Notes under the pieces: model-generated
Databases searched by the model: none
Seen by the model: the letters and a program-made list of their open reading frames with translations, nothing else
Told to the model about the DNA's origin: nothing
In this document: positions 1 to 40,716 of the stretch, piece after piece
Position numbering within the stretch: the first letter of the stretch is position 1
Layout of the letters: every line of letters starts with the position of its first letter
Assembly (NCBI GenBank): GCA_002762865.1
Contig: PCYE01000021.1
Location: 1 to 40,716 of the forward strand
From: Candidatus Woesearchaeota archaeon CG10_big_fil_rev_8_21_14_0_10_33_12
GTDB taxonomy: Archaea; Nanobdellota; Nanobdellia; Woesearchaeales; CG1-02-33-12
DNA length: 40,716 nt
Direction: 5' to 3'
Position numbers and translations under genes: made by a program

Positions 1-107
1 CCAGAATTTCTTACACACAAATTTAGCAGATGTTTCTTCAGATTAGGGGCTTACACATAGCAATTTAATTCGAAACCTTTATAAGCTCTGATTTTTTTAT
101 ACTTTGT

Positions 108-266
108 ATGTTAAGTTTACACTGTAAAGAATGCAACTATAAGTTCACTCCAAAGAAGGATGTAATACCAAAAACATGCCCTTTCTGCGGAAAAGAAGGG
201 ACTTTAGAGAAAGTAAAGCCAATGCAGAAGATAATAGACGAAGTTATTGATGAGATGGATTCATAA
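108..266 (+). CDS. small zinc-ribbon protein (52 aa), absent from the ORF track
   Basis: ATG at 108 gives MLSLHCKECNYKFTPKKDVIPKTCPFCGKEGTLEKVKPMQKIIDEVIDEMDS*; two CxxC knuckles; TATA-like cctttataagc upstream. Confidence 0.75.
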   Translation: MLSLHCKECNYKFTPKKDVIPKTCPFCGKEGTLEKVKPMQKIIDEVIDEMDS

Positions 267-277
267 TTAAGCAATAA

Positions 278-751
278 TCAGTCTAATAGTTTTATATGCT
301 CTGGCTTTGTGAAAAAATCCTCTTTTTTTAGGTCCTCAATAATAAAGAATTCTTTTTTCTTTTTTATCTTAAATTTTTCAAGGCTATCAGAAAATTCCTC
401 AAACCCTTTCATATCTTTAAATACTGCTTCAACAAAGAAATCAAAGCTATTGTTAAGCCTTAATATGGAATTTATATTCTTATTTTCCAATAAAAAGTCT
501 TTAAGCTCCTGCTTTTTTTTATTATTAGCTTCTAATACAAAATTAATTCTTAATCCAAAACCAAGCTTCTGAAAGTCAAGCAGTGGGGAATATTTTGATA
601 TTGTATTTTTTCCAAGCTTGCCTACTTTATCAAAAACAGTTGATATTGGAATCCCTGTTTCGCGACTTATCATTGTAAGGCTTTTCCTTGAATCTGCTCT
701 TAAGTGTGTTAAAATCAATAACTCTTTTTTTGTCAGCAACAATCTCACCAA
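278..751 (-). CDS. Lrp/AsnC-like winged-helix transcriptional regulator
   Basis: N-terminal HTH (SRKSLTMISRETGIPISTVFDKVGKL) plus Lrp-like C-terminal region; paralogue of the ORF at 4258-4734. Confidence 0.7.
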   Translation of the reverse strand: MVRLLLTKKELLILTHLRADSRKSLTMISRETGIPISTVFDKVGKLGKNTISKYSPLLDFQKLGFGLRINFVLEANNKKKQELKDFLLENKNINSILRLNNSFDFFVEAVFKDMKGFEEFSDSLEKFKIKKKKEFFIIEDLKKEDFFTKPEHIKLLD

Positions 752-873
752 ACAGCAATAAGAAAGACATGTTTATATTGCTTTACCAAAAAAAATCAAT
801 AAATTTTTGTGAACTCCGGAAGATATTCAAAAGTGATCTTAATACATTCTTGGCAAAAAATAGAAAAATTAAT

Positions 874-1239
874 TCATTCAATCTTTAAAGCTTTCATTAT
901 TTTGTTAAGCTTTTCGTTGATTATATCAAAATCCCTGTTAGAAGTCTTATCAGAACTTCCTTTATTTTTTTTTGCAAAACAGTCATTGCAATAGACAGGC
1001 TTGGTTGAAGTTGGTCTGAAAGGAACCTCACATTCTTTTCCGCAGGAAGAGCAAATAACTTTAGTCATCTCAATATCTCGCCTGTTTCTGCTGTAGCTGT
1101 TAGAATCTCTTCTAGAATCTCTCCTACCACTCTTATGAACGTCTTCAAAATTCCTCCTACCCATATTATCTCTCTTTGAAGGACTATCTTTAAAATCTCT
1201 TTTGCTTTTTCTTTCTCTTGAATATTCAAATCTTGCCAT
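874..1239 (-). CDS. CxxC-x17-CxxC zinc-binding domain protein with basic R/S-rich N-terminus
   Basis: CSSCGKECEVPFRPTSTKPVYCNDC motif. Confidence 0.75.
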   Translation of the reverse strand: MARFEYSRERKSKRDFKDSPSKRDNMGRRNFEDVHKSGRRDSRRDSNSYSRNRRDIEMTKVICSSCGKECEVPFRPTSTKPVYCNDCFAKKNKGSSDKTSNRDFDIINEKLNKIMKALKIE

Positions 1240-1405
1240 AAATATATAGAAATGGCATTAGTATATAAAGTTATGTGAAAATTATTGGAAATATTTGGAA
1301 AAAAAATCAAAAATAGGATGCAATAGGGAAGATTTGAAGAAGTTCAACAATAAATCTTTTGTTCTCTATCTTTTAGCCCGAATTCTGAATTAGGCATAGC
1401 ATCGG

Positions 1406-1434
1406 AACTCCTATTATATTTTCCAATAGGAGTT
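1406..1434 (+). terminator. perfect 10-bp stem hairpin followed by TTGTTT
   Basis: AACTCCTATT-atattttcc-AATAGGAGTT then ttgttt. Confidence 0.5.
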
Positions 1435-1544
1435 TTGTTTAAACCAGATTATAAGATTTTATCCCAGAACATCGAAAAATATATATATAGACACATAGAC
1501 AATCTAATATAATGGTTAAATACCATAAAAAAGAGGTGCTAAAG

Positions 1545-2600
1545 ATGAAACAAATATTTTTTATTTGTGTATTAATAACTTTCATACTGGTTTCTGGTTG
1601 TGTACAACAGACACCTGCAACTACTGAAGAATCCGAAGAAAAGATGATTGTGATAGGACTTTCTCTATCTGACATGCGTGTAGAAAGATGGCAAACTGAC
1701 AGAGACTTTTTTATAGAAAGGGCTGAAGAACTAGGCGCATCTGTTATAGCAGTATCAGCTGATTTAAGTGCAGATGTTCAGGAATCACAAGCAGAGAACT
1801 TAATTCTTCAGGGAATTGATGTTTTAGTCATTGTGGCTAATGATGGTGAAAAGGCAGCAGCAATAGTTGAAAAAGCTAATGAAGCAGGAATTAAAGTCAT
1901 TGCTTATGACAGGCTAATAAAGAATTCTGACTTGGATTATTATATTTCTTTTGATAATGTCAAAGTAGGAGAATATGAGGCAAAAGGAGTGTTAGATGTT
2001 GTAAGTAAGGGTGACTTTGTATATCTGGGTGGTTCACCTACAGATAACAATGCTTTCCTTGTGAAAGAGGGAACTTTTAATCTTTTACAGCCTAAAATAG
2101 ACAGTGGAGATATAACTTTAGTGCTGGATGTATTTAATGATGGCTGGAAATCTGAAGAAGCATATAGACAACTGAAAGCATACCTATCTGAGAATAAGAA
2201 GGTTGATGCAGTAGTCTGTGCTAATGATGGTACAGCATTAGGTGCTATTCAGGCTTTAGAAGAGTTTGGTCTTGCAGGAAAAGTGCCTGTATCTGGACAG
2301 GATGCTTCTTTAGGAGCTTGCCAGATGATTGCTGAAGGCAAACAAACAGTTAGTGTTTATAAGCCTATTAAGACCATTGCTTACAAAGCAGCAGAAATGG
2401 CAGTAGCTATAGCAAAAGGTGAGACTATAGAAACCAAGCAGATAGTTAATAATGGAAAAGTTGATGTACCATCTTATTTATTGGATGTGGAGATGGTCAC
2501 AAAGGATACTTTAATGAATACAGTAATTAAAGATGGTTTTCAGTCATATGATGACATATACCAGAATATACCTGAGAACGAGAGACCAGCAAAAGATTAA
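1545..2600 (+). CDS. sugar (D-xylose/XylF-like) periplasmic-type binding lipoprotein
   Basis: lipobox LVSGC; type-1 periplasmic binding fold (IGLSLSDMRVERWQTDRDFF, SADLSADVQESQAENLI, CANDGTALGAIQALEEFG, SGQDASLGACQMIAEGKQTVSVYKP); GGTG-type RBS before ATG 1545, so preferred over 1512. Confidence 0.85.
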   Translation: MKQIFFICVLITFILVSGCVQQTPATTEESEEKMIVIGLSLSDMRVERWQTDRDFFIERAEELGASVIAVSADLSADVQESQAENLILQGIDVLVIVANDGEKAAAIVEKANEAGIKVIAYDRLIKNSDLDYYISFDNVKVGEYEAKGVLDVVSKGDFVYLGGSPTDNNAFLVKEGTFNLLQPKIDSGDITLVLDVFNDGWKSEEAYRQLKAYLSENKKVDAVVCANDGTALGAIQALEEFGLAGKVPVSGQDASLGACQMIAEGKQTVSVYKPIKTIAYKAAEMAVAIAKGETIETKQIVNNGKVDVPSYLLDVEMVTKDTLMNTVIKDGFQSYDDIYQNIPENERPAKD

Positions 2601-2633
2601 ATATTTTCATTCATTTTTTATTAAGAATAGATA

Positions 2634-3614
2634 GTGATAAGTAAAAAGATGTCTAAAAAAAGAAATATCTTAAATAGAAATATCTTAAATAGTATAAGAT
2701 TTAAGTTATTATTTTCTTTTATAATTGTTATCATTGTCTTATCATTACAGACAGTTTATTTAGCAAAGGTTCATTTTCAGATTGTTGAACAATATAAAGA
2801 AGCTAGTGATAACCTAATTCTTGAAAATAAATTTACTGAGTATGTTCCTGAGTTTATACAGTCTTATTATAATTTAATTAATACCCCTAATAGTCAAGAG
2901 AGGTTGTATAAATACAATCAGCTTCATAATGAAATTGAAGAAACTTTTTCTAAACTTGATAATGCTATTATTAGTGAGGATAGCAAAATTACTTACAGAG
3001 GACTAAAAAATTATATTATGAATATAATAAATAGTGGTGATGAAGGTGTTAAAGATATTCAGGCAGGCAGGCTAATAGAATCTATTCGTGTATATGAGAA
3101 TATGATTAATAAACAAAGTTTCTTAATTGAGAATACTGGAAATTTGATACTTAAAGATATTTCTTATGCAGAAGAGTTGCAAAAGAAAATAGAACAAACC
3201 CATAAAAATACAATTAATCTGATGTTAATATTAATCTTCTTTATAACTTCTGGATGTGTTCTATTTGTTCTATTTTTTGCAAAAAAGATTACTGATCCAA
3301 TTATTAATTTATCAAAAATAGCAACCCGCATTAGTGAAGGAAACCTAAAGTTAAATGTAAGTAAAAATTTACTTGAAAAAAAAGATGAAATAGGAACCTT
3401 ATCTAATTCTTTCGATACCATGCTTAAGAGGATTAATGCAGAGATTGAGTCGCAGAAAAAAATAAGTAATGATTTGGTTAAATCCAGAAAAGACCTAGAA
3501 AACAGAAATGAGGAACTTGAAAAATTTAATAGAATGGTTATTGGCAGAGAATTAAAGATGGTAGAATTAAAGAAAAAGATAAAAGAGCTTGAAGAAAAAC
3601 TTCAGAAGAAGTAA
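2634..3614 (+). CDS. two-TM HAMP-domain sensor-like membrane protein ending in a coiled coil, no catalytic output domain
   Basis: TM ~residues 25-45 and ~192-215; HAMP region KKITDPIINLSKIATRISEGNLKLNV; C-terminus EELEKFNRMVIGRELKMVELKKKIKELEEKLQKK*; start could be GTG 2634 or ATG 2649. Confidence 0.75.
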   Translation: MISKKMSKKRNILNRNILNSIRFKLLFSFIIVIIVLSLQTVYLAKVHFQIVEQYKEASDNLILENKFTEYVPEFIQSYYNLINTPNSQERLYKYNQLHNEIEETFSKLDNAIISEDSKITYRGLKNYIMNIINSGDEGVKDIQAGRLIESIRVYENMINKQSFLIENTGNLILKDISYAEELQKKIEQTHKNTINLMLILIFFITSGCVLFVLFFAKKITDPIINLSKIATRISEGNLKLNVSKNLLEKKDEIGTLSNSFDTMLKRINAEIESQKKISNDLVKSRKDLENRNEELEKFNRMVIGRELKMVELKKKIKELEEKLQKK

Positions 3615-3720
3615 GTAACGGAACTCTTGTCATGTTTATTAATCTCGTTAATTATCTCAACATTTTCAGAATTTTCTGTAAATGCTCCATCTGAATTTTT
3701 TTCGATGTGTATAGTGAAGA

Positions 3721-4116
3721 TTATTTTATAGAAATTTTTTCTGCTCCACAGTAAATTTCTTTAACATTTAGAATTATTCCTGATTTTGGATATGTTGTTG
3801 AACCTGATCTTTTATCTTCAACCCATTCAACTGTCTCTTTAAAAATAGGGTCATCTTTATGAAATTCAATAGTACCTTTAATTTGATATGATTTTTTATT
3901 TTCTTTATCTAATACAACAAAAGAGAGTTTAGGATTTTCAATTAAATTTTTTTCAGTTTTGAAAAATTTATTATTTGCAATTAAAATTTGTTCATCACTA
4001 TGTACTTTAAAAAATTTTAAATAAATAATATTTGGAGTACCTTCTTTTGATGAAGTTGATAAAATATGTAACTCTTGTTTATTAATAACTTCCTGAATAT
4101 ATTTTGGGATTTTCAT
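3721..4116 (-). CDS. pyridoxamine 5'-phosphate oxidase-like FMN-binding split-barrel protein
   Basis: ELHILSTSSKEGTPNIIYLKFFKV...ENPKLSFVVLD...YQIKGTIEFHKDDPIF pattern. Confidence 0.65.
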   Translation of the reverse strand: MKIPKYIQEVINKQELHILSTSSKEGTPNIIYLKFFKVHSDEQILIANNKFFKTEKNLIENPKLSFVVLDKENKKSYQIKGTIEFHKDDPIFKETVEWVEDKRSGSTTYPKSGIILNVKEIYCGAEKISIK

Positions 4117-4257
4117 AATAAAATATCAAATTTCTATGATTATATAAAACTTTCGTCCTTTTTTAAATTATTAAATCCTTTTTCTCGATTTTGTATAACA
4201 TAAGGATTCTTGTTAAACTCTCTCGTTAGGAATTGATTTTTGGTACAACGATTGAAA

Positions 4258-4734
4258 CTATCCTATTATTTCCAAAACAGTTGGATCACTCATAAAGCAT
4301 TCCCTCTTTATGTCATCTATAACATAATATACCTGCCTGTCCTTTATGTCAAATCTTTGCTCAAGATTTTCTATGAAATCCTCCATATCCTTTATATGCT
4401 TGAAAATAGCATCTATCATAAAATCCCCATTATTTATCTTGCAGACAGAGTTTATATTCTGGTGCTTTATCAGATAATCCTTTACTTCATCTCTTTTATT
4501 CTTGTCAACCTTTAATACGATATTTGCCCTTGTGTTAAAGCCAAGCTTTGAGAAATCCAGCAAGCTTGTGTATTTGGTTATAACATCATGCTCATGCAGC
4601 TTTAGCTTATCATATATAGTTGATACAGGGATATGCGTCTTCCTGCTCAGCCTTGTCAGTGTTTCCCTTGCATTCTGCCTTAAATAAGAAATAACTACCA
4701 AATCTTTTTTATTCATCATTTTTTTAGCCTCCAT
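4258..4734 (-). CDS. Lrp/AsnC-like winged-helix transcriptional regulator (paralogue of 278-751)
   Basis: NARETLTRLSRKTHIPVSTIYDKL HTH; aligns along its length with the first regulator. Confidence 0.7.
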   Translation of the reverse strand: MEAKKMMNKKDLVVISYLRQNARETLTRLSRKTHIPVSTIYDKLKLHEHDVITKYTSLLDFSKLGFNTRANIVLKVDKNKRDEVKDYLIKHQNINSVCKINNGDFMIDAIFKHIKDMEDFIENLEQRFDIKDRQVYYVIDDIKRECFMSDPTVLEIIG

Positions 4735-4916
4735 ATATTCTCTATAATTTTTGTAATATCTTTGTTCAGAGATTCACTGAAATATAAAGGTTTTTTAGCA
4801 AAAAAATCTGAATGTTTCAGAAAAATCCTGAAGCATTTAAAAACAAGAGGCATTATTAAGCAATATTTTCTCTGAAACAAAAACATTTATATAGTTGTTA
4901 GTATTATGAAGTAGTT

Positions 4917-6533
4917 ATGAATCAAACTGAGTATAATCTGCTCTTATTTTTCAAAAAAAATCCTCAAAAAGAATTCTCCACAACAGATATACTAACCAAT
5001 ATTTTCCCAGATGAATATAAAAATATAGAAGAAATATTCAAGAATCAATTTGCAGATAAACAGATGCTTAACAAGGCAAAGAGAAAAAAAGGCCAGCTTC
5101 ACAGAAAAATCCTTTACTATCTGAACAATTTAGTAGAGGAAGATATACTAAAAATAAGCAAACAGGGCAACAAAGGGGAAAAATATTTTGTTCTTTCATT
5201 AGAACAAGGAGAAGAACTTATTATCAATAAATCAAAAAGAAAAATCATTATATCAAAACCAAGCATGCCTGCAATGCCTATAGACGGCTATGAGCAAAAA
5301 AATATTGCTGCAAGATTTGAATCAGCAACATGGATTGACAGACTAAATTCCATTTTATTAGAGACTACTAAATTCAGAAACATTAAAGACCTCTATAATA
5401 CAATAAACAAATGCTTCTCAAACATTAATGATGTCATTGGATTAAATGACTTTGAATCTGTAATACAGACTAATGAGCTTAATGAATCCTTATCTTTCCT
5501 CAGAAAGATTAATTCCGAGTGTGTAGATTATGGGAAAAAGCTGAGCTGCATAATAGACATAACAAACCTTAAGAAAGAGAAAACCAATAAAGTAATTGAA
5601 TTTATTAAAGAGTACAGTGATATGCACTCTGAGAACATAACTTTAATATTTGATGTGAGGAGTAAAGAGCTACAGGAGCACTCTGATTTTTTTGAATGTA
5701 TTATTGATATTTTTATAAACTCCAAGATAAGAATATACATAAAAAACCAGGATCTTTACTGCGCTCCATATATCTTGGGCAGGATTGGTCCATATTGCTT
5801 TGATGAGAATGAATGGCTTATTTATAAAAAAGAGTTTCAGAAAAAAAGTTACGGCCTCGCATGCTCTCAATCAACAGTTGTAGTTGATGTTAACAGGTTT
5901 TTCAGGGAATCCAATGATATTAAACAATTTAGGCTTTTTATTAAAAATATTGTTAAATCCTTATTGTCTGCAAATTCCTTGCAAAGAAGAAAATCAGACG
6001 AGTATTTTAAAAACATTGTTAAACTGACATTCCCCTATGTAAAGGAGTTTTTTACTTTAAGCAGAAATTATATCAGGTTCTGGAATTATGGCTGGAAAGA
6101 GCCGAACCTAAACCAAAATTATGTTATTGAACTTATAAAAAGCACAAAAGAAGAAATTGATAATTTCTGTGTGTCAGAAGAAACTATTTACAAATCATGC
6201 GGCATGCCAACACGATTTAAGGTTGCATTTTCATGCCTTTTCAACGGATCAAAATTTAAATTTAGCAAGGGATTATTTCATAAAACAGAGATTAAAAAAC
6301 TGGAAGACCTTTATTCAAAAGAGATAGAGGAATTGCTTGGTGTGAAAGAGGAGATCTTTCAGGCATTTGATGGTGGAGATAGGTCAAGGTTTTACAGAAC
6401 AGGAAAAATAAATTCAAAGGATATCTGCCGTGAGTTTAATATAATCCTAAAAACCTATAAAATTCCTTTCTTTTGTTATGACTTCGCTAAAATAAAAGGA
6501 GCGGATATAAAACTTACAACTTTCATAGGGTGA
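4917..6533 (+). CDS. 538-aa protein with N-terminal winged-helix-like region, family unknown
   Basis: long clean ORF; N-terminus NQTEYNLLLFFKKNPQKEFSTTDILTNIF...LHRKILYYLNNLVEEDILKISKQGNKGEKYFVLS is wHTH-like; 4-nt gap to the TS-like gene. Confidence 0.8.
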   Translation: MNQTEYNLLLFFKKNPQKEFSTTDILTNIFPDEYKNIEEIFKNQFADKQMLNKAKRKKGQLHRKILYYLNNLVEEDILKISKQGNKGEKYFVLSLEQGEELIINKSKRKIIISKPSMPAMPIDGYEQKNIAARFESATWIDRLNSILLETTKFRNIKDLYNTINKCFSNINDVIGLNDFESVIQTNELNESLSFLRKINSECVDYGKKLSCIIDITNLKKEKTNKVIEFIKEYSDMHSENITLIFDVRSKELQEHSDFFECIIDIFINSKIRIYIKNQDLYCAPYILGRIGPYCFDENEWLIYKKEFQKKSYGLACSQSTVVVDVNRFFRESNDIKQFRLFIKNIVKSLLSANSLQRRKSDEYFKNIVKLTFPYVKEFFTLSRNYIRFWNYGWKEPNLNQNYVIELIKSTKEEIDNFCVSEETIYKSCGMPTRFKVAFSCLFNGSKFKFSKGLFHKTEIKKLEDLYSKEIEELLGVKEEIFQAFDGGDRSRFYRTGKINSKDICREFNIILKTYKIPFFCYDFAKIKGADIKLTTFIG

Positions 6534-6537
6534 TTAT

Positions 6538-7188
6538 GTGGAAATAAAATCCGAGACAATAATGGGTGCCTGGAAATCCAGCTTAAAATATATACTTGAA
6601 TCTGGAAAGGATTTTACAGATGAGAATAATAGAATTTGCAGAGAAGTATTGAATCTTGTTATAGAAGTTAAAAATCCCAAGGATGATATTACAAGAGCTG
6701 TTGAAATACTAAATAGTTTTAAGAAATGGGTTTATCCTCCTTTGGATGAAATAGCTGACCTTATCCTATCAAGAAAACTCTCACCAACATACTCTTATTC
6801 ATATGGGCCGAGACTCTTTAATTTTCATAATGCAATAAATCAGATTGATAACTTCTTGATTCCACTTCTTAAAAGGAATAGTTTTTCCAGAAGGGGCACT
6901 GTTCTTATATGGAACCCTATACAAGATTCAAATATTTATAAAAGAGATGTTCCTGGCTTGATAAGCATTGACTTTAAGATAAGGAAGCAAAAACTTAATG
7001 CAACCATGGTTGTTAGGAGCAATGACCTTTTCTTTGGCTGGCCGGCAAACCTCTACCAACTCTTTGTATTGCAGGATTACATAGGAAAAAAATTAGGATG
7101 CAAAACAGGCTCTTTAACAACATTCTCAAACAGTGCGCATATATTCAAGGACCAGTTTGAAGACATCCAGCAAGTTACCTTAGATTAG
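6538..7188 (+). CDS. thymidylate synthase/dCMP hydroxymethylase-fold protein lacking the catalytic cysteine (start is GTG)
   Basis: YSYGPRLFNFHNAINQIDNFLIPLLKRNSFSRRGTVLIWN...DVPGLISIDFKIRKQKLNATMVVRSNDLFFGWPANLYQLF...HIF aligns by eye to ThyA YGxxWR/QI/SRR/PCH/RSxDxFLGxPFN/HLY. Confidence 0.75.
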   Translation: MEIKSETIMGAWKSSLKYILESGKDFTDENNRICREVLNLVIEVKNPKDDITRAVEILNSFKKWVYPPLDEIADLILSRKLSPTYSYSYGPRLFNFHNAINQIDNFLIPLLKRNSFSRRGTVLIWNPIQDSNIYKRDVPGLISIDFKIRKQKLNATMVVRSNDLFFGWPANLYQLFVLQDYIGKKLGCKTGSLTTFSNSAHIFKDQFEDIQQVTLD

Positions 7189-7262
7189 GTAATTAAGAAA
7201 TCCAATAAGAGAAGGTATCTATAATACAAAACATTAATAAATAAAAAGAAAAATATCTTCTT

Positions 7263-8969
7263 ATGCAGGTATTCAAAGAAGCAATTATTAGGCTACTGAA
7301 AAAAGAGGTAAAGGAACCAATAGAACTTGAAACACCTCCGGATTCCAAACTGGGTGATTATGCTTTTCCGTGCTTTGGACTCGCAAAGCAACTAAAGAAA
7401 AGCCCTATGGAGATTGCAAAGGATCTAGCATCAAAACTTAAGCCAAATAAATACATAAAAGAGATAAAAAGCACAGGCCCTTATGTTAATTTCTTTGTAA
7501 ACAATGGAATTTTTAATGAAGCAATTTTAAAGGAAATACTAAACAAAAAAGAAAAATATGGCTCTTCATTTAAGAAAAACAAAAGAGTTGTTGTTGAGTT
7601 TCCTGCACCAAACACAAACAAGCCTTTGCACCTTGGCCATGTAAGGAACATGCTTATTGGAGAAAGCTTGTCAAGGATTCTTGAGTTCAATGGCTATAAT
7701 GTATTTAGGGTTAATTTAAACAATGACCGCGGCATACACATCTGCAAGTCGATGCTTGCATACAAAAAATGGGGCGATGCAAAAACACCCGAATCAGAAA
7801 ATAAAAAATCAGATCACCTGGTTGGTGATTTTTATGTTCTTTTTAATAAAAACCTAAAAAAATATCCAGGGCTTGAAAATGAAGTTCAGGACATGCTTAG
7901 AAAATGGGAAGCTGGAGATAAAGAAACAGTTGATTTGTGGAAGAAGATGAACAACTGGGCTTTTAAGGGCTTTAATGAAACGTATAAAAAATTTGAAATA
8001 AAGCACGATAAGGTGTATAATGAAAGTGAGCATTACAAGAAAGCAAAAGATGTTGTACTTGACTGCCTTAAAAAAAATATCTTCAAAAAAGATGAAGATG
8101 GAAATATTTTTGTAGAACTTGAAGAATACAAGATGCCAAACAAAATATTGTTGAGAGCAGATGGCACAAGTGTTTACATGACCCAAGACCTGATGCTTGC
8201 ACAGCTAAAATACAAAGATTTCAAGATGGACAGGTCAATCTTTGTTGTTGGCTCAGAGCAAAAGCTTCACTTCAGGCAATTGTTTAAGATTCTTGAATTA
8301 ATTGGATTTAAAAACATTGGTGGATGTTATCATTTAGCTTATGGCATGATTTATCTTCCTGAAGGAAAGATGAAGTCAAGAGAAGGAACTATTGTTGATG
8401 CTGACAACATTGTTGCAAATATGATAACTCTTGCAAGAAAAGAGATACAGGAAAGGCATGAATTGGATAAAAAAGAAATAGATAAAAGAGCAGAGCAGAT
8501 TGGAATGGGTGCCTTAAAGTTCTTTATTCTTAAGTATGATGCACTGAAAGACTTTGTTTTTAATCCAAGGGAATCAATATCCTTTGAAGGAGAAACAGGC
8601 CCATATATCCAGTATGCACATGCCCGCATTTGCAGCATTTTGAGAAAGTTTGGAAAGAGGATTGACAAAAATTTTATTGATAAAACAGACTTATCTTTAT
8701 TAAAAGAAAAAGAGGAAACTGAGTTAATTAAACTCTTGGGAAATTTTCCAGAGCTTGTTGAAAACGCAGCATCTTCTTATAAGCCTTCATTAATCTCGCG
8801 TTATCTGCTTGACTTATCACAGAGCTTTAATGAGTTTTATCATATTCACCAGATTCTGAAGGAAAGAGAAGAACTAAAAAACACAAGAATTCTTTTAATA
8901 GACAGTGTAAGGCAGGCTTTAAGGAATGGCCTTAATCTTCTTGGAATAGAAGCCCCTGAAAAGATGTAA
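7263..8969 (+). CDS. argS: arginyl-tRNA synthetase
   Basis: VEFPAPNTNKPLHLGHVRNMLIGESLSRILEFNGYNV (HIGH) and KMKSREGT (KMSKS-like); C-terminal anticodon-binding region. Confidence 0.95.
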   Translation: MQVFKEAIIRLLKKEVKEPIELETPPDSKLGDYAFPCFGLAKQLKKSPMEIAKDLASKLKPNKYIKEIKSTGPYVNFFVNNGIFNEAILKEILNKKEKYGSSFKKNKRVVVEFPAPNTNKPLHLGHVRNMLIGESLSRILEFNGYNVFRVNLNNDRGIHICKSMLAYKKWGDAKTPESENKKSDHLVGDFYVLFNKNLKKYPGLENEVQDMLRKWEAGDKETVDLWKKMNNWAFKGFNETYKKFEIKHDKVYNESEHYKKAKDVVLDCLKKNIFKKDEDGNIFVELEEYKMPNKILLRADGTSVYMTQDLMLAQLKYKDFKMDRSIFVVGSEQKLHFRQLFKILELIGFKNIGGCYHLAYGMIYLPEGKMKSREGTIVDADNIVANMITLARKEIQERHELDKKEIDKRAEQIGMGALKFFILKYDALKDFVFNPRESISFEGETGPYIQYAHARICSILRKFGKRIDKNFIDKTDLSLLKEKEETELIKLLGNFPELVENAASSYKPSLISRYLLDLSQSFNEFYHIHQILKEREELKNTRILLIDSVRQALRNGLNLLGIEAPEKM

Positions 8970-9029
8970 AAACAAAGTTTTATATATTTATTGCTACTTT
9001 TTAATGGTTAATAAACTATTGGTAAGAAA

Positions 9030-9560
9030 ATGGCAAAAAAAATAAAAGGAGAAACTAGTTTAGATAGCCTTATTCTTAGTGGTGATAAGATTAAAAAAAT
9101 TAATTTATATTTAAAGCAATATTTAACTGCTAAAATAAAATTAAAATATTCATCAGCTGTTTTTAATTATATAAACATAGACAGAGATGAATTAGACAGC
9201 ATACTTAATTTTTATGATAACTGCAGGAAAGCAATTTTAGATGAAAACAGCGAAATTGAAATTCCAAGGAAAGAAGATGCATTAATAAGTATGATTTTAA
9301 AAGGATATGAAATTGAGAACATTAAAACCTCTGATATAAGATTAGATTCTGTTGCAGTGATACATTTTAAGGATAAGGGTTCTTTCACTTACAAGCATAT
9401 GGCCCCCATTGATTTAGGTAAATACATGTTGGATTACTTGAAATTCCAAGGAATGAATAATGATGCAGATGAAGTAATAAACAGAATCTTAGTAAATAAG
9501 GGACCAAAAGAAGAACTTTTTCAGAATTACAAAAAAGAAGTTATAAACTCTTTTTGTTAG
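9030..9560 (+). CDS. hypothetical protein (176 aa)
   Basis: clean ORF with upstream A/T-rich promoter; no family recognised. Confidence 0.6.
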   Translation: MAKKIKGETSLDSLILSGDKIKKINLYLKQYLTAKIKLKYSSAVFNYINIDRDELDSILNFYDNCRKAILDENSEIEIPRKEDALISMILKGYEIENIKTSDIRLDSVAVIHFKDKGSFTYKHMAPIDLGKYMLDYLKFQGMNNDADEVINRILVNKGPKEELFQNYKKEVINSFC

Positions 9561-9569
9561 TTTTTGGGT

Positions 9570-9869
9570 TTACCAAATAATTATAGCAATAAAGATAAAT
9601 ATTAATCCGACTATAACAGAAACATAAGCAGCTAATTCATCTTTTGGAAGATTGGCTATTATTTGGGTAATACTTTTTGGTTTTTCTTTTTTAGTTGATA
9701 TATTTGAGCTAATTCCTGGATACATTGATGGTCCGGGCCTCAGAACAGGTTTTTGTCCCATTGTCTGGGATCCTGGAAAACCATGTACTGGTCTTTGGAA
9801 ACCAGAACCTTGTATTGGTGCAGGCTTCTTTTTTTCAAATATAATTTTTTTCCCTACTGTAATCTTCAT
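9570..9869 (-). CDS. small tail-anchored membrane protein with Pro/Gly-rich linker
   Basis: C-terminal VSVIVGLIFIFIAIIIW TM; GSGFQRPVHGFPGSQTMGQKPVLRPGPSMYPG linker; the overlapping + ORF is its shadow. Confidence 0.6.
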   Translation of the reverse strand: MKITVGKKIIFEKKKPAPIQGSGFQRPVHGFPGSQTMGQKPVLRPGPSMYPGISSNISTKKEKPKSITQIIANLPKDELAAYVSVIVGLIFIFIAIIIW

Positions 9870-9963
9870 TTAATCACCTTTTTAGTAAATATTATCCTAA
9901 GTTTATAAAATTTTCTTTTTTAATTGAAAACCTTTTTATATCATGTTGATATTCTGAATAAAC

Positions 9964-11826
9964 ATGGCAAAAGAAGTGAGCTTTAAAACTACAAAAGACA
10001 TACAGGTTTCTGACAAGATAATAGGCCAGGTTATTGGCCAGGAGGAAGCTGTCAATGTTATAAAAAAAGCTGCTGAGCAGAGAAGGCATGTTCTATTGAT
10101 AGGGGATCCAGGAACAGGAAAATCAATGCTTGGCATGGCCCTTGCAGAGCTGTTGCCAAAGGAGAAACTTGTTGATGTTGTTTCCTTTCCTAATTTAAAT
10201 GACGAGAACCAGCCGTTGATAAGGGTAATCCCTGCTGGCAAAGGCCGCGAGCTTGTGATGAAATCAAGAATTGAAGGCACAAATCTTTTTAAGAACCAGA
10301 ATATTATAATCTTTATTCTTGTTATTATATCTATGTTTGCGCCCTGGTGGGTAAGGGCACAATATAAATCAGATATAATGTTTGCAGCCTTTTTCTTAGG
10401 GGGCATGCTGTTCCTTGCTGCATTTATCATATTTATGAATCTTGGCAAAAAAATGAATCCAAAAGTGAGTGTGCCAAAGGTTATAGTTGATAATTTCAAT
10501 AAAAAGCAGGCTCAATTTCTGGATGCAACAGGCGCTCATGCAGGCGCTTTATTAGGAGATGTTCTGCATGATCCATTCCAGTCCGGCGGACTGGGAACGC
10601 CTGCCCATGAAAGGGTTGTTGCAGGAATGATTCACAAGGCAAATATGGGTGTTCTCTTTGTTGATGAAATTGCAACCCTGCAGCCAGCAACACAGCAGGA
10701 GTTATTAACATCATTGCAGGAGGGTAAATATGCAATAACTGGCCAGAGCGAGAGAAGCGCTGGAGCAATGGTAAGGACAGAAGCAGTTCCATGCAACTTT
10801 ATTTTGGTTGCTGCTGGCAATCTTGAAACAGTTAAGAACATGCATCCTGCCCTAAGGTCAAGGATAAGGGGCTATGGATATGAGATTTATATGAAAGAAA
10901 CAATGAAAGATACCCTTGAAAACAGGGATAAAATAGCTATTTTTGTTGCCCAAGAGGTTGTAAAAGACAAAAAAATACCTCACTTCAGCAGAGAGGCTGT
11001 TGATGCTATTATAGAGGAAGCAAGAAAGATGGCTAACAGAAAAGGCCATCTAACCTTAAGATTGAGAGAGCTTGGCGGATTAATAAGGGCAGCAGGAGAT
11101 ATTGCAAAAGAACAAAATGCAGAATTTGTTATGAAAAAGCACATAATGAATGCAAAAAAGATAGCACGCACTCTTGAGCAGCAAATAGCTGACAAATATA
11201 TTGAGCAGAAAAAAGAGTATGAGGTTATTGTTACAAAAGGAAATAAGATTGGTAGAGTTAATGGTCTTGCAGTCATAGGTGGCTCTGAAGCATATTCAGG
11301 TATTATACTCCCAATAGAATCACAGGTAACACCTGGTGGCAAGGGAACAGAAATAATTGCAACTGGACAGCTTGGAAAGATAGCAAAGGAATCAATAAAA
11401 AATGTTTCAGCTATAATCAAAAAGTATTTTGGAGAAGACATAAAAGAAACATATGATATTTATGTACAGTTCATGCAGACCTATGAGGGTGTTGAGGGCG
11501 ATTCAGCAAGCATAGCCGTTGCAACATCAATAATCTCTGCATTTAAAGATATTCCTGTAAAACAAAACTTTGCAATGACTGGCTCACTTTCAGTAAGGGG
11601 GGATGTCCTTCCAGTTGGAGGGGTAAGCTCAAAAGTAGAGGCAGCTATTGAAGCCGGCATAAAAAATGTAATTGTGCCAAAGGCTAATTTAAAAGATATA
11701 ATAATTGATCCTGAAATGGTGTCTAAGATTAGGATAATACCTGTTGAGACAATTAGTGATGTCTTAAAAGAGGTTCTTAACTGGAATGGCAAAGAAGATA
11801 TTCTTAAAATAATTCTGAAGAAATAA
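9964..11826 (+). CDS. lonB: archaeal membrane-anchored LonB protease
   Basis: Walker A GDPGTGKS; two TM helices inserted in the AAA+ domain; GVLFVDEI Walker B; protease [12 protein letters not shown] Ser and [12 protein letters not shown] Lys. Confidence 0.95.
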
Positions 11827-11872
11827 CAAACTTTCCGAAAATTTTTTAAACTAAGTGTTCTTATTTTACTTT

Positions 11873-11989
11873 ATGGTTAAAACCATTCCAAAAAAATGCC
11901 CCGAATGTGGTAGTACAAAGGTAAAATATAACAAAAAAACAAGGGAATTAGTCTGCAATGACTGCGGGCTTATAACCTTCATAGAATAA
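11873..11989 (+). CDS. 38-aa TFIIB-type zinc-ribbon protein, absent from the ORF track
   Basis: MVKTIPKKCPECGSTKVKYNKKTRELVCNDCGLITFIE*; CxxC-x15-CxxC. Confidence 0.75.
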   Translation: MVKTIPKKCPECGSTKVKYNKKTRELVCNDCGLITFIE

Positions 11990-12089
11990 TTGCGATTTTG
12001 ATGATAATAACATTGTTAAACATAGCTATCTTATTCTAACCAAAAACTATATAAAGAAATAAAAAAGCATTTTGTTAAGAGGTGTTATA

Positions 12090-12800
12090 ATGAAAATTAA
12101 ACTCATAAAAAAACCAAAAAAACCCATTATTGTTGAAGGTTTTCCTGGATTTGGACTTGTTGGAACAATAGCGTGTGAATTCTTAGTGGATCACCTTAAT
12201 ACAGAGCTTATAGGAAAGGTCTTGCTTGAGGATGAGCCGGCAATAGTGGCAATACATAAAGGCAAAATTATAGAACCTTTATCTATATCATATAATAAAA
12301 AATATAATCTTGTTATAATACACTCGATGACTGCAACACCGGGTTCAGAATGGAAAATATCTGATATAATAATTGCCATAGCAAAAGAGCTAAATGCAAA
12401 AGAAATTGTTAGTTTGGAAAGTGTCAACTCTAATGATATAATGGGAAACCCAAAGACCTTTTATTACACAAATGACAAGAAAAAAGATAAAATTTTTAGG
12501 AATATTAAATTAAATCAGCTTAAAGAAGGCATAATAATGGGAGTTAGTTCAGCTTTATTGTTAAAAGTAGATAAAATACCTATGTCATGCATATTTGCTG
12601 AAACACATACTACTCTTCCAGACAGCAAGGCAGCTGCTGAGGTAATTAAGGTTTTGGATAAATACCTTGACCTGAAAGTAGATTATAAGCCTTTGCTAGA
12701 AACAGCAAAACAGTTTGAAAACAAACTAAAGGAAATACTCCAGCAAAGTAAACAAACAATTATAAACAGGGATAAAAAAGCATTGAGTTATGTTGGTTGA
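12090..12800 (+). CDS. PAC2-family (proteasome assembly chaperone-like) protein
   Basis: IIVEGFPGFGLVGTIACEFLVDHL and GVSSALLLK; GGTG RBS before ATG 12090. Confidence 0.85.
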   Translation: MKIKLIKKPKKPIIVEGFPGFGLVGTIACEFLVDHLNTELIGKVLLEDEPAIVAIHKGKIIEPLSISYNKKYNLVIIHSMTATPGSEWKISDIIIAIAKELNAKEIVSLESVNSNDIMGNPKTFYYTNDKKKDKIFRNIKLNQLKEGIIMGVSSALLLKVDKIPMSCIFAETHTTLPDSKAAAEVIKVLDKYLDLKVDYKPLLETAKQFENKLKEILQQSKQTIINRDKKALSYVG

Positions 12801-12889
12801 ACTCTTTTAGTTTTCTTATTTCTTTATTTTACTTTTTTATTAATTAGGTAAATAATAAAAGAATGTTTGTTATTAAATATTTATTTATA

Positions 12890-12917
12890 AGTAGTAACAA
12901 AACAAAAGGTTTATATA
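12890..12917 (+). promoter_or_regulatory. extended promoter motif, copy A
   Basis: AGTAGTAAC-AAAACAAAAGG-TTTATATA upstream of the ORF at 12964. Confidence 0.6.
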
Positions 12918-12963
12918 CACCAACAATACTGCTTTTTATATAAATTATTGGGGTATGTAAAAC

Positions 12964-13335
12964 ATGGATGCTAAAACTTTTTACAAAAATCTAAAACAAA
13001 GAGATAGGAGAGCTTTAAGAGAAATAGTTCAAGTTTTAAAAGAATATCATATTTCTGATATTTCTGCTATAGGTGAAGCAGTAAAACCACGTCACCATAA
13101 AAAATATAAAAATATTAATCTTCTATTAAAAAGTGTTAATACAACAGGTTATATTTTATCATTAGAAAAAATTAGAAAGAGGGGGGCTAACATTCATGAA
13201 AACATAGATGATAAATTTAAGTATAATTCATATGTAACAGATATAACCGTTAATATTAAATATAACAGAGCAACAAAAATTGGGCTTTCTTACACAATAG
13301 AAAATAAAGTGGCGGGTCCAAAAATTAATTTGTGA
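12964..13335 (+). CDS. hypothetical protein (123 aa), possibly a degenerate nucleotidyltransferase-like fold
   Basis: clean ORF with promoter; SDISAIGEAVKPRHHKKYKNINLLLKS weakly resembles GS-x-DxDLLV. Confidence 0.55.
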   Translation: MDAKTFYKNLKQRDRRALREIVQVLKEYHISDISAIGEAVKPRHHKKYKNINLLLKSVNTTGYILSLEKIRKRGANIHENIDDKFKYNSYVTDITVNIKYNRATKIGLSYTIENKVAGPKINL

Positions 13336-13356
13336 TTTAATAATAATGGTGATAAA

Positions 13357-13818
13357 ATGAATATGGAAAATTTTTTTAGTGGAATAAAACAAAATTGTGT
13401 TAAGGAGATTTATGATGTAATCAAATCATTTGAAATGGAGTTTGCTTTTTATCGTCAAAAGGATAGTTATGGCAATTGTATTGGTTGTATGGGAATACTA
13501 GTCTCTACTCCTAATGAAGAGGTTAATACATATTACTCACTTGTTGACAAATTGGAAGTAGTTGGATTTAAACGTTTAAGAGAAGAGAAAGGTTTTGAAG
13601 GCATGGACCATCAATTTATAATTGAATATGATAATATTCCTTTCAAGATAGGAAATTTAAGGAATGGAACTTGTTTAATAAATGGAACTACTTTAGGTCA
13701 AAATCCAATTAACAGATGGAAATTAGATCCTAGGGTTGTACATGATCACTTATCTGCACAAGAAATAAATCCTTACATGGTACTTTTTAATTCTCACTTT
13801 TTTGTTTTTTACCTTTAA
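13357..13818 (+). CDS. hypothetical protein (153 aa)
   Basis: clean ORF 21 nt downstream with GGTGATAAAATG initiation context. Confidence 0.55.
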   Translation: MNMENFFSGIKQNCVKEIYDVIKSFEMEFAFYRQKDSYGNCIGCMGILVSTPNEEVNTYYSLVDKLEVVGFKRLREEKGFEGMDHQFIIEYDNIPFKIGNLRNGTCLINGTTLGQNPINRWKLDPRVVHDHLSAQEINPYMVLFNSHFFVFYL

Positions 13819-14200
13819 AATCTTATTGATTTATCTATTTTTCATAATTTTTAATTTCATTACTTCAATTTTTCTAAAAAACTCGCTTAAACTCTCACTT
13901 TTTATTTTATTTTTTCGTTTTTTCAAATTTTAAAAAATTAATTATATTCTATAAAATATAAATTAGAAAGATTATATTAAGTAATATTCTTTAATAATAG
14001 TATTATATAAAAGATATTTTGTAGTATACTAATACAATTAAAAGTTTTAATTAAAGATTAAATCTTTTATTTAATTAAACAACTAAAACTTTTAATCAAA
14101 AACTATAAGTTTTATTGTATAAAATGATTAAATAATTTAATCAAAAGTTAAATAATATAACAAAATGAATTTAGTTTATTTTATTATATACCTACTTATT

Positions 14201-14229
14201 AGTAATTACAAAATAGAAAGATTTATAAG
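14201..14229 (+). promoter_or_regulatory. extended promoter motif, copy B
   Basis: AGTAATTAC-AAAATAGAAAGA-TTTATAAG; ATG lies 27 nt downstream, so near-leaderless. Confidence 0.55.
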
Positions 14230-14255
14230 TTAAACTATCATAGCAGAGTGTTATT

Positions 14256-14831
14256 ATGATAGAAGATTTATTTGAAACGGATAAATATGATTCATTATTG
14301 AGATTTTTGATTAGAGAAACAAGGATTATTAACTTAAAAGACTTTAAAACTGAAGAATATAAGATTCCAAGCAATTATGATGTTATTGAATTAAATCTTA
14401 ATCAAAAGGAATATACAAAAGAAATTAGATTAGCAATAGACCCTATAGTTGAAATTGCAGAGAAGAAAGGATGTCCTTCAAACTTGTACACTGCTCTTTA
14501 TGAAGCAGTTCTCAATGCTCATCAACATGGCAACAAGGAAGATCCAAACAAGAGAATTAAGATAGCATACAATGTATCTAAAAATTCAATAGACATTGCT
14601 GTTATAGATGAAGGGGGTTTTATAAATCCAGATTTTATATCTTACATAATTAGGCATAGAGAACAAAAACATAAAGAGAAATTTATGGATTTTTACGAAT
14701 TTAGTAATATGAAAAAACCAGTAGAGAACAATGGTACAGGCACATTATTTATGCATTTATATTCTGATAAGATTTCCTACTATAAGTCTGATAAAGGGGG
14801 ACTTGTTGTAAACTTAACAAAATATTTTTAA
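14256..14831 (+). CDS. GHKL (RsbW/anti-sigma-kinase-like) ATPase domain protein
   Basis: N box LYEAVLNAHQHGN, G1 box VIDEGGF, G2-like NNGTGTLFMHLYSDKISY. Confidence 0.75.
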   Translation: MIEDLFETDKYDSLLRFLIRETRIINLKDFKTEEYKIPSNYDVIELNLNQKEYTKEIRLAIDPIVEIAEKKGCPSNLYTALYEAVLNAHQHGNKEDPNKRIKIAYNVSKNSIDIAVIDEGGFINPDFISYIIRHREQKHKEKFMDFYEFSNMKKPVENNGTGTLFMHLYSDKISYYKSDKGGLVVNLTKYF

Positions 14832-14881
14832 ATTACTTGGATTTTAAATAAAATATCAATTTCTAGAAAGGTTTATATAAA

Positions 14882-14909
14882 AGGGCGTATAAGGTACATT
14901 ATACGCAGT
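14882..14909 (+). other. dif-like candidate Xer recombination site or promoter-proximal operator
   Basis: AGGGCGTATAA-GGTACA-TTATACGCAGT; perfect 8-bp arms around a 6-bp centre; 100 nt upstream of xerA. Confidence 0.4.
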
Positions 14910-15008
14910 TTTTTATATATAAATTAAGGATAATACCCTTCCGAAGGCATATTTTAAACAAAAACCCTGCTTTTTGAGTAAAACAAGGCATTAAAAGAGG
15001 TTAGCAAA

Positions 15009-15821
15009 TTGATTAACAAACTTAAGATTGAATTACAAATAAGAGGTTTTAGCGAAAAAACCATTAAAGCTTATATTTTTCATAATCAGCGATTTCTTAA
15101 TTTTGTTAAAAAAGAGCCAAATGAGATTAATGAGGATGATATAAAATTTTATATGGCTTACCTGTTTGCTGAAAAGAAACAAAAGCCCACAAGTGTGAAC
15201 CTTGTTTTAAGTGCCTTAAAATTCATGTATCAGGAAATCATGAAAAAAAGGATATTTGATAATATAAAATCCCCGAAAAATGAGAAAAAGCTGCCTACTG
15301 TGCTTACAAGGGATGAAATTGAAAAAATGATAAAAGCACTTAATAATACAAAACATGGGCTTTTGATTGAGTTTATGTATTCATCTGGATTAAGAGTTTC
15401 AGAGTGTGTTAGCATAAAGATAGAAGATCTTAATCTGCAGGAAAAAATGGGTTTAGTTAAGAGTGGAAAAGGCAAAAAAGACAGAAATATAATACTTTCA
15501 AGAAAATTGATTAGCCATTTAACAGATTATCTTGCTAAGAGGAGTGATAATAACCCTTATGTTTTTCCTGTTAAAGATAAACATATAAGTGTAAGGCAGG
15601 CACAAAAGGTAGTTCATGACGCAGCAAAAAAAGCAGGAATACAAAAAAGAGTGTTTTGCCATGCATTAAGAAGTTCTTTTGCAACACATTTATTAGAGAA
15701 TGGAACAGATATAAGAATTATCCAGGAGCTTTTGGGGCATTCAAACATACAAACAACTGAAAGATATACAAAAGTATCAACAGCTCAGCTAAAAAAAGTA
15801 ACAAGCCCTTTTGATACATAA
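15009..15821 (+). CDS. xerA: tyrosine recombinase, XerA/XerC-D type (TTG start)
   Basis: SGLRVSE...K.R, CHALRSSFATHLLENGTDIRIIQELLGHSNIQTTERYTKVS (HxxR...H...Y). Confidence 0.9.
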   Translation: MINKLKIELQIRGFSEKTIKAYIFHNQRFLNFVKKEPNEINEDDIKFYMAYLFAEKKQKPTSVNLVLSALKFMYQEIMKKRIFDNIKSPKNEKKLPTVLTRDEIEKMIKALNNTKHGLLIEFMYSSGLRVSECVSIKIEDLNLQEKMGLVKSGKGKKDRNIILSRKLISHLTDYLAKRSDNNPYVFPVKDKHISVRQAQKVVHDAAKKAGIQKRVFCHALRSSFATHLLENGTDIRIIQELLGHSNIQTTERYTKVSTAQLKKVTSPFDT

Positions 15822-16032
15822 TTAAAATTTTTAATTCTTAATAAAACTTTTAATAATTGATTAAATCTTTTAGTCTTTAATATAACTAAATCTTTTAATC
15901 AATAATTAAATAATTCTATTCAATTTTTCCATTAAAATTATAATTAATGATTACAATTTATATTCTAATTCTTTTTGATTTAATTTTAAAAGGATTAATA
16001 ATTTAATAGGATTAGACTTTTATTAATTTTAT

Positions 16033-16061
16033 AGTAGTATCAAAAAAGAAAGATTTATAAA
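16033..16061 (+). promoter_or_regulatory. extended promoter motif, copy C
   Basis: AGTAGTATC-AAAAAAGAAAGA-TTTATAAA. Confidence 0.6.
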
Positions 16062-16160
16062 GTAATGTATCTACTCACTTATAGTAATTATCTGCAGTAT
16101 ACTAAATAACTGATTTAGATAAATTTTGTGAAACTATTAAAAAAGATGAGGAATTAAAAA

Positions 16161-16841
16161 ATGAATAAAATAGTATCAGGACATCAACCAAATTATTTGC
16201 CTTATTTAGGTTTTTTTGATAAAATAAAGAAAAGTGATGTATTCTTTATTTTGGATGAAGCTCAATTTAGTAATGGTGACTTTCATAATAGAAATAAAAT
16301 AAAAGCAAGCACCCCATTAGGGTATACATGGTTGACTATACCTGTTGAAAAGAAGAAAATACCAATTAATAAAATTAAAATAAAAAATGAGATAAAAAGA
16401 TCAGATAAATCCTGGTACGAAGACCATCTTATAAAAATAGAAGATGCTTATTATAAAGCACCATTTTTTAATGATTATTTTCCAGAATTGAGGAAGTTCT
16501 ATGAAACTAAAAGAGAAACATTATTCGATTTTAACATGCCCATCATTAATTTTTTATTGGGGGCTTTTAATATAAAAAAAGAAATTGTAATAGCAAGTGA
16601 GTTAGGAATAAAAACCTTATCCACACAGAGATTGGTGGATATATGCAAGGTATTGGGGGCAGATACATACCTAAGTGGAGATGGAGGAAGAAATTATATT
16701 GATGGAGAATTATTTAAAAAAAATAACACACATCTTATCTATCAGAATTATCATCATCCAAAATATCCTCAACAAGGGGATAAATTCTTGTCATGTATGT
16801 CTGCTATTGATTATTTGTTTAATTGTGGTGGGAGTCTATGA
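16161..16841 (+). CDS. WbqC-like family protein
   Basis: VSGHQPNYLPYLGFFDKIKKSDVFFILDEAQFSNGDFHNRNKIK...WLTIPV pattern. Confidence 0.85.
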   Translation: MNKIVSGHQPNYLPYLGFFDKIKKSDVFFILDEAQFSNGDFHNRNKIKASTPLGYTWLTIPVEKKKIPINKIKIKNEIKRSDKSWYEDHLIKIEDAYYKAPFFNDYFPELRKFYETKRETLFDFNMPIINFLLGAFNIKKEIVIASELGIKTLSTQRLVDICKVLGADTYLSGDGGRNYIDGELFKKNNTHLIYQNYHHPKYPQQGDKFLSCMSAIDYLFNCGGSL

Positions 16842-17440
16842 GAAAAAGAATTATGAGTATCGGTGCACATCCAGATGATGTTGAATTAGGTTGCGGTGGA
16901 GCTCTAAAAAGAAATATTAACAATGGCGATTTAGTAAAGGTTATTATAATGACTCAGGGTGAAAAAGGGAATCACATACCTAATTTCGTGGAAGCAAAAA
17001 AATCACTGAAATTGTTAGGTGTAGAAGATATACTCTATTGTGATTTTAAAGATGGAGAAATAATACATAAAATTGACACAGTTACCACCATTGAAAATTA
17101 TATCAATGAATTTAATCCCTCCTTAATTTATACCCACAGCCCTCATGATAGGCATCAAGACCATACTAACTGTAGTCATATCGTAAGTTCTGCAGCAAGA
17201 AAAGTAAATCAAATCTTACTTTTTGAGAGTCCATCAACATTGCCTACATTTGAACCGCATTACTTCATTAATATCACAGAGACCTTAGAATACAAGATTA
17301 ACGCTTTGAAAAAGTATGCATCTCAGGTTAAAAAAGGGATTATTGACATTAGTTTTGTGAGGTCTCAAGCAAGAGTTTGGGGATTTAAGAATAATGTCAA
17401 ATATGCAGAAGCATTTGAACTTAACCATATGTTATATTAA
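16838..17440 (+). CDS. PIG-L/LmbE-family deacetylase
   Basis: IGAHPDDVELGCGG and HDRHQDHTNCSH zinc motifs; ATGA overlap with the WbqC-like gene. Confidence 0.9.
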   Translation: MRKRIMSIGAHPDDVELGCGGALKRNINNGDLVKVIIMTQGEKGNHIPNFVEAKKSLKLLGVEDILYCDFKDGEIIHKIDTVTTIENYINEFNPSLIYTHSPHDRHQDHTNCSHIVSSAARKVNQILLFESPSTLPTFEPHYFINITETLEYKINALKKYASQVKKGIIDISFVRSQARVWGFKNNVKYAEAFELNHMLY

Positions 17441-17484
17441 AAATAGAGGGTTTGTTAGTACTACAAGTTTATTATGAGAACAAA

Positions 17485-17901
17485 ATGAATAACAAATTTA
17501 AAAAAACAGGAATTATAATGTTATCCACATTTATTGGAATAGGTTTTTGGTATGCTGCAAATTTTCTTATACCTAAACTTGTGAATTATAACTTAAATAA
17601 TTACTTGATTAACCATAAAAAAGAGGTTGTTCAAGAAAAGGACAAATTAATAGGCAAATCAGCATACTCTGATGAATTAACTCTGAATAGTATGAATCTT
17701 GAACTTAAGTTTACTGGAAACGATGAAAATAGTATCATGAAAAACGAAGAAGAATATGCTTTAAATGAATCAAAAGAGGGGTTATTAGAACAAAATCTCA
17801 AATCTAAAGATAAAAACTTAGAATCAATTATTACAATAAACAAAAATAGAGTTAGATTAACAGATTATCTTGAAACATATAAAATTAATTCAAGGGAGTA
17901 A
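17485..17901 (+). CDS. short N-terminal paralogue of the SLT-domain protein at 19078-20310 (TM plus linker only)
   Basis: NNKFKKTGIIMLSTFIGIGFWYAANF...NNYLINHKKEVVQEKDKLI...LNSMNLELKFTGNDE matches RNKFKRISCVILPTFLSVGLLYFTN...NNDKSEIIQEGNKLV...IDNLDLELRFTGDNE. Confidence 0.7.
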   Translation: MNNKFKKTGIIMLSTFIGIGFWYAANFLIPKLVNYNLNNYLINHKKEVVQEKDKLIGKSAYSDELTLNSMNLELKFTGNDENSIMKNEEEYALNESKEGLLEQNLKSKDKNLESIITINKNRVRLTDYLETYKINSRE

Positions 17902-17912
17902 AAAGTATAAAA

Positions 17913-19088
17913 ATGAGTTTAAGCTTAGGAATAGATCTTTCCACATTTGCTTATGGTAAAATGATGGGTCTAGATTCAAATGAGAATAATGGTAATAAGC
18001 ATGAGATTAGTGTTATAATCCCCGCATATAATGAAGAGAAAAGTATTGAGGAGGTTGTTGATGCACAGTACAAACAAACAAAACAACCAAAAAATGTATT
18101 TTTAATTAATGATAATTCCTCTGATTCCACACATGATATCTGCAAATGTTTAGAAAAAAAGTATAATACTTTTGTGTATATAAAAAATGATCACAACCAA
18201 GGTAAAGCTAGTAACATAAATAAAGTTGTAAGCGATTATTATGATAAATTAGGAGATATTGTATACATAAATGATGGTGATTTGATACCTGATAAAAATT
18301 GTCTAGAAGAACTAATTAATGGTTTTGATGAACCTGAAGTTGCAGCAATTACTGGATTTCCTCGCCTTATTGCTGGAGGATCTTTATTGAGTAAAGCTAT
18401 GACTTGGGGAAAACAATGGCAGATAGATGTTCTTTATTTTAGAAAAGAGGCACAAGCATATAGAAATGGTATGTATGTTCTTTGTGGAGCAATTACTGCC
18501 TATAAAAAAGATATTTTAAAAAAGATTCCCATACCAACAAGAACCAAAACAGAAGATTTAGATTATACTTGGATTCTTATAGAAAATGGCTACAAATTAA
18601 GATTTCAAAAAAAAGCAACAGCTAAATCATATGATGTAGTTGGCATGAAAGAACACTGGAAACAAACCCTTAGGTGGCATAGCGGGGCATGGCAGTCTAT
18701 TTATTCTCATGGAAAAAATTTAAATAAAGCTAAGGGTTTATTATATACTACATTAGTACCATTCTGGCTTGATGCAGCACTCTTTACAGCTTTACCTTTT
18801 CTATACAACTATAACTCTTATGTAGCATTAGGCATAGTTGGTATTGAGCTTATATCAAACTTAACTACTAATCTGATTTCAAGTCCAAAATCTTTGAAAT
18901 ATTTTCCCTCTGCACCATTGTATACTGCAATGTGTTTTTCTAGTTATTTAATTAGTGCAGTAAAAACAACTAACGAGAAAATAATGCACAAAGAAGATCA
19001 ATGGAAGAATAGATGGGAAAAACAGGTTATAAAAGACCCTGTTGCAAAGAATATCCCTAAGAATCAGGAAGAACAAAATGAGAAATAA
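17913..19088 (+). CDS. family 2 glycosyltransferase (processive, PgaC/hyaluronan-synthase-like) with C-terminal membrane helices
   Basis: ISVIIPAYNEEKSIEEVV, NDGDLIPD, TEDLDYTW, QTLRW (QxxRW). Confidence 0.9.
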   Translation: MSLSLGIDLSTFAYGKMMGLDSNENNGNKHEISVIIPAYNEEKSIEEVVDAQYKQTKQPKNVFLINDNSSDSTHDICKCLEKKYNTFVYIKNDHNQGKASNINKVVSDYYDKLGDIVYINDGDLIPDKNCLEELINGFDEPEVAAITGFPRLIAGGSLLSKAMTWGKQWQIDVLYFRKEAQAYRNGMYVLCGAITAYKKDILKKIPIPTRTKTEDLDYTWILIENGYKLRFQKKATAKSYDVVGMKEHWKQTLRWHSGAWQSIYSHGKNLNKAKGLLYTTLVPFWLDAALFTALPFLYNYNSYVALGIVGIELISNLTTNLISSPKSLKYFPSAPLYTAMCFSSYLISAVKTTNEKIMHKEDQWKNRWEKQVIKDPVAKNIPKNQEEQNEK

Positions 19089-20310
19089 TAATAGAAATAA
19101 ATTTAAAAGAATTTCATGTGTTATTTTGCCTACATTTCTTAGTGTAGGACTTTTATATTTTACAAATGTTTCTGCTTTTGATGCAGGAGGTAATAATTTA
19201 AATAATCTTTCTAACAACGATAAAAGTGAAATTATTCAAGAAGGAAATAAATTAGTGAATAATTTAGGATATTTTAATGAATTCAATATAGATAACTTAG
19301 ACTTAGAACTTAGATTTACTGGAGATAATGAATTTATAACAGAGAATGAATCAAATTTAAATAAAGCAAACAAAAGATTATTGGAAATAAAGGCGGGCTC
19401 TAACGTTCGAAAATTAGAAGAGTGTTTAACAGGCAAAATAGAACCACAGTTAATTAATCTGTCAAGAGATGATATTATTTTATATAGTAGGATGATACCT
19501 ATAAAGAATTCATTAGAATTATACACTCAAATATATGAAATAGATCCAATATGGTTTTCTGAAGTGCTTTTACTTGAATCAAGATTTAATCCAATAGCAG
19601 TGAATGATAGAACATTAGATTATGGTATTGCTCAAATGAAAAAAGAAAGATATGAATTAGCAAAAGAATCTATGAGTAATAAACAAACTCAATATTTTTT
19701 AGATGTTAATTTAGAGGATAATATTTATAATCCCGAGACTAATATTGCATCTGTTCTTCTACTAACCAGAAGGGTTATTGATGAAAATAATCTAACCTCC
19801 GAAGATTATGATATCCTTTCAGTTTTATATAATTTGGGTTATGCAGGAATAAATGATAATAGGACATTTACAGAAAAGGGACAAAGATATCTAGATCTCC
19901 TTGACGAAAGAAAGTTTGAAGTAAATAAAATAATTAATTGCTTCGATTACGAAAAAAATGAAAGAAATTATATCAAAAACAAGAGAATAATGCCTTTATT
20001 TAATGTTTATGATGATAATAATAGTATAGATAAACAATATCAGGAATTATTCAAATTTTATACATTAGAATTAGATAATATAAAAAATGAAGAAGACGTT
20101 TGGTGGTCAGCATTATGTCTAAATGAATCTTTTTTATACTCAAAAATTTTAGATAATATTTATAAAACAGAAATAGAGGAAGAAAACAGAAATAAAATTT
20201 ATGATGCCGCAAATTATCTTGAAAATGTAACTGAAAGTTATAGAAATACTGAACTTGGGCAATATGTTGATCAATTATACAAAATGATTATCCCCTTTAA
20301 AAATGACTAA
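19078..20310 (+). CDS. secreted/anchored lytic-transglycosylase (SLT)-like protein
   Basis: signal/TM N-terminus; WFSEVLLLESRFNPIAVNDRTLDYGIAQMKKERYELA...YNPETNIASVLLLTRRVIDE...DILSVLYNLGYAGI resembles SLT ESxFxPxAxS...GxMQ...NI..G...A.YN.G. Confidence 0.7.
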   Translation: MRNNNRNKFKRISCVILPTFLSVGLLYFTNVSAFDAGGNNLNNLSNNDKSEIIQEGNKLVNNLGYFNEFNIDNLDLELRFTGDNEFITENESNLNKANKRLLEIKAGSNVRKLEECLTGKIEPQLINLSRDDIILYSRMIPIKNSLELYTQIYEIDPIWFSEVLLLESRFNPIAVNDRTLDYGIAQMKKERYELAKESMSNKQTQYFLDVNLEDNIYNPETNIASVLLLTRRVIDENNLTSEDYDILSVLYNLGYAGINDNRTFTEKGQRYLDLLDERKFEVNKIINCFDYEKNERNYIKNKRIMPLFNVYDDNNSIDKQYQELFKFYTLELDNIKNEEDVWWSALCLNESFLYSKILDNIYKTEIEEENRNKIYDAANYLENVTESYRNTELGQYVDQLYKMIIPFKND

Positions 20311-20770
20311 AACTAATCAAAATAAATTAAAAGAATTGAGAGTCTACAATTTGAATAAAATCACATTAAATGAAAACATCGAAACTTTTTTGTCTATAGA
20401 AAGAGACTATGCAGAACCTTGGAACAAAGAAAATTTCTTGATGGATATGCCTTACAAATGGCAATTGAGCAAATATATAACTTTTGAAAACAATATTGCT
20501 GGATTTATTATTGGTTCTCTTAGCAATAAAACTGTTTCATTACATAGATTTATGGTTGACAAAAATTATAGAAGGTTGGGTCTTGGAATTCAGGTATACC
20601 AGGAATTTGAAGAAAATTGTAGAAAAAAAAGTGGAGTGGAAAAAATCGTATTAAAAGTTCTTGCTGAAAACAAATCTGCTATTCTCTTTTATAATAAATT
20701 AGGCTATAAAATAAGAGAAGAGTTTGAATATTTGAAAATAAAGAGGTATTTAATGGAAAAATGTATTTAA
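20303..20770 (+). CDS. GNAT-family N-acetyltransferase
   Basis: LHRFMVDKNYRRLGLGIQVYQEFEENCRKKSGVEKIVLKVLAENKSAILFYNKLGYK. Confidence 0.85.
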   Translation: MTKTNQNKLKELRVYNLNKITLNENIETFLSIERDYAEPWNKENFLMDMPYKWQLSKYITFENNIAGFIIGSLSNKTVSLHRFMVDKNYRRLGLGIQVYQEFEENCRKKSGVEKIVLKVLAENKSAILFYNKLGYKIREEFEYLKIKRYLMEKCI

Positions 20771-21346
20771 TTAAACAAACCTTTTGGCCATGCTTTCATT
20801 AATGTCAACAAGATTTTCTTTTGCCTGCATATGCCTGAACTTCTGGTCAATATCAAGATAAACTTCCTGGTTAACATATTTTTTTATAACCGGAATTCCC
20901 TTCTCTATCAGATTGACTATATATTCCCTGACCATAAATTCTGTCAGGCCAATCCTTCTTGAAATAGCCTTGTATGTTATTGGCCCTTTTTCCTCAGCCA
21001 TTGTGTAAAGTGCAAGGAATACTTCCTTCTCCTTTGTTGTAAGAAAAATATGGGTATAAACCGGTTCTTCATTATGCTTTTTATCATCCTTTGCAACAAG
21101 GCGGTTTATAAAAAGCTGCAAATCCTCTATTTTTTCATTTAATTTATCGATTTTTGAATCAACATTGCACAAATACTCATAATTAGCCTGAATTTCATTA
21201 GTATTTTCGTTAATAGAGCCTAAATGCTCTTCAAATTCTTCTTTTATTTTATTAAAGGCTTTTTTAAGCGTTTTATTAATTGTAAGAAGTTCTTTGGAAC
21301 CATTATTCTTTTTTTCATCGAATAAATTAAACTTAATCCATATCAC
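20771..21346 (-). CDS. coiled-coil plus winged-helix DNA-binding protein
   Basis: LTTKEKEVFLALYTMAEEKGPITYKAISRRIGLTEFMVREYIVNLIEKGIPVIKKYVN wHTH. Confidence 0.7.
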   Translation of the reverse strand: MIWIKFNLFDEKKNNGSKELLTINKTLKKAFNKIKEEFEEHLGSINENTNEIQANYEYLCNVDSKIDKLNEKIEDLQLFINRLVAKDDKKHNEEPVYTHIFLTTKEKEVFLALYTMAEEKGPITYKAISRRIGLTEFMVREYIVNLIEKGIPVIKKYVNQEVYLDIDQKFRHMQAKENLVDINESMAKRFV

Positions 21347-21451
21347 CCCGAGTTAACTATATTTCTTAGGTTACTTAAAAACTTTTCCAAAAATAACAAA
21401 TTTTAAAAACAGAAACAGAATTTTTGTTACTAAAGCATAAAAAGGGATATT

Positions 21452-22084
21452 ATGATAAGCTCAAAATCAAGCCTGGCGGTTTTACTCTCAAAATTAAGAG
21501 TTTTTGAGGCCCCAAAACTAAAATCAGAACAGTACACCACAGATTCAGAGATAGCAGCAGCTGTTTTGTGGCAAGCTTATTATTTAAGAGATATAGAAAA
21601 CAAGATAATAGCTGATCTTGGAAGCGGCACAGGAATACTGAGCTTTGGTGCTTTATTATTAGGGGCAAAAAAGGTTTTTTTTGTTGAAAATGACAGAAAT
21701 TCGGTTAAGATTACCAAAGAAAATCTTGTTTTTATTGAGAAAGAAACTAAAACAAAGCTTTCTGAGAAAGCCATATTCCTTAACCAAGACATCAATAATT
21801 TTGATGATAAAGTTGACACTGTAATCCAGAATCCCCCCTTTGGAACAAAACAGGAACATGCTGATAAGGTTTTTCTTGAAAAGGCGTTTTTGCTTACCAA
21901 TGTAATATACTCATTTCATAAAATTGAGACAATGGGATTTGTAAACAGTATTTCAAAAGATAATGGCTTTGAGGTTACACACCTATGGAAATTTGACTTT
22001 CCAATAAAATCAACATACAGCTTTCACAGGAAAAGAATCCAGAGAATAAAAGTTGGATGCTGGAGAATGGAAAAAATTAAATAG
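21452..22084 (+). CDS. METTL5-like N6-adenine RNA methyltransferase
   Basis: EQYTTDSEIAA, IADLGSGTGILSFGALLLGA, VIQNPPFGTKQEHADKVFLEKAF. Confidence 0.85.
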   Translation: MISSKSSLAVLLSKLRVFEAPKLKSEQYTTDSEIAAAVLWQAYYLRDIENKIIADLGSGTGILSFGALLLGAKKVFFVENDRNSVKITKENLVFIEKETKTKLSEKAIFLNQDINNFDDKVDTVIQNPPFGTKQEHADKVFLEKAFLLTNVIYSFHKIETMGFVNSISKDNGFEVTHLWKFDFPIKSTYSFHRKRIQRIKVGCWRMEKIK

Positions 22085-22128
22085 AAATCTTTATAAACAT
22101 TATAAAAACTCTTTTTTAAGGTGTTATT

Positions 22129-22407
22129 ATGGAAATCAATGTCATTGAAGAAAAAAAGAACAGGTTAAGCTTTGAGCTTAAGGGGCAGGGCAACACTTTC
22201 TGCAATATATTAAAAGATGAGCTATGGAATGATAAGCATGTTACTGTTGCAACATATACCATAAAGCATCCATTACTTGGAATTCCTTTTATGATTGTTG
22301 AGACAGATGGGCATAAAAGCCCAAAACAAGCATTGGAAAGTGCTGCTGAGAGAGTAGCTGATAAGGCAGACAAGCTAAGGAAAGAGGCCAAGAAAGAGCT
22401 AAAATGA
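22129..22407 (+). CDS. rpoL: DNA-directed RNA polymerase subunit L (Rpo11)
   Basis: LSFELKGQGNTFCNILKDELWNDKHVTVATYTIKHPLLGIPFMIVETDGHKSPKQAL. Confidence 0.9.
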   Translation: MEINVIEEKKNRLSFELKGQGNTFCNILKDELWNDKHVTVATYTIKHPLLGIPFMIVETDGHKSPKQALESAAERVADKADKLRKEAKKELK

Positions 22408-22955
22408 TTAAGCCATCAGATGGCAAGTTATTGATAAAATTAGCAAGAGAATCTATTTCCTCATATTTCTTACAAAAAGAGCCAAATATAAGCATTCTAA
22501 AACAGTTTTCTGACAGGCAGGGAGTATTTGTAACTTTAAATAAAAATGAGCAACTAAGGGGTTGCATTGGCTTTCCAGAGCCCATATTCCCTTTGTATGA
22601 AGCAATAATAAAATCAGCAAGGTCAGCTGCTTTTGAAGACCCAAGATTTCCCCCATTGCAGAAAGAAGAACTAAAAGATATAAAAATAGAGATATCTGTT
22701 CTTACTGTCCCAAAACTTATTGAAGTGAAAAAACCAGAGGATTATCTTAAGGAAATAAAGATTGGCAAAGATGGCCTCATAATAAGGTCAGGCTATGGCT
22801 CCGGGCTATTGCTGCCGCAGGTTGCAGCAGAATATAAGTGGGGAGTTGAAGAGTTTCTTAGGCATTTATGCGAAAAAGCCTGGCTAAAGCAGGATGCATG
22901 GAAAGATACAAACAGCAGGATTTACAGATTTCAGGCGCAGATATTTAAAGAGTAA
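22404..22955 (+). CDS. AMMECR1-domain protein
   Basis: GVFVTLNKNEQLRGCIGFPEP...SAAFEDPRFPPLQKEELKDIKIEISVL. Confidence 0.92.
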   Translation: MIKPSDGKLLIKLARESISSYFLQKEPNISILKQFSDRQGVFVTLNKNEQLRGCIGFPEPIFPLYEAIIKSARSAAFEDPRFPPLQKEELKDIKIEISVLTVPKLIEVKKPEDYLKEIKIGKDGLIIRSGYGSGLLLPQVAAEYKWGVEEFLRHLCEKAWLKQDAWKDTNSRIYRFQAQIFKE

Positions 22956-22983
22956 ACCTAAGAAAAAGGAGGCAAGAAAGAAA

Positions 22984-23580
22984 ATGAATTCTGAAAAAAA
23001 CCATTCTCTCCCTTTTAAAAGAGATACAGCATGGGAACTTGTCAAAGAATACAACAAAGATAAACCTGATCTTAACCATTATCTTGAAAGCGAGGCTATT
23101 ATGCTGGCTCTTGCAAAAAAATTGGGAGAAGATGAAGAAACATGGGGAATGCTTGGTTTAGTGCATGATATTGATTGGGGCATAACAAAAAAAAATCCCA
23201 AAGATCATTTAACTAAGGCCCCTGAGATTTTGAGGAAAGCTAGTTTTAGTGAGGATTTTATTAAAATTATTGTTTCCCATGGTTATGGGTATGAATGTGC
23301 AGGTCTGGAAAATAAAAAAAGAACAACAAAAGCAGAGCATGCCCTTGCCTGCGCTGAAACAGTAACCGGATTAATTCATGCTTACGCATTAATAAGAGGC
23401 TCAATAGATGGCATGAAAGTAAAGGGATTAAAAAAGAAGTTTAAAGAGAAGAGCTTTGCAGCTGCAGTAAACAGGGAAATAATCAAGGAATGCGGAGATT
23501 TAGGGCTTGAGTTAAGTGAGTTTCTGCAGTTGTCAATTGATGCAATAACAGAAATAGCAGATAAGGTTGATTTAATATAA
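22984..23580 (+). CDS. HD-domain phosphohydrolase-like protein
   Basis: ALAKKLGEDEETWGMLGLVHDIDWG ... IIVSHGYG ... HALACAETVTGLI. Confidence 0.8.
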   Translation: MNSEKNHSLPFKRDTAWELVKEYNKDKPDLNHYLESEAIMLALAKKLGEDEETWGMLGLVHDIDWGITKKNPKDHLTKAPEILRKASFSEDFIKIIVSHGYGYECAGLENKKRTTKAEHALACAETVTGLIHAYALIRGSIDGMKVKGLKKKFKEKSFAAAVNREIIKECGDLGLELSEFLQLSIDAITEIADKVDLI

Positions 23581-23581
23581 A

Positions 23582-24640
23582 ATGATTATAACTGATATAT
23601 TGGAATATTATAAAGAAAAAATAGAACTTAGGCTAAAAACCTTTCTGGATGAAAAAATTTCTGAAGCAGAAAAAATATCTTATTCTTCAAGAGAGATAAT
23701 GCAGTACATAAAAGAGTTTAATCTCAGGGGAGGAAAAAGAATAAGGTCAGTATTAATCATAATGGCCTACAAATCTCTTGGAGGAAAAAATGAAAATGCA
23801 ATAATTGATATTGCTGCGTCAGCAGAGCTAATGCAGTCATTCCTCCTGATCCATGATGATATAATTGATGATGATGATTTAAGGAGGGGCGGTCCAACCA
23901 TGCATAGAATATATGCAGAAAAATACAAAGGCTGTGATAACCCCAAAAAATTTGGGGAAAACATGGCAATAATAGCAGGCGATCTTCTTGCATCTCTTGG
24001 AAATGAAATAATCTCTAAATCAGCTTTTGATGAAGAAAAAAAGCTAAAGCTATTGCAGAAATTCAACAAGATTATAAAACTAACTGGCTATGGGGAAATA
24101 ATTGATATTTTGTCTGGGCTAAAAACTAATGTGACAGAACAAGATATATCAAAAATGCACAAGTTAAAAACAGCTGTATACACAATAGAAGGGCCCTTGC
24201 ACATGGGCGCAATAGCCGCAGGAGCATCAGATGATCAGCTAAAAATACTAAGTGAATATGCAATTCCATTGGGTATGGCATTTCAACTAAAGGATGATAT
24301 CCTGGGATTATTTGGCTCAGAGGAAAAGCTTGGCAAGCCAGCTGATTCTGATATAAAAGAGGGCAAAAAAACACTTCTTATTTTAAAGGTACTGGAGAAT
24401 GCAAATAAAGAACAAAAAGAGCTCATTGGAAATGCATTGGGAAACAAAGATATAACAAAAACAGAGCTAACAAAGGTAAGAGAAATAATAAAAGAAACAG
24501 GCTCACTATCTTATTCAGAAAATCTGGCAGAAAAACTAGTGAAAAAAGCAAAGAATGCAATAAAAACTTCTGATTTTGAAACGCATGGAAAAGATTTCTT
24601 TTTGGAAATAGCAGATTATGTAATCAAAAGAGATTACTAA
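23582..24640 (+). CDS. trans-polyprenyl (geranylgeranyl-type) diphosphate synthase
   Basis: GGKRIRSVL, LLIHDDIIDDDDLRRGGPTMH (first DDxxD), FQLKDDILG (second Asp-rich). Confidence 0.93.
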   Translation: MIITDILEYYKEKIELRLKTFLDEKISEAEKISYSSREIMQYIKEFNLRGGKRIRSVLIIMAYKSLGGKNENAIIDIAASAELMQSFLLIHDDIIDDDDLRRGGPTMHRIYAEKYKGCDNPKKFGENMAIIAGDLLASLGNEIISKSAFDEEKKLKLLQKFNKIIKLTGYGEIIDILSGLKTNVTEQDISKMHKLKTAVYTIEGPLHMGAIAAGASDDQLKILSEYAIPLGMAFQLKDDILGLFGSEEKLGKPADSDIKEGKKTLLILKVLENANKEQKELIGNALGNKDITKTELTKVREIIKETGSLSYSENLAEKLVKKAKNAIKTSDFETHGKDFFLEIADYVIKRDY

Positions 24641-24728
24641 AATGGAGAGAAGAAAAACAAGAGGTATGAAGGTAGGAAAAATTTTTGAAGCGTTATTAAA
24701 TAAAATAAGAAAATTATAGGTGGGTTGT

Positions 24729-25418
24729 ATGAAAACAACAGCAATAATACTAGCAGCAGGAAAGGCAAAAAGAATGATGGCTGATAAAAATAAACTCTTC
24801 TTAGAGCTGCGAAAACCAATTTTAATACATGCAGTAGAGGCATTTGAAAACCACAGATTAATCAATGAGATAATAATTGTTGTAAACAAAAAAGATTTAG
24901 AGGTTTGCAGCAAGATTGTTGAAAAAAATATCTTTAAAAAAATCCAGAAAATAATTGTTGGAGGCGAAACAAGACAGCAGTCATCATACAATGGTGTTAT
25001 GGAAGCAGATTCTGATATTATTATTATCCATGATGGGGCAAGACCGCTTGTAACAGAGGATTCTATAACAAACTCAATCAGGGATGCCTTAAATTATGGA
25101 GCCTCTGTTGTTGCAGTGCCTCTAAAAGAAACTGTAAAAAAGGTTGATAATTGTTTTGTTAAAAACACTCTTGATAGAGATGCATTATGGATTGCCCAAA
25201 CACCACAAACATTCAAGGCAGATATTATTAAAAAGGCGCATGAAGCAGCAGAAAGAGATGGTTTTTTTGGAAAAGATGATTCTTCATTAGTTGAAAGATT
25301 AGGTTATAAAGTTAGGATATGCATGGGGCATTATGAAAATTTAAAGATAACAACACCAGATGATCTGATAATAGCAAAGCATATATTTAAGAAAAATAAT
25401 GGTGATTATTATGATTAG
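24729..25418 (+). CDS. ispD: 2-C-methyl-D-erythritol 4-phosphate cytidylyltransferase
   Basis: TAIILAAGKAKRMMADKNKLFLEL, VGGETRQQSSYNGV, IIIHDGARPLV, VAVPLKETVKKV, AQTPQTFKADIIKKAH. Confidence 0.92.
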   Translation: MKTTAIILAAGKAKRMMADKNKLFLELRKPILIHAVEAFENHRLINEIIIVVNKKDLEVCSKIVEKNIFKKIQKIIVGGETRQQSSYNGVMEADSDIIIIHDGARPLVTEDSITNSIRDALNYGASVVAVPLKETVKKVDNCFVKNTLDRDALWIAQTPQTFKADIIKKAHEAAERDGFFGKDDSSLVERLGYKVRICMGHYENLKITTPDDLIIAKHIFKKNNGDYYD

Positions 25419-25890
25419 GGTTGGTATTGGCCAGGATTCTCATAGGTTTATAAGAAAAAGCAAAAAAAGGCTTGCTCTTGGTGGTGTGATAATCCATGAT
25501 GAAAAGGGCTTAGAAGGAAATTCTGATGGTGATGTTGTGCTGCATGCTATCTTCAACGCCCTAAGCCAGGCTGTTGGCAAAAGATCAATAGGGTTCTATT
25601 CTGATAAGATGTGCAGGGAAGGAATTAAAGACAGCAGGGAATACCTAAAGCTGGCATTGAAGATGGTCAAGGACAGCGGTTATAAAGTAAATAATATTGG
25701 TGTGATGATTGAGGCAAAAAAACCAAGGATTGAGCCATATGTTGATGATATGAAAAAGAGCATAGCAAGGATATTAATGATCACACAAAACATGGTTGGT
25801 ATAACAGCAACTTCTGGCGAGGGCCTTACTGCCTTTGGCAGAGGCATGGGAATACAGGTATTTGCAATAGCAACTGTTGTCAGGTGTTAA
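25411..25890 (+). CDS. ispF: 2-C-methyl-D-erythritol 2,4-cyclodiphosphate synthase
   Basis: RVGIGQDSHRF, LALGGVIIHDEKGLEGNSDGDVVLHAIFNAL, EAKKPRIEPYVDDM, TSGEGLTAFGRGMGIQVFAIA. Confidence 0.92.
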   Translation: MIRVGIGQDSHRFIRKSKKRLALGGVIIHDEKGLEGNSDGDVVLHAIFNALSQAVGKRSIGFYSDKMCREGIKDSREYLKLALKMVKDSGYKVNNIGVMIEAKKPRIEPYVDDMKKSIARILMITQNMVGITATSGEGLTAFGRGMGIQVFAIATVVRC

Positions 25891-25894
25891 TATA

Positions 25895-26767
25895 ATGGAA
25901 CTAATCCAAAAGGCATATGCCAAAATAAACCTTTCCCTGGATATCATTAAGAGACTCTCTTCTGGATACCATAAAATAGAATCTGTTATACAGGAACTTG
26001 AGCTGTATGATATAATTAAACTAAAGAAAATAGAAAAAGGCATAAAACTTAAGTGTAATATTAATATTTGTCCAGCTAATGAAAACCTTGCTTACAAAGC
26101 AGCAGAGCTTCTTATTAAAAAGTTTAAAATAAACAGGGGTGTTGAAATAACTATTGAGAAAAATATTCCTATTGCAGCTGGCCTAAGCGGAGGAAGTGCA
26201 GATGCTGCTGCAACATTAAAGGGCATGAACAATATCTTTAATTTAGGTTTATCAGAAGAGAAACTAATTGAAATATCCAATGATATTGGCATGGATGTTG
26301 CATTTTGTTTATTTGGCGGAACAGCATATGCAACCGGTAAGGGCAATGAATTGCAGAGGATAGAAGATTTTCCAATGCTTTATGTTGTTTTGGCAAAGCC
26401 AAAGTTTGGTATTTTAGCAAAAGATGCTTATAATAATCTTAATTATAAAAAAATAGGCAGACAGCTAAAAACAGCTAAAATGCTTTGTGCAATCAGGAAA
26501 AAAAGCATTAATAAAATTGCAGAAAATCTACATAATGATTTTGAATATTCTGTCTGCAAGAAGTATTCAATTATTAATGAAATCAAGCAAAAAATGATAG
26601 AAAATAAAGCATTAAATGCATTGATGTCTGGCTCCGGCCCAACTGTGTTTGGGATAATTCAAGATAAAGCTATTGCAGAAAACATACAGGATAGCTTAAA
26701 AAAAGATCATTATTTTAGGAAAAAGCTTGATTTTGTTTGCATAACATACACCAATACTATTCATTAA
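25895..26767 (+). CDS. ispE: 4-diphosphocytidyl-2-C-methyl-D-erythritol kinase (GHMP kinase)
   Basis: QKAYAKINLSLDIIKRLSSGYHKIESVIQELELYD; IPIAAGLSGGSADAAATLKGMN; MSGSGPTVFGI. Confidence 0.92.
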   Translation: MELIQKAYAKINLSLDIIKRLSSGYHKIESVIQELELYDIIKLKKIEKGIKLKCNINICPANENLAYKAAELLIKKFKINRGVEITIEKNIPIAAGLSGGSADAAATLKGMNNIFNLGLSEEKLIEISNDIGMDVAFCLFGGTAYATGKGNELQRIEDFPMLYVVLAKPKFGILAKDAYNNLNYKKIGRQLKTAKMLCAIRKKSINKIAENLHNDFEYSVCKKYSIINEIKQKMIENKALNALMSGSGPTVFGIIQDKAIAENIQDSLKKDHYFRKKLDFVCITYTNTIH

Positions 26768-26787
26768 TTTAAAATTTACTTTTTTAT

Positions 26788-26815
26788 AGTAGTAATAAAG
26801 GAAAAGATTTATAAA
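26788..26815 (+). promoter_or_regulatory. extended promoter motif, copy D
   Basis: AGTAGTAAT-AAAGGAAAAGA-TTTATAAA; ATG 26839 lies ~24 nt downstream. Confidence 0.6.
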
Positions 26816-26838
26816 CATATATTATACCCTTCTGGTTT

Positions 26839-27591
26839 ATGAATAAAAAACAATGCCAATATCATTTTGGAAGATTATGTAATAATACTGATATCATTTT
26901 CTCCTGTAATAGTGGCTTTTTGGGTTATACTTTAATTAGAGATATTTTGAATTACCAAAACATGGAAAACCCAATGCCTTTTATTATTACTGAAGGTGTT
27001 CTTATGACATTTTGTGGTTTTATGTCAATTAAGATTGGTTTAAAGGAGAGGTTTTCATCATTAATTAGAAATTATGAAATTAAAACAAACAAATCAAAAT
27101 ATCCTTTTGAACACAGCAAAAAAGTGATTATAGATGATTCAGATGGGTTAGAAATGTTATTGGATAAAACAGCAAGAAAAGAAGACTTAGAGTGGGGAAC
27201 TCTGTTAAATGCTTATGATGACAAAGACAATGCAGTTATCTATAAAATATCAGACTCTGAAATATTAAAAAATTTTAAAATTTCTGGCAAAAAATTAGTT
27301 AAAAAAGACTTTTTTTGGGAGCAAACAATAACTCTCAGTGGTCAAAAATTAGCTAATTTAGGTTATAACGGATTACATCATTATCATCCTTTTAATGAAT
27401 ATGGTAATTTTGCGATTAATCTTGTGGATAGGTTTTCCCCACGCAATTGGATAAATCTATTAACTTTCAACATGCCTGAAGGGCCTGAGATAATAGGATA
27501 CAATAACCAGTTTGTTTATATTCCAAAGGACAAAAATAAGAAAGAATTATTGCTGGCAAGTCCAAAAAAGATAATGGAATACTTAAGTTAA
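26839..27591 (+). CDS. hypothetical protein with possible JAMM/MPN-like metalloprotease domain
   Basis: EDLEWGTLLNAYDDKDNAVIYKI (E-x-x-x-L-like) and GLHHYHPFNEYGNFAINLVD (HxHP...N-x2-D, 13-residue spacing instead of 10); N-terminal hydrophobic helices. Confidence 0.45.
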   Translation: MNKKQCQYHFGRLCNNTDIIFSCNSGFLGYTLIRDILNYQNMENPMPFIITEGVLMTFCGFMSIKIGLKERFSSLIRNYEIKTNKSKYPFEHSKKVIIDDSDGLEMLLDKTARKEDLEWGTLLNAYDDKDNAVIYKISDSEILKNFKISGKKLVKKDFFWEQTITLSGQKLANLGYNGLHHYHPFNEYGNFAINLVDRFSPRNWINLLTFNMPEGPEIIGYNNQFVYIPKDKNKKELLLASPKKIMEYLS

Positions 27592-27625
27592 TTCTTCAAT
27601 TTTTTAATCAAAACTGAAAATTTTA

Positions 27626-27640
27626 AGAAAGATTTATAAA
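27626..27640 (+). promoter_or_regulatory. BRE/TATA promoter of ispH (no upstream AGTAGT element)
   Basis: agaaagatttataaa ~45-60 nt before ATG 27685. Confidence 0.55.
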
Positions 27641-27684
27641 AAGATTTTTTCCAATAACAATAATATAGATTAATTGGTGAAATT

Positions 27685-28494
27685 ATGAAAATTATTTGTG
27701 CAGAGAACATGGGCTTTTGCTTTGGTGTAAAGAGAGCACTTGACATGGTCTTAAAAGAAAAGAATGCTTATACTCTTGGCCAGCTCATACATAATCCACA
27801 GGTTGTTGAACTGCTTGAGAAAAAAGGAATTAAGGCTGTTAATTCAGTTAATGAGGTTAATGATGGAACTCTGATTATAACTGCTCATGGGACATCAAAA
27901 TCAAACATTTTGAAAGCAAGGAAAAAAGGTCTTAAAATAATAGACACAACATGTCCTCTTGTAAAAAGGGTTCATAAACTCGCAAAAAAGTTTGACAATG
28001 AAGGTTATAATATTATTTTGGTTGGAGATAAAGAACATTCTGAAGTCAAAGGGGTTGTTAGCAACGCTGATCATATTCTTGTGATAAACAGTGCAAAAGA
28101 AGCAAAAAGTTTGAGGTTTGGTAAGGCTTGTGTGTTATCCCAAACAACACAGTCACTAGAAAAATTTAATGAGATTGCTGTTATATTAAAGAAAAATATC
28201 CCGGATTTAAAGGTGTTTAATACAATATGTGATGCCACAAAGAAAAGGCAGGATTCAGCTATGAATCTTGCTAAAAAGGTTGATTTAATGATTGTCATTG
28301 GCGGCTATAACAGTGCTAACACAAAAATGTTAAGCCAGATTTGTAGCAAAATAGTTGAAACGAAACATATAGAAAAAGCTGATGAACTTGATTATAAATG
28401 GTTTAACGGAAAGAATATGATTGGATTAACAGCCGGAGCATCAACTCCAGATTGGGTAATTAGTGATATAAGAACAAAGATAGAGGCTATATAA
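27685..28494 (+). CDS. ispH: 4-hydroxy-3-methylbut-2-enyl diphosphate reductase
   Basis: AENMGFCFGVKRAL, GQLIHNPQVVELLEKKGI, DTTCPLVKRVH, GDKEHSEVKGVV, SQTTQS, NTICDATKKRQDSA, GGYNSANTKML, TAGASTPDWVI; three conserved Cys. Confidence 0.95.
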   Translation: MKIICAENMGFCFGVKRALDMVLKEKNAYTLGQLIHNPQVVELLEKKGIKAVNSVNEVNDGTLIITAHGTSKSNILKARKKGLKIIDTTCPLVKRVHKLAKKFDNEGYNIILVGDKEHSEVKGVVSNADHILVINSAKEAKSLRFGKACVLSQTTQSLEKFNEIAVILKKNIPDLKVFNTICDATKKRQDSAMNLAKKVDLMIVIGGYNSANTKMLSQICSKIVETKHIEKADELDYKWFNGKNMIGLTAGASTPDWVISDIRTKIEAI

Positions 28495-28875
28495 ATGAAA
28501 CCTAAGAAAGGATTGACAATTGAGGAATGCGTAAAAAAAGCAGAGAAATTTATAGAGTCTCAAGGAGTTTGCCTGCTTTTATATGACATAAAAGGGTCAA
28601 GAAATTTTGAGATAAATGAATTTATTCAAAAACGAGCCGAGATACAGGAAAGTTTGAACAATAAATTTTCAAAATATATGCCTAAAAATGATTTAGACGT
28701 CATGGGAATATTTAAGAAGGGATTTCAGATACAGAGGGGTGATGCTGCTGTTGCAGGAATAAATTCAGCAGAGGTTATTCCTGAGATAATTAATTATCAA
28801 AAGGAAATGTTTCCAGATGTACCGCTTTATTGGAGTGTGGCAAAGAATGGTTTTGATAAGAAAGGTTATATTTAG
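28495..28875 (+). CDS. hypothetical protein, weakly SatD-like
   Basis: CLLLYDIKGSRNFEINEFIQKRAEIQESLNNKF resembles DIxGSR...R...LQ; starts next to the ispH stop. Confidence 0.5.
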   Translation: MKPKKGLTIEECVKKAEKFIESQGVCLLLYDIKGSRNFEINEFIQKRAEIQESLNNKFSKYMPKNDLDVMGIFKKGFQIQRGDAAVAGINSAEVIPEIINYQKEMFPDVPLYWSVAKNGFDKKGYI

Positions 28876-28922
28876 TAAATGAACAATTTATTTTATAATC
28901 ATTTGATCCATAATAACTTAAA

Positions 28923-29630
28923 TTATTTTCCGAAGCGCCTTTGTCTCTGCTTGTATTCTTCAATAACTTTTACTAGGTCTTCTTTTTCAAATTCAGGCCA
29001 CATCTTTTCAAGAAAGAACCATTCTGAATAAATTGACTGCCAGGGAAGAAAGTTGCTTGTTCTTCTGTCACCCCCAGTCCTTATTATAAGGTCTGGCTCC
29101 GTATTCATGTAAAGGTTTTCTGCGAATGTATATTCATTAACATCCTTTATATCCAGCTCTTTGTTCTTAATTTTTTCAGCAACTTTTTTTACAGCATCAA
29201 GAATTTCCTCTCTGCCGCCATATGCAAGTGCAATATTAATTTTGTAGTTGTTATAATCCTTAGTTATGTCAATAACTTTTTTTATTTTTTCCTGCACTTT
29301 TTTCGGAAATAAATAATGCCTGCCAATAATATTTATTTTTATTTTATATTTATGAATATCCTCATTTGTTGATATTTCATTAAATCCCTTCTCAAAGAGA
29401 TTCATGAGATAGTTGAACTCTTCTTTTGGCCTGTTAAAGTTCTGAATAGAGAAGCAGTAAAGTGTTATTTCCTTAATTTCTAATTCCTTGCACCATTTAA
29501 ACAGTTTTTTAAGCTTTTCAAAGCCTAACTCATGCCCCCTCCATGGCTCTAACATAAGCCTTTTTGCAAAGCGCCTGTTTCCGTCTAAAATAATTCCAAT
29601 ATGCTCTGGATTTTTGCCCATACAAAACAT
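28923..29630 (-). CDS. uppS: cis-prenyltransferase (undecaprenyl/dolichyl diphosphate synthase family)
   Basis: HIGIILDGNRRFAKRLML...GHELGFEKLKKLFKWCKELEIKEITLYCFSIQNFNRPKEE...DLIIRTGGDRRTSNFLPWQSIYSEWFFLEKMWPEF. Confidence 0.95.
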   Translation of the reverse strand: MFCMGKNPEHIGIILDGNRRFAKRLMLEPWRGHELGFEKLKKLFKWCKELEIKEITLYCFSIQNFNRPKEEFNYLMNLFEKGFNEISTNEDIHKYKIKINIIGRHYLFPKKVQEKIKKVIDITKDYNNYKINIALAYGGREEILDAVKKVAEKIKNKELDIKDVNEYTFAENLYMNTEPDLIIRTGGDRRTSNFLPWQSIYSEWFFLEKMWPEFEKEDLVKVIEEYKQRQRRFGK

Positions 29631-29675
29631 AAAAAACAGGTTATTTATAAAGGTTTTTGTATATTTGATAATTTT

Positions 29676-31028
29676 CTAGTTTTTAATAAAAAAATTTATT
29701 TTGTCTATAAGATCATTTGTTCTTTCCAGACCTTTCTGATAATCTAATAATTCATACCGGTATTTTATCATTGCCAAAGATTTTTCTATAATGTAATTAA
29801 GCCTTGCATCAGCCCCTTTAACCCTGTTGAGCTCTTCTGCATCTTTAATCTCTTTTTCATATTTGCTGAGCTCTTCGTTAATCATGCCGATTGCATAATT
29901 GAGCTTATTATTTATCTTAAGATTCAGCATATTTACCTTTGCGCTGTATTCATCAACTTGTTCTTCAAGCCTTTTTTCGATTTTCCATTGTTTGTAATTT
30001 TTTATTTCCAAAGCTTTTTTCTTGAGTTCTATGATTAGTGACAGCTCTTTGTTCTGAATTCCGCGCTTGAGCAAGGAATCAACCTGCCTTTGCAAACTCT
30101 CTATCTTATATTTATCTTTGTTAATATCCTCTTTTATTTTATTCAAGAGCACAAGATAAGCTTCCTTTTCATTTGCGATAAGGGTATATATCTTATCTAC
30201 TTCTACAATCTTGTTTGTATTTTCAAAGCAGTCATATAAGTACCTTATCCTGCTGTTTTTTAAAGTTAATTCCTCCAACCTTTCAAGTGTTCCTGGTTTC
30301 TCCCAGCCATTGCTTTGGAAAGTATTGTTTAATAGCCTAAATTCAGCATCTATTTTTTCTACTTCAAAAGTTATTCTTGCCTCTATTTCACTTCTTAGGT
30401 TTGATTCAGTATCAACAGATGCTTTTACCTTGTTCTTGAAGTAATTATCATCTTTAAAATCCTGGATTCTGTATAAGTCAGAATTGATTTCATCAAGAAT
30501 GCTTCTTATCTGGTTTATTTTCTGTTTTGTGATATCTCCATTGAATGCAATTTCCACCAGGTTTCTGTTTTTTTGAATATTTTTGTTTAATTCAGCAATC
30601 TCTTGACTGAAGTCATTCAATTGATCTACATTCTTAACATACTTTTTTGGAAAATGTATTAGCTCTCCCTTTTCAGCTATTGAATCAAAATTTTTATCAA
30701 ATTTCTTGTTGAATTCAATTATTTTATCCAAGCTGTAAGATTCCTTGCAGATATTTTCTGCTATTGCCTCCAATGTTTCATTTTCCATTGCCTGATAATA
30801 TCTTGAATTCTCAAATAAGACATCCTGCTTTCTCTTAAATTTGTAGGCTTCAACAGAAATGCAGCCAAGAGATGCAATTATTAGTAACCAAATAATTGAA
30901 TTTTTGATTTTTTTCTTAAAATAATTTATTTTTGACTGCTCCTCAGTTATCAGATCCTCTAATTTTTTGTTTAATTCGCTAAATTTTGATTCAGTTTCTT
31001 CTAAAACATTCTCAAATTCGTTTTTCAT
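29676..31028 (-). CDS. TM-anchored LysM-like plus long coiled-coil protein
   Basis: TM IWLLIIASLGCISVEAY; YYQAMENETLEAIAENICKESYSLDKIIEFNKKFDKNFDSIAEKGELIHFPKKYV LysM-like; the rest is heptad-rich. Confidence 0.65.
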   Translation of the reverse strand: MKNEFENVLEETESKFSELNKKLEDLITEEQSKINYFKKKIKNSIIWLLIIASLGCISVEAYKFKRKQDVLFENSRYYQAMENETLEAIAENICKESYSLDKIIEFNKKFDKNFDSIAEKGELIHFPKKYVKNVDQLNDFSQEIAELNKNIQKNRNLVEIAFNGDITKQKINQIRSILDEINSDLYRIQDFKDDNYFKNKVKASVDTESNLRSEIEARITFEVEKIDAEFRLLNNTFQSNGWEKPGTLERLEELTLKNSRIRYLYDCFENTNKIVEVDKIYTLIANEKEAYLVLLNKIKEDINKDKYKIESLQRQVDSLLKRGIQNKELSLIIELKKKALEIKNYKQWKIEKRLEEQVDEYSAKVNMLNLKINNKLNYAIGMINEELSKYEKEIKDAEELNRVKGADARLNYIIEKSLAMIKYRYELLDYQKGLERTNDLIDKINFFIKN

Positions 31029-31029
31029 C

Positions 31030-31479
31030 TTATTTCTCTATAAGTCCTTTTATTTGTCTAAATTGCTTATGGTTTTTTGACAGGTCTTCTTTAGCTGATA
31101 GAAATTCTTTCCTTTTTTTGACAGGATTAAAATAACCTTTTTTTTGATTTATTTTATTAACATAATTATTTTCTATATCTTTGACATTTTGGTTTATTAT
31201 TCTAAAGGCTTCACTTATCTTGTTATTAAACAAATCATTAAGCTGTTGTAAATTTGAGTTATATTCATTAAACAGACCTATGTTTTCATCATAATGGCAT
31301 GCTAATGAATGTTTAGAAATAATGTCTTTTATCTCCTCAAAAAGAGAAATATCCTCATTGTAGATAATATTATTCAATGACGCATAAAGAAGCTTATTAT
31401 AATAATCTATTTTTTTATGATATGTTTTTATTTTGTCCCTTTCTTTTGAAATTTTTTCAAGATTATTAATTTTTAACAC
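31030..31479 (-). CDS. coiled-coil hypothetical protein
   Basis: 149-aa ORF one nucleotide upstream of the next gene in the operon; K/E/N-rich helical. Confidence 0.6.
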   Translation of the reverse strand: MLKINNLEKISKERDKIKTYHKKIDYYNKLLYASLNNIIYNEDISLFEEIKDIISKHSLACHYDENIGLFNEYNSNLQQLNDLFNNKISEAFRIINQNVKDIENNYVNKINQKKGYFNPVKKRKEFLSAKEDLSKNHKQFRQIKGLIEK

Positions 31480-31489
31480 CTTTTTTAGA

Positions 31490-32440
31490 CTAGTTGTAGA
31501 ATATTCTGTTGAACTCGGACTCGACTTTAGGTGTTATTTTTTTGATGTCTTCATTAAAATTATCATTAAACAAAAGTTTTGTATTATCACTTATTTTGTA
31601 CTGGGATCCAATTTTATATGGTTCTAAATTACCTTTTCCTATATCTTTGAGGGAAATTAAGTTATATTTAATTCCTAATTCCCTTATTTTTTCCTGTCTT
31701 GATATCTGGTTTTTTGTTTTTCCAATTGATTCATTGGATGCATATGCAAACTCCCATAAGTCTGGTCTTCTGGTTTCCTTATCCATTATATTCCACAGGG
31801 TTTCACCTTTTTTCAGGAAATAGTCTTTTACTTGATAGTTTTCAAATGAATTTTGTGGAGAGTATGTTATCCTTTCGTCAAATTCTGAGCTCAATTTTAA
31901 TTCATCAGGCAGCAAAACAATAGAACTTTCTGCTTTGTTGGGGATACATTGGTAATTTTTTGGATTATTATTTAGGTTTTTTGCAGTTTCATAACCTGCA
32001 AAGAATGAAAAAATCCCCACTAAGGTGTAAGTTAAAATGCTTTTTATGTTTCTTTTGAAGAAACTCTTTGTTTTTTCATAACCCTTGTTTATTATGCTGC
32101 TTAGATATCCTCTTGATTCTTTATTCTGTTTTTTATACTTATGAGTTTTTCTTTTATTTTTTCTCCATTCAATTGTTTTTCCATTATCCTGGTATTCCTT
32201 TAATATTCTGTATAATGTTGAGGTGCTAACCTTTTTAATTTTAGTTTTGTCCCTGCCTTTATTTAGTTCATCAGATATATCCCTAACCCTTATATCCTCA
32301 TGGTTATTGTATAAATCAACTATTCTTTCTCTATCTTGACACTCAAGTTTTCTGCCATAGCGGAAGCTAGTACTATCAGGATTATTTACTGATTCTGAAA
32401 GCACTATTGAGTCTATGGTCTGGTTATTTTCTTTTATCAT
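31490..32440 (-). CDS. HTH - transmembrane - LysM-like protein
   Basis: N-terminal HTH (ECQDRERIVDLYNNHEDIRVRDISDELN...VSTSTLYRILKEYQDNGKTIEW), TM ILTYTLVGIFSFFAGYETA, LysM-like YFLKKGETLWNIMDKETRRPDLWEFAYASNESI...YKIGSQYKI. Confidence 0.65.
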   Translation of the reverse strand: MIKENNQTIDSIVLSESVNNPDSTSFRYGRKLECQDRERIVDLYNNHEDIRVRDISDELNKGRDKTKIKKVSTSTLYRILKEYQDNGKTIEWRKNKRKTHKYKKQNKESRGYLSSIINKGYEKTKSFFKRNIKSILTYTLVGIFSFFAGYETAKNLNNNPKNYQCIPNKAESSIVLLPDELKLSSEFDERITYSPQNSFENYQVKDYFLKKGETLWNIMDKETRRPDLWEFAYASNESIGKTKNQISRQEKIRELGIKYNLISLKDIGKGNLEPYKIGSQYKISDNTKLLFNDNFNEDIKKITPKVESEFNRIFYN

Positions 32441-33528
32441 CTTCCTTTTAGATAGTTATTTGTCATTCTGTCTGTGTTTATGAGTTTCATATCATAAGCA
32501 TTTGAAATATCGCTCAATACTGAGCTAAGCAACTGGTTGGAGTTTCTGTATCTTCTAACAAGTGACCTTGGGTTGTTTTCAATCTGAGAAATTTCCTTTA
32601 ATTTTCCTCCCATTATGTCATTAACATCATAGGTATACTCCTCAAGATAATGGACATTATTTAAAAGCAGCTTAACAAATCCTGCTTGCTTCATTAATGG
32701 ATCATATATTGGTCTTGTTACCCTTGTGAAATCCAATACTCTTTTTGTTCTGTTTATTAATTCTTCAGAAAGAAACAAGTATATCTGCACTATTTTTTCT
32801 ATTTTTTTGAGATTCTCGTCAATACCTACATAATCAACTATATAACCTTGATTTAAATGCAATTTTTGCAGTAACCCGCTTCTTTTTCTTTCAAGATTCT
32901 CAGAAATGCATCTTATATCAAAATAAAAATTATCTTCAGGTCGCATGCTAAATAATTTCCTCTTTACAATATTATAGTCCCTTTCAGCTTTAAATAGTTC
33001 ATCCTTTAATTGATTGTTGTCTAATACTTTAGTTCCGGTAATAAGGCCTTTTTTATTTCTGCTACTTATTAGCTTTTCATGGGTCTCTTTTAGATTTGAA
33101 GTCATTAAAATTAATGTGGAATTTATTTCTGAAAGATGATCCTCTTCCATCCCCATTATCTGGTCTATTGTATAATTTTTTCCAAAAAGATTTATCCTGA
33201 AAAAGTCAACTGCAGATGAGGCTGTTCTGTAAAAAATTGATTTGTTCTCATTTATTTTCCACCTCATTGCAAGGTGAATCTTCTTTAACTCGTCTGCATG
33301 CCCAACTATATAAACCAGGTTTCCATTTGATTTATCTGGTGTTATAGCATAGTTATTCAGCCCCCATGATTCTCTTCTTTCCCTGATAATCTTTTCAATA
33401 CCAGAATTATTTTTAACCTCCTCCAAATTTTTTTCTTTTATCTTATTATTTTTGAGTATTTCAATTATTTCTGGTTCCATTCCCTCATATTCAAATTTGT
33501 TTTTATCTTTTTTTGAGTTATTTCCCAT
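32437..33528 (-). CDS. hypothetical protein, likely cytoplasmic and helical (ORF track start 33546 is TTG; ATG at 33528 preferred)
   Basis: clean ORF overlapping the next gene by 4 nt; RBS-like GGGGATGATAAAATG. Confidence 0.65.
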   Translation of the reverse strand: MGNNSKKDKNKFEYEGMEPEIIEILKNNKIKEKNLEEVKNNSGIEKIIRERRESWGLNNYAITPDKSNGNLVYIVGHADELKKIHLAMRWKINENKSIFYRTASSAVDFFRINLFGKNYTIDQIMGMEEDHLSEINSTLILMTSNLKETHEKLISSRNKKGLITGTKVLDNNQLKDELFKAERDYNIVKRKLFSMRPEDNFYFDIRCISENLERKRSGLLQKLHLNQGYIVDYVGIDENLKKIEKIVQIYLFLSEELINRTKRVLDFTRVTRPIYDPLMKQAGFVKLLLNNVHYLEEYTYDVNDIMGGKLKEISQIENNPRSLVRRYRNSNQLLSSVLSDISNAYDMKLINTDRMTNNYLKGR

Positions 33529-33551
33529 TTTATCATCCCCTTTCAATCTTT

Positions 33552-33788
33552 TTATTCTTTTGTAGTGGAATAGTTAAAATTCAATCTTTTTTCAAGCCCA
33601 TTAAGCTGGATAATATCTTTCATAACTTTTTTATCAACACTCTGGTAATAAGGAGACTTGGAGTAAGTAATATTTTTTTCTAATTCCTTGCCCATGCTTG
33701 TGTTCTCACATCCACTACCCATATAATACCCTAATGAAAATATAAGAAAATACTTCAAGACCTTAAAGCCGAATCTGATAAGACCCAT
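33552..33788 (-). CDS. small lipoprotein-like protein
   Basis: MGLIRFGFKVLKYFLIFSLGYYMGSGCENTS hydrophobic signal plus lipobox-like MGSGC. Confidence 0.55.
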   Translation of the reverse strand: MGLIRFGFKVLKYFLIFSLGYYMGSGCENTSMGKELEKNITYSKSPYYQSVDKKVMKDIIQLNGLEKRLNFNYSTTKE

Positions 33789-34294
33789 TACTGCTCACCC
33801 TCATTTAAGTAGCTATTGATTCTATTTTCCAGCTTTTTATATAATTCCTTGACTTTTGGCTTTTGTTTTTCAGCAAAATCCACAATCTTGTTATAAGTAT
33901 TACCAACTTTTTTGTCTATTAATGGTTTTATTATACTTAATTTTCTTTCATTTGGCATCTCACTAATTCTTTTCTCAAGAAGCTCGTCACTGAACATATC
34001 TACTATTTCTTTGTCATAGTTGTTATCAATACCAATTTTGCTTATATCCAAAATATAATTCTTAAACTCTTCAGGTTTTTCACTAACAATCCCTTCTGTA
34101 TAAGCCAAAAGTCCATCAATATTTTTTCCAGCAATGCCATACATTAGCTGTTCTTGTTTTTCAGTCAACCCAATTACTCTTTCTTGTACAACTGGTTTTG
34201 TTGTCTTTGTTCTCGTACATCCAACAGAAAAATAACTGGTTAGTGCAACTGCTCCTGTTAAAACCAAGATTCCAATAGTCTTTTTTAAGCCCAT
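33788..34294 (-). CDS. lipoprotein, unknown function
   Basis: MGLKKTIGILVLTGAVALTSYFSVGCTRTK lipobox; 1-nt overlap with the downstream gene. Confidence 0.65.
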   Translation of the reverse strand: MGLKKTIGILVLTGAVALTSYFSVGCTRTKTTKPVVQERVIGLTEKQEQLMYGIAGKNIDGLLAYTEGIVSEKPEEFKNYILDISKIGIDNNYDKEIVDMFSDELLEKRISEMPNERKLSIIKPLIDKKVGNTYNKIVDFAEKQKPKVKELYKKLENRINSYLNEGEQ

Positions 34295-34420
34295 ATTGAA
34301 ATAACATCAGCATTTATTTTTAATAAGCATTTCCGAGAAAAAAGATTGAGATTTTTGTAATTTTTGTAAATAATTATAGAATAAGCGTAAATTTTTTGGA
34401 AAATTGCAGTTTAGAAATTC

Positions 34421-35077
34421 CTAAACCTTGTTTTTATTTTGAGCTATAAAACAATAATAATCCCTGCTGTCTTTCCAGATTTTGAAAATTTTGAAATTAT
34501 AGTAATGTTTTTTTATAAGTTTTTTATTATAGATAAAATGAGTTAATCCTTTCTCATTGCCAATTGTTGGAACATATGTTCTTGGAGCTATTTTTTTAGC
34601 CGTCTTAATAAGATATTCCCTAACTTTACCCTTAGAAATTCTTCCGCTAAGTGTTATAAAAATAAGCCCTTTTGCCTTCAGCACTCTTTCAATTTCTTTT
34701 ATTGCCTTTTTTATCTCATTGACCTTGCCATGCTGCAATACCTGAACACTGATTATAGCATCAAAAAAGTTATCCTTGTAAGGAAGTTTATTGAAAATAT
34801 TACCTAATTCAAGACTGCATATTGTTTTTTCCTTTTTTAACCTCTCCTTAATGATTTTCAGACCTTCAGGTGCACAATCTATTCCATACATATCAAAGCC
34901 TTTTTTTGATAAATAAATAAGATTCTTGCCAGCACCACAGCCTAGGTCAAGAACTCTTTTAACTCCTTTTTTCTTAAAGAAAACCAATACATCGGGCATA
35001 TTCTCATGGGATTTGAATATATTATAATACTTATACTTTACTCCCTCTTTTTTGTATATTTTGTTCCACTGAAGCAT
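34421..35077 (-). CDS. SAM-dependent class I methyltransferase
   Basis: VLDLGCGAGKNLIYLSKKGFDMYGIDCAPEGL...DAIISVQVLQHG. Confidence 0.9.
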   Translation of the reverse strand: MLQWNKIYKKEGVKYKYYNIFKSHENMPDVLVFFKKKGVKRVLDLGCGAGKNLIYLSKKGFDMYGIDCAPEGLKIIKERLKKEKTICSLELGNIFNKLPYKDNFFDAIISVQVLQHGKVNEIKKAIKEIERVLKAKGLIFITLSGRISKGKVREYLIKTAKKIAPRTYVPTIGNEKGLTHFIYNKKLIKKHYYNFKIFKIWKDSRDYYCFIAQNKNKV

Positions 35078-35157
35078 TTTGGTAAAGATTGTTTATTTTT
35101 AACTTTACTTATATATAATACTTTCTGAAGAGGATTATCTTTAACCTACATTACATA

Positions 35158-35979
35158 CTAAACTACTTTAGAAATGTCTGAAAAATGTTTTACTTGATAA
35201 ATTCTGGAATTTAATTTGTTTGATTTGTATTTTATGTTATGTTCTGAAATTTTTTTACTAATTTCAACTGAATTTTTTTCTTTCCAGTAGTTTAGTGCAA
35301 TTACATCAATACCAAGATTTGCTGCACCAAATATTTCATTGCTTTCATGTGCTATAAAAACAGCCTCACTTTTTTTAAAATAACCCTTTCCGCATTTAAG
35401 AGCAATATTAAAAAATTTAGGGTTTGGTTTTTTAACACCAATATCCTTGGAAGATATGATTCCTGAAATATAATTTAAAACATTAAAATTATAAGCCTTA
35501 TAAACTCCTCTCTCAACCAGTTGAGAAACAATCATCTTTTCTATTTTAGAATACAGATTATTTCTTTTTTCTGTTGCATCAGTTAGTATATAAAACAAAA
35601 TTCCTTTACAGTTAAGGATTTCAAGAGTTTTTGTTACATCTTTAAATAACTTGATTTTTTTATTGGAATTATAATTTTTATTTATTAACTTACAATAGTC
35701 TGCATAACTTGCATTAATAAAATTGTCATTCAGAAAAAGATTTATTGCTTCTTTCATTGATACTTTAGTTTGGCTTAGAATTTTATAGGGCTTGAACATA
35801 TTACAAACATCATCAATACTATAATTCATCCCATTTCTATTAAATAACTCTGTTAGAATTTCTTTTTGCCTATTTATACTGGAAGCAGAATCAAAAAGTA
35901 TATCTCCTGCATCTGATAGTACTATTCTAATAGACTTTTTTCCATTAAACACATTACAAAAGTTCATTTTATTTTTCAC
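35158..35979 (-). CDS. HAD-superfamily-like protein with altered motifs
   Basis: VLSDAGDILFDSASS (motif I), YILTDATEKRN (II), IGVKKPNPKFFNIALK (III), VFIAHESNEIFGAANLGIDVIAL (IV-like). Confidence 0.65.
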   Translation of the reverse strand: MKNKMNFCNVFNGKKSIRIVLSDAGDILFDSASSINRQKEILTELFNRNGMNYSIDDVCNMFKPYKILSQTKVSMKEAINLFLNDNFINASYADYCKLINKNYNSNKKIKLFKDVTKTLEILNCKGILFYILTDATEKRNNLYSKIEKMIVSQLVERGVYKAYNFNVLNYISGIISSKDIGVKKPNPKFFNIALKCGKGYFKKSEAVFIAHESNEIFGAANLGIDVIALNYWKEKNSVEISKKISEHNIKYKSNKLNSRIYQVKHFSDISKVV

Positions 35980-37189
35980 TGAAATAGTTTTTAAAGCGCT
36001 TTGTTATGTAAGATAAATTTAATGGTCTTTTAAAATCCCTTCTTCCTCCAAGCTCAATGTAGGAATATATTAAAACAGGTCCTTCCATTCCTTCAGACTC
36101 CTTAATAGTCTGTTCAAGACCCTTCTCTGTATTGACCATATATATAGAAGAATACCCTTGAAGAGCTGCAACAAATGGAATTTTTGCTGTGTCCGAACAT
36201 GATCTTTCTTCCGTGCATGAAGCATATGCATTATTGTCCAATACAATATGGGTTAAATTTTTAGGGTTGTTGTAACCTATTGTAACAAGTGTACCAAAAT
36301 TTGTTAAAATACTTGCATCTCCATCTATAACAATTGTTTTTGTTTTTGGTTTAGATACAGCAAAACCCAATCCAAGTGAAGATACCAGACCAAAAGATCC
36401 AACATTATAGAATTGATTTGGACTATCATATCTTTCATACAATGAACGACTTATTAACCCTGTTGTTGAAAAGATTGCATCTTCCGAAGTAGTTGAGTTT
36501 ATAATTGAATCAAGAGCAACCTCTCGCTTCATTTTTTTTGAATATTTTGAAGTTCTGTTAACTATTTTTGGTAATATCTCATTAATAACATTTTTGCTTC
36601 CATATTCTAATTTTTTATTATGTATTTTGGGTTCTGAAATTGTTTCATTACTTTTTCCTTTATATGAACACCAACCCCGTTTTACCAAGATTGCTGCTGG
36701 TTTCTTTTTTTCATTAATAAAATTATAAGAACCTGAAACTGTTTCTTCAATATTATCTTCTTCCAATTCTTTGTAGAAAATACCCAACTGCTCTAGAACT
36801 TTTTTGGTAAGTTTACCCCCTATTAAATGCTGGGGTGCATTCTCTCCTGAACATCCTCTATATGTTACAACAAATAAGAAAGGTATCTCGCATGGAATTA
36901 ACAAAGAGCTTATTTCATTTGTAGATTTTAGCATTCCAGAGTTTTGCATATAAACAACTGGAATTTTACTTCCAAGATAAGCTCCTGCAGCAATACCTAC
37001 TGCCTCTGGTTCGCTTTGTGCAGGAATATGGATAAAATCTTTATCAATTTCAAAATTATTGATGAAATATCTCAATACTCCACAAGGAACACCTGTTGCA
37101 AAGTTTGTACCTTTTTCTTTAAGCTTATTATGAAATCTATTTGCATGAGGGTTCTGACTTTTATTAAAATCCTTAAATTTTGATTCCAT
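35969..37189 (-). CDS. TPP-dependent phosphonopyruvate/sulfopyruvate decarboxylase-like protein
   Basis: ATGVPCGVLRYFIN, PAQSEPEAVGIAAGAYLGSKIPVVYMQNSG...N, GLISRSLYERYDSPNQFYNVGSFGLVSSLGLGFAVSKPKTKTIVIDGDASILTNFGTLVTIG...LDNNAYASCTEERS. Confidence 0.82.
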   Translation of the reverse strand: MESKFKDFNKSQNPHANRFHNKLKEKGTNFATGVPCGVLRYFINNFEIDKDFIHIPAQSEPEAVGIAAGAYLGSKIPVVYMQNSGMLKSTNEISSLLIPCEIPFLFVVTYRGCSGENAPQHLIGGKLTKKVLEQLGIFYKELEEDNIEETVSGSYNFINEKKKPAAILVKRGWCSYKGKSNETISEPKIHNKKLEYGSKNVINEILPKIVNRTSKYSKKMKREVALDSIINSTTSEDAIFSTTGLISRSLYERYDSPNQFYNVGSFGLVSSLGLGFAVSKPKTKTIVIDGDASILTNFGTLVTIGYNNPKNLTHIVLDNNAYASCTEERSCSDTAKIPFVAALQGYSSIYMVNTEKGLEQTIKESEGMEGPVLIYSYIELGGRRDFKRPLNLSYITKRFKNYFSEK

Positions 37190-38291
37190 TTAATTTTTTC
37201 CCCCCATATTCTGTAAAGAACAAACCACGATAATCCTGCCAGACCTTAGGTTTAAGGTTTTTGTCTTTAAAAATATCTTCAAGCATTTTTCTTGCATTTA
37301 AATAATACTCAATCCTGTTAGCTGAGAGATGCCTTAAATCAGCCTGCCCAGGAATATACTCCTGCATTGTATTAATTATAGGGAATTCTGTTAATACTGG
37401 AACATATTTTTTAATTTCATCGCTAAATATCTCTAAAGGATCTAACCCCATTATATAAAGAATTGTTGTGTTAATACCCAGGTCTTTAGCTGTATTTAAA
37501 ATTTTTCTGCTTTTATCTAAAGATATATTTTTTTCTGGTTTTAACATTTGATTTCTTCTTGTGAAACATTCAATTGTCATAGCTATTGTCGCAGAATTTA
37601 CATATTCCGCCATTTTTTTTAAAGACTTTATTGAGGTTATTTGTGAGCCCATATACTTTAATTCTCCTTTAAAATTATAATCATTTTTTAATATATCATT
37701 TAGCATTAATATATGCTCTAAAGTATCTTTTTCGTTTTCAAAACATCCTGTTACAATGCTTATTCCTTTGACATGAGATAAATCTTCCAGTTTTTCATTA
37801 GCGAGAACATAATTAATTCTCTTTCTTAACCTTTGTGGGCTAGTTAAATCATCTTCATCTCCTTTTGCAGAATTTAATTTGTATGTACCGCAGAACTTAC
37901 AACCACTACATTTTCTCCTATTATTAGAGTTAATTGTCATTTCAGTACCAATTTTATGGTTTTTTATATTTACAAATTTTCTAAAATAAGTGCTGTCGCA
38001 AGTATCATTTTCAACCAATTCTGCTTTAGCAATAGGTTTATTTTTAAACAGCAATTTTTTTCCGTTATGAATCCAACGCGAATCCTTTGTATTTGTTAAA
38101 GCAAGATAAAAATCTTCATTAATCAAATAAGGGCTTATTTTAAACCTTACCCTTTTAGAATCAAGAAAGGGATAATTAACTCCTTCAATATTAAGGGAAA
38201 TTAATAAGATATCAATTGCTGGAACATCATACTTTTTTTCAAGTTTAAAAGCATGTTCTAAAGATTCCAAAAATGCGTTTTTATTTTTCAT
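37173..38291 (-). CDS. radical-SAM-like protein with CxxCxxC cluster motif
   Basis: NNRRKCSGCKFCGTYK followed by TIM-barrel-like GISIVTGCFENEKDTLEHILMLNDIL...LKYMGSQITSIKSLKKMAEY...INTTILYIMGLDPLE. Confidence 0.65.
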   Translation of the reverse strand: MKNKNAFLESLEHAFKLEKKYDVPAIDILLISLNIEGVNYPFLDSKRVRFKISPYLINEDFYLALTNTKDSRWIHNGKKLLFKNKPIAKAELVENDTCDSTYFRKFVNIKNHKIGTEMTINSNNRRKCSGCKFCGTYKLNSAKGDEDDLTSPQRLRKRINYVLANEKLEDLSHVKGISIVTGCFENEKDTLEHILMLNDILKNDYNFKGELKYMGSQITSIKSLKKMAEYVNSATIAMTIECFTRRNQMLKPEKNISLDKSRKILNTAKDLGINTTILYIMGLDPLEIFSDEIKKYVPVLTEFPIINTMQEYIPGQADLRHLSANRIEYYLNARKMLEDIFKDKNLKPKVWQDYRGLFFTEYGGKKLNGIKI

Positions 38292-38409
38292 TTTTATTGA
38301 AATATCCTTATTGAAAATTTACTATATTTTTTTATTATTAATTATTAATAAAACTTTCTAGGAAAAAATAAAAAAATTTTCGTTATTTCTGTAATATTTG
38401 CGAAATTAA

Positions 38410-38474
38410 TAATACTAACTAATTAGAAATCAATATTTATAAACCTTTCGCTTTGTAACTACTAGTTAGTATTA
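38410..38474. repeat. perfect 12-bp inverted repeat flanking a TATA box
   Basis: TAATACTAACTA (38410-38421) / TAGTTAGTATTA (38463-38474). Confidence 0.6.
38436..38463 (-). promoter_or_regulatory. extended promoter motif, copy E, driving the radical-SAM operon
   Basis: minus strand AGTAGTTAC-AAAGCGAAAGG-TTTATAAA. Confidence 0.6.
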
Positions 38475-38532
38475 AAATATTAATATTTTCTAAATCCAAA
38501 ACTATAAAAACAAATAAAGTTTCTTATACTTT

Positions 38533-38820
38533 ATGAGAGAAATAACAGATGAAAAGCTGGATAAGTACTTTGATATAACAGGCCAGGCCTTAAACAAAGC
38601 AAAAGAAAACATAACAAAAGACAGCTCAAAGAAAGGGTCTGCAGCTGATTTCCTTGACATGGCCCAGCGTTACTACGATGATGCCAAATACTTCAAAGAA
38701 AAAGATGATTATGTAAATGCATTCGCGGCCTTAAGCTATGCCCATGGCTGGCTTGACGCAGGCGCAAGAATTAAGTTGTTTGATGTCCATGACTCTAAGT
38801 TATTTACTGTTGATGATTAA
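38533..38820 (+). CDS. DUF357 family protein
   Basis: AADFLDMAQRYYDDAKYFKEKDDYVNAFAALSYAHGWLDAGARIKLFDV. Confidence 0.85.
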   Translation: MREITDEKLDKYFDITGQALNKAKENITKDSSKKGSAADFLDMAQRYYDDAKYFKEKDDYVNAFAALSYAHGWLDAGARIKLFDVHDSKLFTVDD

Positions 38821-39420
38821 TTTTTTTTCTATAATTTTTATTAAAAGGACAAGCAATAATGAAAAAATAAATGCAACCATGATAAACCTTATAAAAAATT
38901 CCCGGAAGAAAGACTGCCTATAAGTCTGAATCATCAATGAGCCTGCATTAAACTGCCAGTTGCCCTGGGGAAAAAGGATTATGTGGAATAGTTCAAAAAA
39001 ACTGTCAAAAAATAGTGAAGCAATTAAAGACAACAATGTAATTAAAAAGACTATCAAAGCAGATTTTTTTAAGTGCGAATAATTTATTTTTCTTTTTTTA
39101 ATTAAAACAAAAAGCCAAACCATTAAAAAAACAAAAAGAAGCTGTTCAAGTATAATCAATCTTCTAACATCAGCCATATGAGATTTCTCTTTTTCATTGA
39201 AATTTACATTTAATTCTGAACTAAAGCCAGTTATGTATCTTGTTACATTTCTGTCAATCTCTAAATGGCTTGGATTGCCTGAATATTTTCTGATAAGCGA
39301 GCTATGAAAAGATGTTGAATAAAGATAATAGTTAAAAGAGCTGAGAATAATTATAAAAGCTATTAATAGTGCAATTAAAAAATCTTTTTTTATTTTTTTA
39401 GATTTAAGCATTAAGCTCAT
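38800..39420 (-). CDS. DUF1461/TIGR01906-like integral membrane protein (start at 39438 or 39420)
   Basis: multi-TM; NVNFNEKEKSHMADVRRLI signature. Confidence 0.7.
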   Translation of the reverse strand: MSLMLKSKKIKKDFLIALLIAFIIILSSFNYYLYSTSFHSSLIRKYSGNPSHLEIDRNVTRYITGFSSELNVNFNEKEKSHMADVRRLIILEQLLFVFLMVWLFVLIKKRKINYSHLKKSALIVFLITLLSLIASLFFDSFFELFHIILFPQGNWQFNAGSLMIQTYRQSFFREFFIRFIMVAFIFSLLLVLLIKIIEKKLIINSK

Positions 39421-39919
39421 AGCCTCCCAAGGAAACAAGATAAACAGTATTATTCAGATATTTCTGATTTTCAACTATGTGTTTTGGCGGCCACCCCCAT
39501 CTTAATGGTATCCCTATATTTTTCATTAGCTCAGTTACATTAACACCATGCGCTTCTGGTGATGAAATGATTTTTGTTAGGCCATTTTCTTCAATTGCCT
39601 TAGCCTGCTCAGCACGGTGTAATTTCCTTGCTTTAGGCTGCCAGAGCCTTGGATTATACCACTGCCTTGGGTGTTCTGACCATTCAGGATGCTTTAGTCT
39701 CATCCTTTCTGCAAATTTACCAACTGCAAAATCTGTACAAATAACATATACTCCTCTATCAAAATCAAGGACATTATTAATTAAGGGTTGGTTTGGCGGG
39801 CACCCCTCTTTTTTGTTGTAATTTGGACAACCTTTTGAGTGTTTATAGTATTTGAGTTTACAAAGTGTTTGTATCCCTTCCTTATACGGAATTATTTCTG
39901 GTTCTATTCTTTCAATCAT
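39404..39919 (-). CDS. DUF2284-like predicted metal-binding protein
   Basis: KYYKHSKGCPNYNKKEGCPPNQPLI Cys motif. Confidence 0.5.
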   Translation of the reverse strand: MIERIEPEIIPYKEGIQTLCKLKYYKHSKGCPNYNKKEGCPPNQPLINNVLDFDRGVYVICTDFAVGKFAERMRLKHPEWSEHPRQWYNPRLWQPKARKLHRAEQAKAIEENGLTKIISSPEAHGVNVTELMKNIGIPLRWGWPPKHIVENQKYLNNTVYLVSLGGYELNA

Positions 39920-39930
39920 CTTAACTGCCC

Positions 39931-40716
39931 TTATTTTTCATAATCTGCTTTATCAATTTTTGGATAAGTTCCAGGCAGCATAAAAACTTTTTCTGTTTTT
40001 ACTGCAAGGCCTCTCTCACCAAGCATCTCCTCAGAATCCATCTTTGCATTTCCATAGCAGATAAGCTCTCCTTTTAATGTAATTACAGCAATAACATCTT
40101 CATTAGTTATGCCTGAATCAAGCTTTGAGATTCCAGGCACATTAAGATTGGCTCCATGGCACAAGCTGTCAACAGCGCTGTCTAATACATAAATTTTCGG
40201 AAGATGCCTGACAGCATTTTCAATTGGCTGTATGCAATAACGCAGGTATTTTTCATTTCCATTTTCATAATAATAAAAAGCGTCTGTTAAATCCTGTAAA
40301 GTAACTAATGTACTTTCATCAAAAGGTCCTGCTTTTGTCCTTCTTAGCTCAGCCATATGGGCTCCGCAGCCAAGTTTTTTGCCAAGGTCATGTATAAGCT
40401 TTCTTATGTATGTTCCTGCCTCACAGCCAACCTTAAATAAGACATCCTGGCCATCAATCTCAATTACCTCAAAATAGTATATCTGCCTCTCCCTTAACCT
40501 TCTTTTAACAGCGCTTTTTAATGGCGGCATCTGCATTATCTTGCCCACAAATTCATTGCATACCTGATAAATCTCATGCTCTGGAATCTCTTTGTGTATA
40601 TGCATCAGCCCAACATATTCTTTTCCTGCCTTAAGCAGTGTCTGCACTACTCTCGTTGCCCTGCCAGTTGCGATTGGCAAAACACCTGTAACACCTGGAT
40701 CAAGAGTGCCAGAATG
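39931..40716 (-). CDS. truB/cbf5: archaeal Cbf5/TruB-type tRNA/rRNA pseudouridine synthase, N-terminus cut by the window edge
   Basis: reading to the edge gives HSGTLDPGVTGVLPIATGRATR (catalytic Asp); C-terminal PUA region. Confidence 0.93.
   Translation of the reverse strand, partial: HSGTLDPGVTGVLPIATGRATRVVQTLLKAGKEYVGLMHIHKEIPEHEIYQVCNEFVGKIMQMPPLKSAVKRRLRERQIYYFEVIEIDGQDVLFKVGCEAGTYIRKLIHDLGKKLGCGAHMAELRRTKAGPFDESTLVTLQDLTDAFYYYENGNEKYLRYCIQPIENAVRHLPKIYVLDSAVDSLCHGANLNVPGISKLDSGITNEDVIAVITLKGELICYGNAKMDSEEMLGERGLAVKTEKVFMLPGTYPKIDKADYEK

Follow-up and report, generated by a model that had tools for sequence, protein, structure and literature searches.

Two adjacent genes of a woesearchaeal archaeon, from a group whose members are tiny and uncultured, probably encode a transcription regulator that would sense nucleotides and control both its own operon and a divergent gene for an Lrp-like protein; both of its components would be catalytically dead versions of dNTP-synthesis enzymes. 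The probability assigned to this reading is about 0.6. One product, TS*, has the thymidylate synthase (TS) fold without the catalytic cysteine, while its partner, wHTH-RNR*, is predicted to join a winged helix to a barrel of the ribonucleotide reductase (RNR) type. The two genes, named the module hereafter, lie in the window, the whole stretch of 40,716 nucleotides that was analysed, with the following features.

4258 to 4734, minus strand: divergent gene of a Lrp/AsnC-like regulator of 158 aa (NCBIfam TranRegLrp_Halo, E 1.4e-14, below cut-off).
4765 to 4781, no strand assigned: candidate operator dyad 1, a conserved dyad TTCAG-N7-CTGAA (TTCAGAGATTCACTGAA), followed directly by ATATAAAG.
4808 to 4832, no strand assigned: candidate composite operator CTGAA-N3-TTCAG-N7-CTGAA (CTGAATGTTTCAGAAAAATCCTGAA), with no other exact match in this genome.
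4872 to 4878, plus strand: half-site CTGAAAC, just upstream of the TATA-like element of the wHTH-RNR* gene.
4886 to 4893: TATA-like element TTTATATA of the wHTH-RNR* gene.
4917 to 6533, plus strand: wHTH-RNR* gene, 538 aa, with a predicted winged helix (residues ~1–93) and an RNR-type ten-stranded barrel (~143–522), from AlphaFold2, Foldseek and conservation.
6538 to 7188, plus strand: TS* gene, GTG start, 216 aa, TS fold without catalytic Cys, from Pfam, NCBIfam, AlphaFold2 (pLDDT 92.4), Foldseek and the orthologue alignment.
6955 to 6957, plus strand: codon ggc of TS*, encoding Gly140 where E. coli ThyA has Cys146, from profile and family alignments.

The first-pass annotation had described the product of 6538–7188 as a TS-fold protein whose nucleophile Cys is changed to Gly. 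The open reading frame, the Pfam and NCBIfam matches, the predicted structure and the alignments all agree with that description. TS* matches PF00303 with an E value of 3.3e-17 (63 bits, above the gathering cut-off of 24.3) and the archaeal TS family TIGR03283 with an E value of 2.3e-41, the score of 141.5 bits being below the curated equivalog cut-off of 174.55. A PDB sequence search also yields TS-fold proteins. The PDB structures nearest to the TS* model in Foldseek all belong to the TS family (AfhB, MilA, ThyA). The closest is the phage dCMP hydroxylase AfhB (9iqu/9iqc), described as flavin-dependent; AfhB and the CMP hydroxymethylase MilA both keep the Cys, unlike TS*, and AfhB has an Asp in the N177 region where TS* has Asn. 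Gly140 aligns with the Cys of the MilA VAC motif in the profile alignment, and its column in the family-wide alignment is that of the Cys in ThyA “PPCH”, archaeal TS “PCL” and viral “IPCL”. The residue after the nucleophile site (E. coli H147) is also lost, Leu, Ile or Met being found in its place.

Cysteine is found at this site in none of the 51 distinct TS* orthologues (Woesearchaeota and relatives, all loci pooled), which rules out a sequencing error or chance. The site is occupied by Gly in 34 sequences, Ser in 14 and Ala in 3; the loss of Cys is thus clade-wide, while conservation of the Gly itself, the other point raised by the annotation, is partial. No substitute conserved Cys was seen in the orthologues. 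The proposal that substrate-binding residues are kept was borne out by the same alignment, with equivalents of R126' (49), R127' (44), R166 (51), S167 (49), D169 (45), N177 (49) and H207 (50) in 44 to 51 of the 51 sequences. The Y209 equivalent is Phe in 42, and the invariant polar residues include R160 and G167. The dN/dS ratio of the gene is 0.04–0.12. In a maximum-likelihood tree that has some long branches and a bootstrap not fully settled, TS* forms a single clade (support 97/94) nested among Cys-bearing archaeal TSs, and the Cys was therefore probably lost once in its ancestry.

Archaeal TSs (TIGR03283/PF00303, including the MtrA-TS-PterinBD(DUF4346) fusions) resemble TS* in the full-length TS fold, the short form of ~200 aa and the retention of the phosphate-binding Arg/Ser, Asn177 and His207. 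TS* differs from them by the change of Cys to Gly, Ser or Ala, by the loss of His147, by its score under the TIGR03283 cut-off, by the lack of a pterin-binding or MtrA domain and by its constant pairing with wHTH-RNR*. A PF00303 search of 118 related genomes separated three main kinds of proteins, namely canonical ThyA (PPCH), MtrA-TS-PterinBD fusions (PCL) and the short TS*. Note that PF00303 matches in these genomes must not be tallied as thymidylate synthases. The fusions, in which an MtrA-like domain precedes a TS domain that keeps its Cys and a PterinBD-DUF4346 region, occur in many genomes of the order (L048–L061, L067, L071, L076, L079; domain make-up checked in several of these loci), which suggests pterin-linked archaeal TS enzymes. 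Two short TS-like proteins with Cys, LPCI in L035:5030-5752 (G003) and VPCV in L077:4767-5399 (G011), sit on long branches beside TS*. A viral origin of TS* was considered and rejected: IMG/VR scans gave one TS relative only, the short protein of L258:5001-5615, which has retained the Cys (IPCL) and lacks an RNR* partner on the stretch examined. It is the nearest viral relative of TS*, and its contig also encodes a family-B DNA polymerase.

The link to the upstream gene that had been suggested proved to be absolute in the genomes searched. Among the 118 relatives, an orphan gene for a protein of ~540 aa lies upstream of the TS* gene on the same strand in 28 of the 28 TS*-bearing genomes, and these 28 are also the only ones in which a search of whole genomes recovers the partner at full length. 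A GTDB scan with the partner alone gave 38 loci, nearly all from Woesearchaeota/Nanoarchaeota MAGs, and TS* is found downstream in each of the 38. The genes are direct neighbours in most loci, spaced mostly by -8 to +6 bp, the exceptions being L102, where two genes are inserted, and L129, which has a 477-bp gap. In the phylum sample the partner is present in 36 of 371 genomes, two of which are outside the order.

Searches of Pfam, NCBIfam, PHROGs and PDB sequences gave no significant match for the partner. Its AlphaFold2 model, built with 39 orthologues (pLDDT 88.7), was compared by Foldseek to the PDB, where the best matches are the NrdD structures 4u3e/4com/4coi (E 1.6e-8, probability 1.00, TM 0.46), the top seven are all RNRs and glycyl radical enzymes follow; a viral structure library again returned RNRs. 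According to the model, the barrel is an RNR fold closest to class III NrdD, its ten predicted strands matching those of T. maritima NrdD. An hhalign comparison with NrdDs of the same order is weak (score 25.9, E 0.025–0.11, second half collinear), standing 1.8 sd above shuffle controls whose mean is 19.1 (sd 3.8, maximum 28.2). With sequence homology suggestive at best, the assignment is founded on structure prediction.

The partner departs from NrdD at both ends of the chain and in the active site. Its amino terminus is winged-helix-like in the model, with weak matches to the Fur wHTH, and an ATP cone was not found there, Pfam giving no match. The winged-helix domain has conserved basic residues (K58, H62, R63) and wing residues (G87, K89). 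The finger loop has no conserved thiyl Cys, as Cys occurs in at most a quarter of the 51 RNR* sequences at any column of the region 278–312; LGRxGPY is the sequence that links strands E and F, where true NrdDs have MCCRL. The glycyl-radical motif RVxGY is absent, the chain ending ~16 residues past the last barrel strand. Six residues (R387, W389, N390, Y391, G429, E478) are invariant in 51 of 51 sequences, and dN/dS is 0.06–0.10. On the predicted structure, the partner reads as a dead RNR mounted on a DNA-binding domain.

The region upstream of the pair carries the palindrome TGTTTCAG-N7-CTGAAACA, often extended to CTGAA-N3-TTCAG-N7-CTGAA. Among the 35 GTDB loci whose upstream sequence reaches 300 bp or more, TTCAG-N7-CTGAA is found in 25 promoters versus 0.02 expected from shuffling, CTGAA-N3-TTCAG in 15, and control motifs of wrong order or reversed in none. 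The 118 genomes were searched for the palindrome with spacers of 6 or 7 bp; the 6-bp form was dropped on account of its many matches, chance-like in look, which left the 7-bp spacing and the composite for the counts. Of the 28 module genomes, 18 contain TTCAGN7CTGAAAC; it stands at the module promoter in 17 of these, and there are four sites elsewhere. The composite sits in the module promoter of 10 genomes, at one other intergenic site and at five sites within ORFs of module-less genomes. The words CTGAAA/TTTCAG number 2.74 per 360 bp in module promoters, versus 0.26 in promoters of Lrp-like paralogues and 0.47 in other promoters. The conserved motif is thus nearly confined to the module promoter.

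This promoter region is usually shared, an Lrp-like orthologue being divergent and adjacent to the wHTH-RNR* gene in ~27 of the 35 loci. In the window a second Lrp-like paralogue is encoded at 284–736 (minus strand), 3.5 kb from the first, and tandem Lrp-like copies beside the module are common in relatives. The neighbourhood raises the alternative that the Lrp-like regulator is the protein acting on the operator and that its target is the operon of wHTH-RNR* and TS*, whose role would be metabolic or allosteric, such as the formation of mixed oligomers that modulate real RNR or TS. Autoregulation is frequent among Lrp proteins, the two true NrdDs of this genome are possible partners, and the only intergenic composite site away from the module (G043:C18:54091-54115, L206) lies between a small ORF and another Lrp-like gene, upstream of the latter. 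The regulator may thus have a second target there. Against this alternative, the promoters of Lrp-like paralogues in module-less contexts have no motif, the motif is kept in L110, L121 and L128, which have no adjacent Lrp-like gene, and RNR* has a conserved winged helix of its own. The first two observations indicate that the candidate operator tracks the wHTH-RNR* gene, which favours, without proving it, autoregulation by wHTH-RNR*. Ownership of the operator by the Lrp-like protein is considered unlikely, although it is the strongest of the competing explanations.

A regulator is favoured because the partner joins a winged helix to a dead RNR-like barrel and because the promoter of the operon has a conserved palindromic candidate operator. 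Read most simply, the two proteins would be a metabolite-responsive pair with a winged helix for DNA and two dead nucleotide-enzyme pockets for ligand. The winged helix of the partner would bind the palindromes of the operon's own promoter, common in most loci to the Lrp-like gene, while ligand sensing would fall to the inactive RNR barrel and TS pocket, presumably brought together in a physical complex. Retention of the phosphate Arg residues, Ser, Asn177 and His207 in the absence of the Cys suggests that TS* binds a nucleotide, probably a pyrimidine nucleotide (dUMP or dTMP) held non-covalently; a ribo- or deoxynucleotide is the probable ligand of the RNR barrel. The ligand state would alter DNA binding, so that the pair would regulate both itself and the Lrp-like gene; the latter, as output, may pass the signal further.

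The initial suggestion had left the choice between a sensor, a regulator and a new chemistry; the partner's winged helix and the promoter palindrome favour the regulator, and the last option is disfavoured. It would make TS* and RNR* subunits of an active enzyme with a Cys-independent, new nucleotide chemistry, the winged helix serving assembly or another role. The many invariant polar residues of both proteins (R387, W389, N390, Y391, G429 and E478 of RNR*, R160 and G167 of TS*) would fit an active site, and TS folds can take other chemistry, as in the 9iqu/9iqc hydroxylase. That precedent keeps its Cys, however, as does the nearly identical RB69 ORF048c (YPCT, with Asp in the N177 region). 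The TS* site varies between Gly, Ser and Ala, RNR* has neither the finger-loop Cys nor the glycyl radical, and the conserved candidate operator together with the winged helix indicates regulation. As both proteins lack residues that their parent enzymes require, such an activity appears improbable, slightly more so than ownership of the operator by the Lrp-like protein.

Genes for working dNTP enzymes accompany the module. An RNR match of class II or III is present in each module genome, and most of these genomes have ThyX or ThyA. A second thyA or thyX, the presence of which had been raised at the outset, is missing here and present in several relatives: this genome (G000, 94% complete) gave no other PF00303 gene and no ThyX match, the same-genus genomes G001–G004 have ThyX in its double-domain form, and canonical ThyA coexists with TS* in G007, G008, G020, G080 and G094. 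Given these relatives, the absence in G000 may reflect assembly loss or salvage. That TS* stands in for the missing synthase by means of a displaced nucleophile would account for the gap in G000. The enzymes present in the relatives and the lack of any alternative conserved Cys in TS* make this very improbable. Note that ThyX often has ~520 aa with two tandem Thy1 domains (G001–G004, G021, G070 and others).

An NrdR-like gene, recognized by eye from its CPYC...CLKC...RRRR zinc-ribbon pattern, lies directly upstream of nrdD in this genome and in G002. In nrdD promoters of these genomes the CTGAA/TTCAG words are scattered and form no operator array. With this and nrdD having its own NrdR-like gene, a dNTP regulon of the module was not seen. 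The presence of real RNR, of ThyX or ThyA and of the NrdR-like gene argues that the pair is neither a substitute enzyme nor simply a missing RNR regulator. Paired ACACAA-N4-TTGTGT-like palindromes, noticed by eye in the nrdD promoters of L144, L152 and L159, are probably NrdR boxes. A split class III RNR was also observed at L153:1144-3299 (G002:C14), where the NrdD ORF stops before the glycyl-radical motif, which is found on a separate 42-aa ORF right behind it (MKTKCEVYSRVVGYLRP...), followed by a radical-SAM activase-like ORF; similar split NrdD places are found in G005, G007, G013, G017, G021, G028, G083, G085 and G090.

Decay of TS* to a pseudogene or a sequencing or assembly error, at which the loss of a catalytic residue by itself could hint, is refuted by the residue class that 51 distinct sequences of independent genomes share, by the intact operon order and by dN/dS values well below 0.15.

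Transcription factors built on dead enzyme folds are represented by NrtR, with an inactive Nudix domain, and by MocR/GabR, with an aminotransferase fold. wHTH-RNR* resembles them in the fusion of a wHTH to an enzyme fold, probably a metabolite sensor, and in the palindromic operator (a candidate one here) at its own promoter; it differs by having an RNR barrel rather than a Nudix or aminotransferase fold and by its obligate, separate second pseudoenzyme TS*. NrdR is a nucleotide-linked transcription regulator of RNR genes. The proposed pair would share this linkage with NrdR, which is, unlike the pair, a Zn-ribbon and ATP-cone protein and whose NrdR-like counterpart is separately encoded here. 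To our knowledge no dead-enzyme transcription factor has an RNR or TS fold or consists of two partners. A literature search, mostly outside subscription papers, found no description of such an RNR*/TS* pair. A winged helix with a dead enzyme as metabolite sensor is thus a known kind, while an RNR barrel or a TS in that role, and likewise a pair of dead enzymes from one pathway that are retained jointly, were found in no report.

A more specific and tentative idea is that RNR* and TS* form one sensor that reads ribonucleotide reduction and thymidylate formation at once, tuning growth or replication to nucleotide supply via the candidate operator and the Lrp-like gene. This single sensor would belong to reduced, probably host-dependent archaea and, if the idea is correct, would represent a class of nucleotide-responsive transcription regulator without known precedent. 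The regulator reading as a whole, if true, would show how genome-reduced archaea sense DNA precursors, and would make of an orphan protein family and of TSs without Cys a regulator that can be tested on a defined operator.

Follow-up and report, generated by a model that had tools for sequence, protein, structure and literature searches.

The analyzed window, a 40,716-nt contig from a Woesearchaeota genome (G000), carries the lower part of a bacterial-type non-mevalonate (MEP) isoprenoid pathway. Its most probable history, to which we assign a probability of roughly 60%, is that a once-complete MEP operon lost its entry enzymes, Dxs and Dxr, in the ancestor of the family, persisted in some species and is eroding in parallel elsewhere, including this genome. 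G000, a metagenome-assembled genome (MAG) of 53 contigs with approximately 6% missing, was compared with the other genomes of its GTDB family (G001-G008; n = 9 in all).

Organization of the isoprenoid gene cluster

The first gene of the cluster encodes a trans-polyprenyl diphosphate synthase (PPS; positions 23582-24640, plus strand; PF00348, 210 bits, 4e-62), and comparison of the relatives' loci showed it to be syntenic in G001-G007. Downstream, on the same strand, there are genes encoding the MEP cytidylyltransferase IspD (24720-25418; TIGR00453, 224.8 bits versus a cut-off of 181.3), the MEcPP synthase IspF (25399-25890; TIGR00151, 158.8 versus 116.45), the CDP-ME kinase IspE (25895-26767; TIGR00154, 243.4 versus 138.7; the ORF opens at 25877, while the start at 25895 is supported by homology) and the HMBPP reductase IspH (27685-28494; TIGR00216, 283.6 versus 187.85). 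A convergent gene for a UppS-type cis-prenyltransferase (28923-29630, minus strand; TIGR00055, 254.5 versus 109.55), syntenic in G002-G007, closes the cluster. Since all five of these identities exceed curated family cut-offs, the four Isp enzymes that an earlier note, made from the sequence alone, had placed downstream of a prenyl synthase are confirmed. The three conserved cysteines it recognized in IspH are invariant in the alignment (Cys12, Cys90 and Cys182, the three cluster cysteines). The 8-nt overlap it gave for ispD and ispF holds from the conserved start, about 12 nt inward of the first ATG, from which the overlap is 20 nt.

The archaeal character of the flanks was likewise borne out. 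Genes encoding RpoL (22129-22407) and AMMECR1 (22404-22955), both on the plus strand, precede the cluster, and a METTL5-type methyltransferase and, farther out, an archaeal LonB (842 bits versus a cut-off of 516.6) are also encoded; the RpoL-AMMECR1 flank is found in the relatives too. The PPS-isp-UppS neighbourhood is wholly syntenic in G002-G005 and partly so in G001, G006 and G007. No assembly break was found, and the gene order recurs in independently assembled MAGs; a chimera is therefore unlikely and was rejected as an explanation. The bacterial-type isoprenoid genes are genuine and housed in a Woesearchaeota chromosome, and their clustering, archaeal flanks and synteny identify the locus as a Woesearchaeotal MEP operon.

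Two ORFs on the plus strand have no family match. The first (26839-27591; 250 aa), located between ispE and ispH, is a variable insert, present in G000, G001 and G003, missing from G002, G004, G006 and G007, and undetected in G005, where the contigs are interrupted within ispE. It is weakly constrained (dN/dS 0.45-0.62), its AlphaFold model is unusable (pLDDT 32), and it was rejected as a replacement enzyme because it is not conserved in relatives with an intact operon. The second (28495-28875; 126 aa) follows ispH. A neighbouring HD-domain ORF (22894-23580), complete only in G000 and G002, was also rejected.

Deletion within ispG

Between the PPS gene and ispD lies a 25-codon remnant of ispG (24642-24719, plus strand), in which the N-terminal MERRKTRGMKVGK is fused in frame to the C-terminal IFEALLNKIRKL. 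Alignment with intact ispG genes of the relatives revealed an in-frame internal deletion of 963 nt (321 codons). The gene is intact in G002-G005 and G007; it occupies the equivalent slot in G003, G004 and G005, and in G002 it does so across a contig break. The earlier note had stated that Dxs, Dxr and IspG are not in the window, which is correct insofar as no intact ispG is present, but it overlooked this remnant. A search of the genome found no other ispG copy. Thus, of the canonical MEP enzymes, this genome encodes IspD, IspE, IspF and IspH, while Dxs, Dxr and IspG were not found. With ispG deleted, IspD, IspF and IspE could at most yield MEcPP, and IspH would have no internally made substrate.

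It is improbable that ispG and the entry genes were merely lost in assembly, or that only a minority strain carries the deletion. Fragmentation of the MAG into 53 contigs and the intact ispG of relatives are compatible with such an artefact, but the junction is in frame, lies inside a 40.7-kb contig and shows a few bases of microhomology at most. Moreover, the 3′ remnant differs from G004 and G005 at 8-10 of 39 nt (counted by eye), compared with 3 of 39 between the intact genes of G003 and G004, and the absence of Dxs and Dxr is repeated in nine genomes from several assemblies.

Slightly less probable still is that IspD, IspF and IspE now serve stress signalling rather than isoprenoid synthesis, with MEcPP or a related metabolite as their product, an idea that draws on an analogy with Listeria, for which partial MEP pathways ending at MEcPP have been discussed (PMC13001223). 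The set of intact genes in G000 would indeed end the chain at MEcPP. However, four genomes of the same genus have both IspG and IspH intact, IspF or all of IspD-F-E have been lost from the operon in G006 and G007, and such signalling would lack a known source of MEP.

Absence of entry enzymes and of a mevalonate route

Neither Dxs nor Dxr was detected in any of the nine genomes of the family, whereas 9 to 10 of 14 control genomes gave matches above the cut-off for these enzymes. The family genomes are fragmented MAGs, 75-97% complete, so any one absence could be a gap, but the chance that incompleteness alone hides Dxr in all five members of the genus is approximately 3e-5 (product of 1 - completeness). 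Across the order (362 genomes), IspF exceeded the cut-off in 57 genomes and Dxr in 52; the only genomes with IspF above the cut-off and no Dxr were all five of this genus together with G031 and G293. We know of no source of MEP when Dxr is missing.

The mevalonate genes, whose presence the earlier note had left to be checked, were not detected either: none of the nine genomes has HMG-CoA reductase, and none has a mevalonate kinase above the cut-off. Two extra GHMP kinase matches in G001 were rejected as a mevalonate replacement, as both lie within sugar/glycan (heptose-type) clusters, adjoining phosphoheptose-isomerase-like and sugar-nucleotidyltransferase genes. GGGP synthase also gave no match above the cut-off in the nine genomes.

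The earlier note had inferred that a laterally acquired MEP pathway supplies C5 units to archaeal lipids. The MEP enzymes are genuine, no mevalonate genes were detected and sister lineages have complete operons, all of which would fit. Nevertheless, we consider it very improbable that a complete pathway does so here, given the family-wide absence of Dxs and Dxr and the lack of a GGGP synthase above the cut-off; the ispG deletion contradicts this reading too, unless a second ispG is hidden in the ~6% of the genome that is missing.

Intact and damaged operons among relatives

In four genomes of the same genus, G002-G005, the IspG-D-F-E-H set is intact. Their dN/dS is 0.11-0.18 for IspG, 0.16-0.24 for IspD, 0.19-0.33 for IspF, 0.24-0.39 for IspE and 0.20-0.24 for IspH, and none of the 3-12 stop codons per gene expected from neutral simulation was observed. 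For IspG and IspH of G003 and G007, dN/dS is still 0.16-0.19 at a dS of 1.1-1.4. The lower MEP genes of the intact members are under purifying selection. The dS of ispD and ispF is low relative to the flanks and alleles within the genus are mosaic, which points to gene exchange inside the genus and therefore weakens time estimates.

At least four other genomes (G000, G001, G006 and G007) bear deletions that differ from each other. G001 has lost ispG-D-F, and its ispH lacks 29 codons and is frameshifted; in G006 codons 1-79 of ispG are fused to ispE from codon 90, ispD and ispF are gone and ispE is frameshifted; ispD-F-E are gone from the operon of G007. What survives is IspE alone in G001 and G008, intact IspH in G006, IspG with IspH in G007, and IspD, F, E and H in G000. 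These subsets are inconsistent, so no single salvage entry point suits them all.

The selection on five enzymes in G002-G005 despite the lack of Dxs and Dxr could suggest an undiscovered, non-orthologous route to DXP or MEP, for instance a TPP-dependent carboligase acting with a DRL-like or other oxidoreductase, the damaged genomes being side branches. Many bacteria with the MEP pathway lack Dxs, and non-orthologous replacements are known (PMC10663253, PMC3424233). We nonetheless regard such a route as unlikely, because the locus offers no conserved candidate and a functioning internal pathway leaves the repeated loss of lower genes unexplained. A TPP enzyme (35969-37189), rejected as a Dxs substitute, scores as phosphonopyruvate decarboxylase without reaching the cut-off, and the corresponding loci of G002, G003, G004 and G007 lack it (relatives were checked at syntenic loci only). 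For the DRL domain (PF21135), considered as a Dxr substitute, neither 149 genomes from the order nor the controls gave a match.

Probable origin and erosion of the operon

Sister lineages possess complete seven-gene operons in nearly the order of this locus: ispG-dxs-dxr-ispD-ispF-ispE-ispH in G026, dxs-ispG-dxr-ispD-F-E-H in L138 and L137, and ispG-dxs-dxr-ispD-F-x-E-H in G133, while in G003-G005 ispD begins immediately after ispG. Because the sister operons are complete in nearly the same order, dxs and dxr appear to have been lost from inside the operon. The nearest IspH proteins outside the family belong to Woesearchaeota with complete operons, with the joining fork unresolved, and the protein is distant from the IspH of a large family with fused IspDF (f9).

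Under the favoured reading of parallel erosion, dxs and dxr would have been lost from between ispG and ispD, probably once, in the family ancestor, leaving cells unable to make MEP through known enzymes. In several species ispG, D, F, E and H may then have stayed under selection as a salvage or unknown-entry module, the simplest source being MEP-pathway intermediates or methylerythritol from neighbouring bacteria; export of MEcPP is documented for E. coli (PMC3487848). In other species a partner presumably supplies IPP or finished prenyl diphosphates, and the lower genes would vanish by independent deletions. G000 would be an eroding case. Its PPS and UppS are intact in the absence of a complete C5 pathway, as in host-dependent isoprenoid auxotrophy. 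Both would work on C5 or prenyl units brought in from outside, much as Rickettsia retains its prenyl steps although its upstream MEP genes are gone (PMC6854040).

Comparison with known systems and implications

Reports of MEP genes from Woesearchaeota date back to 2018 (Castelle and Banfield 2018, cited by both PMC8421398 and PMC8204110), and therefore that part of the finding, whose novelty the earlier note had left to the literature, is already known. The systems they describe (in PMC8421398, subgroup J) share with this locus a bacterial-type isp cluster in a DPANN chromosome and the lack of a mevalonate pathway and of GGGP synthase. Both dxs and dxr form part of those pathways, and ispDF is fused in subgroup J (PMC8421398); the present locus, by contrast, encodes IspD and IspF as separate proteins, its family lacks dxs and dxr throughout, and its operon is decaying. 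No description of Woesearchaeota with IspD-H but lacking Dxs and Dxr was found in the open-access literature.

Rickettsia and Orientia have likewise lost upstream MEP genes, kept prenyl-chain synthases and take precursors from a host (PMC6854040), as this archaeon would from a partner; here, however, the lower MEP genes mostly persist, and four relatives have them intact. The first enzyme is also missing from bacteria with incomplete MEP pathways; a survey restricted to bacteria lists 181 species without Dxs only, reports no compelling pattern of joint Dxs and Dxr absence with the rest kept, and terms IspG rigid (PMC10663253). Listeria, too, retains a truncated pathway (PMC13001223), but there the end is missing and a mevalonate pathway is present, whereas here the beginning is missing and none was detected.

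Woesearchaeota carrying MEP genes have hitherto been regarded as self-sufficient in C5 units. In this family the genes occur without a complete pathway, and scoring "MEP present" therefore overstates biosynthetic capacity. At somewhat less than even odds, this archaeal genus may be running a headless MEP pathway, with IspD, IspE, IspF, IspG and IspH under purifying selection and fed by intermediates or methylerythritol from other microbes or by a novel MEP-forming enzyme in place of Dxs and Dxr. The related operons form a natural series, complete in sister families, headless yet conserved in four species and broken in at least four, which lends itself to testing whether microbes share intermediates or whether such a novel enzyme exists.

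Isoprenoid gene cluster of the window

The window is one entire contig of a 1.05-Mb genome (93.7% complete) and, as with every genome analysed, this genome is a MAG. The ispD, ispF, ispE and ispH genes that the earlier note had claimed were found where it had placed them, each above the curated threshold (TIGR00453, TIGR00151, TIGR00154 and TIGR00216, respectively). The cluster begins with a prenyl synthase gene (PF00348, above threshold) and ends with an UppS gene on the opposite strand; its flanks are archaeal: RpoL, AMMECR1 and a METTL5-type methyltransferase, as had been stated, and also LonB. MEP genes were already reported in Woesearchaeota (PMC8421398, PMC8204110) and in some Micrarchaeota (PMC12892359).

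The ispE-ispH gap is a variable insertion site. It holds a 250-aa ORF of no known family in the window (26839-27591) and in relatives G001 and G003. At this position G006 has a CbiR-like TIM-barrel gene instead (L108:4588-5340), while G002 and G004 have no insert. Elsewhere in the window, a cassette (35158-38291) encoding a HAD-like hydrolase, a phosphonopyruvate-decarboxylase-like TPP enzyme and a protein resembling a radical SAM enzyme is missing at the syntenic loci of G002, G003, G004 and G007. The secreted protein encoded at 19042-20310 appears by eye to be lytic transglycosylase-like, a motif-level impression only; PMC8204110 connects proteins of this type with bacterial partners of small Pacearchaeota/Woesearchaeota.

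Absence of the entry enzymes

No match to Dxs or Dxr was obtained in any of the nine family genomes. HMG-CoA reductase was also missing (0/9), and neither mevalonate kinase nor GGGP synthase scored above the cut-off in any of them. The earlier note had proposed searching the rest of the window's genome for dxs, dxr, ispG and mevalonate genes: the first three were not found (for ispG, by a six-frame profile search), and the answer for the mevalonate side covers HMG-CoA reductase, which is absent, and mevalonate kinase, which did not exceed the cut-off.

Among 362 genomes of the order, 57 have an IspF that exceeds the cut-off and 52 have such a Dxr. IspF without Dxr was observed in all five genomes of the window's genus and in two others (G031 and G293); the chance of Dxr being missed in 5/5 through incompleteness alone is ~3e-5 (product of 1 - completeness). 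The reverse pattern, Dxr with IspF undetected, occurs in two Woesearchaeales genomes, G011 (97% complete, L217:9261-10379) and G153 (95% complete, L219:307-1395), with no other MEP gene close to Dxr. In a further genome, G306, the Dxr contig C22 (L220; order UppS-CdsA-like-Dxr-RseP-like-ProS-like) looks like bacterial contamination, and this Dxr should not be scored as archaeal.

No description of clade-wide Dxs and Dxr loss with a conserved lower operon was found in the literature. The main alternative to the salvage account given below is that an MEP-forming enzyme of a new kind feeds the lower pathway. Many bacteria lack Dxs alone (PMC10663253), but the accessible literature yielded no example in which both enzymes are missing and the rest is kept.

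Complete operons are present in sister Woesearchaeota: in G026 (ispG-dxs-dxr-ispD-ispF-ispE-ispH) and G133 (ispG-dxs-dxr-ispD-ispF-x-ispE-ispH), and at loci L138 (dxs-ispG-dxr-ispD-ispF-ispE-ispH) and L137 (the same with one additional gene). Since dxs and dxr lie inside these operons, while ispD begins immediately 3' of ispG in G003, G004 and G005, their loss by parsimony predates the family radiation. In an IspH tree, support is good for the group formed by the window's family. Closest to it among the other archaeal groups is one that contains sister lineages with complete operons, though the tree does not resolve the fork joining the two. Family f9, with fused IspDF, is placed very far away, which is consistent with more than one acquisition of MEP genes in the order, as judged from the tree.

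Erosion of the lower operon

Overlooked in the earlier note, a 78-nt stretch separates the stop codon of the prenyl synthase gene from the start of ispD. It encodes MERRKTRGMKVGK-IFEALLNKIRKL, an in-frame junction of 13 codons from the 5' end of ispG with 12 from its 3' end, the intervening 321 codons being deleted. An intact 346-codon ispG occupies this slot in the same-genus genomes G003, G004 and G005; in G002 it is divided between two contig ends. The 39-nt 3' remnant shows 8-10 differences (counted by eye) from the intact ispG of G004/G005, versus 3 between intact G003 and G004. Although the sample is small, the extra differences suggest drift following a real deletion.

Other relatives carry different lesions. 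G001 has lost ispG, ispD and ispF, with ispE ~40 nt past the prenyl synthase gene, and its ispH bears a 29-codon deletion and a frameshift. In G006, ispG codons 1-79 are joined in frame to ispE from codon 90, ispE then being frameshifted, and in G007 ispH directly follows ispG. In G008, of the family's third genus, an intact ispE (L111:2937-3812) immediately follows AMMECR1 and no other MEP genes were found. As the lesions differ at a single locus, they most likely arose independently; no description of such parallel erosion of a headless lower MEP operon was found in the literature. IspE is the lone survivor in G008 and G001, possibly a sign that the kinase has some other function. Although its operon lacks ispD-F-E, G007 encodes a dissimilar second IspD elsewhere (L110:410-1081; 44% identical, above the cut-off).

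Selection and possible gene exchange in intact genomes

All five lower genes are open in G002-G005, with dN/dS of 0.11-0.39, above UppS (0.12-0.14) and AMMECR1 (0.09-0.15) but far under neutrality; in a simulation of neutral evolution with the observed dS, each gene is expected to acquire 3-12 stop codons. Between G003 and G007, which diverged after the presumed dxs-dxr loss, dN/dS is 0.19 for IspG and 0.16 for IspH. Within the genus (window 22404-29630 versus L112-L117), dS is 0.14-0.26 for ispD/ispF versus 0.5-1.7 for RpoL/AMMECR1, climbing again toward IspH/UppS, and IspE alleles are mosaic across species. These patterns suggest exchange of the isp cassette between species of the genus; the low ispD/ispF dS and mosaic IspE thus call for caution in dating.

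The simplest account of the headless operon is reductive evolution combined with salvage. An ancestor would have lost Dxs and Dxr, after which the lower enzymes of some descendants may act on compounds acquired from bacterial neighbours; engineered E. coli has been documented to export MEcPP (PMC3487848). Other descendants, the window's genome among them, would rely on later products, for which Rickettsia, with upstream MEP genes lost and prenyl steps retained, offers a precedent (PMC6854040).
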